Origin: Kitasatospora cheerisanensis KCTC 2395
GTDB lineage: Bacteria > Actinomycetota > Actinomycetes > Streptomycetales > Streptomycetaceae
NCBI RefSeq assembly: GCF_000696185.1
Contig: NZ_KK853997.1
Coordinates: forward strand, 2,046,761 to 2,110,760
Reading direction: 5' to 3'
Length of the DNA stretch: 64,000 nt
In this document: piece by piece, positions 1-64,000 of the stretch
Position numbering within the stretch: position 1 is the first letter of the stretch
How the letters are laid out: each line of letters opens with the position of its first letter
Translations under genes and position numbers: made by a program
Notes under the pieces: model-generated
Database searches by the model: none
Seen by the model: only the letters and a program-made list of their open reading frames with translations
What the model was told of the DNA's origin: nothing

Positions 1-1348
1 GCGGCAGCGACTGGATCATGATCCGGCCGGTGTTCGGCTTGTCGTAGCCGAGGTAGACGACGCCGCCGCGGCCGGTCCGCGGGTCGGCCGAACTGGCGTC
101 CACCCACAGCTCGTTGTACTTGTCGGTGGCCTGCACCACGGGCACGTCGCGGACCTCGACGTTCATGCCCTCCAGCGACTCGTACAGGTCGAGGGCGTAC
201 GCCGACGGGTTCAGCGGCAGGTTGTCGATCGAGCCGCCGGCGTTGTCCGGCGCGTACGCGGCGGGGATGTTGGCGGCGTCCAGCACCACGGCGGCGGGGA
301 CGGCGTTGTCCGAGGACAGCACGGTGGTCTTCGGACCGGTCAGCTCGGTGACCGACTGGGAGCCGCCCGAGCTGTTCGGGTAGTACTCGCTGACCTTGGC
401 GGTGACCAGCACCGAGTCGCCGACCTTGACGGTCGGGGCGGCGGAGCCGGTGTAGACGAACACGGCCTCGCTGGTGGCCGGGTTGGCGTCCGGGTTCGGG
501 TCCTGGATCCAGAAGCCCTTGGTGCCGTAGCCGCGCACGCCGGTGACGATGCCGGGCACGTTGGTGACGGTCTTGGTGTTCAGCGGCGAGATCCGGGTGG
601 TGCCCTGGATGTCGTGGATGCGCACGTCGCCGGGGACGGGCGGGGTGGTGCCGCCGTCGCCGCCGCCGGGGGTGCCGCCGCCGGTGCCCGCGCCCTTGGA
701 GTTGACCGGGGTCGGGTCGCCGGCGGTGAAGTCCTTGGCGTTGTCGTCGGTGTCGGCGAGCGAGGAACCGCGCGCCACCGAGGCGGTGTTGGAGGCGCCG
801 GCGGCCGGGCCGCTGCCCTCGCGGACCACGGCGGAGCCGAAGCCGAGCAGGTCGACGATCCGCGGGTCGGCGGCGCAGTCGGCGGCGGTCTTGCAGCTCA
901 GCGCGGCGGTGCCGTTGACCAGCGCGACGGTGCCGGAGGTGGCGGACAGCGCGAGGCTGCCGCTGGCGTCGGCGGCCGGGAGGTCCGCGGTGCCGCCGGC
1001 ACCCGGGGCCTCGGCGACCAGGTAGCGGCCGCCGGCCGGGATCGAGCCGGTCAGCGGGGTGACGCCCCACTGGCTGGAGGCGCTGGGGCTGCCGGGCAGG
1101 TACTGCACGCTGTAGCCGGACAGGCCGAAGGCGGCGCCGGTCGGGTTGCCGAGCTCGATGAAGTCGTTCTTCAGCGTGGCACCGGAGTTGCCGCCGCCGC
1201 CGTACACCTCGGCGATCACCGCTCCGGTGGACGGCGCGGCGAACGCGCCCGGCAGCGGGACGAGGACCAGGGACGCGGCGACCGCGGCCGGCGCGGTGAC
1301 GCGCAGCAGGGTGCGGCGGGAGCGGCGGGCGGGGGTGGGGCTGGGCAC
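1..1348 (-). CDS. Secreted nuclease-like protein with lamin-tail domain, partial
   Basis: Only the first 449 codons are in the window; the gene runs off the left edge. A GTG start at 1348 follows AAGGAG at about 10 bases. It opens with an Arg-rich signal peptide ending near AFAAPS, then GAVIAEVYGGGGNSGATLKNDF, continuing into an LTD (lamin-tail) fold (about residues 28-130). A Gly/Pro linker (GTGGGTPGGGDGGTTPP) follows, then an OB-like module (VRIHDIQGTTRISPL, GIVTGVRGYGTKGFWIQDP). This order is that of the ExeM/NucH family of extracellular endonucleases, whose catalytic endonuclease/exonuclease/phosphatase domain would lie beyond the edge and is not seen. Likely role: extracellular DNA degradation, possibly for phosphate supply. 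The family call is firm; nuclease activity is inferred from architecture. Confidence 0.8.
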   Translation of the reverse strand, partial: MPSPTPARRSRRTLLRVTAPAAVAASLVLVPLPGAFAAPSTGAVIAEVYGGGGNSGATLKNDFIELGNPTGAAFGLSGYSVQYLPGSPSASSQWGVTPLTGSIPAGGRYLVAEAPGAGGTADLPAADASGSLALSATSGTVALVNGTAALSCKTAADCAADPRIVDLLGFGSAVVREGSGPAAGASNTASVARGSSLADTDDNAKDFTAGDPTPVNSKGAGTGGGTPGGGDGGTTPPVPGDVRIHDIQGTTRISPLNTKTVTNVPGIVTGVRGYGTKGFWIQDPNPDANPATSEAVFVYTGSAAPTVKVGDSVLVTAKVSEYYPNSSGGSQSVTELTGPKTTVLSSDNAVPAAVVLDAANIPAAYAPDNAGGSIDNLPLNPSAYALDLYESLEGMNVEVRDVPVVQATDKYNELWVDASSADPRTGRGGVVYLGYDKPNTGRIMIQSLP

Positions 1349-1475
1349 CGTTGCGGGGCTCCTTCGTGGCAGGACCATGGCCCGGTCGCCGTCGTGGGGC
1401 GCCGGGTGGCGTTGAGGGTTCGTCAGAAGGCTGGCTGCCAGGGCCGCTCCGGTCCACCGGACGGGCCCTGGATGG

Positions 1476-1528
1476 CTACTCGCGTAGATCCAGCCAGAAA
1501 GATACGCGCGTAGAGAATGACCCGACAA
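1476..1528 (-). promoter_or_regulatory. Promoter of the secreted nuclease with two TACnCGCGTA palindromes
   Basis: On the minus strand there is a -35 TTGTCG (1528-1523), an 18-base spacer and a -10 TATCTT (1504-1499). Two palindromes, TACTCGCGTA (1477-1486) and TACGCGCGTA (1503-1512), lie 26 bp apart, the second touching the -10. They look like a two-site operator; the regulator is unknown. The rest of the 316-bp gap (1349-1664) holds the nickel-transporter terminator and nothing else I recognise. Confidence 0.5.
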
Positions 1529-1618
1529 GGGCCTTGACATGAACTTCTGGCCACCGGGCCGGAACTTCCCACCGCCGAACCGCCGCGAACAAGCCACCGA
1601 ACCGCCCCGGGTGCGCGA

Positions 1619-1645
1619 GAAGGGGCACCCGGCGGGTGCCCCTTC
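1619..1645 (-). terminator. Terminator of the nickel transporter gene
   Basis: A perfect 12-bp stem (GAAGGGGCACCC at 1619-1630 with GGGTGCCCCTTC at 1634-1645) and a 3-base loop sit 20 bases past the nickel transporter stop codon. Confidence 0.8.
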
Positions 1646-1664
1646 GGTGCTGACGCGGCGTCGG

Positions 1665-2756
1665 TCAGGCCTGCTCGCGCAGCCCCGCCGACCACTTCTG
1701 CTCGACCTTGCCGAACTTCCAGAAGGCCATCGCCCCGGCCCAGGTGACCACGAACAGGCCGACGATCACGTAGCCGACCAGGTTGAGGTCGAGCGAGCCG
1801 ATCCAGCCGATCGGGCCGGAGGTGATGTCCAGCTTCTCGGCCAGCAGGCCGACCAGCTCGATCACGCCGATCACCAGCGCGACCAGCACCGACAGACCGG
1901 TGACGGTGAGGTTGTAGTAGATCTTGCGGACCGGCTTGGAGAACGCCCACTCGTAGGCGAAGTTCATGAACGAGCCGTCGATGGTGTCCAGCAGGCTCAT
2001 GCCGGCCGCGAACAGGATCGGCAGCACCAGCAGCGCGTACCAGGGCAGCGAGAACGCGGCCGCGCCGCCGGCCAGCACCAGCAGCGACACCTCGGTGGCG
2101 GTGTCGAAGCCGAGGCCGAACAGCAGGCCCACCGGGTACATGTGCCACGGCTTGGTGACCGCCCGGGTGACCCGGCCCAGGATCCGGTTCAGGAAGCCGC
2201 GCTTGTCCAACTGCCGCTCCAGCTCGGCCTCGTCGAAGTCGCCCTGGCGCATCCGCCGGAACACCTTCAGGATGCCGTTGAAGGCGCCCAGGTTGATCAG
2301 GCCGATCAGCACCAGGAAGGTGCCGGAGACCGAGACTCCGATCAGGCCGGTGGCCGTGTGCAGGGCGGAGTCGTCGGACTCCACCTGCCCGGCCAGCGAG
2401 CGGATGCCGAAGGCCAGCAGGGCGCACAGGCCGAAGACGATCGACGAGTGGCCGAGCGAGAACCAGAAGCCCACCGAGAGCGGGCGCTTGCCCTGGCCCA
2501 TCAGCTTGCGGGTGGTGTTGTCGATGGCCGCGATGTGGTCGGCGTCGAAGGCGTGCCGCATGCCGAGGGTGTACGCCGTCAGGCCCATGCCGGCGCCGAA
2601 CACCTGGCCGCCGACGTCGTAGTGCTCGGGGGCGATGACCGCCAGCAGGGTGAACCACCCGACCACGTGCAGGGCGAGGACGAACGCGGCCATTCCGGCC
2701 AGCCGGATCCACTCCTCGCGGGTGAGCCGGTCGCGCAGACGGCTGGGCGCTGGCAT
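1665..2756 (-). CDS. NiCoT family nickel/cobalt transporter
   Basis: A 363-residue polytopic membrane protein of the HoxN/HupN/NixA family, which imports Ni2+ (sometimes Co2+). The family signature RHAFDADHIAAIDNTTRK is present, with its His and Asp metal ligands, as are FSLGHSSIVF and LGFDTATEVSLL. Start ATG 2756 follows GGAAGG with 7 bases; upstream in-frame codons lack ribosome-binding sites. The gene stands alone, with its own terminator and a Nur-like box upstream. The urease genes 16 kb downstream need nickel, so supplying urease (or Ni-SOD or hydrogenase) is the likely purpose. Ni versus Co preference cannot be read from the sequence. Confidence 0.93.
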   Translation of the reverse strand: MPAPSRLRDRLTREEWIRLAGMAAFVLALHVVGWFTLLAVIAPEHYDVGGQVFGAGMGLTAYTLGMRHAFDADHIAAIDNTTRKLMGQGKRPLSVGFWFSLGHSSIVFGLCALLAFGIRSLAGQVESDDSALHTATGLIGVSVSGTFLVLIGLINLGAFNGILKVFRRMRQGDFDEAELERQLDKRGFLNRILGRVTRAVTKPWHMYPVGLLFGLGFDTATEVSLLVLAGGAAAFSLPWYALLVLPILFAAGMSLLDTIDGSFMNFAYEWAFSKPVRKIYYNLTVTGLSVLVALVIGVIELVGLLAEKLDITSGPIGWIGSLDLNLVGYVIVGLFVVTWAGAMAFWKFGKVEQKWSAGLREQA

Positions 2757-2814
2757 GGGAGGTCCTTCCGAGAGGGTGGTGAGCCGGATCATCCTTCCGT
2801 CGAAATGGCTGCAA

Positions 2815-2831
2815 TTGCAAGTCATGTGCAA
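2815..2831. promoter_or_regulatory. Candidate Nur (nickel uptake regulator) box
   Basis: TTGCAA-GTCAT-GTGCAA lies 59 bp upstream of the nickel transporter start. It matches the Streptomyces Nur box form tTGCaa-N5-ttGCAA at 11 of 12 positions. Nur is the Fur-family repressor that shuts off nickel uptake when nickel is plentiful, so both position and target fit. The match is seen directly; binding is inferred. Confidence 0.65.
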
Positions 2832-2944
2832 CTGAGAACCGGGGGCGCACCACCCGCGGACGTGCCTTTTCCGCCACCCTCCGCCGGATTCCGACCCAAC
2901 CCGGTTGTTCGGAAAGGTTCCTGACGGTTCGTGGGCCGAAATCC

Positions 2945-2974
2945 TTGACCCGGAGGATTGGTCCAGTCCAATCT
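2945..2974 (+). promoter_or_regulatory. Chitinase promoter with DasR-like (dre) operator
   Basis: ATTGGTCCAGTCCAAT (2957-2972) is an imperfect palindrome matching about 12 of 16 positions of the DasR responsive element A(C/G)TGGTCTAGACCA(C/G)T. A possible -35 TTGACC (2945-2950) with CAATCT at 18 bases spacing (2969-2974) places the operator over the promoter. DasR is the GntR regulator that derepresses chitinase genes on N-acetylglucosamine signals. Confidence 0.6.
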
Positions 2975-3068
2975 AGGTGACGCGCTCACCCCAAGCGCGC
3001 AGGCTCCCACCTGGGCCCGTCGGGCCGCCGCACCTACCGGACAACCCCACTACTCCGGAGGTTCCTCC

Positions 3069-5387
<2,319 letters not shown>

Positions 5388-5410
5388 CCCCTCGTCACAT
5401 CCTGAAACGG

Positions 5411-5449
5411 ACGGCCCGCCGCATCTTCCCCATGGGTGCGGCGGGCCGT
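5411..5449 (+). terminator. Chitinase terminator
   Basis: A perfect 13-bp GC stem (ACGGCCCGCCGCA at 5411-5423 with its complement at 5437-5449) and a 13-base loop, 24 bases after the chitinase stop codon. Confidence 0.8.
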
Positions 5450-5583
5450 CACCACGTCGGGCCCCGCCCGACGGGTCCCGGCGGAGCGGGGAGTTGGCGT
5501 GCCCTTGGGCCGGGCTTGGCAAACCCGGGAGGGTGCTGGGAGGCGGCTGTGAGGTTGATGAATCCGTACCTTACGATCATCGG

Positions 5584-6717
5584 GTGCCGAGCCTGACCGG
5601 AGTCCCGATCCAGATCATCGCCAGCGTGCTGGCCGTCGCCGCCTTCGCGGCCACCATGTGGCTGTGGCCCCGGCTGGGCGGGCGGAACTGGCGGGCGTGG
5701 CTCGGGCGGCTGGGCGCGTTCTTCGGGACGCAGATCGCGGTGCTGGTCGCGATGGGCCTGGTCGCCAACTCCTACTTCGGCTTCTACTCGACCTGGAGCG
5801 ACCTGCTCGGCCTGGACGGCAGCCCCGGCACGGTGGTCGACCACCAGCCGGGCGGCAAGGCCGTCTCGGTGACCGGCGAGCAGAAGATGTACTCCTCGCA
5901 GGGCTCCGCGCAGGACCGCTCCGGCACCATCCAGAAGGTCGAGATCCACGGCGAGCGGTCCGGCCTGACCGGCACCCCCGCGTACGTGTACCTGCCGCCG
6001 CAGTACTTCCAGCCGGCCTACGCGGGCACCAGGTTCCCGATGCTGCTGGCGCTGTCGGGCTACCCGGGGACGCCGGAGAAGCTGATCTCGCTGCTCCAGT
6101 ACCCGGCGTCGACGCTGAACGCGATCGAGGCCAAGCAGCTGCCGCCGACGGTGCTGGTGATGATGCGCCCCACCCTGGTCGGCAACCGCGACACCGAGTG
6201 CATGGACGTCCCCGGCGGGCCCCAGGCGGAGACCTTCTTCACCGAGGACCTGCCGAAGGCGATGTCCGCCAGCTACCGGGTCGACGACCGGCCCGAGGCC
6301 CGCGCGGTGATCGGCGACTCCACCGGCGGCTACTGCGCCGTCAAGTTCGCGGTGCGCAAGCCCGATTCGTACCGCTCGGCGATCGCGCTCTCCGGCTACT
6401 ACGAGGTCCACAACGACCCGACCACCGGCGACCTGTTCGGCGGCAGCGCCGAGGTCAAGCAGGACAACGACCTGCTGTGGCGGCTGCGGAACAAGCCCGC
6501 GCCGCCGGTCTCGCTGCTGCTGGCCACCAGCAACAACGAGGAGAACTACCCGGCGACCCAGCAGATGGTCGCCGCGTTCAAGGAGCCGACCAAGCTCTCC
6601 ACCATCACCCTGGAGAGCGGCGGCCACAACTTCCACACCTGGACCCGGGAGATCCCGCCGGCGCTGACCTGGCTCGGCAGCCGCCTCGCCCAGCCGCAGC
6701 CGGCGCCCGCCGGCTGA
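5584..6717 (+). CDS. Membrane-anchored esterase-family alpha/beta hydrolase
   Basis: A protein of about 377 residues with two or three N-terminal membrane segments (IQIIASVLAVAAFAATMWLW; FFGTQIAVLVAMGLVANSYF) and an extracytoplasmic esterase domain of the EstD/antigen-85 type. The nucleophile elbow is GDSTGGYCA (GxSxG) and the C-terminal catalytic His is in SGGHNFHTWT. GTG 5584 is preferred because it opens the first transmembrane segment. There is no Shine-Dalgarno, but TACGAT (5572-5577) ends 6 bases before it, as expected for a leaderless mRNA. An upstream in-frame ATG at 5494 is possible but gives an unlikely N-terminus. The substrate is unknown; a lipid or cell-wall ester is plausible. 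Confidence 0.8.
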   Translation: MPSLTGVPIQIIASVLAVAAFAATMWLWPRLGGRNWRAWLGRLGAFFGTQIAVLVAMGLVANSYFGFYSTWSDLLGLDGSPGTVVDHQPGGKAVSVTGEQKMYSSQGSAQDRSGTIQKVEIHGERSGLTGTPAYVYLPPQYFQPAYAGTRFPMLLALSGYPGTPEKLISLLQYPASTLNAIEAKQLPPTVLVMMRPTLVGNRDTECMDVPGGPQAETFFTEDLPKAMSASYRVDDRPEARAVIGDSTGGYCAVKFAVRKPDSYRSAIALSGYYEVHNDPTTGDLFGGSAEVKQDNDLLWRLRNKPAPPVSLLLATSNNEENYPATQQMVAAFKEPTKLSTITLESGGHNFHTWTREIPPALTWLGSRLAQPQPAPAG

Positions 6718-6747
6718 CGAACCGTCAGCCGTGCGGGTGAGGGCGAG

Positions 6748-6790
6748 GAGAACACAGCCCGCTCATAGTCGGGTCTCATCGTGTTCTCAG
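6748..6790. promoter_or_regulatory. Inverted and direct repeats upstream of the GT39 gene
   Basis: GAGAACAC (6748-6755) and GTGTTCTC (6781-6788) form a perfect 8-bp inverted repeat. CTCAT/CTCAG elements recur at 6762, 6775 and 6786 (13- and 11-bp steps), and GTGTTC recurs at 6805. Probable transcription-factor sites; factor unknown. Confidence 0.4.
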
Positions 6791-6812
6791 GGTCGCCGAT
6801 CAGCGTGTTCCC

Positions 6813-9176
6813 ATGACCACGTCCAGTTCCGTTCCTCCGACCAGCGAGCCGTGGCCCGACGCCGCGAAATACCCGCCGCCGGCGGTCCCGGCCGACGCCT
6901 CCGCGTCCGGCCCGACCGACTGGCCCGCGCCGCCGCCCGCCGAGGCCGGGCGCGAGCGGCCCGCTGAGACGCTGTTCCCGCCCGTCGCGCTGCCGCCCGT
7001 CGGCCCCAAGGGCCCGGCCACCTGGGCCGGCCGGCTGCGCACCCTGCCCGGCCGCACCTGGCGCGGGCGCGAGGACGACCCGCGCTGGGTCCGGCCGGCG
7101 TTCCTCGGCCTGCTGCTGGCCACCGCCGTCCTCTACTTCTGGAACCTGACCGCCTCCGGCTGGGCCAACGCCTTCTACTCGGCGGCCGTGCAGGCGGGCA
7201 GCGTCAGCTGGAAGGCGATGTTCTTCGGGTCCTCGGACGCGGCGAACTTCATCACCGTCGACAAGCCGCCGCTCTCGCTGTGGCCGATGGCGCTCTCCGC
7301 CCGGCTCCTCGGCCTGAGCTCGTTCAGCGTGCTCGCCCCGCAGGTGCTGATGGGCGTCGGCACCGTCGCCGCCGTGTACGCCACGGTGCGCCGCCGGTTC
7401 TCCGCGCTCGGCGGCCTGGTCGCGGGCGCGGCGCTGGCGCTGACCCCGGTCGCGGCGCTGATGTTCCGCTTCAACAACCCGGACGCGCTGCTGGTGCTGC
7501 TGCTCACGCTCGCCGCGTACGGCACCGTCCGGGCCACCGAGACGGCCTCCACCCGCTGGCTGGTGTTCGTCGGCGTGATGTTCGGCCTGGCGTTCCTCAC
7601 CAAGACCCTGCAGGCGTTCCTCGTGCTGCCCGCCTTCGCCCTGGTGTACCTGTTCACCGCGCCCACCGGCTGGGGCCGCCGCTGGCTCCAACTGCTGTAC
7701 GGCACCCTGGCGATGGTGGTGGCCGGCGGCTGGTGGGTGGCGGTCGTCGAGCTGATGCCGGCCTCCGCCCGCCCGTACATCGGCGGCTCGCAGGACAACT
7801 CCTTCCTCTCGCTGACCTTCGGCTACAACGGCTTCGGCCGGATCACCGGCAACGAGACCGGCAGCGTCGGCGGCGGCGGTCGCGCCGGCGGCGGGGGCAA
7901 CCCGATGAACGGCGGCGGCAGGTGGGGCTCCACCGGCCTCACCCGGCTGTTCGACGGCGACATCGGCGGGCAGATCGCCTGGCTGATGCCCGCCGCGCTG
8001 ATCCTGCTGGTGTTCGGCCTCTGGGCCACCCGCCGCCACGCCCGCACCGACTCGGCCCGGATCGCCTTCCAGGTCTGGGGCGGCTGGCTGCTGTGCACCG
8101 CGCTGACCTTCAGCTTCATGTCCGGCATCTTCCACCAGTACTACACGGTGGCCCTGGTCCCGGCGGTCGCCGCCCTGGTCGGCATGGGCGCGGACGGCCT
8201 GTGGAAGGCCCGCCACCGCCTGCCGTACGCGGCGGTGCTCGCCGTGACGGTCGCCGTCACCGCCTGGTGGGCGTTCCGACTCCTGGGCCGCAGCGCCGAG
8301 TTCGTGCCCTGGCTGCGCTGGGCGGTGCTGGTCGGCGGTCTGCTCGCCGCCGTCGCCCTGCTCGCCGCGGGCCGGCTCACCGGCCCGGTCGGCGGCCGGG
8401 TCGCCGCCGTCGCGGGCCTCACCGCACTGGCGGCGGGCCTGGCCGGACCGGCCGCGTACGCCGTCGACACCGTCTCCACCGGCCACAGCGGCTCCATCGT
8501 CACCGCCGGACCGCAGGTGCAGGGCGGCGGCTTCGGGCCCGGCGGCGGTCGCGGCGGCAAGGTGCGCGGCAACTTCCCCGGCTTCCCGGGCTTCCCCGGC
8601 GGAGGCCAGAACGGCCGGGCCGGTCAGGACGGCCAGAACGGCGGCGCCGGGAACGGCTTCCCGGGCGGCGCGCTCCCCGGCGGCAGCCTGCCGGGCGGCC
8701 GGACGGGTGGCCAGGACGGCGGCCAGGCCGGTGCGTTCCCCGGCTTCCCGGGCGGCACCGACGAGGGCCGCGCCGGGCGCGGCGGCATGGGCGGCGGCAT
8801 GGGCGGCCTGCTGGACGGCGCGAAGGTCCCGGCCGAGGTGGCGGAGCTGCTGAAGCAGGACGCCCGGAAGTACACCTGGGTGGCCGCGGCGGTCGGCTCG
8901 CAGAACCAGGCCAGCTACCAACTCGCCAGCGGCGAACCGGTGATGGCGCTGGGCGGCTTCAACGGCAGCGACCCCTCGCTCTCGCTGGACGGCTTCAAGA
9001 AGCTGGTCGCCGAGGGCAGGGTGCACTGGTTCATCGGCGGTGGCGGCATGGGCGGCGGGATGGGCGGCTCCAGCTTCTCGTCCGAGATCGCCTCCTGGGT
9101 GGAGTCCACCTACACCGCGAAGACGGTGGGCAGCACCACGATGTACGACCTGACGGCGGCCCCGAAGAACGGCTGA
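6813..9176 (+). CDS. GT39/ArnT-like integral membrane glycosyltransferase
   Basis: 787 residues. The cytoplasmic Pro-rich N-terminus (to about 85) is followed by a multi-pass GT-C core with FFGSSDAANFITVDKPPLSLW, the ArnT/PMT-type first periplasmic loop (acidic residues followed by DKPP). A Gly-rich unstructured stretch (about residues 569-669, runs of PGFPGG and GGMGGGMGG) separates the last transmembrane helix from a small C-terminal domain ending TMYDLTAAP. The family moves a sugar from a polyprenyl-phosphate carrier to an acceptor outside the membrane. The acceptor here (protein, lipid or polymer) cannot be told. ATG 6813 has only a weak ribosome-binding site. Followed by a strong terminator. 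Confidence 0.85.
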   Translation: MTTSSSVPPTSEPWPDAAKYPPPAVPADASASGPTDWPAPPPAEAGRERPAETLFPPVALPPVGPKGPATWAGRLRTLPGRTWRGREDDPRWVRPAFLGLLLATAVLYFWNLTASGWANAFYSAAVQAGSVSWKAMFFGSSDAANFITVDKPPLSLWPMALSARLLGLSSFSVLAPQVLMGVGTVAAVYATVRRRFSALGGLVAGAALALTPVAALMFRFNNPDALLVLLLTLAAYGTVRATETASTRWLVFVGVMFGLAFLTKTLQAFLVLPAFALVYLFTAPTGWGRRWLQLLYGTLAMVVAGGWWVAVVELMPASARPYIGGSQDNSFLSLTFGYNGFGRITGNETGSVGGGGRAGGGGNPMNGGGRWGSTGLTRLFDGDIGGQIAWLMPAALILLVFGLWATRRHARTDSARIAFQVWGGWLLCTALTFSFMSGIFHQYYTVALVPAVAALVGMGADGLWKARHRLPYAAVLAVTVAVTAWWAFRLLGRSAEFVPWLRWAVLVGGLLAAVALLAAGRLTGPVGGRVAAVAGLTALAAGLAGPAAYAVDTVSTGHSGSIVTAGPQVQGGGFGPGGGRGGKVRGNFPGFPGFPGGGQNGRAGQDGQNGGAGNGFPGGALPGGSLPGGRTGGQDGGQAGAFPGFPGGTDEGRAGRGGMGGGMGGLLDGAKVPAEVAELLKQDARKYTWVAAAVGSQNQASYQLASGEPVMALGGFNGSDPSLSLDGFKKLVAEGRVHWFIGGGGMGGGMGGSSFSSEIASWVESTYTAKTVGSTTMYDLTAAPKNG

Positions 9177-9190
9177 CCGTCCCCCGCGCG

Positions 9191-9242
9191 CCCGAGGCCG
9201 TTCGGCTCCCCGCCCCCAGGGGGAGCACCGGACGGCCTCGGG
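9191..9242 (+). terminator. Terminator after the GT39 gene
   Basis: CCCGAGGCCGT (9191-9201) pairs perfectly with ACGGCCTCGGG (9232-9242), with an inner CTCCCC/GGGGAG stem. It lies between convergent genes and may act in both directions. Confidence 0.75.
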
Positions 9243-9284
9243 TCCTTCACGGACGCGGCACCGGACGCGGCACCCGACGGACCG

Positions 9285-10037
9285 TCAGCCGCCGCACAGC
9301 GACAGCATGGTCTTCTTGTCGGCGGGCGTCACCGGCAGCTGGTACTTCAGCGAGACCTGCGCCCAGCGGATCGCGTAGGAGCAGTGCACCTCGGCGTTGG
9401 AGGGCAGCCAGGTGGCCGGGCCGGAGTCGCCCTTGGAGGCGTTCTGCGAGCCGTCCGCGGGGATCAGGTTCAGCGGGTCGTTGGCGATCTGCACCCGCTT
9501 CGCCTTGTCCCACTGCGAGGCGCCCTGCTGCCAGTCGTAGGACAGCGGCATCACGTGGTCGATCTGGATCTTCGACGCCTGCTGCTTGGTCCAGTCCACG
9601 GACTTGCCGGTGTACGGGTCCCAGATCGTCATGCCGGTGACCACGCAGGTGGAGCCGTCCTTGTGCTCCACCTTCTGTCCGTCCCGGGCCAGCATGTCGT
9701 CCCGGGTGGCGCAGCTGTTGTGGCCCATCGGGATGCCGTCCACGTTGTCCGTCCAGGCCGGGCCGAACTGGTCCCGGTCGTAGCCGGTCTTCGGGCCGGC
9801 GTCGGCGGTCTTCACCTTGGCGATCAGCTCGCGGCCGGCCTTGCGGTCCGCCTCGCTGGTGACGGGCGCCAGGCCGGGCTTGGTGCCGTCGGGGTTCTGC
9901 AGCGGGCTGACGCCGCGGTTGGCCGGCTGGGGCTTGGCGTGGTCGCCGCCCGAGGTCTTGTCGGCGCCGGTGCACCCGGCGAGTGCGAGCGATCCGAGCA
10001 ACAGGGCGGCGACTACGGCGGTACGGCGGGATCGCAC
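9285..10037 (-). CDS. HNH-family nuclease-like lipoprotein (DUF1524/GmrSD C-terminal type)
   Basis: A 250-residue exported lipoprotein. GTG 10037 follows GAGG at 7 bases and starts VRSRRTAVVAALLLGSLALAGC; the lipobox is LALAGC. The C-terminal half has the HNH-like core: QIDHVMPLSYDW, then NDPLNLIPADGSQNASKGD and the Cys motif VHCSYA. This is the common actinomycete HNH family protein, a small secreted nuclease probably degrading extracellular DNA or RNA. Activity is inferred from the conserved D-H...N...N pattern. Alternative in-frame starts up to 10286 would bury the signal peptide and are rejected. Confidence 0.88.
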   Translation of the reverse strand: MRSRRTAVVAALLLGSLALAGCTGADKTSGGDHAKPQPANRGVSPLQNPDGTKPGLAPVTSEADRKAGRELIAKVKTADAGPKTGYDRDQFGPAWTDNVDGIPMGHNSCATRDDMLARDGQKVEHKDGSTCVVTGMTIWDPYTGKSVDWTKQQASKIQIDHVMPLSYDWQQGASQWDKAKRVQIANDPLNLIPADGSQNASKGDSGPATWLPSNAEVHCSYAIRWAQVSLKYQLPVTPADKKTMLSLCGG

Positions 10038-10210
10038 GGCATTCCTCTGCGAGTGGGCGACGTCTGACGGCGCACCAGAAGACCAGCCGGTCAAAGGCGG
10101 GTCAAGGCGACCACGCCGCAGCATGACACACCTCACATTCCGGGCAAACCCCGGCCGGTACGAACCACCTGCCGGGCCCGGTCGCCGCGGCGGCGGGGCA
10201 GACTGACGGC

Positions 10211-10804
10211 ATGACAGAACTGCGGGTGCCGGCCCTGGTGCTGGCCGCGGGGGGCGGGTCCAGGCTGGGCGGGCGGCCGAAGGCACTGCTGCGGTACCGG
10301 GGCCGGCCGCTGCTGGAGCACGCGCTGGGGGTGGCCCGGGAGGGCGGGTGCGACGGGGCGGTGGCGGTGCTCGGCGCGGCGGCGGCGGCGGAGGTCCGGG
10401 AGCGTGCCGACACCGGTGACTGCCTGCTGGTCGACAATCCGGAGTGGCGCACGGGGCTGTCCTCCTCCCTGCGGGCCGGGCTGGCCGCGCTGCCGGCGGG
10501 GGCGAGCGCCGTACTGGTGCTGCTGGTGGACACCCCCGGCGTGACGGCGGAGGCGGTGCGCAGACTGCTGGCCGTGCACGCCGGGCGCACGGATCTGGCG
10601 GCGTGCGCCTATGCCGGCCGCCGGGCGCACCCGGTGCTGATCGGCAGCGCGCACTTCCCCGAGCTGCTGGCCACCGCCACCGGCGACGCGGGCGCCCGGG
10701 CCCTGCTGGCGAAGCACCCGGTCACCCTGGTCGACTGCACGGGTGCGGCCGTCCCGGACGATCTGGACACCCCGGCGGACCTGGCCCGCTGGGGCATCGC
10801 CTGA
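10211..10804 (+). CDS. MobA/MocA-like nucleotidyltransferase
   Basis: A 197-residue NTP-transferase domain (Rossmann-like). The nucleotide-binding signature LAAGGGSRLGGRPKALL is complete, and LVDTPGVTAEAV gives the Asp that binds Mg. Family members attach CMP or GMP to molybdopterin, or NMP to other acceptors. The MocA group normally lies with xanthine dehydrogenase genes, none of which are here, so the true substrate is open. ATG 10211 is the first start after the divergent HNH gene (173-bp shared upstream region). Confidence 0.85.
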   Translation: MTELRVPALVLAAGGGSRLGGRPKALLRYRGRPLLEHALGVAREGGCDGAVAVLGAAAAAEVRERADTGDCLLVDNPEWRTGLSSSLRAGLAALPAGASAVLVLLVDTPGVTAEAVRRLLAVHAGRTDLAACAYAGRRAHPVLIGSAHFPELLATATGDAGARALLAKHPVTLVDCTGAAVPDDLDTPADLARWGIA

Positions 10805-10957
10805 CGCACCGTCACCTCGGGGGCGCACACGGCCTCCGACACCTTTTCCCCACCTCAACTGCGGTGGAGGATTACCTCATTCCGCACCGGGCCGGGGCCC
10901 GATCGGCGAGGATGGACGCAACGCTGCCAGCCCGACCGGAACGGACGGTGACCGCAC

Positions 10958-11778
10958 ATGCCGCTGCCCGAGGACGCCGCCGACCCGGCCCCGTTCTCGC
11001 CCGGTTCGCCCTCGGGGCCAGCGATCTGCGCTGCCCGGCGTGCCGACGCGAGCACCGCTACGAGCCGCCGAGCCTGCCCTGCCCGTGCGGGGCGCAGCTG
11101 CGGGTGCCGCTGCTGCGCGGCGGGGTGCCGGTGCAGGTGCGGTTCCGCTCCTGGGAGGACTCCTGGGTGAGCATGCGCTGCCCGCACTGCGGGCGCAGCG
11201 ACCAGTGGCCGCAGCCGGAGTTCACCTGCGACTGCGGGGCGACGGTGCGGATGCCGGTGGACCGTGCGCCGAAGCTGCAGAGCGCGGGCCCGCGGGCGGC
11301 CCGCCCGGCGGAGGCGGCCCGCCCGTACACCACGGCGGTGCCGCCGCCGGAGCCGCCGGCGTCGGGTTCGGGCCCGGCCCGGGCGCTGCGTCCGCCGTTC
11401 CGTCCGCAGCCGGTGCGCACCCCGCAGGACGCGGTGCTGACGGCGGCCCGCTACCTGCAGTGGCTGGGCTTCGACGACCTGGAGCTGACGGCCGGTCAGG
11501 AGCGGGACTCGACCACCCTGCTGGGCGGCCGGATGGTGGCCCGGGTGGACACCTGGACCGAGCCGGCCGACGTGAAGGCGGTCGAGTGCCTGTGGCTGGA
11601 GACGCTGCACAGTGAGCAGGTCGCGGCCGCGATGTTCACCGTCTCGGGGTACTCCCGGCAGGCCACGGTCCGCGGCGAACAGCTGCTGGTGGCGCTGTTC
11701 ACGCTGGACTCGGCGGGCATCCCGCAGCCCTCGAACGGGGCCGCGGAGGCCCTGATGGAGACCGGCTGGACGTCCTGA
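10958..11778 (+). CDS. Zinc-ribbon protein with Mrr-like C-terminal fold; reading frame broken near 11003
   Basis: A long open frame covers 11005-11778 and encodes two zinc-ribbon-like Cys sets (RCPACRREH... PCPCG and MRCPHCGRS... CDCGA), a Pro-rich linker and a C-terminal domain. That domain (AARYLQWLGFDDLELT... ARVDTW... MFTVSGYSRQA) resembles the Mrr restriction-endonuclease fold but lacks a clear D-(E/Q)xK site. The natural N-terminus appears to be MPLPEDAADPAPFSPG from ATG 10958 in another frame. One missing base at 11003-11004 (CCCGG before TTCGCC) would join the two. In the sequence as given, the only in-frame starts are 10912 or 10948 (GTG). Function unknown; nucleic-acid binding is a guess. 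Confidence 0.6.
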
Positions 11779-11943
11779 CGCTGCGTCACCCCGCCGTCAC
11801 CCGGAGGCCGGGGTTCCGGATTTCCTCGCGCTCGTGATCTGGTGCACAAGCTCCTACGCGTGTTGAATTGCCGCCACGACGCGGGCTCCTGGGGGTTGGG
11901 GGGAGTCCGCGGGTCGCTGCATGGCGCGCACAAGGAGGTGGCG

Positions 11944-12753
11944 TTGTCGGTGCACGGGACTGCCCTGGGGGGCATGGCGGACGTCGTCTGGCGGCTTCGG
12001 TCGCGGGGCTGCTGGCAGGAGGCGGCGGACCTGCTCCGCCCGCAGGCCGGCCGGGACCCGACGGCGGCGCTGCAACGGGCCGAACTGCTGATCGAGCAGT
12101 GCCTGTTCACCGCGGACCACTGGGAGCGCGCGGAGGACGCCCTGCGCCAGGCGGAAGCCTCGGTCGCCGGCAGCGAGCACCGCGCCGCGGCCTCCTGCGC
12201 GCGCGGCTACCTGGCGTACGTGGCCAGCGTGCTGGGCCGCCGGGACCGGCTGGACGAGGCGCAGGCCGCGCTGGGCCGCACCTCGGCGCTGCTGCCGCCG
12301 AAGGCGCCGGGCCGGCCGCTGCTGGACTTCCGGCGCGGGCTGGTCGCGGAGAACCTGCTGCACGATCCGGCGGCGGCGCACAGCGCGTACACCCGGGCGC
12401 ACGAGGGCGCCAAGGAGCGCGGCGACGACCTGCTGCGCTCCTCGACCTGGTGCCACCTGGCGGGCCTGGCCGGCGCGGCGGGCGACCTGGAACGCGCCCG
12501 GGACGGCTTCCGGGCGGCACTGGAGCTGCGCGAGCGACTGGGGTTCACGGTGGGAGTGGCGCCGGCCCTGGCCGCCCTCGCGGAGGTGTCGGAACCGGCC
12601 GAGGCGGAGCGGCTGCGCGCGGAGGCGACCCGGCTGGTGCAGGCGCTGGGCGGGGCCCCGGTGTGGCTGGCGCGGCGACTGGGACACCTCCCGGAGCAGG
12701 CTGCGGCCCCGGACGGCGGCACGGTGCGGGACCTGCGGCACGGCATCAGCTAA
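11944..12753 (+). CDS. TPR-like alpha-helical protein of unknown function
   Basis: A 269-residue, Ala/Leu/Arg-rich protein made of helical pairs typical of tetratricopeptide repeats (AELLIEQCLFTADHWERAED, YLAYVASVLGRRDRLDEAQ, WCHLAGLAGAAGDLERAR). TTG 11944 is chosen because GGAGG (11934-11938) lies 5 bases upstream; GTG 11950 is the alternative. No enzyme motif, signal or membrane segment. Its stop codon overlaps the iron box of the next gene. Probably a scaffold or regulator. Confidence 0.7.
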   Translation: MSVHGTALGGMADVVWRLRSRGCWQEAADLLRPQAGRDPTAALQRAELLIEQCLFTADHWERAEDALRQAEASVAGSEHRAAASCARGYLAYVASVLGRRDRLDEAQAALGRTSALLPPKAPGRPLLDFRRGLVAENLLHDPAAAHSAYTRAHEGAKERGDDLLRSSTWCHLAGLAGAAGDLERARDGFRAALELRERLGFTVGVAPALAALAEVSEPAEAERLRAEATRLVQALGGAPVWLARRLGHLPEQAAAPDGGTVRDLRHGIS

Positions 12754-12767
12754 GGTGAGCCTTACCT
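12753..12767. promoter_or_regulatory. Iron box (DmdR1/IdeR-type operator)
   Basis: AGGTGAGCCTTACCT matches AGGTNAGNCTNACCT exactly, the core of the DmdR1/IdeR/DtxR box, 81 bp upstream of the FhuF-like gene. The iron-loaded regulator would repress that gene. The site begins on the last base of the preceding stop codon. Confidence 0.85.
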
Positions 12768-12795
12768 GTCCGGGCGGAGCAGCGGCCCGGACAGG
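12765..12795 (+). terminator. Hairpin sharing bases with the iron box
   Basis: CCTGTCCGGGC (12765-12775) pairs perfectly with GCCCGGACAGG (12785-12795), loop 9. It begins inside the right arm of the iron box. It may end transcription of the TPR gene or structure the fhuF leader. Confidence 0.6.
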
Positions 12796-12848
12796 TCCAC
12801 CGCGCCGTGCCCGGGCCCCGCTCCCGGGGTACCACCCAGGGAGCCCGC

Positions 12849-13655
12849 GTGACCGCGCACCAGGTCGAGCAGTGCCCCCCGCCCGCCACCACCGACTCCC
12901 GCCCCTGCCGGGCGAGTTGGCAGCGGCTGACCGAGGTCTTCGCGGACCTCCGGATCCACCCCGCTGCCCCCCGCACCGGCCCCGGCTGGACCACCGCCGC
13001 GGCCCTCGCCGCCGACCCGGCCGCGCTCGACGCGATGATCGCCTTCGACGAGCGCCTCGGCCTCGACCTGTACGGCGCCCCCGCCCGCCCGGACGTCACC
13101 GCCGGCTTCAGCCTGCACCGCTACGCCTGGCCCGTCGCGCTGGCCTTCACCCTGCCCTGGTTCCTGGAGCGCCGCGTCCCGGTGCTGCCGGTCGACCGGC
13201 TCTCGATCAGCCGCGCCACCGGCGAACTGACGGCCCGTCCGACCGCCTTCCACTGCCTGCCGGACGACCCGGCGGCCGACCGTCCGGACGCCCTGGTCGT
13301 CCCCGACCGCCCGGCGCTCGACTCCGCCCTGCGCGCCGCGCTCGCCGAGCATCTCGCGCCGGTGCTCGACGCCTTCCGCCCCCGCGTGCGTCGCGGCCCG
13401 CGCACCCTCTGGGCGCTCGCCACCGACGACGTGGTGGACGGCCTCTGGTACCTCGCCACCCTGCTCGGCGAGGAGCCCCGGGCGGTGGCCGACCTGACCG
13501 CCCTGCTGCCGGGCGACGCCTCGTCCGCCCCGTTCGTGGGGGTGCCGGGCTTCCGCGAGGAGGGCGGCACCCGGACCAGGACCAGGGTCAGCTGCTGCCT
13601 CTTCTACACGGTCCGGCCGACCGAGATCTGCTTCAGCTGCCCCCGCAGCAAATAG
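12849..13655 (+). CDS. FhuF-like (2Fe-2S) ferric-siderophore reductase
   Basis: 268 residues. The C-terminal motif CCLFYTVRPTEICFSC is the C-C-x10-C-x2-C cluster-binding signature of the FhuF family, which reduces siderophore-bound Fe3+ in the cytoplasm. GTG 12849 follows AGGGAG at 5 bases; the in-frame ATG 12807 lacks one. The exact iron box upstream supports the role and predicts induction under iron starvation. No siderophore synthesis or uptake gene is next to it, so it is a stand-alone iron-release enzyme. Confidence 0.9.
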   Translation: MTAHQVEQCPPPATTDSRPCRASWQRLTEVFADLRIHPAAPRTGPGWTTAAALAADPAALDAMIAFDERLGLDLYGAPARPDVTAGFSLHRYAWPVALAFTLPWFLERRVPVLPVDRLSISRATGELTARPTAFHCLPDDPAADRPDALVVPDRPALDSALRAALAEHLAPVLDAFRPRVRRGPRTLWALATDDVVDGLWYLATLLGEEPRAVADLTALLPGDASSAPFVGVPGFREEGGTRTRTRVSCCLFYTVRPTEICFSCPRSK

Positions 13656-13789
13656 ATCTGACTATCTTTTGATTTTCTGTCGGAATTCCCCCCTGACGGT
13701 GTATTGGTCCCGTTCCGGTCATCCCGCCCGAATTTCTCCGCCATGATGGTTCCCCCATCAAGATGCGGAAAGCGAGGCTGGATCAGGTC

Positions 13790-14781
13790 ATGAGACTGTC
13801 GGACATACCGCTTGGCTGGGTCGTCGCCGGCGCGGCCGCATGCGTCGCCGCCGTCGCCCTGCTGGCCGTCGCCCGCAGCCGCTCGGCGGCGGCCGCCAAC
13901 ACCGCCGGCACGGACTCCTGGGAACGCGCCGAGGAGCGCCGCCGCCGCACCGAGTCCCTCTACGGAGGCGCCTCCTACCTGCTGCTCTTCTGCTGCGCCG
14001 CGGTCGCCGCCGCGCTCTCCTTCCACGGGCTGGTCGGCTTCGGCATCCAGAACCTCGGCCTCTCCGGCGGCTGGGAGTACCTCGTCCCGTTCGGCCTGGA
14101 CGGGGCCGCGATGTTCTGCTCCGTCCTCGCCGTCCGCGAGGCCAGCCACGGCGACGCCGCACTCGGCTCCCGCCTGCTGGTCTGGCTGTTCGCCGCGGCC
14201 TCCGCCTGGTTCAACTGGGTGCACGCGCCCCGCGGTTTCGGCCACGACGGCGCGCCGCAGTTCTTCGCCGGAATGTCGCTCTCGGCCGCGGTGCTGTTCG
14301 ACCGCGCACTGAAGCAGACCCGGGTCGCCGCCCTGCGCGAGCAGGGCCTGGTGCCCCGTCCGCTGCCGCAGATCCGCGTGGTCCGCTGGCTGCGCGCCCC
14401 GCGGGAGACCTACGCCGCGTGGTCGCTGATGCTGCTCGAAGGCGTCCGCACGCTGGACGAGGCCGTCGAGGAGGTCCGCGACGACAAGCGCACGGCGGCG
14501 GAGAACCGGGAGCGCCGCCGGATGGCCTCCCGCCGGGAGCGCGCCGAGATCAGGGCCATCGGCCGCCAGCCCGGCAGCAGTTGGCGCACCCGGCACACCC
14601 GCCAACTCGAACCTGCCCCCGCGACCTCCGCCCCGACGGAGCCCGCCATAGCCCCCGCCGGCCTCCCCGCCACCCCGCCCACCGCAGCATCGACCTGACC
14701 GCGGAGGAGGACACCGCCCCCCTCCCCCGGCTCGCCTCGCTCGAACAGAAGCTCAAGGACCTGGAGCAGCAGTTCGGGTGA
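13790..14781 (+). CDS. DUF2637 membrane protein, frameshifted near its C-terminus
   Basis: The open frame 13790-14698 encodes a DUF2637 protein: transmembrane segments at the N-terminus (GWVVAGAAACVAAVALLAV) and in the core (YLLLFCCAAVAAALSFHGL, FGLDGAAMFCSVLAV, LLVWLFAAASAWFNWVHA), then a basic helical tail. It stops early at TGA 14696. In the +2 frame the tail continues as SIDLTAEEDTAPLPRL plus a coiled coil (LEQKLKDLEQQFG) to TGA 14779-14781, which looks like the genuine end. One missing base within 14673-14680 (CCCCGCCC) explains it. Start ATG 13790 is preferred over ATG 13763. Family members are linked to plasmid spread or regulation; function unknown. Confidence 0.75.
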
Positions 14782-14808
14782 CCCCACCGGGGGTTCGGGC
14801 AACGGCAC

Positions 14809-14881
14809 GGGGCCCGGAAACGGCGGAACGCAGAGCGCCCGTCGACCGGCGGCGGACTCGCCCCGCCGTCTCCCGGGCCCC
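14809..14881. terminator. Possible long hairpin between convergent genes
   Basis: GGGGCCCGG (14809-14817) can pair with CCGGGCCCC (14873-14881), with GGCGG/CCGCC inside. It could terminate both DUF2637 and the SpoIIE-type gene. The loop is long, so confidence is low. Confidence 0.35.
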
Positions 14882-14892
14882 CGGCAGTGCGG

Positions 14893-17076
14893 CTAGCTGG
14901 TCAGCTCGAACCACATCCGCTTGCCCGAGCCGCGGGGCTCCACGCCCCAGGCGTCGGCGAGCGCCTCGACCAGCATCAGGCCGCGGCCGGAGGACGCCTG
15001 TTCGCCGGGGGTGCGGCGGGTGGGCCAGAGGTCGGACTCGTCCTCGACCTCGACGCGCAGGCGGGCCCGCCCGTTGTCCTGGTAGAGCCGGGCGGTGAAC
15101 ATCGCGTCCCGGTCGGTGTGCCGGATCGCGTTGGTGACCAGCTCCGAGGACAACAGCTCGGCGGTGTCGATGAGTTCGGGCACCCCCCAGCGGCGCAGCG
15201 CGTCGCGGAGTTCGGCGCGGAGCTCGGAGATCCGGGCCAGGTCGGCCTGCCCGATCCGGCGGCGGAGCTGCTGGGCGGCGCGTCCGCCCGCAGGCCCGTC
15301 CCAGCGCAGCAGCAGGAGGGCGATGTCGTCCTCGCGTTCGCTGGTGTCGGCGGCCTGGGAGGCGATCCGGTCGGCGAGTTCCTCCAGCGGTTCGCGCGGG
15401 GACTCGCCGATCGCGGGCAGCGGCGCGGAGACGGTCTCGCAGAGGCGGGCGAATCCGGTGTCGAGGTCCATGTCCCGGGCTTCGACCAGGCCGTCGGTGC
15501 AGAGCACGACGGTCTCGCCGGGGTCGAGGCTGAACCGGGTGACCCGGTACTCCTCGTCGGGGGCGACGCCGAGCGGCAGCCCGCCGGCCACCGGGACGGA
15601 GTGCGCGGTGCCGTCGGCGCGGCGCACCACCGGGTCGAGGTGGCCGGCCCGGACGGCGTAGACCACGCCGTAGTCGACGTTGACCTCGGCGTAGGTGCAG
15701 GTCGCGAAGTGGTCGGTGTCGAGGTCCGCGAGGAAGCGCGAGGCGCGGGCCATCACGGCGGCGGGCGGGTGGCCCTCGGCCGCGTAGGCGCGCAGCGCGA
15801 TCCGGAGCTGGCCCATGATGCCGGCGGCGTGCACGTCGTGGCCCTGGACGTCACCGATCACCAGTCCGACGTGGCCGCCGGGCAGCGGGACGACGTCGTA
15901 CCAGTCGCCGCCGATCTGCAGGCCGGAGCCGGCCGCGAGGTAGCGGACGGCGGTGGTCACGCCGGGGACGGCGGGGACGGTGCGGGGCAGCATGACGCGC
16001 TGGAGGCCGGCGGCGAGCTCGTGCTCGGCGTCGTGCAGGCGGGCCCGGGCGAGCGACTGGGCGACCAGGCCGCCGAGGGTGGAGAGCAGGGTGCGCTCGT
16101 CGGGGTCGAGTTCGCGGGCGTCGTCGAAGGAGACCACGCAGACGCCGGTGGGGCGGCCGCTGGCGACCAGCGGGAGGAACGCCCAGGAGGAGCGTCCGCT
16201 GTTCTCGGCCCAGTCCCAGGCGTCGGGGTAGCGCTCGCGGTACTCCTCGCGGCTGGAGACGAAGATCGGGGCGCGCTGCCTGATCGCCTCGGCGGCGGGG
16301 TGGCTCGGCGAGAGCGGGATCCGGTCGAACTGGTCGCTGAGCGCGCTGCGGTAGCCGCTGGAGCCGAGCAGGGCGATCCGGCCGGCTTCCAGGGAGGCGA
16401 GGGCGAGGCCGTCGGGGCCGAGGCCGGGCAGCGGCAGTTCGGTGAAGACCCGGGCGACGTCGCGGACGGTGACGGCCTCGGAGAGGGCGCGGGCGGCTTC
16501 CTTGATGAACCGGGAGCGTTCCTCGCGCAGCACGGCGAGCTCGTCGGCGCGTTCGCGCTTGTGGAGTTCGACGGTGGCGTCCCAGACGAAGCCGACCATC
16601 CGGGAGGGGCGGCCGAAGGCGTCGGCGAGGACCCGGCCGCGGAAGCGCACGGCGTGCAGTTCGCCGTTGGGGAAGACGGTGCGGTAGTAGGCGCCGCACT
16701 GGCCGAGTTCGGCGACGGCGCGTTCCACCCGGCGGCGCACCACGGGGGCGTCCTCGGGGTGGAGCAGGGCGAGGAAGGAGCCGGAGGTGCGGTCGAAGGA
16801 CTGGCCGGTGAGTCCGAGGATGGCGCAGGCACGCCGGTCGCCGACCAGGATGTCGCGCCGGATGTCCCAGTCGTAGGAGCCGATGCCGTTGGCGGCCATC
16901 GCCGGTTCGAGCCACTCGGGGGTGGAGTCCCCGGTGCGGGTGGGCAGGCCGCGCGCGGTGGTCGGCACGGCGCGGCCGGCGGCGGTGCGCAGCGGGTTCG
17001 CGGGGGTGCCGTTCCTGGTGGCCTGGGCGGGCGGGGTTCGGCGGGCGGGCCCAGGCGCCTCGGGCTCGGTGGCCAT
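14893..17076 (-). CDS. PAS-GAF-SpoIIE phosphatase with C-terminal anti-sigma kinase domain
   Basis: 727 residues. ATG 17076 follows AGGAG closely (CAGGAGAAGC). Order: disordered N-terminus; PAS domain (ANGIGSYDWDIRRDILVG, about 60-170); GAF-like domain (about 190-345); PP2C/SpoIIE phosphatase (about 370-570, GLQIGGDWYDVVPL, VIGDVQGHD, LCTDGLVE, all metal Asp residues present); HATPase_c domain (about 600-727, ELLSSELVTNAIRHT N-box, SSGRGLMLVEALAD G-box). Such proteins set the phosphorylation of anti-anti-sigma factors, linking sensed signals to SigB/SigF-type stress regulons in Streptomyces. The partner antagonist is not in the window. The next gene carries a closely similar kinase domain. 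Confidence 0.93.
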   Translation of the reverse strand: MATEPEAPGPARRTPPAQATRNGTPANPLRTAAGRAVPTTARGLPTRTGDSTPEWLEPAMAANGIGSYDWDIRRDILVGDRRACAILGLTGQSFDRTSGSFLALLHPEDAPVVRRRVERAVAELGQCGAYYRTVFPNGELHAVRFRGRVLADAFGRPSRMVGFVWDATVELHKRERADELAVLREERSRFIKEAARALSEAVTVRDVARVFTELPLPGLGPDGLALASLEAGRIALLGSSGYRSALSDQFDRIPLSPSHPAAEAIRQRAPIFVSSREEYRERYPDAWDWAENSGRSSWAFLPLVASGRPTGVCVVSFDDARELDPDERTLLSTLGGLVAQSLARARLHDAEHELAAGLQRVMLPRTVPAVPGVTTAVRYLAAGSGLQIGGDWYDVVPLPGGHVGLVIGDVQGHDVHAAGIMGQLRIALRAYAAEGHPPAAVMARASRFLADLDTDHFATCTYAEVNVDYGVVYAVRAGHLDPVVRRADGTAHSVPVAGGLPLGVAPDEEYRVTRFSLDPGETVVLCTDGLVEARDMDLDTGFARLCETVSAPLPAIGESPREPLEELADRIASQAADTSEREDDIALLLLRWDGPAGGRAAQQLRRRIGQADLARISELRAELRDALRRWGVPELIDTAELLSSELVTNAIRHTDRDAMFTARLYQDNGRARLRVEVEDESDLWPTRRTPGEQASSGRGLMLVEALADAWGVEPRGSGKRMWFELTS

Positions 17077-17325
17077 GCTTCTCCTGCCGGTGCCTTGCCT
17101 GGCGGCCACTGGTATCCGTATCCCCTGCTGGGCCGGCCGGACCGCGATGGTTTGCGTGTGCCTACTGGCACACATTCTCACTAGCCTCTCGTATGTTCGG
17201 CAAGGCGGCAATGCCGGTGACCCGGACGGTACTGATCGCACACGATCCCGCTTGGCATATTCACCCGTTCGGCCCCGTGGGCCGGCCGGTGCGGAATTCG
17301 TCCCGCCGGTTCGGGGCGGGGCGGC

Positions 17326-17907
17326 TCAGAGCACCGACAGCTCGAACCAGGTGACTTTTCCGTCCCCGCGCAGCTGCACGCCCCAGTCGTCGGCGAGCGC
17401 CTCCACCAGCAGCAGTCCGCGCCCGGAGGTGGCGCTCTCGCTGGGCGGACGGCGGCCGGGCAGCCGGCTGGTGCGGTCGTGCACCTCGACCCGCAGGCGC
17501 TGCTCGGCGGTGAGCACCGCGTCGAATTCGGCGCCCTTGCCGGTGTGCACCAGCGCGTTGGTGACGAGTTCGGAGGTCAGCAGTTCGGCGGTGTCGGCGA
17601 GCTCGGGGACGCCCCAGTGGTCGAGTGCGGCGCGCAGCCGGCGCCGGATGGTGCGGACGGCGGGCAGGTCCGCCGCTTCCAGGGAGGCATGCAGCCGGCG
17701 ATGCAGGGCACACTCCGGCTGGTGCACCGGGGCGGGGCTCTGCGCGTGCGGCTGCGGCTGTGGCTGTAGCTGCGACTGTGGCTGTAGCTGTGATTGCGGC
17801 TGCGGCTTCGCCGGTGGGTGCGGCTGGAGGTGCGCCGGGCCCTGCTGGTCGGTCTGCTCCCGGCGCGAGGCCGAGCGCTGCCGCGGGAATCTTGCCTGAC
17901 CGTCCAT
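17326..17907 (-). CDS. ATP-binding anti-sigma (RsbW-like) protein
   Basis: About 193 residues. A Gln/Pro-rich low-complexity N-terminus (PQPQSQLQPQSQLQPQPQP, encoded by a CTGNGG-type repeat at about 17751-17812) precedes a HATPase_c domain with LLTSELVTNALVHT (N-box) and TSGRGLLLVEALAD (G-box). It closely parallels the C-terminal domain of the SpoIIE-type protein just downstream, suggesting duplication. Likely role: serine kinase/anti-sigma factor. ATG 17907 has no clear ribosome-binding site; GTG codons further upstream in frame are alternatives. Confidence 0.8.
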   Translation of the reverse strand: MDGQARFPRQRSASRREQTDQQGPAHLQPHPPAKPQPQSQLQPQSQLQPQPQPHAQSPAPVHQPECALHRRLHASLEAADLPAVRTIRRRLRAALDHWGVPELADTAELLTSELVTNALVHTGKGAEFDAVLTAEQRLRVEVHDRTSRLPGRRPPSESATSGRGLLLVEALADDWGVQLRGDGKVTWFELSVL

Positions 17908-18402
17908 CAACTTCGTAAGCCCCCGCCCTCGTTCCGGACGGCCGCCCCGGTCCCCCACCGGCCCTGCGGCCACTTCTGGTCATCCTCATGCCCACTCGGC
18001 GGCGTTTGCAACAGTGATCCGCCCCTACGCCCGTGGTGAACGGTGCGCAAGGGCGTGCGCGGGCACGCGGGCGAGCCGGGGCGCGCCCGCCCGGTGAGGC
18101 TGCGCAGAGGGCTTTTCCCCGCGGGTGGCGTGCATTCGTCGACGGCGCGTCGGCTCGCCGGCGGTGCGATCCTCGCACGATCCGATCACCGGGCCGGAAC
18201 GGCGTGCACGAATTCCGCGCACGGTCCCCCCGGTTCCCCCACTCTCCTTCCGTGCGCCTGCGGGGCGTCCCGGCCCTGCGGCCGGACGCTGGACACGGCG
18301 GGCGGGCGCGGGTTCAATGGGGCCCACGTTTGAACGTCGTTCTAAACTTCTCCGACACGCTCCACCGACCACCCTCTGTCCCCCCTCGACGAGCGAGGCA
18401 CC
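17908..18402. other. Gene-free 495-bp region upstream of the urease cluster
   Basis: No convincing coding frame. It holds the upstream sequences of the divergent anti-sigma gene and of ureAB, including the GAACG-T-CGTTC palindrome listed separately. Nothing else recognised. Confidence 0.5.
18329..18346. promoter_or_regulatory. TetR-type palindrome upstream of urease
   Basis: GAACG-T-CGTTC (18332-18342) is a perfect 5-bp-arm palindrome flanked by TTT on the left and TAAA on the right, 60 bp before the ureAB start. TGAACG/CGTTC arms are common in TetR-family operators of actinomycetes. The cognate regulator is not obvious here. Confidence 0.5.
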
Positions 18403-19113
18403 GTGCGACTGACCCCCACCGAACGGGACCGGCTGCTGATCTTCACCGCGGCCGAGCTGGCCCGCGCCCGACGGGCGCGCGGCGTGAGACTGAACGTGCC
18501 GGAGGCGACGGCCCTGATCGCCGACACCGTCTGCGAGGCCGCCCGCGACGGCCGGCGCCTCGCCGAGGCGATCGAGGCCGGCCGCTCCGTGCTGACCGCC
18601 GCCGACGTGCTGCCCGGCGTGCCGGACGTGGTGACGGTGGTGCAGGTGGAGGCGGTGTTCGAGGACGGGACGCGCCTCGCCGTGGTCAACGACCCGTTCC
18701 ACGGCGCGGGTTCGCTGGGCGACGGGGCGCCGGGCGCGGCACTGCCGGGCTCCGGCGCGGGCTACGACCCGGTCGAGGAGGAGCTCCTGCTGCCGGTGCA
18801 CAACACCGCCTCGGTGCCGATCTCGGTGACCTCGCACTTCCACTTCTTCGAGTCCAACCCGCGACTGGCCTTCGACCGGGCCGCCGCCTACGGGATGCAC
18901 CTGGCGGTGCCGGCCGGCTCCTCGGTGCGCTTCGACCCGGGCGCCACCGTCGAGGTGGGCCTGGTGTCGATCGGCGGCGAGCGGGTCGCGATCGGCTTCG
19001 CCGGCCTGGTGGACGGGCCGCTGGACGCGCCGGGCGCGAAGGACGCTGCGCTGGCCAAGGCCCGGGCGACCGGCTACCTCACCGAGTTCGACGACACCGA
19101 GCCCACCCAGTGA
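18403..19113 (+). CDS. ureAB: Urease gamma/beta fusion subunit
   Basis: 236 residues joining two small urease subunits. Residues 1 to about 100 are UreA (gamma): MRLTPTERDRLLIFTAAELA and VPEATALIADTVCEAARDG. Residues about 125-225 are UreB (beta): VPISVTSHFHFFESNPRLAF and FDPGATVEVGLVSIGGERV. A Gly-rich linker joins them. GTG 18403 follows GAGG at 4 bases. It forms the outer scaffold of urease (urea to ammonia plus carbamate) with UreC. Fused gamma-beta is known in some actinobacteria and in Helicobacter UreA. No accessory genes (ureDEFG) are in the window, so maturation must come from elsewhere. Confidence 0.95.
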   Translation: MRLTPTERDRLLIFTAAELARARRARGVRLNVPEATALIADTVCEAARDGRRLAEAIEAGRSVLTAADVLPGVPDVVTVVQVEAVFEDGTRLAVVNDPFHGAGSLGDGAPGAALPGSGAGYDPVEEELLLPVHNTASVPISVTSHFHFFESNPRLAFDRAAAYGMHLAVPAGSSVRFDPGATVEVGLVSIGGERVAIGFAGLVDGPLDAPGAKDAALAKARATGYLTEFDDTEPTQ

Positions 19114-19150
19114 CCGCCACTCACCGCCGCCGCAGGAAGGACCACGAAGC

Positions 19151-19231
19151 ATGAGCGAGCGAAGCGAGTTCATCATCAAGAGGTGCGTGTGCGCGAAGCG
19201 CCCGCCGAGCGCAGGCGAGGTGGGCGCATGA
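19151..19231 (+). CDS. 26-residue mini-ORF overlapping the ureC start
   Basis: ATG 19151 starts MSERSEFIIKRCVCAKRPPS, and the frame ends with TGA 19229-19231, sharing ATGA with the ureC start. GGAAGGACC lies upstream. It fills the gap between ureAB and ureC and may couple their translation or act as a leader. The opening ATGAGCGAGCGAAGCGAG is a short, repetitive streptomycete start-type sequence, so it may not encode a functional peptide. Confidence 0.4.
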   Translation: MSERSEFIIKRCVCAKRPPSAGEVGA

Positions 19232-20949
19232 GTGCCATCTCTCCGCACGACTACATCTCGGTGCACGGCCCGCGGGCCGGCGACCGGGTCCGGCTCGGCG
19301 ACTCCGGGCTGATCGTCCGGGTCGAGTCCGACTCGCAGGCCCCGGGCGACGAGTTCCTCGCCGGGTTCGGCAAGACCGCCCGGGACGGGCTGCACCTGAA
19401 GCCGGCCGCGGTCCGCGAGACCTGCGACGTGGTGATCTCCAACGTGCTGGTGATCGACGCGGTGCAGGGCATCCGGAAGACCTCGATCGGCATCCGGGCG
19501 GGCCGGATCTCGGCGATCGGCCGGGCCGGCAACCCGGACACCCTGGACGGCGTCGAGGTGGTGGTCGGCACCGGCACCACGATCGTCTCCGGCGAGGGCC
19601 TGATCGCCACCGCGGGCGCCATCGACACCCACGTCCACCTGCTGTCGCCGCGGATCATGGAGGCCTCGCTCGCCTCCGGCGTGACCACCATCATCGGCCA
19701 GGAGTTCGGCCCGGTCTGGGGCGTCGGCGTCAACTCCCCGTGGGCGCTGCGGCACGCGTTCAACGCCTTCGACGCCTGGCCGGTCAACATCGGCTTCCTG
19801 GGCCGCGGTTCGTCCTCCGACGCCGCCCCGCTGGTGGAGGCGCTGGCGGAGGGCGGCGCCTCCGGCTTCAAGGTGCACGAGGACATGGGCGCGCACACCC
19901 GGGCGCTGGACACCGCGCTCCGGGTCGCCGAGGAGTACGACGTCCAGGTGGCGCTGCACACCGACGGGTTGAACGAGTGCCTGTCGGTGGAGGACACCCT
20001 CGCAGTGCTGGAGGGGCGCACCATCCACGCCTTCCACATCGAGGGCTGCGGCGGCGGCCACGTGCCGAACGTGCTGAAGATGGCCGGCGTGCCGAACGTG
20101 ATCGGCTCCTCCACCAACCCGACCCTGCCGTTCGGCCGGGACGCGCTGGGCGAGCACTACGACATGATCGTCTCCGCGCACGACCTCAAGCCCGACCTGC
20201 CGGGCGACGCCGCGATGGCCCGCGACCGGATCCGGGCCGGCACCATGGGCGCCGAGGACGTGCTGCACGACCTCGGGGTCATCGGCATCACCTCCTCCGA
20301 CGCCCAGGGCATGGGCCGGGCCGGCGAGACGGTGCGCCGCACCTTCGCGATGGCCGGCAAGATGAAGGCCGAACTCGGCCCGCTCGACGGCACCGGCTCC
20401 TACGGCACCGCCGAGGGCGGCGACGACAACGAGCGGGTGCTCCGCTACATCGCCAAACTGACCGTCAACCCGGCCATCGCGCACGGCCTTTCGCACGAGG
20501 TCGGCTCGATCGAGGTCGACAAGCTGGCCGACATCGTGCTGTGGCGGCCGGACCACTTCGGCGCCAAGCCGCAGCTCGTCCTGAAGGCCGGATTCCCCGC
20601 GTACGGCGTGGTCGGCGACCCGAACGCCTCCACCGACCGGTGCGAACCCCTGGTGCTGGGGCCGCAGTTCGGCGCGCACGGCGCCACCGCCGCGGACATC
20701 TCGGTGGCGTTCGTCGCCCAAGCCGCAGCCGAAGCCTCCTACTTGGACGTCGCGGGCGACCAACTGCCCACCCGGCGACGGCGCGTGGGGGTGCGCGGCA
20801 CCCGCGGCATCGGCCCGCGCTCGATGCTGCGCAACGGCCGGCTCGGTCACGTCGACGTCTCCGCGACCGGCCTGGTCTCGCTGGACGGCGAGCCACTGCG
20901 CTCCGCGCCCGCCGACTCGGTCTCCCTCAGTCGCCTGTACTTCCTGTGA
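19228..20949 (+). CDS. ureC: Urease alpha subunit, divergent flap
   Basis: 573 residues; ATG 19228 follows GAGG at 6 bases. Nickel and active-site residues are in place: DTHVH (two His), GFKVHEDMG (the Lys that is carbamylated, and its His), ALHTDGLNE (His), HIEGCGGGHVPN (His), SSDAQGMGR (Asp). The mobile flap is unusual: where most ureases read CHHLD, this one reads AHDLK. The conserved Cys (319 in Klebsiella numbering) is Ala and the following His-His is His-Asp; the catalytic His320 equivalent remains. Probably an active urease with altered flap properties, from the ureAB-ureC-agmatine deiminase type of cluster. Confidence 0.93.
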   Translation: MSAISPHDYISVHGPRAGDRVRLGDSGLIVRVESDSQAPGDEFLAGFGKTARDGLHLKPAAVRETCDVVISNVLVIDAVQGIRKTSIGIRAGRISAIGRAGNPDTLDGVEVVVGTGTTIVSGEGLIATAGAIDTHVHLLSPRIMEASLASGVTTIIGQEFGPVWGVGVNSPWALRHAFNAFDAWPVNIGFLGRGSSSDAAPLVEALAEGGASGFKVHEDMGAHTRALDTALRVAEEYDVQVALHTDGLNECLSVEDTLAVLEGRTIHAFHIEGCGGGHVPNVLKMAGVPNVIGSSTNPTLPFGRDALGEHYDMIVSAHDLKPDLPGDAAMARDRIRAGTMGAEDVLHDLGVIGITSSDAQGMGRAGETVRRTFAMAGKMKAELGPLDGTGSYGTAEGGDDNERVLRYIAKLTVNPAIAHGLSHEVGSIEVDKLADIVLWRPDHFGAKPQLVLKAGFPAYGVVGDPNASTDRCEPLVLGPQFGAHGATAADISVAFVAQAAAEASYLDVAGDQLPTRRRRVGVRGTRGIGPRSMLRNGRLGHVDVSATGLVSLDGEPLRSAPADSVSLSRLYFL

Positions 20950-20980
20950 ACCCCCCTCACTCCCTTAGGACTTGCACCCC

Positions 20981-22024
20981 ATGACCTCCCCCACCCCCGC
21001 CTCGCTCGGCTTCCGGATGCCCGCCGAGTGGCACCCGCACGAGCGCACCTGGATGGCCTTCCCCACCCCGAACCCGACCTTCGACGGCGCGGAGCAGCTG
21101 GACGCCGCCCGCCGCGCCTGGGCCGAGGTCGCCAACACGATCGTCCGCCACGAGCCGGTCACCCTGGTCGTCAACACCGGCGAGACCGAGGCCGCCCGCG
21201 GCTACGTCTCCCCCGAGGTGGAGATCGTCGAGCGCCCGCTGGACGACGCCTGGATGCGTGACATCGGCCCGTCCTTCCTGATCGACGGCTCCGGCGGACT
21301 GGCCGCCGCGGACTGGGTGTTCAACGGCTGGGGCGCGCAGTCCTGGGCCCGCTGGGACAACGACCAGCACATCGCCGAGCACGTCACCGAACTGGCCGGC
21401 GTCCGGCGCTTCGCCTCCCGACTGATCAACGAGGGCGGCGGCATCCACGTCGACGGCGAGGGCACCGTCCTGGTCACCGACACCGTCCAGCTCGGCGAGG
21501 GCCGCAACGCCGACTGGACCCGCGAGCAGGTCGAGGCCGAGCTGCACGCCCACCTCGGCACCACCAAGGCGATCTGGCTGCCGCGCGGACTCACCCGCGA
21601 CTACGACGAGTTCGGCACCCGCGGCCACATCGACATCGTCGCCGCGTTCGTCCGCCCCGGCACCGTCGTGGTCCACTCCCAGCCCGACCCGGCCCACCCC
21701 GACCACGCGGTCTGCCAGGGGCTCGCCGAGATCCTCCGCGCCGCCACCGACGCCCAGGGCCGCCGGCTGGAGGTCGTCGAACTCCCCGCCCCCACCGTCC
21801 TGTTCGACGAGGACGGCGAGCCCGTCGACTACTCCTACATCAACCACTACGTCGCCAACGGCGTCGTCGTGCTGTGCGCCTTCGACGACCCGCGCGACCA
21901 GGAGGCCAAGGCGATCCTGGAGAAGGCCTACCCCGGCCGCACCGTCGAACTGGTCGACGCCCGCGAGATCTTCGCCAACGGCGGCGGCATCCACTGCATC
22001 ACCCAGCAGCAGCCGAAGGCCTGA
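20981..22024 (+). CDS. aguA: Agmatine deiminase
   Basis: 347 residues of the peptidyl-arginine-deiminase-like family. DDAWMRDIGPSFLI carries the guanidine-binding Asp, EGGGIHVDGEGT the acidic/His pair, GHIDIVAAFV the catalytic His, and GGGIHCITQQQP near the C-terminus the nucleophilic Cys. The enzyme turns agmatine into N-carbamoylputrescine plus ammonia. ATG 20981 follows TAGGA at 10 bases. It is 31 bp behind ureC, almost surely co-transcribed, so the operon releases nitrogen from both urea and agmatine. A terminator follows. Confidence 0.93.
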   Translation: MTSPTPASLGFRMPAEWHPHERTWMAFPTPNPTFDGAEQLDAARRAWAEVANTIVRHEPVTLVVNTGETEAARGYVSPEVEIVERPLDDAWMRDIGPSFLIDGSGGLAAADWVFNGWGAQSWARWDNDQHIAEHVTELAGVRRFASRLINEGGGIHVDGEGTVLVTDTVQLGEGRNADWTREQVEAELHAHLGTTKAIWLPRGLTRDYDEFGTRGHIDIVAAFVRPGTVVVHSQPDPAHPDHAVCQGLAEILRAATDAQGRRLEVVELPAPTVLFDEDGEPVDYSYINHYVANGVVVLCAFDDPRDQEAKAILEKAYPGRTVELVDAREIFANGGGIHCITQQQPKA

Positions 22025-22031
22025 CGCACCG

Positions 22032-22077
22032 ACGGCCGCAGGCCGGAACCTCCTTCGAGGTTCCGGCCCGCGGCCGT
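22032..22077. terminator. Strong bidirectional terminator
   Basis: ACGGCCGC-A-GGCCGGAACCTC pairs with GAGGTTCCGGCC-C-GCGGCCGT across a 4-base loop (20 paired bases with one bulged pair). It lies between the convergent aguA and adhesin genes. Confidence 0.9.
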
Positions 22078-22096
22078 CTTCACACCCGGGTGTCGG

Positions 22097-25000
22097 TCAG
22101 TGGCGGCGCCCGGAGCGGCGGTACATCAGCACGCTGAGCAGCATCCCGCCGAGGGTGAGCAGCCCGGCCACCGCGGCCAGCAGCCCGTTCGGCACGTCGC
22201 TGCCGGTGTGCGGCAACGACCCACCGCCATGGCTACGACCGGGCGACGGCGCCGGGGTGGACTCCCCGCCCGACGGCATCGACGACGGGCTCGGCTCCGG
22301 CGGCGTGCTGGTGGACGACGAGGGGCTCGGCGACGGCGACGGGGACTGCGACTCGGACGGCGACGGCGACGGGCACGGGCTGTGCGTCGGGCTCGGCGTC
22401 GGCGTGGGAGTCGGCGACGGGCTCGGCGACGGACACGGGCACGGGCAGTGCGTCGGGCTCGGGCTCGGCGTCGGCGACGGGCTCGGCTTGTGCGTCGGGC
22501 TCGGCGTCGGACACGGGCTCGGGCTCGGGCTCGGGCTCGGCGACGGAGAAGGTGTGGGCGACGGCGACGGAGTCGGGCTCGGGCTCGGCGACGGCGTGGG
22601 GCTCGGAGACGGGCTCAGCGACGGCGACGGGCTCGGAGACGGGCTCGGAGACGGGCTCGGAGACGGGCTGGGCGACGGGCTCGGAGACGGGCTCGGAGAC
22701 GGCGACGGCGACGGGCTGGGCGACGGCGACGGTGTCGGCTCCGGCGGGAGGATGCCCATGTCCAGGTCGAGGTCGTGTCGGCCACCCGTCAGTTCGACGG
22801 TCTGGGTGAGGCCGGTGGTCGGGTCCGCGTCGGAGTCGCGGGCCGGGTCGGTGCCCGCGTGCTGGGCGGTGACGGTGGTGTCCTTGGGGAGGGTCGTCAG
22901 GTCGAAGTGGACCTGGTAGACCCCGTCGGGCAGGTTGTCGAACAGGTAATGCCCGTTGGCGTCGGTGACGGTGGTGAGCGGGTTGCCGTTCAGGTCGCGG
23001 ATCGGCTGGCCCGCGCCGTCCAGCAGCGACACGTGCACGCCGGGGACGCCGGGCTCACCGGGCTGCTGGACGCCGTCGCGGTTGGTGTCCTCCCAGACGA
23101 AGTCGCCGAGCGCGTTGTTCGACGGGGCGGTCCGCTCGACGGCCACGCCGACCTTCGCGGGCTCGGCGGGCAGCAGTTGACGGCCCGTCGAGTCGGTGGC
23201 GGTGTAGGCGAAGGAGTTCCAGGCGTACTCCGCGTCGGGCGCGTTGAACGGGGCGACCATCGGCCACTCGAGGGTGAAGGAGTCGCCGGGGGCCAGCGTG
23301 CCGGGGCGGGCGATCCGGAACCAAGCGACGACGCCGGGGCCGGGGAAGGCGGTGGTCCACACCGCGTTCGGGTCGCAGCCGGGGTCGGAGGCGGGCGGGA
23401 CGAGGGCGTCCACGCAGGGGTGCTTGGTGGTGGTGTACTCGATGGTGACGGTCGGGTCGGAGCTGACGATCGGGCTGCTCAGCGACGGCGCCCAGGTGCT
23501 GCCGCGCGGGGCGTCGGCGGTCAGGACGTACGTGTCGCCGGGGGTGGGCAGCTTGTCGTAGGCGAGGAACTCGGTGACCGGGTCCGGCGAGTCGTTGCGG
23601 ACGGTCATCCGGTAGGACAGCCGGCCGCCGGGGGTGGTGGCGCCCATCGGGCCGTAGCCGGCGTCCAGGTCGCCCCGGACCTCCTTGTAGGAGCGCAGCA
23701 CGCTCGGCACCTGCACCTCGACCTGCGAGGTGGCGTGGCACATGGTCTCGGTGCGGTCGCCGTTGCCGTTCAGGTCGAGCGCGTCGGCGACGCCGTGGCT
23801 GGTGCCGTTGTAGTAGCAGGTGACGGGCTGGGTCGGCTGGTCGGCGGTGACGAACACCTGGTTGGTGAGCGTCCCGGCCCGGACGCTGGCGGCGACCTGG
23901 ACGTCGAACTGGACCCGGTAGGCCAGCGCGTCGTTCAGGTAGGTCATGTCGGGCGCGCCGGCCGGCCAGGTCATCTTGACGATCTGCTGGCCGTCCGGAC
24001 CGGGCGTGACCTGCACGGACTCGGGGAGCCTGGCGTCGGGGTAGCCGGGGGTGGTGCGCAGCGAGCCGTCCACGTAGACGAGTCCGGCGGGCAGCACGTC
24101 GTACAGCACCAGCGGCCGGTCCAGCGCCCGCCCGGTGCGGTTGTACGGGACCACCTCGAAGGTGGCCCGGCCGCCCGCGGTGGTGACGGCGCCGGCGACG
24201 GTGGTCTTGGCCGCGCCGAGGTTGGTGGCGGGGGTGACGGCGGTCTCGGCGCAGCCGGTGGCGTGCGCGGTGGTGGTGCCGTCGGTGGCGGTGTTGTCGA
24301 CGCAGTTGGTGAGCAACTCCGGTGCGGGGCGGCCGTCGTGGCCGGGGGTGACGACCTGGGTGACGACCTGGACGCCGCCGCCCGGCGACCAGCCGGTGGG
24401 CAGCGGGCCGTCCCAGGTGAGGCGCAGCCCGTCGAGCCAGCGGCCGGCGGGCAGGCCGAGCACGTCGTTGGCCGGGTCGCCGGCGCCCTCGGCGAAGCTG
24501 ATCCGGCGGTTGCCGGAGCCGTCGAACGGGGTGCCGGGGGTGAAGGTCAGCCAGGTCGGGTCGCCGTTCAGCCGGTACTGGAAGGTGAGGACGATGCCGG
24601 GCGGGTTCCACGCGTCGAGCTGGATGGTCTGCGGGAACAGCCAGTTGTAGAGGCCGTCGGTGGTGCCGGTGCCCGGGTCGGTCATGGTGAGCGAGGTGGC
24701 GGGCGCCGAGGTGTTGGTGGCGAACAGGCTGAAGCTGTTCAGGTCGCCGGAGACGCTGGTGTCGCCCCAGGACTTGGCGGCGGTGACCTGCACGCCGGTG
24801 GCGGGCTCCTGGAAGACGCCGGTGGTGGCCTGGGCGGTGGACAGCTCGCGCTCCGGCTCCGCGCCGAGCGGGTCGCCGAGCAGGTCGACGGAGTTGGTGG
24901 AGGTGGTGCCGGACGGGAACTCCGGCTCCGGGTAGTTCACCACCAGCACGCCGGGGATCCGGCAGCCGGCGTGGCCGTTGCCGGCCAGGAACGCACCGAT

Positions 25001-25705
25001 GTCGTAGCCCCAGGTGTTCGGGCCGGGCGCGACCTGGCTCCAGCCGGGCGAGCGCGCCGTGTCGACCACCGCGCCGGGCGGCAGGGTGTCGAGCAGGCGG
25101 CTGGTGTTCAGGTCGACGTTCGGGCCCTCGGTGGAGCAGGCGCTGAACTGGTAGGTGACGGTCCGTCCGTCCGCGCTGGACGTCTGCACGCCCTTGGTGA
25201 CCTGGTACACCGGCTGGACGTGCGCGGTGGTGCTGGCGGAGGCGCTCTGCGGGGTCTCCCCGTCGACCGTCAGCTGGGCCGCGTTGAGCGCCGAAGTGGC
25301 ATCCGGGGTGGTCCAGTTGGGGAAGCGCATGACCACGCTGACGGCTGCCGTGGTGCCCGGGCTGAGGTTGAGCAGCTTGATGTCGAGGTCGCCGCCCATG
25401 GTGCCGGGTGCGGGGACGGTGGAGCCTGCCACGTCGACCGTGGTGGGGTCGGGCGTCCAGCCGACGAACTCCATCGCGGCGGGCAGCGTGTCGGCGATGT
25501 GCCCGTTCACGCACTCGGTGACCGAGCAGGTGTACTGCAGGGTGAAGGTGACGTTCTCCCCCGGCGCGGCGGTGGGCTTGTCGACGGACTTGGTGAACGA
25601 GATCGCGGCGTGCGCGGGTGGGGCCAGCAGGGCGCCGCCGAGCAGCGAGCCGAGCAGCAGGGCCAGGACGGAGGTGATCCGTCCGGCTCGGAGGGGAGTA
25701 CGCAT
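22097..25705 (-). CDS. Large LPXTG cell-wall-anchored adhesin-like protein with Pro-Ser stalk
   Basis: About 1202 residues. ATG 25705 starts an Arg-rich signal peptide ([18 protein letters not shown]). Next come repeated DUF11-type Ig-like surface modules (about 35-860; for example [19 protein letters not shown]), then an SdrD B-like domain ([20 protein letters not shown], Ca-binding Asp/Asn pattern, about 862-980). A stalk of alternating Pro-Ser, with some Cys-Pro, spans about 988-1150, and the sortase signal LPHTG near 1164 is followed by a hydrophobic helix and RRSGRRH. It is exported and probably linked to peptidoglycan, projecting its Ig modules outwards. The ligand is unknown. No sortase gene is adjacent. 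Confidence 0.88.
22262..22741 (-). repeat. Pro-Ser stalk repeat
   Basis: Imperfect 6-, 9- and 12-bp repeats (GAGCCCGTC/GAGCCCGAG units on the minus strand) encode (Pro-Ser)n in the adhesin. Length variation between strains or assembly collapse is likely here. Confidence 0.8.
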
Positions 25706-25813
25706 ACCGAGCAGTTCATCCGACCGCGCAGGCACGCGCGGGGGTGGCGCGACCCGCGCCGACGCGCTTTCACCCGTTCGGCGGATGGCCGATCCGACCA
25801 ATCGGTTGACTGC

Positions 25814-25871
25814 CCGTCACCGACGCCGTCACTGACCTGCCGTCACCGACCGTCCGTCCGGTCGTCGGTGA
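25814..25871. promoter_or_regulatory. Triple CCGTCACCGAC direct repeat in a divergent promoter region
   Basis: CCGTCACCGAC occurs at 25814-25824 and 25840-25850, with a one-mismatch copy (CCGTCACTGAC) between at 25826-25836. GTCGGTGA, the inverse of its core, follows at 25864-25871. It lies between the adhesin and the Spherulin-4-like gene, so one regulator may control both. Confidence 0.5.
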
Positions 25872-25979
25872 ACACCGGCGGACGATCTCCGATATCCGGC
25901 CTCCACGCCCGGACCGGCGGTTAGCATGCCCGTGCAGGCGTCAGGGGGACGCCCGCCCAGCACCTTGGGGGATCCACGC

Positions 25980-26885
25980 ATGCGCATCCGCGCGAAGGGG
26001 CTCGCTGCCCTGTTCCTCGGCTCTCTGCTCGCCGTCGGCGCCACCGCCGCACCGCAGGCCGGCGCCACCACCACCGCGCCGACCACCGCGACCCGCGGCC
26101 TGGAGATCGGCGTCCCGGCCTACGTCTACCCGAACCAGCAGATGCTGCTCGACGTCCAGGCCGCGCAGCCCGCGGCGTCGATCGTCATCCTCAACCCGAA
26201 CAACGGCGACAACCCGTTCGACGCCTCCTGGCAGGCCCGGGCCGACGCGCTGCGCGCCCGCACCACCGCCACCGGCGAGCACACCAGGGTGCTCGGCTAC
26301 GTGCACACCGAACGCGGCAAGCGCGACAAGGCCGCCGTGCTCGCCTCGGTCCGCAACTACCTGGTCACCGGCGACGGCAAGCTGCACGTCGACGGCATCT
26401 TCTTCGACACCACCAGCCGCGAGTGCGGCGACAACAACGCCGAGCGCGACTACTACCTCGACCTGCGCCAGCAGGTCCAGGCGATCGTCCACTCCATCGA
26501 CCCGGCCGCGCAGGAACTGGTGGTGAACAACCCGGGCACCGCCGTCCAGGACTGCTTCCTGGAGCCCGGCAAGCGCACCGCCGACACCTTCGTCACCTTC
26601 GAGGGCACCTACGCCGCCTACACCGCCTCCTACCTGGGCGGCAACGTGTTCAACCTGACCGCCGGCTACTACCCCGGCACCGCGTTCGACCCGAACGGCA
26701 CCTCCTACTGGCACCTGGTCCACGCCGTCCCGGACGCCGCCGCCATGCACATCGTCCTGGACACCGCGTTCACCCGCGGCGCCGGGTACGCGTACGCCAC
26801 CGACGACGTCCTCGACAACCCGTGGGACGCCACCCCCGCCTGGGGCTTCGGCGCGGAGACCTCCTACGCCGCCACCATCGGCTGA
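25980..26885 (+). CDS. Secreted Spherulin-4 (spherulation-specific family 4) protein
   Basis: 301 residues; ATG 25980 follows GGGGGATCC. Signal peptide AALFLGSLLAVGATAAPQAGA, then a barrel-like domain with EIGVPAYVYPNQQMLLDVQ, VLGYVHTERGKRD, HVDGIFFDTTS, LVVNNPGTAVQDCFL and DTFVTFEGTY, the conserved stations of the Spherulin-4 family. Fungal and bacterial members in GH135-like groups cleave galactosaminogalactan-type polymers, so an extracellular polysaccharide hydrolase is the best guess. Divergent from the adhesin. Confidence 0.85.
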   Translation: MRIRAKGLAALFLGSLLAVGATAAPQAGATTTAPTTATRGLEIGVPAYVYPNQQMLLDVQAAQPAASIVILNPNNGDNPFDASWQARADALRARTTATGEHTRVLGYVHTERGKRDKAAVLASVRNYLVTGDGKLHVDGIFFDTTSRECGDNNAERDYYLDLRQQVQAIVHSIDPAAQELVVNNPGTAVQDCFLEPGKRTADTFVTFEGTYAAYTASYLGGNVFNLTAGYYPGTAFDPNGTSYWHLVHAVPDAAAMHIVLDTAFTRGAGYAYATDDVLDNPWDATPAWGFGAETSYAATIG

Positions 26886-26908
26886 CCACCCGTCAGGCAT
26901 CCGTCCGG

Positions 26909-26937
26909 GCCCGCCCCGCCGCCGCGGAGGGGCGGGC
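26909..26937 (+). terminator. Terminator after the Spherulin-4 gene
   Basis: GCCCGCCCC (26909-26917) pairs with GGGGCGGGC (26929-26937), loop 11, with a possible outer GTCAG/CTGAC pair. Confidence 0.65.
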
Positions 26938-26950
26938 TCGGCGCTGACGG

Positions 26951-26972
26951 GGTGTCATGGAGCCATGACACC
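26951..26972. promoter_or_regulatory. 22-bp near-perfect operator palindrome over a start codon
   Basis: GGTGTCATGG-AG-CCATGACACC has 10-bp perfect arms and a 2-bp centre. The right arm contains the ATG of the 53-residue gene, and a TetR regulator gene starts 225 bp downstream, so it is probably that regulator's own operator. Confidence 0.7.
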
Positions 26973-27126
26973 CGAAACGCTGGACGAGCTCACCGACGAA
27001 CTGCTGCGCCTCGCCCCCGGACTGGACCGCGAACAGGCCGCCGCCGTCCTCCGCAGGGCCTACCGGGCCGGCCTCGACGACGGCCGGCACGAGACCGCCG
27101 AAGGGCGCGAACACAGCGGCTGGTGA
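26965..27126 (+). CDS. Small 53-residue hypothetical protein
   Basis: MTPETLDELTDELLRLAPGL followed by a basic/acidic helix and ending REHSGW. Codon usage is typical of the region. Its start codon lies inside the operator palindrome, and it precedes the TetR gene by 71 bp. No known family; it may be a co-regulated partner of the TetR protein. Confidence 0.55.
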   Translation: MTPETLDELTDELLRLAPGLDREQAAAVLRRAYRAGLDDGRHETAEGREHSGW

Positions 27127-27197
27127 CCCCCGGCCACGCCCCCGCGCCACCCGGTGCGGGAGACTGGACCCCGGACAGCCAGCAACGAGGAGAGCGG

Positions 27198-27817
27198 ATG
27201 GCCCCGCCACGCACCCGCCGCCCGGCCCGCCCTCGGGAAGAGGTGTACGCGGCCGCCCGCGCCGCCATCGCCGAACACGGCCTCGCCCGCCTCACCATGG
27301 CCGGCCTCGGCCAGCAGCTCGGCATGAGCGCCGGCCACCTGCTCTACTACTTCGGCAGCAAGGACCAGCTGCTGCTGGAGACCCTCCGCTGGAGCGAGAC
27401 CCAGCTCGGCGAACGCCGCACCCGCGAACTCGCCCGCCGCGAACTCCCCGTCCTCGAACGGCTCGCCCGCTACCTCGACCTCTACCTCCCCGAGGGCCCC
27501 GGCGACCCCCGCTGGATCCTCTGGATCGAGGTCTGGAGCCGCTCTCCCGGCACTGCCGAGCTCCGCCAGGGCCAGCTCGACATCGAGACCCCCTGGCAGG
27601 ACGACCTCACCGCGCTCATCACCGAGGGCCTCGACACCGGCGTCCTCACGCCCGTCGCCGGTGCCCCGCCGCCGACCGCGCCACCCAACTCCGCGCCCTG
27701 CTGGACGGCTTGGCCGTCCCGCTCGCCATCGGCCTCCCCGCCACCAGCCGCGCGGCGGCCGCCGCGCACGCCGCCTCGGCCGCCCACGCCCTGCTCGGCG
27801 CCGTGCCGGAAGCCTGA
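27198..27817 (+). CDS. TetR-family regulator, C-terminus frameshifted near 27665
   Basis: ATG 27198 follows GAGGAGAG. The N-terminal helix-turn-helix is complete: VYAAARAAIAEHGLARLTMA, GLGQQLGMSAGHLLYYFGSK. A ligand domain follows (LRWSETQLGERRTRELARRE, WILWIEVWSRSPG). After TGVLTPVAGA the open frame turns into Pro/Arg-rich nonsense ending at 27824. The other frame reads ADRATQLRALLDGLAVPLAI and ends LLGAVPEA at TGA 27815-27817, which is a normal TetR C-terminus. One missing C in the run 27664-27667 restores it. Ligand unknown; autoregulation through the 26951 palindrome is inferred. Confidence 0.8.
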
Positions 27818-27827
27818 CGCCTGACGT

Positions 27828-27855
27828 GTGACGGGTGACGGGTGACGGGTGACGG
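27828..27855. repeat. Tandem GTGACGG x4
   Basis: Four perfect 7-bp copies lie between the convergent TetR and phosphatase genes. A simple repeat that may vary in copy number. Confidence 0.85.
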
Positions 27856-27879
27856 GTGGCTTTGGTGCCTGACGGTGCG

Positions 27880-29353
<1,474 letters not shown>

Positions 29354-29585
29354 CTGACGGCTCCTGATCCGTGGGGGTGCCGGACGTCACGCCATTCTTC
29401 CCAAGGACCGAGGACGCTGTCCGGGAATCGGAACATCGCACGGACGGGCGGGGAGGGGTTCCGGCCATTGCCGCCCCGAGTCGGCCACCAGCGGGGCTCG
29501 TGGGCGCTTCGATGAGCTGTTCGGACGGAAAATCGGAGCCCAAGGGGGGCATCGCTTCACCCGATCGGCTGATTAATATGTGCGC

Positions 29586-30086
29586 ATGACCGCGCCAGGA
29601 CTTCGCACTCGACCCCGGGAAGGGACCGCGTACGCGGTGCTCCGCCCCGTGGCGGTGCTGTGGTCCCTGCTGCTGGCCGCTCTGCTGGCGCTGCTGCCGT
29701 GCGCGGCGAACGCCGCCACCACGAGCACCCCGCCGGCCGGGCCCGTGACGTCCGTACAGGCGGTGCCGGCCGTCCCGGCGGCCGACGCCGTCGCGGACCG
29801 CCCCGGCGCCCCGGCCGCGCACCAGCACGCCCGGGCGGCGGACGGCACCGGCCTGCGCATCCTGTGCACCGCCGACGGGCCGTCCAGGATCCCCGGTCAC
29901 GGCTGCTCCAGCCACTCCTTCTGCGGCCCGGAGTCGCAGTTGCCGAACGCGCCCCCGCAACCCGGCGCGGTCGTCCTGCCGCAGTTGGTTGCCCCTTCCG
30001 CCTCGCCCGCCGTCCCGGCGCACGAGGTCCGGACGGGGCCGCACCACGCGCCCGATCTGCACGTACTCCAGGTTCACCGGTCCTGA
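29586..30086 (+). CDS. Small secreted or membrane-anchored protein upstream of DUF3105/DUF305
   Basis: 166 residues. A hydrophobic segment (VLWSLLLAALLALLPCAANA) is followed by an Ala/Pro-rich exported part with HQHARAAD and three Cys (ILCTADG, GCSSHSFCG). No ribosome-binding site; TTAATA lies just upstream of GTG 29580/ATG 29586, suggesting leaderless translation. Family not recognised. The His/Cys content and the neighbours suggest a metal-related (perhaps copper) envelope role, which is inference. Confidence 0.6.
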   Translation: MTAPGLRTRPREGTAYAVLRPVAVLWSLLLAALLALLPCAANAATTSTPPAGPVTSVQAVPAVPAADAVADRPGAPAAHQHARAADGTGLRILCTADGPSRIPGHGCSSHSFCGPESQLPNAPPQPGAVVLPQLVAPSASPAVPAHEVRTGPHHAPDLHVLQVHRS

Positions 30087-30197
30087 GCGGAACCCACCGC
30101 CGGCCCGTACCCCGCGCGCGGGGCGGTCGGCGGCTCCGCTGCCCCAACCTCACCGCAGACCGCCGTGCACACCACGGCGGGGACAAGGAAGACAACC

Positions 30198-30890
30198 ATG
30201 GGTTCCGCCTCCAAGCAGTCCGACCAGAGGCCCACCGGCAAGCAGCCCAAGCCGGGCAGCAAGGCCGCCCAGCAGGCCGACCGCCGGGCCCGGATCGCCG
30301 AACTGCGCGCCGCCGAGCAGCGCCGTGAGCGCCGCAACAAGCTCCTCACCATCGGCGTCTCCAGCGTCCTGGTCCTCGCCATGATCGGCGGCGGCACCTG
30401 GCTCGCCCTCGACGCCAAGCACAAGAAGGACCAGAAGGCCGCCGCGGCGAAGGCGCCGATCGAGGGCGTCAAGACCTGGGACAACCTGTCCCGCACCCAC
30501 GTGCAGACCGACGTCAAGTACCCGCAGACCCCGCCGGTCGGCGGCGACCACAACCCGGTCTGGGCGACCTGCATGGGCAACGTCTACGACCAGCCGATCA
30601 AGAACGAGAACGCCGTCCACTCCCTGGAGCACGGCGCGGTCTGGGTCACCTACAACGGCAAGGCCACGCCCGACGACATCAAGACGCTGAGCGACAAGGT
30701 CAAGGCCACGCAGTACAGCATGATGAGCCCCTACCCCGACGAGGAGGGCACCATCACGCTGTCCGCCTGGGGCACCCAGCTGGTGGTCGACTCGGCGAAG
30801 GACCCGCGGGTCGAGCAGTTCTTCACCCACTTCGTGCAGGGCCCGCAGACCCAGGAGCCGGGCGCCTCCTGCAGCTCGGGCGCGATGTGA
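30198..30890 (+). CDS. DUF3105 membrane-anchored protein
   Basis: 230 residues; ATG 30198 follows AAGGAAG. A basic N-terminus, one transmembrane helix (LTIGVSSVLVLAMIGGGTWLA), then an extracytoplasmic DUF3105 domain with PPVGGDHNPVWATCMGNVYD and ENAVHSLEHGAVWVTYN, whose His and Cys residues could bind metal. Its stop overlaps the DUF305 start (GTGA), so the two are translationally coupled. The function of the family is unknown. Confidence 0.85.
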   Translation: MGSASKQSDQRPTGKQPKPGSKAAQQADRRARIAELRAAEQRRERRNKLLTIGVSSVLVLAMIGGGTWLALDAKHKKDQKAAAAKAPIEGVKTWDNLSRTHVQTDVKYPQTPPVGGDHNPVWATCMGNVYDQPIKNENAVHSLEHGAVWVTYNGKATPDDIKTLSDKVKATQYSMMSPYPDEEGTITLSAWGTQLVVDSAKDPRVEQFFTHFVQGPQTQEPGASCSSGAM

Positions 30891-31573
30891 CCGGCGTGAC
30901 CGGCGACGGCGACGGCGGGCGGACGGCGGAGCAGACCGGCGGCCGGAGCCGCCGGGCGCTCTGGTGGCCGGCCGCGCTCGCCGCCGTGGTCGCGCTCGGC
31001 CTCGGGGCGCCCGCGCTGGTCTCCAGCAGCACCCCGGCCGCCGGGAGCTCCGCCTCCGCGCCGAGCACCGACTCGCCAGAGGCCGGGTTCGCCCGCGACA
31101 TGGCCGCCCACCACCAGCAGGCGATCGACATGTCCTTCATCGTCCGCGACCGCACCCAGGACCAGGCGGTCCGCACGCTGGCCTTCGACATCATCAACAC
31201 GCAGGCGAACCAGCGCGGCATGCTGATGGGCTTCCTCGACCAGTGGGGCCTCACCCAGGCCAGCCCCGCCAAGCCGATGGCGTGGATGGGCCACACCTAC
31301 GAGGCCCACGACGGCTCGCTGATGCCCGGCATGGCCACCAACACCGACCTGGAGAAGCTCCGCACCCTCAACGGCCGGGACGCGGAGGTCTTCTACCTCC
31401 AGCTCATGCTCGCCCACCACAAGGGCGGCATGGACATGGCCCAGGCCTATGTGGACGCGGCGAAGAACGACGTCGAGAAGCGGCTCGCCCAGACCATGGT
31501 CAACGGCCAGAAGGCCGAGATCGACCTGATCACCGACATGCTCACCGAACGCGGCGCCAAGCCCGCCTCCTGA
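30887..31573 (+). CDS. DUF305 ferritin-like exported protein
   Basis: 228 residues with an N-terminal membrane anchor (RALWWPAALAAVVALGLG). The DUF305 four-helix domain has its His/Met motifs: FARDMAAHHQQAIDMS, then LMLAHHKGGMDMAQAYV. These pairs resemble metal-binding positions, and DUF305 genes often sit with copper genes. Start GTG 30887 overlaps the previous stop. Followed by a hairpin terminator. Confidence 0.88.
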   Translation: MTGVTGDGDGGRTAEQTGGRSRRALWWPAALAAVVALGLGAPALVSSSTPAAGSSASAPSTDSPEAGFARDMAAHHQQAIDMSFIVRDRTQDQAVRTLAFDIINTQANQRGMLMGFLDQWGLTQASPAKPMAWMGHTYEAHDGSLMPGMATNTDLEKLRTLNGRDAEVFYLQLMLAHHKGGMDMAQAYVDAAKNDVEKRLAQTMVNGQKAEIDLITDMLTERGAKPAS

Positions 31574-31586
31574 GCCCGTCACCCCC

Positions 31587-31620
31587 AGGGGCGCCCCCGG
31601 AACCACCGGGCGGCGCCCCT
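31587..31620 (+). terminator. Terminator after the DUF305 gene
   Basis: AGGGGCGCC (31587-31595) pairs with GGCGCCCCT (31612-31620), with CCGG/CCGG inside. Confidence 0.7.
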
Positions 31621-31636
31621 TCCGCTTCCCCGGCAT

Positions 31637-32235
31637 CCCACCGAACAGCCGGACGCCATCCGTCCGTTGACGGCACACCAAGGAAGACGACCAGCCTGCG
31701 CCCCCAACGGGCGACCGGCACGCCACGACGGACGCGTGAACCAACAGCCGTACGGAAAGGACCCGTTGACCGCACGCCGACGACAACGCCCGGCCGCCGC
31801 CTCACGCCACCGCGACATCCCGTGCGCCGGTTGAGCGAACAAGCTTGCGGCGTCCGGCAGTTGCCAACACCCCGACAAGGACGACCGGCCCCACCCTCTC
31901 TGGCCGCACACCAGCCCCAGGCAGCCCCCTGGGGCACCTACACCCGCCCACTGCCCCGGCACCCGGGCGGAGAAGCCACGGGACGGAAGCCCCGACGACG
32001 CGCCCGCCGACCGAACACCCCCACGGCGCGCAGCCGTTGACGCCACACCGCCGACGAGAACCCGCCAACGCCCCGGACCACGCACCGCACAACCCCGAGC
32101 ACCGAACCCACCCCAGCCACCGGACGCCCTTATGGAGTCCAGCCGTTGACGACACGCCGCCGATGGCGACCGGCGGGCAGGGCCGTCCGCAGACACCTCA
32201 GCACCGTCCCGTCGCTGCGCCCCGTTGACGGGGCG
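31637..32235. repeat. Array of degenerate direct repeats, no gene
   Basis: This 650-bp gap carries CCGTTGAC at 31664, 31763, 32034, 32143 and 32222, all in one orientation, plus a weaker copy near 31828-31880. Each has similar flanks: upstream ACCGAACAGCC-like sequence about 24 bases before, downstream CACGCCGxCGA-like sequence. Read on the plus strand in varying frames, the units give related peptides: QQPYGKDPLTARRRQRPA, EHPHGAQPLTPHRRREPA, GRPYGVQPLTTRRRWRPA, EQACGVRQLPTPRQGRPA. Units are 99-271 bp apart. The last forms the CCCCGT/ACGGGG hairpin behind the MFS gene. Nature unknown. Confidence 0.6.
32220..32233 (-). terminator. Short hairpin after the MFS gene
   Basis: CCCCGT-TG-ACGGGG, a 6-bp stem with a 2-base gap, directly behind the MFS stop codon. 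A weak terminator. Confidence 0.4.
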
Positions 32236-33672
32236 TCAGCGTGCGGACAGGCGGGCTGCCAGGAGGGCGATCGCCGCGAGGAGGAGCAGGACCACCCGGC
32301 TGCCGAGGGCCGGGCCGGCGAGGTGGACGGCCAGGACGGGGAGGGCGGTGCCGAGGGCCGTGCCGAGGCTGCGGACCATGTTGACCAGGCCGCCGCCGAC
32401 GGCCGAGCTCTGGGCGGGTATGGCGCGCATGACCAGTGCGTTGTTGGCGGGCAGCAGCAGCCCGAGCCCGTAGCCGGCGACCAGGAGTGGCGCGACCGCC
32501 GCGCCGGGCCCGGCCGCGGGCAGGACGGCGAGCAGCAGCAGCCCGCCGGCGGCGGCCGTCGCGCCGACCCGGCAACGCACCGCGTCGCTCCAGCCGCGCG
32601 GCAGCAGCCCGCCGCCGACCGTGGCGGCCAGCGCGAACGCCGCGGGCAGCGCGGTGATCACCACACCGGCGGTGGCGGCGGACACGCCGCGGTCGGACAG
32701 CACGACCGGCTCCAGCACCAGCGGGCAGAACAGCAGCAGGTAGCCGATCAGCGCCACCACCAGCCCGGCCCGGATGCCCGGGGTGTTCATCAGCCCCGGC
32801 GGAATCAGCGGCCGGTCGGCGCGCCGCTCCTGCCGGACCAGCGCGGCGGCCGTCCCGGCGGCGAGCAGCGCCAGCACGGCCACCGCCCAGCCGGGCAGCG
32901 GCAGTCCGGACGCGGCGGACAGCGCCAGCAGCAGCGCCGTGGACGAGGCGGCGAGCAGCAGCAGTCCGGCCAGGTCGAACCGTCCGCCGTCGGTCCGGCG
33001 GGGTGCACGGCGGCCGTCGGGGAAGGTGCGCGGGAGCAGGAACCAGCCGGCCAGGATGCCGAGCGCGCCGATCGGGACGTTGATCCAGAACGCCCAGCGC
33101 CAGGAGGCGTGGGTGACCAGCAGCCCGCCGAGGGTGGGGCCGAGGGCCAGGCCGAGGGCCTGGGCGGCCGCCTGGATGCCGAGTGCGGTGCGCATCGCCC
33201 GCTCCGGCACGCCGCGGGCGACCAGGGCCACGCTGTTGGCCTGCATCATCGCGCCGCCGACCGCCTGCACGGCCCGGCAGGCGACCAGCACGGTCAGGCT
33301 GCCGGCGAGCCCGGCGCCGAGCGAGGCCGCCGCGAACACCGCGAAGCCGCCGAGGTACATGGTCTTGCGGCCGACCAGGTCGGACAGCCGTCCGACGGGG
33401 GCGAGCAGCGCGACCAGCACCAGCAGGTACGACAGCGACACCCATGCGACGGCGGCGAAGCCCGCGTCGAAGCGGCGTTCCAGCGCGGGGAACACCAGTG
33501 AGGTGATGCTCGCGGTCAGTTGGCCGAGGAACGCGCCCAGGCAGACGGTGCCGACGGCCAGCCAGTGCGCGTGCGGCCAGCGGGCGACGGCGCGCGGACG
33601 CGGGCGCTCGGCGCGCCGCAGGGCGTCCTGCACGGTGTCGAGCAGCCGGGTGGCGGCAACGGGTTCGGCCAT
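32236..33672 (-). CDS. MFS drug/proton antiporter, DHA2 (EmrB/QacA) type
   Basis: 478 residues with about 13-14 membrane helices. Motif A is GRLSDLVGRKTMYLGG and motif C ALGLALGPTLGGLL; both mark drug:H+ antiporters. ATG 33672 has no ribosome-binding site but lies 6 bases after a -10 TATATT, the leaderless arrangement. It is divergent from a MarR regulator, the usual sign of regulator-controlled efflux. Substrate unknown. Confidence 0.92.
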   Translation of the reverse strand: MAEPVAATRLLDTVQDALRRAERPRPRAVARWPHAHWLAVGTVCLGAFLGQLTASITSLVFPALERRFDAGFAAVAWVSLSYLLVLVALLAPVGRLSDLVGRKTMYLGGFAVFAAASLGAGLAGSLTVLVACRAVQAVGGAMMQANSVALVARGVPERAMRTALGIQAAAQALGLALGPTLGGLLVTHASWRWAFWINVPIGALGILAGWFLLPRTFPDGRRAPRRTDGGRFDLAGLLLLAASSTALLLALSAASGLPLPGWAVAVLALLAAGTAAALVRQERRADRPLIPPGLMNTPGIRAGLVVALIGYLLLFCPLVLEPVVLSDRGVSAATAGVVITALPAAFALAATVGGGLLPRGWSDAVRCRVGATAAAGGLLLLAVLPAAGPGAAVAPLLVAGYGLGLLLPANNALVMRAIPAQSSAVGGGLVNMVRSLGTALGTALPVLAVHLAGPALGSRVVLLLLAAIALLAARLSAR

Positions 33673-33678
33673 GAACCG

Positions 33679-33708
33679 AATATATCTGCCACCGAGATAA
33701 TCGTACAA
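33679..33708 (-). promoter_or_regulatory. Leaderless promoter of the MFS gene with operator in its spacer
   Basis: On the minus strand: -35 TTGTAC (33708-33703), 18-base spacer, -10 TATATT (33684-33679), then 6 bases to the ATG. The palindrome TATCT-N7-AGATA (33683-33699) occupies the spacer and -10, where a bound repressor would block transcription. Confidence 0.7.
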
Positions 33709-33855
33709 GGAGTGTTTCCGGGCCCGAGGCATCTGCCCGCCCCGAGCGTTCCCCCGGCCGCCCATCCGCCGGCCGACCGCCCAGGCCGCCGACCGGCCCG
33801 CCGTCCGACCGAGAAGTCGTCCGTGCTGGTCAACGGCCGGACAACGGGCGGCACC

Positions 33856-33879
33856 GACAGCGGCTGGCGATACGCTGTC
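33856..33879. promoter_or_regulatory. Inverted repeat at the MarR gene start
   Basis: GACAGCG (33856-33862) and CGCTGTC (33873-33879) are 7-bp perfect arms, overlapping a likely -10 (TACGCT) and ending 4 bases before ATG 33884. It differs in sequence from the MFS operator. Confidence 0.5.
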
Positions 33880-33883
33880 CGCC

Positions 33884-34381
33884 ATGTCCTCGCAGCACCG
33901 GCCCGCGCCCGGCCCCGACGCACCGGACACCGACGCGCTCGCCGGGGCCCAGCAGCTCACCGACGTGATCACCCGGCTGCGCCGTGCCCTGCGCAGCTCC
34001 ATCCGCTCGGAGTTCCCCTGGGAGGCGCTGCCGATGGCCCAGGTGGAGCTGCTCCAGACCCTCGCCGTCGCCCCGATGCGGGTCGGTGAACTCGCGGCCC
34101 GGCAGCGCCTCGCGCCGAACACCGTCAGCGGCCTGATCTCCAAGCTGCTGGACGCCGGGCTGGTCGACCGGCAGCCCGACCCCGGCGACCGCCGCACCGC
34201 CCGGATCGCCCTCACCGAGGCCGGCCACCAGCAACTGCGCGACTGGCAGAGCGCCCACGAACGCCGCCTGGCCGGCGCCCTGGCGAGCCTCACCCCCACC
34301 GACCGGGCCGCCGTCATGGACGCCCTCCCCGGCCTCGACCGCCTCGCCCACTCCCTCGCCGGCACCGACCCGGCACGCTGA
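33884..34381 (+). CDS. MarR-family regulator
   Basis: 165 residues with a winged helix: MAQVELLQTLAVAPMRVGEL, RLAPNTVSGLISKLLDAGLV (recognition helix), DPGDRRTARIALTEAG (wing). ATG 33884, probably leaderless. Divergent from the MFS exporter, which it probably represses until a toxic ligand is bound. Confidence 0.88.
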   Translation: MSSQHRPAPGPDAPDTDALAGAQQLTDVITRLRRALRSSIRSEFPWEALPMAQVELLQTLAVAPMRVGELAARQRLAPNTVSGLISKLLDAGLVDRQPDPGDRRTARIALTEAGHQQLRDWQSAHERRLAGALASLTPTDRAAVMDALPGLDRLAHSLAGTDPAR

Positions 34382-34566
34382 GCACCCCGTCCCGGCAGAC
34401 CGACCCGGCGGTCCGTCCCAGCAGGCCGTCCCGGCGCGCTGAGCACCCCGTCCCGGAACCCCGCCCGCGGCCCCGCCCGACAACGCCCGGCGCCCGCCCG
34501 GCCCCGCCCACGGCGATGTCCGATTCCCGCCAGTCGGGGGTCCGGCGATGGCGCAGACTGGATGGC

Positions 34567-36099
34567 GTGATCGACGACGAGACCAGGTACCGAGCCGTGC
34601 ACAGCCGGGACGCCCGCTTCGACGGGGTGTTCTTCACGGCCGTCCGCACCACCGGCATCTACTGCCGTCCGAGCTGCCCGGCCACCACCCCCAAGCGCAC
34701 CAACTGCAGCTTCTACCCGACCGCGGCCGCCGCGCAGGGCGCCGGCTACCGGGCCTGCCGCCGCTGCCGGCCCGACTCGGTACCGGGCTCGCCCGAGTGG
34801 AACCACCGCGCCGACCTGGTCGGCCGGGCGGTCCGGCTGATCGGTGACGGCGTGGTCGACCGCGAAGGCGTCGCGGGGCTCGCCGACCGGCTCGGCTACA
34901 GTGCCCGCCAGCTCCAGCGGCAGCTGACCGCCGAGCTCGGCGCCGGCCCGCTCGCGCTGGCCCGCGCGCAGCGCGCGCAGACCGCCCGACTGCTCCTGCA
35001 GACCACCGAACTCCCGGTCACCGACGTGGCGTTCGCGGCCGGCTTCGCCTCGGTGCGGCAGTTCAACGACACCATCCGCGAGGTCTACGACCGCACCCCG
35101 AGCACGCTGCGCACCGAGCACGGCGGCCACCGCCGCGCCCCCGCCGCGGCCGGCCGGCTCGGGCTGCGGCTGGCCTACCGGGGCGCCATCGACACCGAGC
35201 ACCTGCTGGACTTCCTCGCGCTGCGCGCCGTCCCCGGCGTCGAGGAGGTGGTCCCGGGGCACCGGCCCGGGACCCGCACGTACCGGCGGACCCTGGCCCT
35301 GCCGTTCGGGCACGGCGTCGCCGAGGTCGACGGGCTCGCCCCGGGCGACCGTCCGACCCGCGGCTGGCTGGACTGCCGGCTCACCCTCACCGACCTGCGC
35401 GACCTCACCACGGCGGTGCACCGGCTGCGCGCCCTGTTCGACCTGGACGCCGACCCGGACGCGGTGGACGACCGGCTGGCCGCCGATCCGCTGCTCGCCC
35501 CGCGCGCCGCGGCCCGGCCCGGGCTGCGCTCCCCGGGCCACGTCGACCCGCACGAGCTCGCCGTCCGGGCCGTCCTCGGCCAGCAGGTCACGGTGGCCGC
35601 CGCCCGCACCCTGGCCGGCCGGCTCGCCGAGCGGTACGGCACCCCGCTGCCCGCCGCCGACGGCGGTTTGCGGCTGCTGTTCCCGACCGCGGGCGCGCTC
35701 GCGGCCGCCGACCCCGAGCACCTGGCGATGCCGCAGTCGCGCCGCCGGGCGCTGCTCGGCCTGTGCGCGGCGCTCGCCGAGGGCGCCGTCCGGCTCGACC
35801 CGGGCGTGGACCGCGAGCAGGCCGCCGCCGGACTGCTCGCCCTCCCCGGCATCGGCCCGTGGACGGTCGGCTACCTGCGGATGCGCGCCCTCGCCGACCC
35901 GGACGTCTTCCTGCCCACCGACATCGGCGTCCGCGACGGCCTGCGCGCCCTCGGCGAGAACGGCGACCCGCGCTCCGCCGCCGACCGCTCCGCCGCGTGG
36001 GCGCCCTGGCGCTCCTACGCCCTGCACCACCTGTGGTCCGCCGCCGCGGCCCACCACACCTCCCTCCGCACCCGCGACACCCGCAAGGAACCGGCATGA
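34567..36099 (+). CDS. AdaA-AlkA fusion: methylphosphotriester sensor plus 3-methyladenine glycosylase
   Basis: About 510 residues. The Ada N-terminal zinc domain (GIYCRPSCPA, YRACRRCRPD) has all four Cys, including the methyl acceptor. An AraC-type double helix-turn-helix follows (GLADRLGYSARQLQRQL, VTDVAFAAGFASVRQFND, about 90-185). The C-terminal AlkA domain has the HhH motif LLALPGIGPWTVGYLRMRAL and the catalytic Asp in DVFLPTDIGV. It senses alkyl damage and excises alkylated bases. GTG 34567 (VIDDETRYRAV) is the family-standard start; ATG 34516 is an upstream option. Overlaps ogt by 4 bp. Confidence 0.93.
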   Translation: MIDDETRYRAVHSRDARFDGVFFTAVRTTGIYCRPSCPATTPKRTNCSFYPTAAAAQGAGYRACRRCRPDSVPGSPEWNHRADLVGRAVRLIGDGVVDREGVAGLADRLGYSARQLQRQLTAELGAGPLALARAQRAQTARLLLQTTELPVTDVAFAAGFASVRQFNDTIREVYDRTPSTLRTEHGGHRRAPAAAGRLGLRLAYRGAIDTEHLLDFLALRAVPGVEEVVPGHRPGTRTYRRTLALPFGHGVAEVDGLAPGDRPTRGWLDCRLTLTDLRDLTTAVHRLRALFDLDADPDAVDDRLAADPLLAPRAAARPGLRSPGHVDPHELAVRAVLGQQVTVAAARTLAGRLAERYGTPLPAADGGLRLLFPTAGALAAADPEHLAMPQSRRRALLGLCAALAEGAVRLDPGVDREQAAAGLLALPGIGPWTVGYLRMRALADPDVFLPTDIGVRDGLRALGENGDPRSAADRSAAWAPWRSYALHHLWSAAAAHHTSLRTRDTRKEPA

Positions 36100-36611
36100 C
36101 CACCGTCTTCACCACCATGGACAGCCCGCTCGGCACCCTGCTGCTCAGCGGAACCGTCGACGACCGGCACGGCTTCGCCCTGACCGCCGTCACCGCCCCC
36201 CGGCAGAAGTACGCGCTCACCGAGCCCGCCGCCGACTGGCAGCCCGACCCGGAGGCGCTCGCGCCCGCCGTCGGGCAGCTCACCGAGTACTTCGCCGGCG
36301 AGCGCACCGCGTTCGACCTGCCGCTCGCCCCGGTCGGCACCGAGTTCCGCCGCCGGATCTGGGAGACCCTCGACGACATCCCGTACGGCGCCACCCTCAC
36401 CTACGGCCAACTCACCGACGCCGCGGGCCAGTCCCCGCGCGCGGTCCGCGCCGTCGGTGGCGCCGTCGGCGCCAACCCCCTCCTGATCATCCGCCCCTGC
36501 CACCGCGTCATGGGCGCCAACGGCAGCCTCACCGGCTTCGCCGCCGGCATCGACGCCAAGCGCTGGCTCCTCGCCCACGAGAACGGCCGCGCCGCGGACC
36601 AGCTGTTCTGA
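36096..36611 (+). CDS. ogt: Methylated-DNA-protein cysteine methyltransferase
   Basis: 171 residues. The active-site motif IIRPCHRVMG holds the acceptor Cys; IPYGATLTYGQLTDAAG and RAVRAVGGAVGANPL complete the DNA-binding half. It transfers the methyl group from O6-methylguanine to itself. ATGA overlap with the AdaA-AlkA gene makes a two-gene alkylation-repair operon. Confidence 0.95.
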   Translation: MTTVFTTMDSPLGTLLLSGTVDDRHGFALTAVTAPRQKYALTEPAADWQPDPEALAPAVGQLTEYFAGERTAFDLPLAPVGTEFRRRIWETLDDIPYGATLTYGQLTDAAGQSPRAVRAVGGAVGANPLLIIRPCHRVMGANGSLTGFAAGIDAKRWLLAHENGRAADQLF

Positions 36612-36618
36612 CGGGCCG

Positions 36619-38730
36619 TCACTCCGAAGGAAGCTCCTCCAGCCGCCGGGCGAGCCGGGTGATGTCGGGGGCGGCGACGCTGCGGTACAGCTCGTACGAG
36701 GCAGTGAACCGCTCCCGAGACAGCTCCAAGTCGCCCTGGGTCAAGGCCAGTTCGCCAAGCCATTCGATACTGCGGGCCTGCCAGTGCGGCGCGCCCACCG
36801 CGACGAACCCGGCCCGGGCGCCCTCCAGGTCGGCCCCGGCCTGCCCGTACCGCCCGGCCATCAGATACGCCCGCCCCCGGATCGCCTGTGCCCGGAATAC
36901 CTCGTACTGGTCACCGACGGCCGTGAAGTCCTCGATGGCTGTGGATAGTTGCCGCACGGCCTCGGCCTCGTTCGCGGCATCCGTCGCGACCTCGCCGAGG
37001 CCGACCCGGAGCAGACCGACGCCCCGCCGGTAGCCGATCGCCTCCCACAACACCAGCGCCTCCTCGAAACGGGCACGCGCGGAGTCGAGCTCGCCGAGGT
37101 CGCGGTGCGCGTGTCCGAGCCCGATCAGGGCCTGCCCCTTGCCCTTCCGGTCGCCGATCTCCTCGGCCACCACCAGCGCCTGCGCGAACCAGTCTGCGGA
37201 CTCCTGGATCCGGCCGGCGTTGCGCCGCCCCTGCCCGAGGGAGGTCAGCATCCGCTGCTCGGCGATCCGTTCCCCGACTTTGCGGGCAGCGGCCAGCCCC
37301 AAGGTATTGGACTCCAGTTGCATCGCATGCGGCCGAAGGCGGACGAACATCGGCTGCATCGCGTCCGCCAGCTGCCAGGTCAGCGCGTACTGGCGGCGTC
37401 GGGCCGCGTCCCGGAGCACGGCCATGAGCTGGTCGCGTTCCCGGTCGAACCAGTCGAGCGCCGCCGTCTCCTCGGTGAACCCCGGTACATGCAGCGGAGG
37501 TTGACGGTAGTCCCGAGCCATCCGGCGGTGACTGGGCATGATCAGCGCCTCGGCCTCGGTGGTCGCGGCCAGATAGTGATCACCGACCCGTCGCACGGCG
37601 GCCTCGCACTGTTCGGGCGGATCCTCGGCCTGCCCACGCTCCCTGGCGTGCAGCCGGACCAGGTCGTGGAACCGGTAGCGGCCGTCGCCCCGCTCCTCCA
37701 GCAGGTGCGCGCCGGCGAGCAGGTCGAGCATGGCATCGGCGTCGGCCAAGGAGAGTTCTGCTGCGGCACCGGCCGACTCCGGCGTGAACTCCGTCACCGG
37801 GAGCTGCCCGAGCACTCGGTACAGCCGGCCCGCCACCTGGTCCAGCACCCGGTACGAGGCGTCCAGCGCACCGCGCACCGCGGTCTCCCCGTTCAACCGC
37901 AACGCCGCCAGCCGGTCGACTTCCCGGCGCAGTGCCTCGGCGGTCGCCGCGAGCGGCTGGCGGGGGCGCGACGCCATCCGTGCGGCGGCCACGCAGATCG
38001 CCAGCGGCAGTCCGGCGCAGCGGCTCACCACCTGTTCCACTGCGGACAGTTCGGCGGCGACCCGGTCCGCTCCGATCCGCTGGATCAACAACTCGGTGGC
38101 CACGTCCCGGTCGATCAGACCGACCGGGAAGACTCCGGCGCCGTCCATGGACAGCCCGTCCAGCCTGGTGCGGCTGGTCACCACCGTGACGGAGCCCTCG
38201 GCCCCAGGCAGCAACGCGCGGACCTGGGCGGCGGTGGCGGCACTGTCCAACAGGATGCCGACCCGGCGGCTCGCCGTGGCGGAGCGCCAGAGTGCGGCCG
38301 CCTCGTGCAGTTCGGCCGGCACCTGGGCCAGGCCCAGCGCCCGCAGGAACGCGCCCAGCACCTCAACCGGATCGGTCGGGCCACCAGGAGCATGACTGCG
38401 CAGGTCGGCATAGAACAGCCCGTCCGGGAACTCATCCGCCCGACGGCGCAGCCAACTGCCTGCCAGTGCGCTCTTCCCGACCCCGGCCGGCCCGGTCAGC
38501 AGCAGGCAGCGCCCGCCCGGTGGCGGGGGCGCATTCAACTCCCGGTCGAGCGCGTCCAGTTCCGCCTCGCGCCCAAGGAGTCGCACAGGGGCGGGTGGAA
38601 GCTGGTGCGGCACTGGAAGCAGCGCCGGAGCGTGCGAATGAATGTGTACGCCCCCTTGAACGTCGCCCGCCTGAAACGCGACGCCCTCGATCCGGGCTTG
38701 GCCGGCGACGGAATTGTGATGGCCTTTCAC
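36619..38730 (-). CDS. STAND-type NTPase with TPR repeats (AfsR-like, without SARP domain)
   Basis: 703 residues. GTG 38730 follows GGAGG at 9 bases. The N-terminal motif VAFQAGDVQGGVHIHSH recalls a short element at the start of some actinomycete STAND proteins. The NB-ARC domain has P-loop LLTGPAGVGKSALA (about 77-91), Walker-B-like RRVGILLDSA, and GLPLAICVAAARM. From about 400 to the end come TPR-like helices (LGHAHRDLGELDSARARFEEAL). It lacks a DNA-binding domain, so it is probably a signal-dependent molecular switch. Divergent from the SARP gene, whose C-terminal half shares the same plan. Confidence 0.85.
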   Translation of the reverse strand: MKGHHNSVAGQARIEGVAFQAGDVQGGVHIHSHAPALLPVPHQLPPAPVRLLGREAELDALDRELNAPPPPGGRCLLLTGPAGVGKSALAGSWLRRRADEFPDGLFYADLRSHAPGGPTDPVEVLGAFLRALGLAQVPAELHEAAALWRSATASRRVGILLDSAATAAQVRALLPGAEGSVTVVTSRTRLDGLSMDGAGVFPVGLIDRDVATELLIQRIGADRVAAELSAVEQVVSRCAGLPLAICVAAARMASRPRQPLAATAEALRREVDRLAALRLNGETAVRGALDASYRVLDQVAGRLYRVLGQLPVTEFTPESAGAAAELSLADADAMLDLLAGAHLLEERGDGRYRFHDLVRLHARERGQAEDPPEQCEAAVRRVGDHYLAATTEAEALIMPSHRRMARDYRQPPLHVPGFTEETAALDWFDRERDQLMAVLRDAARRRQYALTWQLADAMQPMFVRLRPHAMQLESNTLGLAAARKVGERIAEQRMLTSLGQGRRNAGRIQESADWFAQALVVAEEIGDRKGKGQALIGLGHAHRDLGELDSARARFEEALVLWEAIGYRRGVGLLRVGLGEVATDAANEAEAVRQLSTAIEDFTAVGDQYEVFRAQAIRGRAYLMAGRYGQAGADLEGARAGFVAVGAPHWQARSIEWLGELALTQGDLELSRERFTASYELYRSVAAPDITRLARRLEELPSE

Positions 38731-39108
38731 GTGCTCGTTCCTCCACTGGGTCGATCGATACGGCCGTGCCCGGGGTGGTGCGACAACGCCTCTCGCCCCT
38801 CCACCGGGAGCCGGACACCCGACGAACCGTCGCGGGACGCCCACGCCGGCCGCCGCATCCCCCCGCTTCGCCGAGTCGTCCGGCGCCGGACTGTTTCGAC
38901 GCAGGTGGCGCCGGTCGGGGCGGACGGACCAACCGTCGACACCGCCCTCCGGGCGGGGGCGGCAGCTATACCAGACGAGTGCGACAGCGGCCGGAGCAAT
39001 AGGGGAAAACTGGCGAAGTGAAACTCAGAGGTGCTATAGCAGCATGCCCCCACCCGTGCCATGCTCACCTCCTGCGCGTCCGAGGAACCGGCGACAGGAG
39101 GCACCCAG
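38731..39108. promoter_or_regulatory. Divergent promoter region between the STAND and SARP genes
   Basis: 378 bp, no gene. GCTATAGC at about 39033-39040 could hold a -10 (TATAGC) for the SARP gene. The stretch 38970-39050 is relatively AT-rich. No clear operator repeats recognised. Confidence 0.35.
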
Positions 39109-42100
39109 GTGTATCTGCACTTGTTGGGAGCAATCGAACTGACGGCAAGCGGAAGGCCGTTGTCGATCAGTTCGTGGAAGGTCCGAATCCTGCTGGCCGC
39201 CCTGGCCGTGGATCTGGAACGTCCGATCTCCCCCGCCGTCCTCGCCGAACGCCTCTGGGACGGAGAGCCCCCGCCAAGTGCCATCGGCACCCTGCAGGTC
39301 TACGTCTCCCGACTGCGGACGGCACTCCGCCACGCCGCCGAACTCGACACCGAATCCGGCGAGCGCCCGGTCGAGATCGTCTCCCGCCCCGGCACCTACG
39401 CCCTCCGCGCCGAACCCGACCAGATCGACTGGCACGCCTATCGCCGTCGGGCCCGCCAAGCCCGCCGTTTCGTCGAAGCGGGCGACGACCGGCGGGCCCT
39501 CGACGCCCTCGACGATGCCGACGACTTCTGGCAGGGCGACCCTCTTGCCGGCCTGCCTGGCGAGTGGGCCCAGCAGACCCGCAAGGTCATGCAGGACCAG
39601 TGGCTCGCCGCCCAGTTGACCCGCACCGAAATCGAATTGCGCCTCGGCCGGTACGCCGACCTCGTCCCCACCCTGGCCGAACTCGCCGACAAGAACCCGT
39701 GGAACGAGAAGGTCGCCACCCATCTGATGACGTCCCTCTACGGCAGCGGCCGCATTGCCGAGGCCCTCGCTGTCTACCGGCACATCCGTCATCGACTCGA
39801 CCACGACCTCGGTACCAGACCCGGCGAACGCCTCAGGACCCTCAACGATCTCATCCTCAACGGCGCCAACATCACCACCCTTGTCCCCCGCCCGGCCGCA
39901 CCTCCTGTCGCCCTCGCTGGGCCGACCGCTCCCCCTGCCCAGCGCCAGAGGGCCCGGCAGCGGCCCCAGGGCCTGCTGGCCGTCCCCGAACTGTCCGGCC
40001 GAGAGTCCGAGTTGGCGCTTATCACCGCCGCTGCCCGGGGCGAGCGGGCGGGCCGGAGCGACGATCTCGGTGCCGCGGAGCAAGGCCGGCCTGTGGTCTC
40101 CATCAGCGGCCTGCCCGGAAGCGGAAAAACTGCTCTTGCCACCTCCGCAGCCGATCGCCTGCAGGGCCACTTCCCGGACGGCGTTCATGTGCTTCGACTC
40201 GGCACCTACTCGGGCGCCCAGCACGACCCCAGCCCCGAGGCCGCAGCCACCGCGCTGCTGCGGCAGTTCGGCGTCCCGGCCGCCCGGATCCCCGTAGAAC
40301 GCGAGGAACTCCTCGGCCAGTGCCACGAGTTGCTCACCCAGCGGCAGGCCCTGATACTCCTCGACGACGCCGCGGGGCCCGGTCAGATCGGGCCGCTGCT
40401 TCCGTCCAGACCCACCTCGTTCGTCCTGGTGACCAGCCGTCACCGGATGGCGGCGCTCCCGTCCGTCGTCACCATCCCGCTTGACGCGCTGTCCCCGGCC
40501 GCGTCCGCCGAGATGTTCGTCCGCCTGGCCGGCTCCGACCGGACCGCCGACGCCGACCGACTCGCCGAGATCACCCGCTTGTGCGCCCACCATCCCTTGG
40601 CCCTCCACCTCGCCGCCGGACGCTTCCGCTTCCGCTCCTCCTGGACCCTTGCCCACCTCGCGGACCGCCTCACCCGCAACGGCCTTCTGGACGAGCTCGG
40701 AGACGGCCCCGACAGTCTTTGCGGCGCATTGGCCATGTCCTACCACGATTTGTCAGAACAGCATCAGATGGCGTTCCGCCGGCTGAGCCTGCACCCCGGC
40801 CCCGACTTCGGCCTGCACACTGCCGCGGCACTGATCGGCTGCCCGATCGACCGCGCGGAGCGGCTGATCGAGGATCTGCTGTCCGCGAGCCTGTTGGCGG
40901 AGCACTCGCCGGAGCGGTTCAGCTACCACTCGCTCGTTCGAGCCTATGCGAGCGCCCAGGTGCGGCAGACGGAGTCCCCCGAGGACTGTCGAGCGGCCGT
41001 ACGACGGTCTGTCAGCTATCTGTGCCGTACGGCGAATTGGGCGGACCGAAAGATCCATTCCGATCGCTATCGCATGGAGCTCGCGCTGTTCGGTGACGAG
41101 TTCGCCGTGGATGAACCGCCCGTCGGTGTCGAACCGGCGGACGAGGTGGGGGCGAAGCGCTGGGTGGACGCCGAGATCGAAACGTTGACAGCCCTTCAAA
41201 GAGACTTGTCCACCTCGGGAGACGGCGAGACAGCTGCTGTTCTCGCCCACGTCGTCAAAGAGCACGTGGAGTCTCGGCAGCTGTGGCGAGAGGCGATCGA
41301 CATACATCGCTCGGCCGCCGAGCACTGGCGGGAATCAGGTGCCGACCTCCCCGAGCTGCACGCACAACTCGCGCTTGCCACTGCCGAGTTACAGGTCTCT
41401 CGGTATCCGTCGGCCGAGCACGCCGCGAAGCGCGCACTGGACCTCGCCCGGGCAGCCGACGACCGCCGAGGCACCGCCACCGCACTGGGACGCCTGGGCG
41501 AGCTGCGCTGGCACCAGGACGACCTGCACGGAGCCCTGCGACTACTGGGCAAGGCGCTCGACATCCTGCGCGAACTCGGCGACGCCTCGGCAGTGGCTCG
41601 CGCCGTCGGCAACCTCGGCATGGTTCAGAGCCAGCTGGGGGATCCGCGAAGCGCGATCGACAGCCTGCACGAGGCACTGTCGTTCTTCCGCGGCATCGAC
41701 GAGCATTCGACAGCCTTGAAGATCACCAACAACATCGGCGGACTTTATCTGGAGATCGGCGACAATTCCGCCGCCAGGCAGGCCTTCGAGGAGGTTCTGA
41801 GCAAGGGCAGGGGGCTGATCGGTGAAATGGATCTGGCAATCTCGCAATCGAACCTCGCCAGCCTCTTCGAGATTCCGAAGGAAACCGATCGGGCAGTCGC
41901 TCTGGCTTCCTCTGCCATCAACATCTTCCGCCGGTCCGGCGCCCTTCGCCATCAGGCCATCGCGATGAATGTCATGGGTCGAATCCTGCTCGACTCCGGG
42001 AATCCGGATTCAGCCCTCGAACTGCACTCGGAGGCATACCGGATCGCCCGTTCCGTCGGGGCCCCGCGCGAGGAGGCGGACGCCCTCAGTGGTCTGGACC

Positions 42101-42276
42101 AGGCACAACGGCTACTGCCGAACCGCCAGCACGGCACCGGCACAGTCCAGTACAGCCCTCCCACCCCCGACGGATTCGACGACCGCCCGCGCGGCGAAAC
42201 AGCGACCGAACGGACCCTGGACCGCTATCGCGAACTGCTCCGCCCCGAGAGCCGCGCAACACCCGATGGATCTTGA
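39109..42276 (+). CDS. Large SARP-family transcriptional regulator (SARP-BTAD-NB-ARC-TPR)
   Basis: 1055 residues, AfsR-like. GTG 39109 is 7 bases after GGAGG (39097-39101). Residues 1 to about 95 are an OmpR-type winged helix (LHLLGAIELTASGRPLSI, LAERLWDGEPPPSAIGTLQV, YVSRLRTALR). About 100-250 is the bacterial transcriptional activation domain (YRRRARQARRFVEAGDDRRA, ALAVYRHIRHRLDHDLGTRP). NB-ARC at about 320-600 has P-loop ISGLPGSGKTALATS. TPR repeats run from about 690 to 1010 (LGRLGELRWHQDDLHGALRL). Activators of this class bind direct heptamer repeats and often switch on antibiotic or differentiation genes. No biosynthetic cluster is in view. Confidence 0.93.
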   Translation: MYLHLLGAIELTASGRPLSISSWKVRILLAALAVDLERPISPAVLAERLWDGEPPPSAIGTLQVYVSRLRTALRHAAELDTESGERPVEIVSRPGTYALRAEPDQIDWHAYRRRARQARRFVEAGDDRRALDALDDADDFWQGDPLAGLPGEWAQQTRKVMQDQWLAAQLTRTEIELRLGRYADLVPTLAELADKNPWNEKVATHLMTSLYGSGRIAEALAVYRHIRHRLDHDLGTRPGERLRTLNDLILNGANITTLVPRPAAPPVALAGPTAPPAQRQRARQRPQGLLAVPELSGRESELALITAAARGERAGRSDDLGAAEQGRPVVSISGLPGSGKTALATSAADRLQGHFPDGVHVLRLGTYSGAQHDPSPEAAATALLRQFGVPAARIPVEREELLGQCHELLTQRQALILLDDAAGPGQIGPLLPSRPTSFVLVTSRHRMAALPSVVTIPLDALSPAASAEMFVRLAGSDRTADADRLAEITRLCAHHPLALHLAAGRFRFRSSWTLAHLADRLTRNGLLDELGDGPDSLCGALAMSYHDLSEQHQMAFRRLSLHPGPDFGLHTAAALIGCPIDRAERLIEDLLSASLLAEHSPERFSYHSLVRAYASAQVRQTESPEDCRAAVRRSVSYLCRTANWADRKIHSDRYRMELALFGDEFAVDEPPVGVEPADEVGAKRWVDAEIETLTALQRDLSTSGDGETAAVLAHVVKEHVESRQLWREAIDIHRSAAEHWRESGADLPELHAQLALATAELQVSRYPSAEHAAKRALDLARAADDRRGTATALGRLGELRWHQDDLHGALRLLGKALDILRELGDASAVARAVGNLGMVQSQLGDPRSAIDSLHEALSFFRGIDEHSTALKITNNIGGLYLEIGDNSAARQAFEEVLSKGRGLIGEMDLAISQSNLASLFEIPKETDRAVALASSAINIFRRSGALRHQAIAMNVMGRILLDSGNPDSALELHSEAYRIARSVGAPREEADALSGLDQAQRLLPNRQHGTGTVQYSPPTPDGFDDRPRGETATERTLDRYRELLRPESRATPDGS

Positions 42277-42708
42277 CTATTATCATTCAAACGTCTCCGT
42301 CACGGCTTCGCTAAATTACTCGCCAGTCACTTGGGGAGGGGACCCAACCTCCTGGGTCCAATGAAGCAGAATGGCGAGGTTGGCACCGAACCTTGTATGG
42401 TCGTCGCGCAAGTGATCGACTGCCCTCAGGAAGAGCTGACCGTTAGTGCCAGAATCTCCAATGCGCGACGGCTTCAACGCGCACCGTGCTGCGCCTGCCT
42501 CGTTCGTGAACCACCGCACCCTCTCGCCCCTGGGCTCCATACCGGGGACACCTGGCCGCAGCGAGCCGGGCACCTGCGCCTGGATCGGGATCTGGCTTTT
42601 CGGCTTGCCGTTCTAGCCGGACGTCAGCCGCAAGCTGTTGGTACCACCCGAGCCGCGTCCCGGGCGACCCCGGGACGCGGCTCTCGCGTTCCTCTCATCT
42701 GCTCCGTG
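42277..42708. other. Gene-free 430-bp stretch, lower GC than its surroundings
   Basis: It begins with an AT-rich segment (42277-42325) unlike the rest of the window. A GGACCCA/TGGGTCC hairpin (42340-42346 with 42353-42359) may end the SARP transcript. Short frames occur but none has convincing codon use or a family. It could be decayed DNA at the edge of the regulatory island. Confidence 0.4.
42650..42683. terminator. Strong terminator between convergent genes
   Basis: GAGCCGCGTCCCGGG (42650-42664) pairs perfectly with CCCGGGACGCGGCTC (42669-42683), a 15-bp stem with a 4-base loop, just behind the 114-residue gene on the minus strand. Confidence 0.9.
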
Positions 42709-43053
42709 CTACCGGAGGATCACAGCGCCCGCAGCGAGCAGTGCGTGGACCAGCGATCCGGCCACCACCGTCGCGTCCGGCGCTCCATTCGGTGCCGCGT
42801 CCGCCAGGCGGATCGTCGATGCGCCGCCGCGGAAGTGCACGTGCACCGACCCGTCCGCGCCCAGTACCGCGAGCACCGCGCAGCCGGGATGGCGCCGCCA
42901 CAACTCCTCCGCCGTCTCCGGAGTCCCGCCGTACAGCACGTCCGCCAGATGCCGAACCCGGGCCGGTTCGTCGATCCGGGCCGCCACGTGCCGGTCGTAC
43001 CTGGGCCCGCTCCCCGGCGGACCGGGCAAGCGGACCGTCACCTTCACTGCCAT
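42709..43053 (-). CDS. Small 114-residue protein of unknown function
   Basis: ATG 43053 follows AGGAGG at 6 bases; the start lies inside the end of the upstream gene (10-bp overlap). Sequence such as RVRHLADVLYGGTPETAEEL, CAVLAVLGADGSVHVHFRG and ending LLAAGAVILR suggests a small alpha/beta domain. No signal or membrane segment. No family recognised. The overlap implies a co-translated partner of the 408-residue protein. Confidence 0.65.
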   Translation of the reverse strand: MAVKVTVRLPGPPGSGPRYDRHVAARIDEPARVRHLADVLYGGTPETAEELWRRHPGCAVLAVLGADGSVHVHFRGGASTIRLADAAPNGAPDATVVAGSLVHALLAAGAVILR

Positions 43054-44270
43054 CTGGCGCCTCCTGCGAGCGGGGCGGGCAGCGGAAGCGGCGGCTCGGT
43101 GGGCGGGTACGCCGGCTCGCCCAGGTTCAGCACCCGGTAGAGCAGGCGGCGGATCCGCGGCAGGAACTCTCCCGGCTCCGAGGAGATCCGGGCGCCGATC
43201 TCCGCGTACGCCTCCGACCGGTACCTCGCGTCGGCGTAGGCAAGCTGGCAGGCCAGCGGGCGGGCCGGGTCCAACGCCGGGGCGGTCATCGCCAGTTGCA
43301 CACCCGGTGAGCGCGGGTTGACGTCCCGGTGCGGGAACCGGGCGAGCAGGATGCGGGCCCGGGTGAGCGTCGCGTACAGCGTGACGGAACCGTGGTCACC
43401 GATCACGTAGTCGGCGGCCACCAGCATCGGCCGCCAGTCCACCTCCTGCGTCACCAGCGAAACCGACCCCCCGGAGACCCCGTCCACCCACCGGCGTACC
43501 TGCCAACGGCCGTGCCCCGCTGACACGTTGGGGTGAAGGACCAGCGCGGAGCGGAACCGACCTGCGGGCAGTTCGCGCACCAGTCGCGGCAGGAACGCGT
43601 CCAACCGTCCGAACACCGAGTTCGGCCCCCAGGTCGAGCAGAGCAGAACCAACTGTTCCCCGTCCGCCAGCCCGAGTGCCGCCCGGTACTCCGCTCGCCG
43701 GGGCAGCGCTGCCGTGATCCGGTCGTGGTCGCCGTCGCCGACCACCTCCGCCACCGGCAGCACCTCCGGACAGCTCCGCTCCAACTCCGTCAGGTCGTCC
43801 CGGTGCGCCAGCGCGTACGCCGCCGCATTCGGCCGGCCCTCCCACAGCAGGTAGTCCCGGCCCAGGCCGGCCACCTCCCGCTCGTGCTGCACCGTGCCGG
43901 CGCCGCCCTGGTCGCGGACGCCGCTGACCGAACCCACCGGTGGCAGTGCGCGGGTCAACTGCAGGTGTCCGGCTCCGTGCGGCAGCCGCACCAGCGGGCC
44001 GCGCAACTGCTCGATGCCGCGCGAACCGGCCGCCAGGATCAGGTCGAACTCGGTCCGAACGGCCTCCTCCCACGGCACCACCGTGCCGCCGAGCCGCATC
44101 AGGAACGCGGCCGCCCCGTCGTTGAACGCGTGCGGCGCGACGGTGAAGACCACCTGCACGCGCAGATCCGATCCCAGCAGCTCACAGAGTTCGAGCAGCC
44201 GTCGGCCGTACACCTCGGTGTGCACCACTGCGAGCGCCCGCTTGCAGCCGGGCATAGTCGCCCATGCCAC
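43044..44270 (-). CDS. GT-B-like protein of unknown function, 408 residues
   Basis: GTG 44270 follows GGGGG at 7 bases. Features: an N-terminal Rossmann-like half (CKRALAVVHTEVYGRRLLEL, TEFDLILAAGSRGIEQL), LPHGAGHLQL, then LVLLCSTWGPNSVFGRLDAF, RFRSALVLHPNV and LVAADYVIGDHGSVTLYATL. The His-Pro and Asp-His-Gly-Ser elements resemble the sugar-nucleotide half of GT-B or CDP-glycerol glycerophosphotransferase enzymes. Not close enough for a firm name. Soluble, no signal peptide. It shares its transcript with the 114-residue gene, and a triple direct repeat lies about 107-134 bp upstream. Confidence 0.7.
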   Translation of the reverse strand: MAWATMPGCKRALAVVHTEVYGRRLLELCELLGSDLRVQVVFTVAPHAFNDGAAAFLMRLGGTVVPWEEAVRTEFDLILAAGSRGIEQLRGPLVRLPHGAGHLQLTRALPPVGSVSGVRDQGGAGTVQHEREVAGLGRDYLLWEGRPNAAAYALAHRDDLTELERSCPEVLPVAEVVGDGDHDRITAALPRRAEYRAALGLADGEQLVLLCSTWGPNSVFGRLDAFLPRLVRELPAGRFRSALVLHPNVSAGHGRWQVRRWVDGVSGGSVSLVTQEVDWRPMLVAADYVIGDHGSVTLYATLTRARILLARFPHRDVNPRSPGVQLAMTAPALDPARPLACQLAYADARYRSEAYAEIGARISSEPGEFLPRIRRLLYRVLNLGEPAYPPTEPPLPLPAPLAGGARWQ

Positions 44271-44376
44271 GAGGCATCCCCCCTCTGTCCTTCCCGGCCT
44301 CCCACCGGACGGCGGTGCCCCGTGCACCACCGCAAAGCAGAGATGTCCGCACGCGGTGGCGGGACGACTGGAGAAC

Positions 44377-44404
44377 CCTTGCGGATCCTTGCGGAACCCT
44401 TGCA
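44377..44404 (-). promoter_or_regulatory. Triple direct repeat resembling a SARP binding site
   Basis: On the minus strand GCAAGGG-TTCC-GCAAGGA-TCC-GCAAGGG: three heptamers spaced 11 and 10 bp. SARP regulators recognise heptamer direct repeats at about 11-bp steps. It lies upstream of the 408-residue gene and within 2.2 kb of the SARP gene. Seen directly; the link to the SARP is inference. Confidence 0.55.
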
Positions 44405-44562
44405 TCAAACTTCCGTGCCTTCTAGGGGAGTTGATGGCATCTCGGCGGTGCGGGAAATTCGGTGGCGGCCGATGCGGGTTGGTACTAGCGTGGCGTGCGC
44501 CGATGGAGGGCACCCCAGGGCGGGGTGCGCGAGGCGTGTCGCCGAAAGAGGAGGTGAGGACC

Positions 44563-44667
44563 GTGAGGCCTGTCCTTGCAGGTGTTGTTTCCCGCGTTCA
44601 GAAGTCCACCGAGTCCTGTCCCCACTGGCTCGCGGCCGCCCTCGAACCGGTGTCGCCCATACGCTGA
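44563..44667 (+). CDS. 34-residue mini-ORF with strong ribosome-binding site
   Basis: GTG 44563 follows GAGGAGGTGAGGACC (GGAGG, 9-base spacing). It encodes a basic/hydrophobic start (VRPVLAGVVSRVQKSTESC) and ends PVSPIR at TGA 44665. It lies 45 bp before rsgA and could be a leader, a gene fragment or a small peptide gene. The rest of the gap 44271-44712 holds only the triple repeat and a possible -10 TACTAG near 44484. Confidence 0.4.
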   Translation: MRPVLAGVVSRVQKSTESCPHWLAAALEPVSPIR

Positions 44668-44712
44668 CACCAGGCCGGCCGGGGCCACCCGTTCCCTCGA
44701 AGGGTCCACCCC

Positions 44713-45792
44713 GTGCTTTCCACCATCACTGCCCACCCGCTCGCCGGCCTCGGCTGGGACGAGGACCGGGCAGCCGCCTTCCACCCCCTCGCCGAGACCG
44801 GCCTGCTCGCCGGGCGGATCACCCGCATCGACCGCGGCCGCTGCGACGTGCTGGTCGTCGACCCCGAGACCGGCGAACCCACCACGCTGCGCGCCGACAC
44901 CCGCTCGGTCACCGGCGCCGACACCGTCAACAACCCGTGCACCGGGGACTGGGTGGCCGTCGACCCGGCCGCCCGGCCGGTGCCCGTCGTCACCACCGTC
45001 CTGCCCCGCACCACCGCGATCATCCGCAAGGGCGCCCACAAGCGCTCCGAAGGTCAGGTGCTGGCCGCCAACATCGACACCGTCCTGATCGCTGTCTCGC
45101 TCGCCGCGGAACCCGACCTGGGCAGGGTCGAGCGCCTGCTCGCCCTCGCCTGGGAATCCGGGGCCGAACCGCTGATCGTCCTCACCAAGTCCGACCTGGT
45201 GCACGACGGCGAATTCGTCCGGGCGGACGTCGAAGCGGTCGCACCCGGGGTCACCGTGCTGACGGTCAGCGCCGAGACCGGGGACGGCATGGACGCCCTG
45301 CGCGCCCTCGCCACCGGCACCTGCGCGCTGATCGGCCAGTCCGGCGCGGGCAAGTCCACGCTCACCAACGCCCTCGCCGGGACGGACGCCATGACGGTCC
45401 AACAGGTCCGCACCGTCGACGAGAAGGGCCGGCACACCACGACCACCCGGGAGCTCCTCCCGCTGCCCGCAGGCGGCGCCGTCATCGACACCCCCGGCCT
45501 GCGCGGCGTCGGCCTCTTCGGTGGCGAGGGCATCGAACTCGCCTTCGCCGACATCGATGCGATCGCCGCGGACTGCCGCTACGACGACTGCTCGCACCGC
45601 ACCGAACCCGCCTGCGCCGTCCGCGCCGCCCTCGCCGACGGCACCCTGCCCGAGCGCCGCTGGGAGTCCTTCCTCAAGCTCCAGCGCGAGAACGACTGGA
45701 TCGCCTCCCGCACCGACGCCCGCCTCCGCGCCGAACGCGCCCGCCACCACAAGTCCCGCACCAAGGCGGCCCGCAAGGCGTACCGGGTCTGA
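44713..45792 (+). CDS. rsgA: Ribosome small subunit-dependent GTPase A
   Basis: 359 residues, circularly permuted GTPase. An N-terminal OB-like fold precedes LTKSDLV (G4), then GQSGAGKSTLTNAL (G1 P-loop), VIDTPGLRG (G3) and a C-terminal zinc domain with CRYDDCSHRTEPAC. It checks late 30S assembly and releases immature factors on GTP hydrolysis. GTG 44713 follows GAAGGG at 7 bases. Stands alone. Confidence 0.94.
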   Translation: MLSTITAHPLAGLGWDEDRAAAFHPLAETGLLAGRITRIDRGRCDVLVVDPETGEPTTLRADTRSVTGADTVNNPCTGDWVAVDPAARPVPVVTTVLPRTTAIIRKGAHKRSEGQVLAANIDTVLIAVSLAAEPDLGRVERLLALAWESGAEPLIVLTKSDLVHDGEFVRADVEAVAPGVTVLTVSAETGDGMDALRALATGTCALIGQSGAGKSTLTNALAGTDAMTVQQVRTVDEKGRHTTTTRELLPLPAGGAVIDTPGLRGVGLFGGEGIELAFADIDAIAADCRYDDCSHRTEPACAVRAALADGTLPERRWESFLKLQRENDWIASRTDARLRAERARHHKSRTKAARKAYRV

Positions 45793-45842
45793 ACCGACTA
45801 ACCGCCCGCACAACCCGGGGCGCGCCTCGGCCACTGACGGAG

Positions 45843-47048
45843 CTACTTGCGTCCGCGCCGCACCTTTCCGAAGCGCCGCCGCAGGTCGTCGTGCGGCAGG
45901 AATCCGGCCCACCGTTCGGGGTACTCGCTGGGCGGGGCCTCGTCGTCGTCCTCGTCGAACAGTTCCTCGTCGTGGCCGTCGGCGAGGCCGAACTGGCGGG
46001 TGCGTTCGGCGCGTTCGGCGGCCCGCCGGGCGGCGGCCTCGCGGCCGCGCTGGACGGCGGCGTCCTCGCTGAGGCGCTCGACCTCGGCGCGGGCGTCGGC
46101 GGTCTCGACGGCGGGCCAGCGGCGGTCTATGGCGGCGTTCATCGCGGCGCCGATCAGGACGGCCAGCGCCACCACGAAGATCCACAGCAGCACGGCGACG
46201 GGGGCGGCGAGCTGCCCGTACACGGAGTGGCCCTCGACGGAGCTGATCAGGTAGAGCCGCAGGGCGACGCTGCACACCACCAGGACCAGCAGGGCGACCA
46301 GCGCGCCGGGGATGTCCTCGCGCCAGGGCGTGCTGACCGGAACGGCGACGTGGTAGAGGGTGGTGAGGAAGACGATCAGCAGCAGGATCGCGGCCGGCCA
46401 GTACAGCGAGCTGATCACGCCGGCCCAGCTCTGGAAGGTGTTGATCAGCAGTCCGGGCCCGGTGACCAGCAGCGGCAGCACCAGGGAGCCGATGACCAGC
46501 GCGCCGAGGTAGAGGCCGAGCGACATCAGCCGGGTCTTGACCAGGCCGCGTTTGCCGTCGAGGCCGTACATGACGGTGATGGTGTCGATGAAGATGTAGA
46601 GCGCGCGGGAGCCGGACCAGAGCGAGAGCAGGAAGCCGATCGAGATCAGGTCCGGCCGGGCGCTGCCGAAGACGTCGTCGAGCAGCGGTTGGACGATCTG
46701 GTCGATGGAGCTCGGTGAGAGCACCGTCCCGGATGCCGAGACGATGTCCGCCTTGAGCCGCACGATGGTGCCGGCGCCGAGGATGTCGTCGAGGTAGCCG
46801 AGGGTGCCGGCCAGGCAGAGCAGCAGCGGCGGGATGGAGAGCAGCGTGAAGAACGCCGCCTCCGCCGCGAGGCCGGTGACGCGGTACTCGACGCAGGTGT
46901 TGGTGGTGTCCTTCACCAGCGCCCAGAGGGTCCGGTACCAGGTGGTTCGCTTCGCGGCGCGGCGGCGGCCGCCGCGGCGGCGGGCGGGCCGGTCGACGGC
47001 CGGTCCGGTCCCGCCGGGTGGATGCGGAGTACTCCCTGCTGCTTGCAC
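45843..47048 (-). CDS. YihY/BrkB-family inner membrane protein
   Basis: 401 residues with about 6 membrane helices. Family elements: RVTGLAAEAAFFTLLSIPPL, SRALYIFIDTITVMYGLDG, LYWPAAILLLIVFLTTLYHV and a last helix LLWIFVVALAVLIGAAMNAA. A charged C-terminal tail (DEELFDEDDDEAP, then basic) is cytoplasmic. Once called RNase BN; now considered a transporter-like or envelope protein of uncertain role. GTG 47048 is the start with the family-like basic N-terminus. Confidence 0.88.
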   Translation of the reverse strand: MQAAGSTPHPPGGTGPAVDRPARRRGGRRRAAKRTTWYRTLWALVKDTTNTCVEYRVTGLAAEAAFFTLLSIPPLLLCLAGTLGYLDDILGAGTIVRLKADIVSASGTVLSPSSIDQIVQPLLDDVFGSARPDLISIGFLLSLWSGSRALYIFIDTITVMYGLDGKRGLVKTRLMSLGLYLGALVIGSLVLPLLVTGPGLLINTFQSWAGVISSLYWPAAILLLIVFLTTLYHVAVPVSTPWREDIPGALVALLVLVVCSVALRLYLISSVEGHSVYGQLAAPVAVLLWIFVVALAVLIGAAMNAAIDRRWPAVETADARAEVERLSEDAAVQRGREAAARRAAERAERTRQFGLADGHDEELFDEDDDEAPPSEYPERWAGFLPHDDLRRRFGKVRRGRK

Positions 47049-47184
47049 GCCCCTACGGTATCGGCCCGCACTCCTGGACCGATGCGCCGCCGCCGGGAAC
47101 TGACGGGCCGCAATGCGCGGAGCGGCCCGGCATCGCCGAGTGTCCCGAGATGCGGAACACCAAGGTCCAGGATTCGGACGTTAG

Positions 47185-47214
47185 TGGACCGCGAGTCGCT
47201 CGCCGTGCGAATCT
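47185..47214 (+). promoter_or_regulatory. Promoter of the sulfur operon leader
   Basis: -35 TGGACC (47185-47190), 18-base spacer, -10 GAATCT (47209-47214), then 6 bases to ATG 47221: a leaderless transcript beginning with the leader peptide. Confidence 0.5.
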
Positions 47215-47220
47215 CTTGCC

Positions 47221-47304
47221 ATGTCTAGCGCCGGAACCACCCTAGTTGGCCGACTCCACGTCGACCTCCTTCGCGTGTCCAGCGCCATCTGTCCGGTGAC
47301 CTGA
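47221..47304 (+). CDS. Cys-containing putative leader peptide of the sulfur operon
   Basis: A 27-residue ORF with core RLHVDLLRVSSAICPV. The H-V-D-L-x-R-V-S-S-A-x-C pattern matches the actinomycete family annotated as putative leader peptides upstream of sulfur-assimilation genes. Its single late Cys codon (TGT, three codons before the last sense codon) suits a ribosome that pauses when Cys-tRNA is scarce, opening the downstream RNA. It begins 274 bp before the sulfite reductase start and lacks a ribosome-binding site (leaderless). Regulatory effect is inferred from the family and position. Confidence 0.75.
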   Translation: MSSAGTTLVGRLHVDLLRVSSAICPVT

Positions 47305-47419
47305 GCCCCACTCGCACGCCGCCACCGCACCGGCGCCCTGCTCGCCCATCCCCGCCGTCGCGGATGCGCGCACCACCGACCCCGGCCCAGCGTCACCCTC
47401 CCGCCGCCTGCTGATCTCC

Positions 47420-47470
47420 GCAGGTGGGAGCGGGGGCGTGCCCGGGAACCGTCTGCACCCTCGCACCTGC
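47420..47470 (+). promoter_or_regulatory. Candidate attenuator hairpin before sulfite reductase
   Basis: GCAGGTG (47420-47426) can pair with CACCTGC (47464-47470), enclosing a GC-rich segment (GGGGGCGTGCCCGGG), 24 bases before ATG 47495. It is placed to respond to translation of the leader peptide. By-eye pairing only. Confidence 0.4.
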
Positions 47471-47494
47471 CAAGCCGCTCAAAGGACTGACACC

Positions 47495-49218
47495 ATGGCC
47501 CGCACTCCCGAAACGGTCGAGCCTCAGGCCGGCGCCGCCCCCGCGGCCCGCCCGCCGCCCGCAAGGTGACCCGCCACCGCGGCGAGGGCCAGTGGGCGAT
47601 GGGGCACTTCACCCCGCTGAACGCCAACGAGCAGATGAAGAAGGACGACGACGGTCTCAATGTGCGGACACGCATTGAGACGATCTACTCCAAGGGCGGC
47701 TTCCAGTCGATCGACCCGGCGGACCTGCGCGGCCGGATGCGCTGGTGGGGCCTGTACACCCAGCGCCGCCAGGGCATCGACGGCGGCCGCACCGCGATCC
47801 TGGAGCCGCACGAGCTCGAGGACGAGTACTTCATGCTCCGGGTGCGCATCGACGGCGGGCAGCTGACGACCGCTCAACTGCGCGCCATCGGCGAGGCGTC
47901 CGAGCAGTACGCGCGCGGCACCGCCGATGTGACGGACCGCCAGAACGTGCAGTTCCACTGGGTGCGGATCGAGGACGTCCCGGCGATCTGGGAGAAGCTG
48001 GAGTCGGTCGGCCTGTCCACCACCGAGGCCTGCGGCGACTGCCCGCGCGTGGTGATCGGCTCGCCGGTGGCGGGCATCGCCGCCGACGAGATCATCGACG
48101 GCAGCTGGGCGATCGAGGAGATCAACCGCCGGTACATCGGCAAGCCGGAGTTCTCCAACCTGCCGCGCAAGTTCAAGACCGCGGTCTCCGGCTCGCCGCT
48201 GCTGGACGTGGTCCACGAGATCAACGACATCGCGTTCGTCGGCGTGGTCCACCCCGAGCACGGCCCGGGCTTCGACCTGTGGGTCGGCGGCGGCCTGTCC
48301 ACCAACCCGAAGCTCGGCGTCCGGCTGGGCGCCTGGGTGCCGCTGGAGGACGTCCCCGAGGTGTGGGCCGGCGTGGTCGGCATCTTCCGCGACTACGGCT
48401 ACCGCCGCCTGCGCAACCGGGCCCGGTTGAAGTTCCTGGTCGCCGACTGGGGCGTGGCCAAGTTCCGCCAGGTGCTCCAGGACGAGTACCTGAAGCGGGA
48501 GCTGACGGACGGTCCGGGCCCGGAGCAGCCGGCCGGGCGCTGGCGCGACCACGTGGGCGTGCACCCGCAGAACGACGGCCGGTTCTACGTCGGCTTCGCG
48601 CCGAAGGTCGGCCGGCTGAACGGCAAGCTGATCCAGCAGATCGCCGACCTGGCCGCCGAGCACGGCTCGGGCCGGCTGGCGACCACCGTCGAGCAGAAGC
48701 TGATCGTGCTGGACGTCGAGCAGGACCGGGTCGACTCGCTGGTGGCCGGCCTGGAGGCGCTGGACCTGCGGGTCACGCCGTCCACCTTCCGCCGCGGCAC
48801 GCTGGCCTGCACCGGCATCGAGTACTGCAAGCTCGCGATCGTCGACACCAAGGACCGCGGCCGTACCCTGATCGACGAACTGGAGCGCCGCCTGCCGGAG
48901 TTCGACGAGCCGCTGAGCATCAACATCAACGGCTGCCCGAACGCCTGCGCCCGGATCCAGACCGCCGACATCGGCCTGAAGGGCCAGCTGGTCACCGACG
49001 CGAACGGGCAGCAGGTCGAGGGCTTCCAGATCCACCTGGGCGGCTCGCTCGGCTTCGAGAACGCCGCGTTCGGCCGCAAGATCCGCGGCCTGAAGGTCAC
49101 CAGCGCCGAACTGCCCGACTACGTCGAGCGCCTGCTGCTCCGCTACCAGGCGGACCGTCAGGACGGCGAGCGCTTCGCCCAGTGGGCGGTGCGGGCCACC
49201 GAGGAGCAGCTGTCGTGA
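47495..49218 (+). CDS. sir: Assimilatory sulfite reductase (ferredoxin type), N-terminal frame broken near 47555
   Basis: The open frame from 47566 carries nearly the whole enzyme: KVTRHRGEGQWAMGHFTPLN, the substrate-binding RQNVQFHWVRIEDVP, TTEACGDCPRVVIGSP, and the siroheme/4Fe-4S ligands CTGIEYC and NGCPNAC. It reduces sulfite to sulfide with six electrons. The natural start is ATG 47495 (AGGA 8 bases before), MARTPETVEPQAGAAPAAR, which reaches a stop at 47567-47569 in its own frame. One missing base in the C/G run 47548-47562 would join it to RKVTRHRG. GTG 47566 has no ribosome-binding site. First enzyme gene of the operon. Confidence 0.9.
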
Positions 49219-49391
49219 GTGAGCGCGCTGCACCGTTCTACTGCCCGTACTGCGGGGACGAGGACCTGCGGCCGTCCGAGGGCGGCCACGGCGCCTGGGA
49301 GTGCCGGGCCTGCCGCCGGGGCTTCCGGTTGAAGTTCCTCGGCCTGTTGTCGACGACCGACGGGGGGACCGGACATGACGACCGCGACTGA
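49215..49391 (+). CDS. Small zinc-ribbon protein in the sulfur operon
   Basis: 58 residues; GTG 49215 overlaps the sulfite reductase stop (GTGA) and the end overlaps cysH by 17 bp. Two Cys pairs, FYCPYCGDEDL and WECRACRRGFRLKF, form a zinc ribbon. A protein of this kind sits between sir and cysH in many actinobacteria; its role is unknown, perhaps a metal or redox helper for the reductases. Confidence 0.8.
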   Translation: MSERAAPFYCPYCGDEDLRPSEGGHGAWECRACRRGFRLKFLGLLSTTDGGTGHDDRD

Positions 49392-50073
49392 CTACGAGGC
49401 GGCCGCGCTCAAGGCCGGCCGGGAGCTGGAGGAGGCGTCCGCGCAGGAGATCCTGCGGTGGGCGGCCGACACCTTCGGCAAGCGGTTCTGCGTGACCTCC
49501 TCGATGGAGGACGCGGTGGTCGCGCACCTGGCGTCGACCGTGCTGCCCGGCGTGGACGTGGTGTTCCTGGACACCGGCTACCACTTCCCGGAGACCATCG
49601 GCACCCGGGACGCGGTCGCCGCGACCATGCCGGTCAACGTGATCACGCTGACCCCGAGGCTGAGCGTCGCCGAGCAGGACGCCGAGTACGGGCCGCGGCT
49701 GCACGACCGCGACCCGGACCTGTGCTGCTCGCTGCGCAAGGTCGAGCCGCTGAACCGCGGCCTGGGCGGCTACGACGCCTGGGCGACGGGGCTGCGCCGC
49801 GACGAGTCGCCGTCCCGGGCGAACACCCCCGTGGTGGCGTGGGACGCCAAGCGCCGCAAGGTGAAGCTCGCCCCGATCGCCCGCTGGACGCAGGCCGACG
49901 TGGACGCCTACGTGCAGGCCAACGGGGTGCTGCTGAACCCGCTGCTGTGGGAGGGCTACACCTCGGTCGGCTGCTCGCCGCTGTCCTGCACCGCCAAGCC
50001 CGGCGAGGGCGAGGCGGGCCGGGCCGGCCGCTGGGCGGGCTCCGGCAAGACCGAGTGCGGCATCCACCTCTGA
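49375..50073 (+). CDS. cysH: APS/PAPS reductase
   Basis: 232 residues. The nucleotide fold has FCVTSSMEDAVVAHLA and FLDTGYHFPETIGTRD; the catalytic C-terminus is ECGIHL. The Cys-Cys of DLCCSLRKVEPL and a second Cys pair in TSVGCSPLSCTAKP are those of the 4Fe-4S type that reduces APS to sulfite. The second pair is spaced C-x4-C here, whereas C-x2-C (GCxPC) is usual. ATG 49375 follows GGGGGGACC. Substrate choice (APS or PAPS) is open, because cysC is also present. Confidence 0.92.
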   Translation: MTTATDYEAAALKAGRELEEASAQEILRWAADTFGKRFCVTSSMEDAVVAHLASTVLPGVDVVFLDTGYHFPETIGTRDAVAATMPVNVITLTPRLSVAEQDAEYGPRLHDRDPDLCCSLRKVEPLNRGLGGYDAWATGLRRDESPSRANTPVVAWDAKRRKVKLAPIARWTQADVDAYVQANGVLLNPLLWEGYTSVGCSPLSCTAKPGEGEAGRAGRWAGSGKTECGIHL

Positions 50074-50120
50074 GCCGCCACCACCTGAACCACCGTCACC
50101 GAACGTCAGGAGTAACCACC

Positions 50121-50687
50121 GTGACCACCGCCGACACTCCGGCAGCGGCCCGTGAGCGGGGCGCCACCGTGTGGCTGACCGGGCTGCCCAGCGCCGGAAA
50201 GACCACGTTGGCGTTCGCGCTGGCCGAGCGGCTGCGCGCCGAGGGCCACCGGGTCGAGGTGCTGGACGGTGACGAGATCCGCGAGTTCCTCTCCAAGGGC
50301 CTCGGGTTCTCCCGCGAGGACCGGCACACCAACGTCACCCGGATCGGCTTCGTCGCCGAGAAGCTCGCCGCGAACGGCGTCAAGGTGCTCGCCCCGGTGA
50401 TCGCCCCGTTCGCCGACTCCCGCGCCGCGGTGCGCGAGCGGCACGCCGCCAACGGCACCGAGTTCCTGGAGATCCACGTCGCCACCCCGGTCGAGCTCTG
50501 CTCGGAGCGGGACGTCAAGGGCCTGTACGCCAAGCAGGCGGCCGGCGAGATCTCCGGCCTGACCGGCGTCGACGACCCGTACGAGGCCCCGGAGAAGCCG
50601 GAGTTGCGGCTGCAGACGCAGGGCCGGTCGGTGGCCGAGTCGGCCGGCGAACTGCACGCCTTCCTGACCGAGAGGGGCTTGGCATGA
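50121..50687 (+). CDS. cysC: Adenylylsulfate kinase
   Basis: 188 residues. P-loop GLPSAGKTTLAFAL, then LDGDEIREFLSKGLGFSRED, NVTRIGFVAEKLAANGVKVL and VKGLYAKQAAGEISGLTGVD, all standard for APS kinase, which phosphorylates APS to PAPS. GTG 50121 follows AGGAG at 8 bases. ATGA overlap with cysD. Confidence 0.95.
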   Translation: MTTADTPAAARERGATVWLTGLPSAGKTTLAFALAERLRAEGHRVEVLDGDEIREFLSKGLGFSREDRHTNVTRIGFVAEKLAANGVKVLAPVIAPFADSRAAVRERHAANGTEFLEIHVATPVELCSERDVKGLYAKQAAGEISGLTGVDDPYEAPEKPELRLQTQGRSVAESAGELHAFLTERGLA

Positions 50688-51622
50688 CCGTCACCACCCA
50701 GCGCCTGGACCGGGCCGCGGACAGCCCGTACGCGCTCTCGCACCTGGACGCCCTGGAGGCGGAGTCGGTGCACATCTTCCGCGAGGTGGCGGGCGAGTTC
50801 GAGCGGCCGGTGATCCTGTTCTCCGGCGGCAAGGACTCCATCGTGATGCTGCACCTGGCGCTGAAGGCGTTCGCGCCCGCGCCGGTGCCGTTCGCCCTGC
50901 TGCACGTGGACACCGGGCACAACTTCCCCGAGGTCATCGAGTACCGCGACCGCACCGTGGCGCAGCACAACCTGCGCCTGCACGTCGCCTCCGTCCAGGA
51001 GTTCATCGACCGCGGCGTGCTGCGCGAGCGGCCCGACGGCACCCGCAACCCGCTGCAGACCGTGCCGCTGCTGGACGCCATCGAGTCCGAGAAGTTCGAC
51101 GCGGTGTTCGGCGGCGGCCGCCGCGACGAGGAGAAGGCCCGCGCCAAGGAGCGGGTGTTCTCGCTGCGCGACGAGTTCGGCGCCTGGGACCCGCGCCGGC
51201 AGCGCCCCGAGCTGTGGTCGCTGTACAACGGCCGGCACGCGGTCGGCGAGCACGTCCGGGTGTTCCCGCTGTCCAACTGGACCGAGCTGGACGTCTGGCA
51301 GTACATCGAGCGGGAGAAGATCGAGCTCCCGGAGATCTACTACGCCCACCGCCGCGACGTGTTCAAGCGCGACGGCATGTGGCTGACCGCCGGCGAGTGG
51401 GGCGGCCCGAAGGACACCGAGACGGTCGAGAACCGCCTGGTGCGCTACCGCACGGTCGGCGACATGTCCTGCACCGGCGCGGTCGACTCCGACGCCGACA
51501 CCATCGAGGCCGTGATCGCCGAGATCGCCGCCAGCCGCCTCACCGAGCGCGGCGCGACGCGGGCCGACGACAAGCTGTCCGAGGCCGCCATGGAAGACCG
51601 CAAGCGCGAGGGGTACTTCTAG
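50684..51622 (+). CDS. cysD: Sulfate adenylyltransferase small subunit
   Basis: 312 residues. PP-loop FSGGKDSIVMLHLA, LLHVDTGHNFPEVIEYRD, and the signature FGGGRRDEEKARAKER. With CysN it makes APS from sulfate and ATP. Start ATG 50684 overlaps the cysC stop. Confidence 0.96.
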   Translation: MTVTTQRLDRAADSPYALSHLDALEAESVHIFREVAGEFERPVILFSGGKDSIVMLHLALKAFAPAPVPFALLHVDTGHNFPEVIEYRDRTVAQHNLRLHVASVQEFIDRGVLRERPDGTRNPLQTVPLLDAIESEKFDAVFGGGRRDEEKARAKERVFSLRDEFGAWDPRRQRPELWSLYNGRHAVGEHVRVFPLSNWTELDVWQYIEREKIELPEIYYAHRRDVFKRDGMWLTAGEWGGPKDTETVENRLVRYRTVGDMSCTGAVDSDADTIEAVIAEIAASRLTERGATRADDKLSEAAMEDRKREGYF

Positions 51623-51624
51623 AG

Positions 51625-52944
51625 ATGAGCACCACCCAAGAGGCCACCGCCACCTCGCTGTTGCGCTTCGCCACCGCCGGCAGCGTCGACGACGGCAAGT
51701 CCACCCTGGTGGGCCGGCTGCTGCACGACTCCAAGTCGGTGCTGGCCGACCAGCTGGAGGCCGTCGAGCACGCCTCCCGCCGCCGCGGCCAGGACGCGCC
51801 CGACCTGGCGCTGCTCACCGACGGCCTGCGCGCCGAGCGCGAGCAGGGCATCACCATCGACGTGGCGTACCGCTACTTCGCCACCGCCCGCCGCCGGTTC
51901 ATCCTCGCCGACACCCCCGGCCACGTGCAGTACACCCGCAACATGGTGACCGGCGCGTCCACCGCCGAGCTCGCCGTGGTGCTGGTCGACGCCCGCAACG
52001 GCGTGGTCGAGCAGACCCGCCGGCACGCCGCGGTCGCCGCCCTGCTGCGCGTCCCGCACGTGGTCCTCGCCGTCAACAAGATGGACCTGGTCGACTACGC
52101 GGAGCCGGTGTTCGCCGCGATCGCCGAGGAGTTCACGGCGTACGCCGCCTCGCTGGGCGTCGAGGACGTGGTGGCGGTGCCGATCTCGGCCCTCGCCGGG
52201 GACAACGTGGTCGAGCCGTCCCGGCACATGGACTGGTACGGCGGCCCGACGCTGCTGGAGCACCTGGAGACCGTCCCGGTCGGCTCCGACCCGAGCGCCG
52301 AGCCGGCCCGCTTCCCGGTGCAGTACGTGATCCGGCCGCAGAGCGAGGAGTTCCACGACTACCGGGGCTACGCCGGGCAGTTGGCCTCCGGCGTGCTGCG
52401 GGTCGGCGACCCGGTGACGGTGCTGCCCTCCGGGCAGACCAGCACCGTCGCGGCGATCGACGCGCTCGGCGTCGCCACCGAACTCGCCTGGGCGCCGCAG
52501 TCGGTGACGGTCCGGCTGGCCGACGACATCGACGTCTCCCGCGGCGACCTGATCGCGGCCGGCGCAACCGCCGTGGCGAGCAAGGACATCGAGGCGACGG
52601 TCTGCCACCTGAGCGAGCGCCCGCTGCACGTCGGCGCGAAGGTGCTGCTCAAGCACACCACCCGCACCGTGCGCGCGCTGGTCAAGGAGATCGGCTACCG
52701 GATCGACATCGACACGCTCGAACAGCGCTCCGGCGCCGAGGGGTTGAACGTCAACGACATCGGCCACCTGGTGCTGCGCACCGCCGAGCCGCTGGCCCTC
52801 GACCCGTACCGCGACAACCGCCGGACCGGCTCGTTCATCCTGATCGACCCGGCCGACGGCACCACCCTCACCGCCGGCATGGCGGGCGAGGCCTTCGACA
52901 CCGTCAGCACCACCGACGCTTCCATTGAGGAGGACTGGGTCTGA
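51625..52944 (+). CDS. cysN: Sulfate adenylyltransferase large (GTPase) subunit
   Basis: 439 residues, EF-Tu-like. GTP motifs: GSVDDGKSTLVGRLL (G1), DTPGHVQYTRNM (G3), NKMDLVDY (G4). GTP hydrolysis drives APS formation by CysD. ATG 51625 is 2 bases after the cysD stop, within GAG-rich sequence. No fused CysC domain, in line with a separate cysC. Confidence 0.96.
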   Translation: MSTTQEATATSLLRFATAGSVDDGKSTLVGRLLHDSKSVLADQLEAVEHASRRRGQDAPDLALLTDGLRAEREQGITIDVAYRYFATARRRFILADTPGHVQYTRNMVTGASTAELAVVLVDARNGVVEQTRRHAAVAALLRVPHVVLAVNKMDLVDYAEPVFAAIAEEFTAYAASLGVEDVVAVPISALAGDNVVEPSRHMDWYGGPTLLEHLETVPVGSDPSAEPARFPVQYVIRPQSEEFHDYRGYAGQLASGVLRVGDPVTVLPSGQTSTVAAIDALGVATELAWAPQSVTVRLADDIDVSRGDLIAAGATAVASKDIEATVCHLSERPLHVGAKVLLKHTTRTVRALVKEIGYRIDIDTLEQRSGAEGLNVNDIGHLVLRTAEPLALDPYRDNRRTGSFILIDPADGTTLTAGMAGEAFDTVSTTDASIEEDWV

Positions 52945-53057
52945 TGCCCAGCGAGGCGTTCTCGGGCATGGACAAGGAAGGCGGCCGCATCGGCAGCGGC
53001 GTCCTCGGCAGCGGCCAGGGCGGCCTGACGCGATGTGGGGGCGGACAGGGGCACTGA
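52944..53057 (+). CDS. 37-residue mini-ORF coupled to cysN
   Basis: The start shares TGATG with the cysN stop; it reads MPSEAFSGMDKEGGRIGSGV and a Gly-rich end. The stop codon falls in the loop of the hairpin at 53044-53066. No family; it may be fortuitous or regulatory. Confidence 0.3.
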   Translation: MPSEAFSGMDKEGGRIGSGVLGSGQGGLTRCGGGQGH

Positions 53058-53066
53058 GCCCCTGTC
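53044..53066 (+). terminator. Hairpin between cysN and ssuA-like gene
   Basis: GACAGGGGC (53044-53052) pairs perfectly with GCCCCTGTC (53058-53066), loop 5. It may reduce read-through into, or protect, the transport genes. Confidence 0.6.
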
Positions 53067-53166
53067 ACCGGGCCCATCCCGCCGATCCTGTCCACAGCAG
53101 GCCCGGCGGGCGGCCCGGCCCACCTCAGGCACGTTTCCTTCCTTCTCTTCGAACGGGACACCTCTC

Positions 53167-54309
53167 ATGGCACCCATCGCCCTGCCCACCCATACCCGCA
53201 CCAGCCCCGCCGCCGGCCGGATCAGACGGACCGCCGTCGCGGCCGTCGCCGTCCTCACCGCGGCCGGCCTGCTGTCCGCCTGCTCCTACGGCTCCAAGAG
53301 CGACGACAAGTCCTCGGCCGCCCCGGCCGCGTCCGGCGCGAAGCTGTCCGCCGACACCGTGAAGATCGGCTACTTCGCCAACCTGACCCACGGCACCGCC
53401 CTGGTCGGCCTCAAGCAGGGCATCCTCCAGCAGGAGCTCGGCGGCACGAAGATCAAGACCCAGGTGTTCAACGCGGGCCCCGCCGAGATCGAGGCGCTGA
53501 ACGCCGGCTCGATCGACATCGGCTGGATCGGCCCCTCCCCCGCGATCAACGGCTTCACCCAGTCCGGCGGCAAGTCCCTGAAGATCGTGGGCGGTTCGGC
53601 CTCCGGCGGGGTCAAGCTGGTGGTCAACCCGGCGAAGATCGGCTCCGTCGACGACCTCAAGGGCAAGCGGATCGCCACCCCGCAGCTCGGCAACACCCAG
53701 GACGTCGCCCTGCTCAACTACCTGGCGGGCAAGGGCTGGAAGGTCGACGCGAACACCGGCGACGGCGACGTCAAGGTGATCCGCAGCGACAACAAGGTCA
53801 CCCCCGACGCCTACAAGTCCGGCTCCATCGACGGCGCGTGGGTCCCCGAGCCGACCGCCTCCAAGCTGGTCAGCCTGGGCGCGAAGGTCCTGCTCAACGA
53901 GAAGGACGTCTGGCCGGACAAGAAGTTCGTCATCACCAACATCATCGTGTCGCAGAAGTTCCTCACCGAACACCCCGACGTGGTCGAGGCGGTGCTGCGC
54001 GGCTCGGTGAAGACCAACGCCTGGATCAAGGCCAACTCCGCGCAGGCCAAGGCCGTCGCCAACGAGCAGATCAAGGCCGACGCCGGCAACGCCCTGGACG
54101 CCGCGATCCTCGACCCGGCCTGGCAGGACATCGACTTCATCGACGACCCGCTGGCCAACACCCTGCAGGCCGAGGCCGACCACGCCGTCACCGCGGGCCT
54201 GCTCAAGAAGCCCAACCTGGCCGGGATCTACGACCTGACCCCGCTCAACAAGGTGCTCACCGCGGCGGGACAGCCGACCGTCTCCGACGCCGGTCTCGGC
54301 GCCAAGTAG
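53167..54309 (+). CDS. ssuA: Sulfonate ABC transporter substrate-binding lipoprotein
   Basis: 380 residues. Signal with lipobox LLSAC (about residue 40), then an SsuA/TauA-type binding protein: DTVKIGYFANLTHGTALVGL, AGPAEIEALNAGSIDIGWIG, GKRIATPQLGNTQDVALLNY. It captures aliphatic sulfonates or taurine outside the membrane. ATG 53167 follows GGGA at 9 bases. Placement in the sulfur operon supports sulfur scavenging; the exact ligand is not readable. Confidence 0.9.
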   Translation: MAPIALPTHTRTSPAAGRIRRTAVAAVAVLTAAGLLSACSYGSKSDDKSSAAPAASGAKLSADTVKIGYFANLTHGTALVGLKQGILQQELGGTKIKTQVFNAGPAEIEALNAGSIDIGWIGPSPAINGFTQSGGKSLKIVGGSASGGVKLVVNPAKIGSVDDLKGKRIATPQLGNTQDVALLNYLAGKGWKVDANTGDGDVKVIRSDNKVTPDAYKSGSIDGAWVPEPTASKLVSLGAKVLLNEKDVWPDKKFVITNIIVSQKFLTEHPDVVEAVLRGSVKTNAWIKANSAQAKAVANEQIKADAGNALDAAILDPAWQDIDFIDDPLANTLQAEADHAVTAGLLKKPNLAGIYDLTPLNKVLTAAGQPTVSDAGLGAK

Positions 54310-54445
54310 CCCTCACCGGTAGCCCCTTCAGGCCCCGGGTTCCGCCTCGCGCCCGCCCGTCCGATGCCCACTCACCGGGCGGACGCGGGGCGGACCCCGG
54401 ACACCGATCCCCGCCCTGCCCGGACCACACCCGCAGGAGGTGCCC

Positions 54446-55249
54446 GTGACCACGGCACTGACCACCTCGCCCGACGCCCCCGGCGCGGGCCACCCGGACG
54501 GCGACTTCGCCGTCCGGCTCTCGCACGTGCACAAGACCTTCGGCCGCCCCGGCACCGCCGCACCGGTCCTCGACGACATCAGCCTGACCGTCGCCCCCGG
54601 CGAGTTCGTCACCCTGCTCGGCGCCTCCGGCTGCGGCAAGTCCACCCTGCTCAACCTGGTCGCCGGCCTCGACCGGCCCACCTCCGGCACCATCGACGTC
54701 CCCGGCGGCCGCCCCGCCCTGATGTTCCAGGACCACGCGCTCTTCCCCTGGCTCACCGCCGGCAAGAACATCGAACTCGCCCTCCGGCTGGCCGGCGTGG
54801 CGAAGGCCGAGCGCCAGGCCGAGGCCGAGCGCCTGCTCGAACTGGTCCGCCTCGGCGGCTCCTACAAGAAGCGCGTCCACGAGCTCTCCGGCGGCATGCG
54901 CCAGCGCGTCGCCCTCGCCCGCTCCCTCGCCCAGGGCTCCCAGGTCCTGCTGATGGACGAGCCGTTCGCCGCCCTCGACGCCATCACCCGGGACGTCCTG
55001 CACAACGAGATCACCCGCATCTGGGCCGAACGGCGGCTCGCCGTCCTGTTCGTCACCCACAACGTCCGCGAAGCCGTCCGCCTCGCCGAGCGCGTCGTCC
55101 TGCTCTCCTCCCGCCCCGGCCGGATCGCCCGCGAGTGGCGCATTGACCTGCCGCAGCCGCGACGCATCGAATCCGCCGGCGTCGCGGATCTGTCCATCGA
55201 GATCACCGAAGAACTGCGTGGGGAGATCCGCCGCCATGTCCAGCACTGA
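54446..55249 (+). CDS. ssuB: Sulfonate ABC transporter ATPase
   Basis: 267 residues. Walker A LGASGCGKSTLLNL, Q-loop MFQDHALFPWL, signature ELSGGMRQRVALA, Walker B VLLMDEPFAAL, H-loop FVTHNVREA. GTG 54446 follows GGAGG at 5 bases. Its last 14 bases overlap the permease start. Confidence 0.93.
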   Translation: MTTALTTSPDAPGAGHPDGDFAVRLSHVHKTFGRPGTAAPVLDDISLTVAPGEFVTLLGASGCGKSTLLNLVAGLDRPTSGTIDVPGGRPALMFQDHALFPWLTAGKNIELALRLAGVAKAERQAEAERLLELVRLGGSYKKRVHELSGGMRQRVALARSLAQGSQVLLMDEPFAALDAITRDVLHNEITRIWAERRLAVLFVTHNVREAVRLAERVVLLSSRPGRIAREWRIDLPQPRRIESAGVADLSIEITEELRGEIRRHVQH

Positions 55250-56126
55250 CACCCTCCGCACCTCCGCGGACGACGCGGCGGGAGTCGAGGCGGGCCTCGA
55301 CGCACTCGAAACCGTCCCGCTCCAGCGCACCCCGGTCACCGTGGTCCTGCGCCGCAAGGTGCTGCCGCCCGTCCTCGGCGTGGTCGTCGTCCTGGCCGTC
55401 TGGCAGCTCGCCTACAGCCTCGAACTCACCACCCCCGACAAGCTCCCCAGCCCCGCCGACGTCTGGGACTCCCTCACCGAACTCTGGTACGCCGGAACGC
55501 TGTTCTCCATCATCTGGACCAGCGTCTGGCGCGGCCTGTCCGGCTTCCTGCTCTCCGTCCTGATCGGCACCCCCATCGGCCTGCTGGTCGCCCAGGTCAA
55601 GCCGGTCCGCGCCGCGCTCGGACCCGTCCTCTCCGGCCTCCAGTCCCTCCCCTCGGTCGCCTGGGTCCCCGCGGCCGTCATCTGGCTCGGCATCAACAAC
55701 TCCGCGATGTACGCCGTCATCCTCCTCGGCGCCGTCCCCTCCATCGCCAACGGCCTCATCGCCGGCGTCGACCAGGTCCCCCCGGTCTTCCTCCGCGCCG
55801 GCCAGACCCTCGGCGCGACCGGCCTCCGCGGCGCCCGCCACATCCTGCTGCCCGCCGCACTCCCCGGCTACCTCGCCGGCCTCAAGCAGGGCTGGGCCTT
55901 CTCCTGGCGCTCCCTGATGGCCGCCGAACTCATCGCCTCCTCACCCGACCTCGGCCTCGGCCTCGGCCGCTACCTGGAGAACCAGCGCGAGTTCACCAAC
56001 ATGTCCGGCGTCCTCCTCGGCATCCTCCTCATCCTCACCGTCGGCGTCGCCATCGACCTCCTCTTCTTCTCCCCCCTCGAACGCCACGTCCTCCGCTCCC
56101 GCGGCCTCCTCGTCACCACCCGCTGA
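55236..56126 (+). CDS. ssuC: Sulfonate ABC transporter permease
   Basis: 296 residues with about 6 membrane helices of the BPD_transp_1 type. The EAA-like loop is AGQTLGATGLRGARHILLPA. ATG 55236 follows GGGGAG, within the end of ssuB. It pairs with the binding protein and ATPase before it. Confidence 0.93.
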   Translation: MSSTDTLRTSADDAAGVEAGLDALETVPLQRTPVTVVLRRKVLPPVLGVVVVLAVWQLAYSLELTTPDKLPSPADVWDSLTELWYAGTLFSIIWTSVWRGLSGFLLSVLIGTPIGLLVAQVKPVRAALGPVLSGLQSLPSVAWVPAAVIWLGINNSAMYAVILLGAVPSIANGLIAGVDQVPPVFLRAGQTLGATGLRGARHILLPAALPGYLAGLKQGWAFSWRSLMAAELIASSPDLGLGLGRYLENQREFTNMSGVLLGILLILTVGVAIDLLFFSPLERHVLRSRGLLVTTR

Positions 56127-56131
56127 CCCTC

Positions 56132-56989
56132 ATGACCCACCGCACCACACCCCGCCAGAACCCCGCGCCCCACCAGGGGCGCGGGGAACTGCGCGCAGCG
56201 GAAGACACCTCGCCGCAGCCGCACACCACGCCCACCCACCACCCGCACCCCGCGGGCGGAAACCGGCCCCGCCCGCTCCTCCTCCTCGCGCACGGCTCCC
56301 GCGACCCCCGCCACGCCGCCACCGTCGAGGCCCTCGCCGACGCGATCCGCGCGCTGCGCCCCGAACTCCCGGTCTCCACCGCCTACCTGGACCACTGCGC
56401 ACCCCGCATCGCCCAGGTCGCCCCGCGCCTCGCCGACGCGATCGCCGTCCCGCTGCTCCTCAACCGCGCCTTCCACGCGAAGCACGACATCCCGGCCGCC
56501 CTCCGCGCCGCAGGCTCGCAGGTGCCCGTCGCAGACGTTCTCGGCCCGTCCCCCCTGCTCCTCGACGCCCTGGACCGCCGTCTCGCCGAGTCCGGCCTCG
56601 ACGTCGCCGACCCGGACGTCCGCGCCCGCACGGGCATCGTGCTGGCCGCCGCCGGTTCCTCCGACCCGGCCGCCAACGCCACCACCCGCGCCGTCGCGGC
56701 CACGTGGCGGCGCACCCGGGGCTGGGCCGCCGTCACCACGGCCTACGCGGCCACCACCCCCACCGTCACCGACGCGCTCGCGACGCTCCGCAGCGACCCG
56801 GCCGTCCGCCGCACCGCCGTCGCCCCGTACCTCCTCGCCCCGGGCCTCCTCCCGGACCGCATCGCCGCCGCCTCGACGACGGCCGACCACCTCGCCCCGG
56901 TCCTCGGCGCCGCCCCCGAACTCGCCCGCCTCGTCCTCACCCGCCACACCGAGGCCGCAGCAGCCACCCGCACCGCCCGCACCGCCTGA
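56132..56989 (+). CDS. Sirohydrochlorin chelatase (CbiX/SirB-like)
   Basis: 285 residues, two CbiX-like repeats: PRPLLLLAHGSRDPRHAATV (His of the metal site) and VPLLLNRAFHAKHDIPAALR in the first half; GIVLAAAGSSDP and RRTAVAPYLLAPGLL in the second. It inserts Fe2+ into sirohydrochlorin to make siroheme for sulfite reductase. ATG 56132 is 5 bp after ssuC. The first 45 residues are odd: they cover an 11-bp-stem hairpin (56161-56186) and look like translated intergenic sequence, but no later start precedes the conserved domain. Confidence 0.88.
   Translation: MTHRTTPRQNPAPHQGRGELRAAEDTSPQPHTTPTHHPHPAGGNRPRPLLLLAHGSRDPRHAATVEALADAIRALRPELPVSTAYLDHCAPRIAQVAPRLADAIAVPLLLNRAFHAKHDIPAALRAAGSQVPVADVLGPSPLLLDALDRRLAESGLDVADPDVRARTGIVLAAAGSSDPAANATTRAVAATWRRTRGWAAVTTAYAATTPTVTDALATLRSDPAVRRTAVAPYLLAPGLLPDRIAAASTTADHLAPVLGAAPELARLVLTRHTEAAAATRTARTA
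56161..56186. repeat. CCCCGCGCCCC-ACCA-GGGGCGCGGGG hairpin, streptomycete interspersed type
   Basis: A perfect 11-bp stem followed by AACTGCGCG. The sequence GGGGCGCGGGGAACTGCGCG is a common short intergenic motif of Streptomyces genomes (from memory). Here it lies inside the N-terminal coding region of the chelatase. Confidence 0.65.
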
Positions 56990-57050
56990 CGCGCCATCAG
57001 GGACCGAAAACCCGGAGCCGGGCCGCGCCCGCCCACGGCACACTTCACCC

Positions 57051-57404
57051 ATGCCCGATGCAACCGCCGCCGCCGTCCACGAGCACGTCCGCGCCTTCAA
57101 CGCCCGCGACCTCGACGCGCTGATGCGCGGCTTCACCGAGGACGCGGTCTGGATCACCGGAACGACCACCGTCCGCGGCCACGCAGCCCTGACCGAGCTG
57201 TTCGCCGGCGCCATGGCCGAGCTGCTCCCCACCCTGACGGTCCAGAGCCTCCTGGCCGGCACCGACCGCGCCGCCTGCCAACTCGTCGAGACCCTGACCG
57301 TCGCGGGCGAACAGCGGATCTGCTCCATCGCGGGCTTCTACGAACTGCGCGACGGCCGCATCGCCTCCGCCAAGATCTACCGCGAGGGCAGCGCCGACGT
57401 CTGA
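57051..57404 (+). CDS. SnoaL-like (NTF2 fold) protein
   Basis: 117 residues: VHEHVRAFNARDLDALMRGF, TEDAVWITG, GFYELRDGRIASAKIY are the NTF2-like/SnoaL_2 pattern. Such domains serve as small enzymes or ligand-binding proteins; the role is not readable here. ATG 57051 follows CACGG-type sequence without a strong ribosome-binding site. Confidence 0.8.
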   Translation: MPDATAAAVHEHVRAFNARDLDALMRGFTEDAVWITGTTTVRGHAALTELFAGAMAELLPTLTVQSLLAGTDRAACQLVETLTVAGEQRICSIAGFYELRDGRIASAKIYREGSADV

Positions 57405-57430
57405 CGCCCGCTCCGTCCGACGGCGGGGCC

Positions 57431-58030
57431 TCAGAACGCCCCGAACGCCGCCGTGAGTTCGTCCGCGGCGGAGGGCAGCGGGGTGGTGACGGCGACCCAG
57501 GAGCCGTCGCGGAAGTGCAGGTCGAGGCGGCCGCGCTGGGTGACGCCCTTCGCGTTGCGTCGCGCGGCGGCGATCTCGTGGCGCGGGAGTTCGAGCTGCA
57601 GGGCGTGCTGTTCGGTGAGCTGCCAGAGCTTGGCGCGGTCGGCGAGCAGCAGCAGGCGGTGGTCGGTGAGGGCGAGCAGCGCGCTGCCGTTCGCGCCGTC
57701 CTCGTGCAGGCGGACGACGAGGCGGCCGGCGGTGGTGTGCCAGTCGCCGGCCATGCCCCTGCCGTGCCAGACCGAGTCCGGCACGGCGTCCATCATCCGG
57801 TTCTCGACCGCGCCGACCGCCGCCGACACCGGGTTGACCACCGCGTACGCGCGCCGCAGCAGGCTGAACGGCTTGGCCAGCTTCTGCTCCAGCTCGCCGG
57901 GCTGACGCGGGGTCAGCAGCTCCTCCGGCGGGCGCGGGATGCCGGGCGCCAGCGAGATCGGTGCGGCGGCCCGCAACTGCTCGCCGGCGGCGAGGAAGGG
58001 CGTGGCGAACTGGCGGTCCCGGTCGAGCAC
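57431..58030 (-). CDS. 199-residue GRAM/PH-like protein, third gene of a WXG100-type operon
   Basis: GTG 58030 follows GAGGAGG at 6 bases. N-terminal half: FATPFLAAGEQLRAAAPISL and Pro-rich EELLTPRQPGELEQKLAK. C-terminal half: beta-rich ALLALTDHRLLLLADRAKLW, HALQLELPRHEIAAARRNAK, GRLDLHFRDGSWVAVTTPL, a GRAM/PH-like pattern. No membrane segment. Lies 44 bp after the WXG protein gene. Family not certain; possibly a chaperone or membrane-associated partner of the WXG proteins. Confidence 0.65.
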   Translation of the reverse strand: MLDRDRQFATPFLAAGEQLRAAAPISLAPGIPRPPEELLTPRQPGELEQKLAKPFSLLRRAYAVVNPVSAAVGAVENRMMDAVPDSVWHGRGMAGDWHTTAGRLVVRLHEDGANGSALLALTDHRLLLLADRAKLWQLTEQHALQLELPRHEIAAARRNAKGVTQRGRLDLHFRDGSWVAVTTPLPSAADELTAAFGAF

Positions 58031-58074
58031 GGTGGTCCTCCTCGGTCTGGGCGGAAGCGGGGAACGGGCGGGGC

Positions 58075-59010
58075 CTACCCGAAGGCGTCCTGGAAGCGCT
58101 GCCGGCGCTCCTCGGGGCTGAGGGCGGGGGCCTCGGCGGGCTGGGCGATGCCGGTCTTCTCCCGCAGGCCGGTGCTGGGCCCGCGGTTGCCGCTGATCCG
58201 GTCGTCGGCCTCGTCGGCGATGATCCCGGCGCCGCTCTGGGTGATCTGCTGGAGCGCCTCGCCGGCGGGGTTGCCGGTCAGGCCGATGCCGTGCAGTCCG
58301 GCCTTGCCGATCATCTTGGTGCCCGTCTTGGCGAGGTACGCCTCGACGTCGATCGGCTTGTTCCAGGTCCAGGGCTTCTTCGGGTTGAGGTGCGGGCGCT
58401 TGGAGACCGCCTTGAGCGCCTTCATCGCGTCGGCGATCTTCTTCAGCGCGCTGGCGAGCTTGCGCACCAGGTTGGCTATTCGGGCGCTGGCGATGGCACC
58501 CTCGGCGGCGGCCGCGGCGGCTTCGGCGGCCAGCGAGATGCCGGCGGTGATCACGCTGAAGGCGAGCGAGGCGGCGAGCGTGATGATCGCCCACTCGATC
58601 AGTTCGCGGATCACCGTCTCGACCAGGTCCTGCGCCATCCGGGCCTCGGCGGCGGCCTCGTCGAGGAGTTCGGCGGTGCCCGCCATGTCCTCCGCCTCGG
58701 CCTCCAACGCCTGTTCGTACTCTTCGAGTTCGCGCTGGAACGCCTCGGACGCCGCGCCCTGCCACTCGCCGGCCAGCGCGGCCCGGTCGCGGCGCTGGTC
58801 GGCGACCAGCTCGCGCAGCTGCTCGGCCTGCTGCTGCCACAGCCGGGCGGCGGCCTCCAGGCCCTCCGGATCGCCGGTGACGAACTCCAGCGGCTCGGCG
58901 AGCGGCTCGACGACGGGACGCATGATCTCGTCGATCACGCTGCCCAGCGGGCTCATCCAGTCGTTGATCTTCGTGTAGGCGTCGACCGCGCCCGCAATCG
59001 GCCCGCTCAT
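58075..59010 (-). CDS. WXG100-like protein with long helical body
   Basis: 311 residues. Residues about 45-125 form two helices around ALAGEWQGAASEAFQ, the W-x-G hairpin of the WXG100/ESX superfamily. A hydrophobic stretch follows (about 140-175, LIEWAIITLAASLAFSVITAG), then an Ala-rich helix, a basic part (KRPHLNPKKPWTWNKP) and an acidic end. Family members are carried by type VII secretion or form toxin heads. No clear toxin domain is visible at the C-terminus. ATG 59010 overlaps the stop of the preceding small gene (ATGA). Confidence 0.72.
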   Translation of the reverse strand: MSGPIAGAVDAYTKINDWMSPLGSVIDEIMRPVVEPLAEPLEFVTGDPEGLEAAARLWQQQAEQLRELVADQRRDRAALAGEWQGAASEAFQRELEEYEQALEAEAEDMAGTAELLDEAAAEARMAQDLVETVIRELIEWAIITLAASLAFSVITAGISLAAEAAAAAAEGAIASARIANLVRKLASALKKIADAMKALKAVSKRPHLNPKKPWTWNKPIDVEAYLAKTGTKMIGKAGLHGIGLTGNPAGEALQQITQSGAGIIADEADDRISGNRGPSTGLREKTGIAQPAEAPALSPEERRQRFQDAFG

Positions 59011-59333
59011 CCGCCCAGCCCTCCGGCGATCGCCTGCATCTGCTGCTGGTTGGCCTCGTCGACGCGCTCGTACGCGCCGGCCATGCCGTCGGCGTACTCG
59101 GCGATCCGGTCCATGGTGTCGGCGGCCGAGCCGGTGTTCTCGATCGCGGCCTCGGAGCGTTCCACGTAGTCGCGGCCGGTCTCGTCGGACTCCGGGAGCT
59201 TCCCGAAGGCGGTCGGCGACAGCTGGTCTCCGCCGAGTGCGGCGCGGATCGCCCGCAGCCGCTCGGCCCGTTCGGCACTGGTGCGGGCGAACCGGCGCAG
59301 CGCGTCCGGATCGACCGTGAACTCCCCCGCCAT
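59007..59333 (-). CDS. Small WXG100-type partner protein (108 residues)
   Basis: ATG 59333 follows GAGG at 9 bases. FTVDPDALRRFARTSAERAE, then FGKLPESDETGRDYVERSEA and a helix ending QQQMQAIAGGLGG: an all-helical ESX-like protein of the usual size, though the W-x-G itself is not obvious. First gene of a three-gene operon; its stop overlaps the next start. Probably forms a heterodimer with the 311-residue protein. Confidence 0.65.
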   Translation of the reverse strand: MAGEFTVDPDALRRFARTSAERAERLRAIRAALGGDQLSPTAFGKLPESDETGRDYVERSEAAIENTGSAADTMDRIAEYADGMAGAYERVDEANQQQMQAIAGGLGG

Positions 59334-59548
59334 TTCGGCGTACCTCTTCCCCGTTGCCAGGGCCTGCGGCCTGGACGACGGCATAGGCGTCGCCATGCGC
59401 AGACCATGAATTGGCAAAGAAGCTAACACGGCACCACCCCCAAGAGGTACCCCGGTACTCCGTGCTGACGGCCCGTCGGCGAGCCCGCCCGGCTGCCGAC
59501 CGCCGAGCCGCCCCCTGACGACCCGACCGCAGTGCCGCTCCCCGGCGG

Positions 59549-60037
59549 TCAGTCGGCGAGCCGCTCCCGCGCCCATGGATCCGCGCAGCGGCCGGCGGCC
59601 GCCCGACGCGCCGTCAGGAAGCGTTCCGCGAGCGGCCCGTCGACGGCCTCCGCCCACCGCCACGCCCCGACCGCGCACCCCTGCCGCAGCGGATCGCCGC
59701 CCTCCACGGCCGCCACCAGCTCCTCCTGAAGCCGCCGGCGGCCACCGACCACCAGCAGCACCTGCGCGAGCCAGCGCGGCGAGGACGGGTCGTCGTCGGC
59801 CAGCAGCGCCGCCAGCACCAGCGGGTACGCCCGGTGCGCCGCCGCCCGGTCCGCCTCCAGCCGGCGGTACGCGGCCTGCCGCTTGTGGCCGATCCGGTGG
59901 TACTGCGGGTAGCCGGGGGCGCGCTCGGCGAGCCGGGCGACCCGGTCGTCCTGCGGCACCTCGACGACCGTGCCCAGCGCCGCCAGCAGGGCGTCCAGTG
60001 CCGCCTCCTGGGCGTCCAGCCGTGCCTGCTGCTCCAT
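59549..60037 (-). CDS. 162-residue helical protein of unknown function
   Basis: ATG 60037 follows GAGGAGG at 6 bases. Helical, Ala/Arg-rich (RIGHKRQAAYRRLEADRAAA, RWLAQVLLVVGGRRRLQEEL, ending RERLAD). No recognised family, signal or membrane segment. Divergent from a MarR gene with a 104-bp shared upstream region containing TTGCA at 60066 and 60082 (16-bp step). Confidence 0.6.
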   Translation of the reverse strand: MEQQARLDAQEAALDALLAALGTVVEVPQDDRVARLAERAPGYPQYHRIGHKRQAAYRRLEADRAAAHRAYPLVLAALLADDDPSSPRWLAQVLLVVGGRRRLQEELVAAVEGGDPLRQGCAVGAWRWAEAVDGPLAERFLTARRAAAGRCADPWARERLAD

Positions 60038-60141
60038 CGACCGCCTCCTCACCCCGCCTAGATACTTGCAGGCGCGGGAATTTGCACATTTCGATTACGC
60101 TTGTGGGGAGTGAACAACCCATTTCGAAGGGAGCGCGGCCG

Positions 60142-60585
60142 ATGACCCGCCCGGACCATGGCCTGGCGCACGGCTGGTGCGCCCTGACCTCCCTGCACGG
60201 CCGGATCGAGGCCCACGTCGAACGCGCCCTGCAGGCCGAACACGAGCTCAGCGTCCGCGAGTTCGCCGTTCTCGACGTCCTCTCCGACCAGCACGACGGC
60301 GACGGCGGCCACTTCCGGATGAACCAGCTCGCCGACGCGATCGTGCTCAGCCAGAGCGCCACCACCCGCCTGGTCACCCGCCTGGAGGACCGCGGCCTGC
60401 TCTCCCGCTACCTCTGCCCCACCGACCGCCGCGGCATCTACACCAACGTCACCCCGGCGGGCCTCGCCCTGCTCGCCGACGCCCGCCCCACCCACGACCG
60501 CGCCCTCGCCGAAGCCCTCACCGCGGCCGAGTCCCGCCCGGAACTGGCCCCACTGGTGGCGACGGTCCGCCGGATGGGCGGCTGA
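60142..60585 (+). CDS. MarR-family regulator
   Basis: 147 residues. Winged helix: LSVREFAVLDVLSDQHDGDG, MNQLADAIVLSQSATTRLVT, LEDRGLLSRYLCPTDRRGIY. ATG 60142 follows GAAGGGAG. It probably controls itself and the divergent 162-residue gene; ligand unknown. Confidence 0.88.
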   Translation: MTRPDHGLAHGWCALTSLHGRIEAHVERALQAEHELSVREFAVLDVLSDQHDGDGGHFRMNQLADAIVLSQSATTRLVTRLEDRGLLSRYLCPTDRRGIYTNVTPAGLALLADARPTHDRALAEALTAAESRPELAPLVATVRRMGG

Positions 60586-60683
60586 GAAGCGGAAGGGACC
60601 CGCCCGCCGGGCCGTGCCGCCGGGCCGTCACCCGCACCTGTGCACGACCCACCGGACGGGCCCGCCGAGCATCCGACCGACGA

Positions 60684-62429
60684 TCAGTCGGTCTTGCGCC
60701 GCTGCCGCCCCGTGCCGTAGTTCGAGCCGCTCTTCGAGCCGGAGCCCGGCTTCGCCCGCCCGGACGCCTTCCCGATGAACCCGGCCGCCATCTGCGAGTT
60801 CCCGCCACCGGGGCGCTGCTTGGGCCGGGGCCGGCGCGGGTTGCCGCTCATGTCGACGTCCTTGGGCAGCCCGCCGCCGGAACGCTTGGACGGGCGGCGC
60901 CGCGCCTCGCCGTCCACGGGCTTCGCCCCGCTGCGCCCGCGGCCGCGGCCGCCGTCCGCAGCGGGTTCCGCGAGGGCCGTCGCGGCGGCGACCGCCGGGG
61001 CGGGGAGCACGACCGCCACGCCGGACGGCGTCCGCGCGCCGGTGATGCGCTTCAGCTCGCCGTCCTCGGGGCGGACCTTGGTGATGGTGGGCCGGATGCC
61101 GGCGATGGTCATCAGGCGGTTGACCTCGCGGCGCTGCTCGGGCAGCACCAGGGTGACCACGGTGCCGGACTCGCCGGCCCGCGCGGTGCGGCCGCCGCGG
61201 TGCAGGTAGTCCTTGTGGTCGATCGGCGGGTCGACGTTGACGACCAGGTCGAGGCCGTCGATGTGGATGCCGCGGGCGGCGACGTTGGTGGCGATCAGCG
61301 CGGTGACCTGGCCGTCGCGGAACTGGTCGAGGACCCGGTTGCGCTGCGGCTGCGACTTGCCGCCGTGCAGCGCGGCGGCGACCACGCCGTGGGCGCGCAA
61401 CTGCTTGGCGAGGCGGTCCGCGCCGTGCTTGGTGTGCACGAACATGATCACCCGGCCCTCGCGGGCGGCGATCCGGGCGGTGGTCTCGGCCTTGTCGGCG
61501 GGGTCGAGCTGGAGCAGGTGGTGGTCCATGGTGGTGACCGCGCCGGCCGACGGGTCCACCGAATGGGTGACCGGGTCGCTGAGGAAGCGGTTGACCAGCC
61601 GGTCCACGTTGCGGTCCAGGGTGGCGGAGAACAGCATCCGCTGCCCGCCCTCGGCGACCTGCTCCAGCAGCTTGACGACCTGCGGCAGGAAGCCCATGTC
61701 GGCCATCTGGTCGGCCTCGTCGAGGACGGTGATCGCCACGTCGTCCAGGCGGACGTCGCCGCGCTGGATCAGGTCGTCCAGCCGGCCGGGGGTGGCCACC
61801 AGCACCTCGGTGCCGCGGCGGACCTGGTTGGACTGCCGGGTGATCGACATGCCGCCGACCACGGTGGTGATCCGCAGGCCGAGCACGCCGGCGTAGGGGG
61901 CGAGCGCCTCGGTGACCTGCTGGGCGAGTTCGCGGGTGGGCACCAGCACCAGGGCCAGCGGGTGGCGGGCGACGGCGCGCTTGCCGGCGGTGCGCACCAG
62001 CAGCGGCAGGCCGAACGCCAGGGTCTTGCCGGAGCCGGTGCGGCCGCGGCCGAGGACGTCGCGTCCGGCCAGCGCGTCCGGCAGCGTCGCGGCCTGGATC
62101 GGGAACGGCTCGGTGACGCCCTGCGCCGCCAGTTCCTTCATCAGCCCGGACGGCAGGTTCAGTTCGGCGAAGCTCGCGGCCGGCGGGCGGGACGGGGTGC
62201 CCTGCACGGGCGTGAAGTCCTCGGCGGGCGCGGCGGCGGCAGCGGCGCCCCGGCGCGGACGGCGCGGGCGCTCGGTGCGGGCCTGCTCGGCGCCGCGCGG
62301 CGAACCGCCGCGCGGGGCGCCGCCACGGCCCTCGGCGCTCCGGGGCGCGCCGGTGCGCGGCTTCCGGGTGCGGGGCTGGTCACCGCGCGAAGCGGACGGG
62401 CCGGACTGCGGACGGGACTGCTCGGGCAT
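60684..62429 (-). CDS. DEAD-box RNA helicase
   Basis: 581 residues. A low-complexity Arg/Gly N-terminus, Q-motif region (EPFPIQAATLPDALAGRDVL), motif I GRGRTGSGKTLAFGLP (about 130), Ia PTRELAQQV, Ib TPGRLDDL, II VLDEADQMAD (about 236), III FSATLD, V NVAARGIHIDGLD and VI HRGGRTARAG, then a basic Gly-rich C-terminus. It unwinds structured RNA, as in cold adaptation or ribosome assembly. ATG 62429 follows GAGGAA. A cold-shock gene lies directly upstream. Confidence 0.95.
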   Translation of the reverse strand: MPEQSRPQSGPSASRGDQPRTRKPRTGAPRSAEGRGGAPRGGSPRGAEQARTERPRRPRRGAAAAAAPAEDFTPVQGTPSRPPAASFAELNLPSGLMKELAAQGVTEPFPIQAATLPDALAGRDVLGRGRTGSGKTLAFGLPLLVRTAGKRAVARHPLALVLVPTRELAQQVTEALAPYAGVLGLRITTVVGGMSITRQSNQVRRGTEVLVATPGRLDDLIQRGDVRLDDVAITVLDEADQMADMGFLPQVVKLLEQVAEGGQRMLFSATLDRNVDRLVNRFLSDPVTHSVDPSAGAVTTMDHHLLQLDPADKAETTARIAAREGRVIMFVHTKHGADRLAKQLRAHGVVAAALHGGKSQPQRNRVLDQFRDGQVTALIATNVAARGIHIDGLDLVVNVDPPIDHKDYLHRGGRTARAGESGTVVTLVLPEQRREVNRLMTIAGIRPTITKVRPEDGELKRITGARTPSGVAVVLPAPAVAAATALAEPAADGGRGRGRSGAKPVDGEARRRPSKRSGGGLPKDVDMSGNPRRPRPKQRPGGGNSQMAAGFIGKASGRAKPGSGSKSGSNYGTGRQRRKTD

Positions 62430-62544
62430 GCGTGTTCCTCTTCCTGAGGCCGTCGGCCGGCGCGCGGGGTGCGCGGCGGCGGGGAGTCGGCCGTCGGGAG
62501 GGAACAGGCAGGCAGAGGCCGCCCCGGCCGTCGGGCGGCATGCA

Positions 62545-62579
62545 CGAGGGCCCGTACCCTGTGGAGGTACGGGCCCTCG
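62545..62579 (-). terminator. Terminator of the cold-shock gene
   Basis: A perfect 14-bp stem (CGAGGGCCCGTACC at 62545-62558 with its complement at 62566-62579), loop 7, behind the csp stop. Confidence 0.9.
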
Positions 62580-62611
62580 CCTGCGACAAATGAGTCGGCG
62601 TCAGCCGGGAC

Positions 62612-62815
62612 TCAGATGGTGCGGATGTTCTCCGCCTGCGGGCCCTTCTGGCCCTGGGTCACGTCGAACTCGACCTTCTGGCCCTCGATGAGCTCACGGA
62701 AGCCCTGGGACTGGATGTTCGAGTAGTGGGCGAAGACGTCGGCGCCGCCGCCGTCCTGCTCGATGAAGCCGTAGCCCTTTTCGCTGTTGAACCACTTCAC
62801 GGTGCCGGTAGCCAT
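62612..62815 (-). CDS. Cold-shock protein (CspA family)
   Basis: 67 residues: [20 protein letters not shown] (RNP1) and DVFAHYSNI (RNP2) on a five-strand OB fold. It binds single-stranded RNA/DNA and melts structure at low temperature. ATG 62815 follows GGAG with a 6-base spacing. The long 5' region suggests RNA-level control. Confidence 0.96.
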
Positions 62816-63125
62816 AACCGTCTCCACTTTCACTGGGGCGTTGGGACACACACCTCGTGCGCCCCACGTAGCCGCGATCCCCATCCGGAGACTAAACACC
62901 GGACAAAACAAATGCGCCTGTCGGTTGATACCAGCAGGCGCACACACACGTTCATGGGAACCAATACTGCAACTGCTTCGACAATAGCACGGCCACCCTC
63001 GTCAACGGCGGCAAAAGTTCCGCTGGTCACACCGCGTTTCGGGCCGACGCCGAGGGGGCATGCGGTCCGGTTGGACCGCATGCCCCCTCACTCAGGGCGT
63101 TCGGGCACTACCCGTGCGTGGCCGT
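62816..63125 (-). promoter_or_regulatory. 5' region of the cold-shock gene
   Basis: 310 bp without a gene, clearly more AT-rich than the rest. It contains the inverted repeat TGCGCCTG (62913-62920) / CAGGCGCA (62935-62942), a possible hairpin in a long untranslated leader. No riboswitch family recognised. The far end holds GCATGCGGTCCG-type sequence near the MMPL stop (63060-63080), perhaps that gene's terminator. Confidence 0.5.
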
Positions 63126-64000
63126 TCAGGCCCGGCCGGCGGGCTGCGGCTCGCGCTCGCCGAGGGCCTCGGGGCCGTGGTCGGGCATCGCGCCGTGACC
63201 GGGCCACCAGGCCTTCTTGCCGAGCAGCGCGGTGATCGCCGGGGTGAAGAACATCGCCATCACGAAGGCCGCCAGCACGATGCCGATGGCCAGCGCGAAG
63301 CCCAGCTCGGCGAACAGCACGTTGCCCGCCAGCATGAAGGTCGCGAACGAGGCCGCCAGGATGAAGCCGGCCGCGGCGACGGTCGGACCGGCGTGCCGGA
63401 CCGCTTCCCTGGCCGCCTCGCGCGGGTTGCGGCCCTCGCGGGCCTCCTCGCGGAGCCGGGCGATGATCAGGATGTTGTAGTCGGTGCCGATCGCCACCAC
63501 GAACAGGTAGATGAAGATCGGCAGCATGAACATCAGACCGGGCTCGGTGCCGATCTTGAGGAAGGCCACCGTGGTGGCGCCCAGGGTCGCGGCGAAGCCG
63601 AGGCCGACCGAGGCCATCAGGTACCAGGGGGCAACCACGCTGCGCAGCTGGAGGCCCAGGATCAGCAGGATCAGCACGCCTGCCACCGGGAAGACCAGCT
63701 TGTAGTCGTGGGTCATCGCCAGGTTGATGTCCTTGTACACCGACGAGGTGCCGCCGACCAGGACCTCGGTGCCGGCCGGCGCGGCCGCGTGGCCGGCCGT
63801 GCGCAGCTCGGTGACGGTGTCGATCGCCGCGTTGCTGGCCGCGGCGTCCTTGAGCGTCACGGTGAAGTCGGCGGTGGTGCCGTCCTCGCTGAGCTTGTGC
63901 TCGGCCTGGACGGTGGCGACGCCGGGCACCTGGCCGATCCTGGTGCCGAAGCCGTCGAGCTTGGCGGCGTCGAGCTTGGCGCCGTCCTTGCTGGTGACGA
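63126..64000 (-). CDS. MMPL-family RND transporter, C-terminal part
   Basis: Only the last 291 codons are present; the gene enters from the right edge. The end of the second porter loop (VATVQAEHKLSEDGTTADFT, LRTAGHAAAPAGTEVLVGGT) leads into about five or six membrane helices with the MMPL/RND helix LPIFIYLFVVAIGTDYNILI (the proton-relay Asp) and RLREEAREGRNPREAAREAV. Such pumps export lipids or drugs using the proton gradient. Substrate unknown. Confidence 0.92.
   Translation of the reverse strand, partial: VTSKDGAKLDAAKLDGFGTRIGQVPGVATVQAEHKLSEDGTTADFTVTLKDAAASNAAIDTVTELRTAGHAAAPAGTEVLVGGTSSVYKDINLAMTHDYKLVFPVAGVLILLILGLQLRSVVAPWYLMASVGLGFAATLGATTVAFLKIGTEPGLMFMLPIFIYLFVVAIGTDYNILIIARLREEAREGRNPREAAREAVRHAGPTVAAAGFILAASFATFMLAGNVLFAELGFALAIGIVLAAFVMAMFFTPAITALLGKKAWWPGHGAMPDHGPEALGEREPQPAGRA

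Follow-up and report, generated by a model that had tools for sequence, protein, structure and literature searches.

A leader peptide with a single, almost always UGU, putative sensor cysteine codon ahead of sulfur genes in Kitasatospora and other actinomycetes

The 64,000-nucleotide stretch of the Kitasatospora cheerisanensis KCTC 2395 genome analysed here (the window) carries, upstream of the sulfur genes sir, cysH and cysD, an ORF of 27 codons and a stop (translated as MSSAGTTLVGRLHVDLLRVSSAICPVT*) which, on sequence grounds, is a real leader and belongs to a known family of actinomycete leader peptides (Table 1). Two properties of these leaders had been missed by the preliminary description of this DNA: their sensor is probably one Cys codon, almost always UGU, and their central motif is kept at the amino-acid level in leaders standing before many sulfur genes. 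While the family is already known, what looks new here is that the sensor appears to be one codon and that this codon is UGU. No description of the UGU rule was found among the results listed for such leaders, for the rule and for these families by name, in literature with few subscription papers, which is not proof of absence.

Table 1. Features of the leader region and of the genes behind it, in window coordinates
Feature	Position	Strand	Basis or remark
GTCC-N7-GGAY palindrome upstream of the promoter	47165..47179		possible regulator site
-35-like GTGGAC	47184..47189	+	19-nt spacer to the -10-like hexamer
-10-like GAATCT	47209..47214	+	ends 6 nt before the ATG; leaderless signature
Leader peptide ORF, NF042934 member	47221..47304	+	translation, profile score, conservation
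R-L-H-V-D-L-L-R motif, profile positions 6-13	47251..47274	+	residue conservation with synonymous change
Putative sensor Cys codon TGT, profile position 19	47290..47292	+	TGT in 146/146 class, 16/17 further, 79/79 sir and 8/8 own-genome leaders
C-rich, G-poor spacer, candidate Rho-loading region	47305..47494	+	C 48%, G 28%
MFE hairpin 1, CCGCCTGC / GCAGGTGG	47404..47427	+	minimum-energy fold
MFE hairpin 2, GAGCGG / CCGCTC, abuts the sir Shine-Dalgarno	47428..47480	+	minimum-energy fold
sir Shine-Dalgarno AAAGGAC	47481..47487	+	read from sequence
sir region	47495..49218	+	ATG 47495 as in relatives; core frame 47566-49218
cysH	49375..50073	+	NF002537 over cut-off
cysD	50684..51622	+	TIGR02039 over cut-off

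The assignment to the family, already proposed in the preliminary description, is borne out by the NCBIfam profile NF042934 ("putative leader peptide"; cis_reg_atten), a protein model that is silent on codon and mechanism. The window leader matches it over its full length, at all 19 profile positions, with 39.8 bits (E 2.4e-10) against a cut-off of 27. Its match to the Ms4527A profile NF042936 is weak (E 3.5e-4, 20.1 bits, below the cut-off of 45) and does not make it a member of that family. As far as the available sources describe them, the mycobacterial polycysteine leaderless sORFs and Ms4527A resemble the window leader in a leaderless-type start, which for the window leader is predicted, in their position ahead of sulfur genes and in a Cys close to the stop, but they carry a run of Cys codons where the window leader has a single one. 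The related polycysteine leaders of M. smegmatis are reported to be cysteine-responsive attenuators (Canestrari 2020, as cited in the accessible parts of PMC9031893 and PMC13236596). Cys-run leaders of mycobacteria, Propionibacterium and Bifidobacterium were predicted in 2005, without terminators and with Rho suggested (PMC1262725), in a paper whose accessible text names no Streptomyces cys leader. In their available parts, Shell et al. 2015 (PMC4633059) and Smith et al. 2022 (PMC9094748) have mycobacteria as their subject, and none of the eight leader peptides in the S. lividans reannotation carries a cysteine label (PMC8079986).

The leader peptide is matched in 40 of the 41 genomes of the genus (E<=0.001, own genome included) and is 100% identical over 27 amino acids in 11 of these 41, again with the own genome. 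At the same threshold, a class-wide search gave matches in 144 genomes out of 197, spread over 66 of the 91 genera. A draw from the whole phylum gave matches in 9 of 119 genomes, the one outside the class being partial and below cut-off. The named sir loci, i.e. the best 80 of 442 confirmed candidates, are nearly all Streptomycetaceae by title; one of them (L090) has only 15 nt of upstream sequence and was not usable, and all 79 others hold the leader upstream of sir, with its ATG ten codons ahead of the first motif arginine in 78 and eleven in L119. The conservation of the peptide beside sir in relatives, on which the preliminary description had let its leader stand or fall, is therefore found, as is its place ahead of sulfur genes, a position shared with the polycysteine leaderless attenuators, which lie upstream of sulfur or cysteine genes. 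The own genome contains eight short ORFs with the leader motif, three of them above the NF042934 cut-off and five under it, with 11.8 to 26.2 bits. This set was chosen for a short ORF plus the motif among 11 examined out of 20 matches at E<=10; the remaining three examined lie in long frames and look spurious. All the leader sets compared consist of related sequences.

Among the matches listed outside the own genome, hereafter the class leaders (147, with 141 distinct cores), profile position 19 is Cys in 146, from 95 genomes, and this Cys is encoded by TGT in every one of the 146; the match of the 147th (L256) ends at position 18, without Cys at its last matched position. The remaining Cys codons of the same leaders are TGC in 183 cases and TGT in 41 (18% TGT). 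TGT likewise makes up 31 of 402 Cys codons (7.7%) in coding sequence downstream in the class loci, 16 of 163 (9.8%) in the window and 128 of 1608 in the named sir loci. Fisher tests on TGT use gave p values of about 1e-102 and 1e-65, which are descriptive only, the sequences being related. Furthermore, a protein-profile search cannot favour either of two synonymous codons. A further set was taken from the phylum draw (17 of 30 rows, after exclusion of 5 from the own genome, 7 already counted and 1 short of position 19) and has TGT at this position in 16 leaders and TGC in one; the exception, L314, belongs to the polycysteine leaders and does use TGT for one of its remaining Cys residues. TGT also holds in all 79 named sir leaders and all eight own-genome leader ORFs. 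The Cys codon lies at most five codons from the stop in 134 of the 146 class leaders. The uORFC-8-2 motif before Rhodobacterales cysS, as described in the available text of PMC8632094, is likewise a leader that contains Cys codons and precedes a gene related to cysteine; unlike the window leader, it has two tandem Cys codons, mostly UGC, and an intrinsic terminator with a U-run.

Selective-charging theory accounts for the codons used in attenuation leaders by differences in charging between tRNA isoacceptors (accessible part of PMC1183508). A pattern search of the own genome for tRNA-Cys, which allowed a GCA or an ACA anticodon and which genes not fitting the pattern would escape, found two places, both with GCA. 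Because both tRNA-Cys genes found have this anticodon, the theory is inapplicable in simple form and isoacceptor charging was rejected as the simple cause of UGU; the synonymous choice is not what it predicts, since both Cys codons share one anticodon. The second of these genes (L309, 1469-1541) is divergent and without an encoded CCA. UGU might be merely the slow Cys codon, a plain rare-codon timer to which the peptide motif itself contributes nothing. UGU is rare here, and the leu leader of Salmonella became less sensitive when CUG took the place of the rare CUA (Carter et al., as reported in the accessible part of PMC1183508). Such a timer would, however, not need a motif kept as amino acids across paralogous leaders and cannot call simply on selective charging, so that we consider it rather unlikely.

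The motif behaves as a peptide would. Across the 141 distinct cores, positions 6, 9, 10, 11 and 13 are kept as amino acids whereas their codons vary synonymously: the arginines R6 and R13 never change, although 5 different codons encode the first and 6 the second, and V9, D10 and L11 show synonymous variation too. As codons vary while residues stay, the motif is kept as a peptide, and the independence of residue conservation from codons is that looked for in arrest peptides. Strong amino-acid conservation might also favour a peptide acting in trans as a small protein and not through its translation, for which peTrpL is a precedent (PMC7298713, in its available part). The conserved identity of a single codon is not required for action in trans, and copies of the leader stand before several target genes, which makes this explanation very improbable. 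The last block of the sir leaders is, in addition, conserved in its codons (GTC, TCC and AGC each in 79/79, GCC in 78/79). In the sir gene itself, used as a control, V, S, A or R is nearly invariant at 49 positions, and at 3 of these one codon reaches at least 97%; for His, Ile and Asp, codon use is as uniform in sir as in the leader and therefore uninformative. Because this last block is conserved in codons, an extra RNA- or DNA-level role of the last sir-leader codons is possible.

Upstream of the leader, the preliminary description had placed a promoter with transcription starting at the ATG. At the level of sequence, such a leaderless-type start is supported as a prediction: counted from the leader start, 75 of the 79 named sir loci have A at -11 and 77 have T at -7, giving the consensus nAnnnT that ends 6 nt before the ATG, and each of the -35-like columns -36 to -32 is conserved in 74-78 of these loci. 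A signature of this nAnnnT type is alike in S. lividans leaderless promoters (available part of PMC8079986). Class-wide, 71 of 145 leaders have nAnnnT 5-7 nt ahead of their nearest start, a number that rises to 97 when either of two leader starts is allowed; among the gene starts downstream, 11 of 142 have it. Shine-Dalgarno-like sites show the reverse, standing ahead of 11 of 145 leader starts and 65 of 142 gene starts, the latter being roughly placed. A generic sigma-70 scan called no promoter here, the -10-like GAATCT included. Taken as a -10-like hexamer at fixed distance, this pattern supports a leaderless start of the leader. Farther upstream, the palindrome columns -56 to -53 and -45 to -43 are conserved in 72-78 of 79 sir loci per column, and a further conserved TGGAC at -35 accompanies the palindrome in sir loci (47165-47189). 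The joint conservation of palindrome and TGGAC suggests a transcription factor acting in addition to the leader. By eye, the palindrome is absent before two other own-genome leaders (L032 and L034).

Cysteine-responsive control through translation of the leader, as advanced in the preliminary description, appears likely, with cysteine as the likely signal. As a mechanism we favour, with about an even chance of being right, a leaderless translated regulatory leader in which ribosome passage over UGU reports Cys-tRNA and Rho ends transcription when cysteine is plentiful. Transcription would start at or beside the leader ATG and the ribosome would translate the leader. Its passage time over UGU, which is codon 24 and stands three codons ahead of the stop, would report the supply of Cys-tRNA, and the nascent peptide LxxRxHVDLxRxxS in the exit tunnel probably aids a pause there. 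When cysteine is plentiful, the ribosome would finish and depart, and the bared C-rich spacer would allow Rho to stop transcription before sir; when cysteine is scarce, a ribosome parked over the leader end and the spacer start would allow the sir-cys operon to be made. The ORF, its conservation, the peptide motif, the UGU rule, the spacer composition and the lack of a terminator-like site can all be read from the DNA; from them we infer the leaderless start, the pausing, cysteine as signal and Rho as effector.

The spacer composition fits Rho-dependent termination, without showing it. Spacers after the leader stop have more C than G in 125 of 128 cases, with mean values of C 0.428 and G 0.279 against C 0.338 and G 0.346 on the upstream side of the leaders. 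In 135 of 145 class leaders, C exceeds G over the 60 nt that follow the stop. A C/G ratio of at least 1.3 is reached by 80% of the 79 sir spacers versus 13% of 187 other upstream regions. The first 110 nt of the spacer of K. cheerisanensis have a C/G ratio of 2.26, reached by 0.56% of 110-nt segments on both strands. A C-rich, G-poor spacer after the stop, as in Rho-dependent leaders, is thus present; this richness is no proof of Rho loading, and C is slightly in excess in the coding sequence behind the leaders as well (C 0.376, G 0.317). Some sir spacers are only 40-55 nt long, which also speaks against the favoured mechanism. In TnaC-type Rho-dependent leaders, a type suggested for cys leaders in PMC1262725, the signal is a bound amino acid. 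The window leader shares with this type the conserved peptide residues, a presumed stall near the leader end and a C-rich spacer, whereas its signal would be the lack of Cys-tRNA and the role of Rho is putative. PMC13236596, in its accessible part, classes the leaders of mycobacteria under translation attenuation rather than under Rho, which weakens the Rho-dependent reading.

The preliminary description also drew a hairpin at 47420-47470, and the inverted repeat does exist (GCAGGTG 47420-47426 / CACCTGC 47464-47470, a perfect 7 bp); as a switch, it is not supported. A classical transcription attenuator with its intrinsic terminator hairpin at this place would build on that repeat, which is not followed by a U-tract. 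No terminator-like site, hairpin with U-run, was found on the + strand within 46900-47700, and Rfam gave no match at E<=1 in the same interval. The minimum-energy fold uses other partners, the 300-nt leader region is no stabler than its shuffles (folding z -0.33) and the repeat is imperfect in some relatives. We regard such a terminator as extremely improbable.

A further explanation is translation attenuation, in which the leader ribosome would control a fold hiding the sir ribosome-binding site, with no early end of transcription. This type is the one named for the mycobacterial relatives in PMC13236596 and, in the window, MFE hairpin 2 directly adjoins the sir Shine-Dalgarno. One pair of this hairpin has changed on both sides in 7 of 19 Kitasatospora-type sequences (alignment A3, the window plus 18 of 21 loci first listed as such), a cell count reached by 0 of 500 shuffles. 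The number of pairs with both-sided changes in the hairpin set is, however, ordinary (391 of 500 shuffles are as high), the covariation score stays equal when the Kitasatospora-type helix set is shifted along by a single column, and MFE hairpin 1 has no both-sided changes in the 19 sequences. The corresponding upstream hairpin of Streptomyces has no covariation signal in 31 sequences (alignment A2, 31 of 37 loci with spacers up to 150 nt), and the RNAalifold covariation terms are 0.26 and -0.26. The covariation across relatives that had been proposed as a check on the spacer RNA is thus thin. RNAalifold does pair the leader GUCC with the Shine-Dalgarno GGAC in the 31 Streptomyces-type sequences, a pairing which tests nothing because the columns hardly vary. 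GGAC is found in the Shine-Dalgarno of 79/79 named sir loci, yet of 202 other gene starts 45% likewise have a C after GGA; leader pairing with the Shine-Dalgarno was rejected as a general switch, GGAC being common elsewhere anyway. Pairing between leader and spacer was rejected likewise, since duplexes with the own spacer are no better than with swapped or shuffled spacers (mean -21.7 for own versus -21.9 and -22.2 for within-clade swapped). When the leader was masked, 18 of the 79 loci gained over 0.1 in Shine-Dalgarno accessibility, which also speaks against such a switch. Close to the Shine-Dalgarno, a three-strand CCUGC/GCAGG/CCUGC arrangement noticed by eye was also set aside, with one covarying pair in the Kitasatospora type and no signal in the first Streptomyces hairpin. 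Neither an intrinsic terminator nor a leader-driven Shine-Dalgarno switch is established, and we hold translation attenuation to be possible rather than probable.

The gene directly behind the window leader encodes a protein of the ferredoxin nitrite/sulfite reductase superfamily that reaches no NCBIfam cut-off, so that the label sir rests on operon context; its best named relatives, among the best 80 of 442, are from Kitasatospora with 95 and 88% identity. The ATG at 47495, the sir start in relatives, follows the leader stop by a gap of 190 nt, and the sir ATG lies at nt 177-231 after the stop in 29 relatives from 30 loci fetched by the genus search (27 placed by pattern, L019 and L027 by eye from printed frames). 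Unlike in these 29, the window ATG is out of frame with the sir core by one base; the interval 47495-47566 may hold an assembly error or a real lesion, or sir may begin later, with a GTG at 47566.

Across the loci compared, where domains were assigned for ten fragments, the leaders stand before sulfurtransferase, sir, cysO-like, cysH-like, FMN reductase and cysteine dioxygenase genes, among others. In the own genome, where these genes were mostly judged by eye or from fragments, leaders precede sir, a ThiS-like cysO with cysteine synthase, a sulfurtransferase, an FMN reductase, an LLM-type monooxygenase (a fragment that stays under the Pfam cut-off), an acyl-CoA dehydrogenase-like gene, a cysteine dioxygenase and one gene not identified. 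A distinct leader type, RVHMDLxRYAGCxCRPSx, precedes cysteine dioxygenase-like genes in 13 genomes (L195, L226, L229-L231, L233, L235-L237 and L241-L244, with Pfam support for L237 only), and another own-genome leader (L037) stands before a cysteine dioxygenase-like gene which is Pfam-supported. Because cysteine dioxygenase consumes cysteine, a single sign of control is hard to square with these targets. In four genomes of other families (L203, L206, L234 and L245), the leader close to sir points the opposite way, to a divergent cysH-like gene assigned by cluster and eye. The leaders of L257 and L296 precede genes that cluster together and, because the L296 gene has a ROK-family domain, such leaders may control regulators as well.

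In the leaders examined, UGU is near-universal at the putative sensor position though the class genes prefer UGC here and the two tRNA-Cys genes found in the own genome share one anticodon. This suggests either that sensing takes place in the wobble decoding or that some further constraint is at work. We therefore tentatively entertain, at well under an even chance, a codon-gated arrest peptide in which LxxRxxVDLxRxxS would prime the ribosome and the G34-U3 wobble decoding of one Cys codon would decide, as UGC would not. If this were true, one element before many sulfur genes would make a regulon without a protein regulator. In any case, the leader together with its UGU codon offers a simple way to annotate the cysteine regulon in Streptomyces and its relatives.
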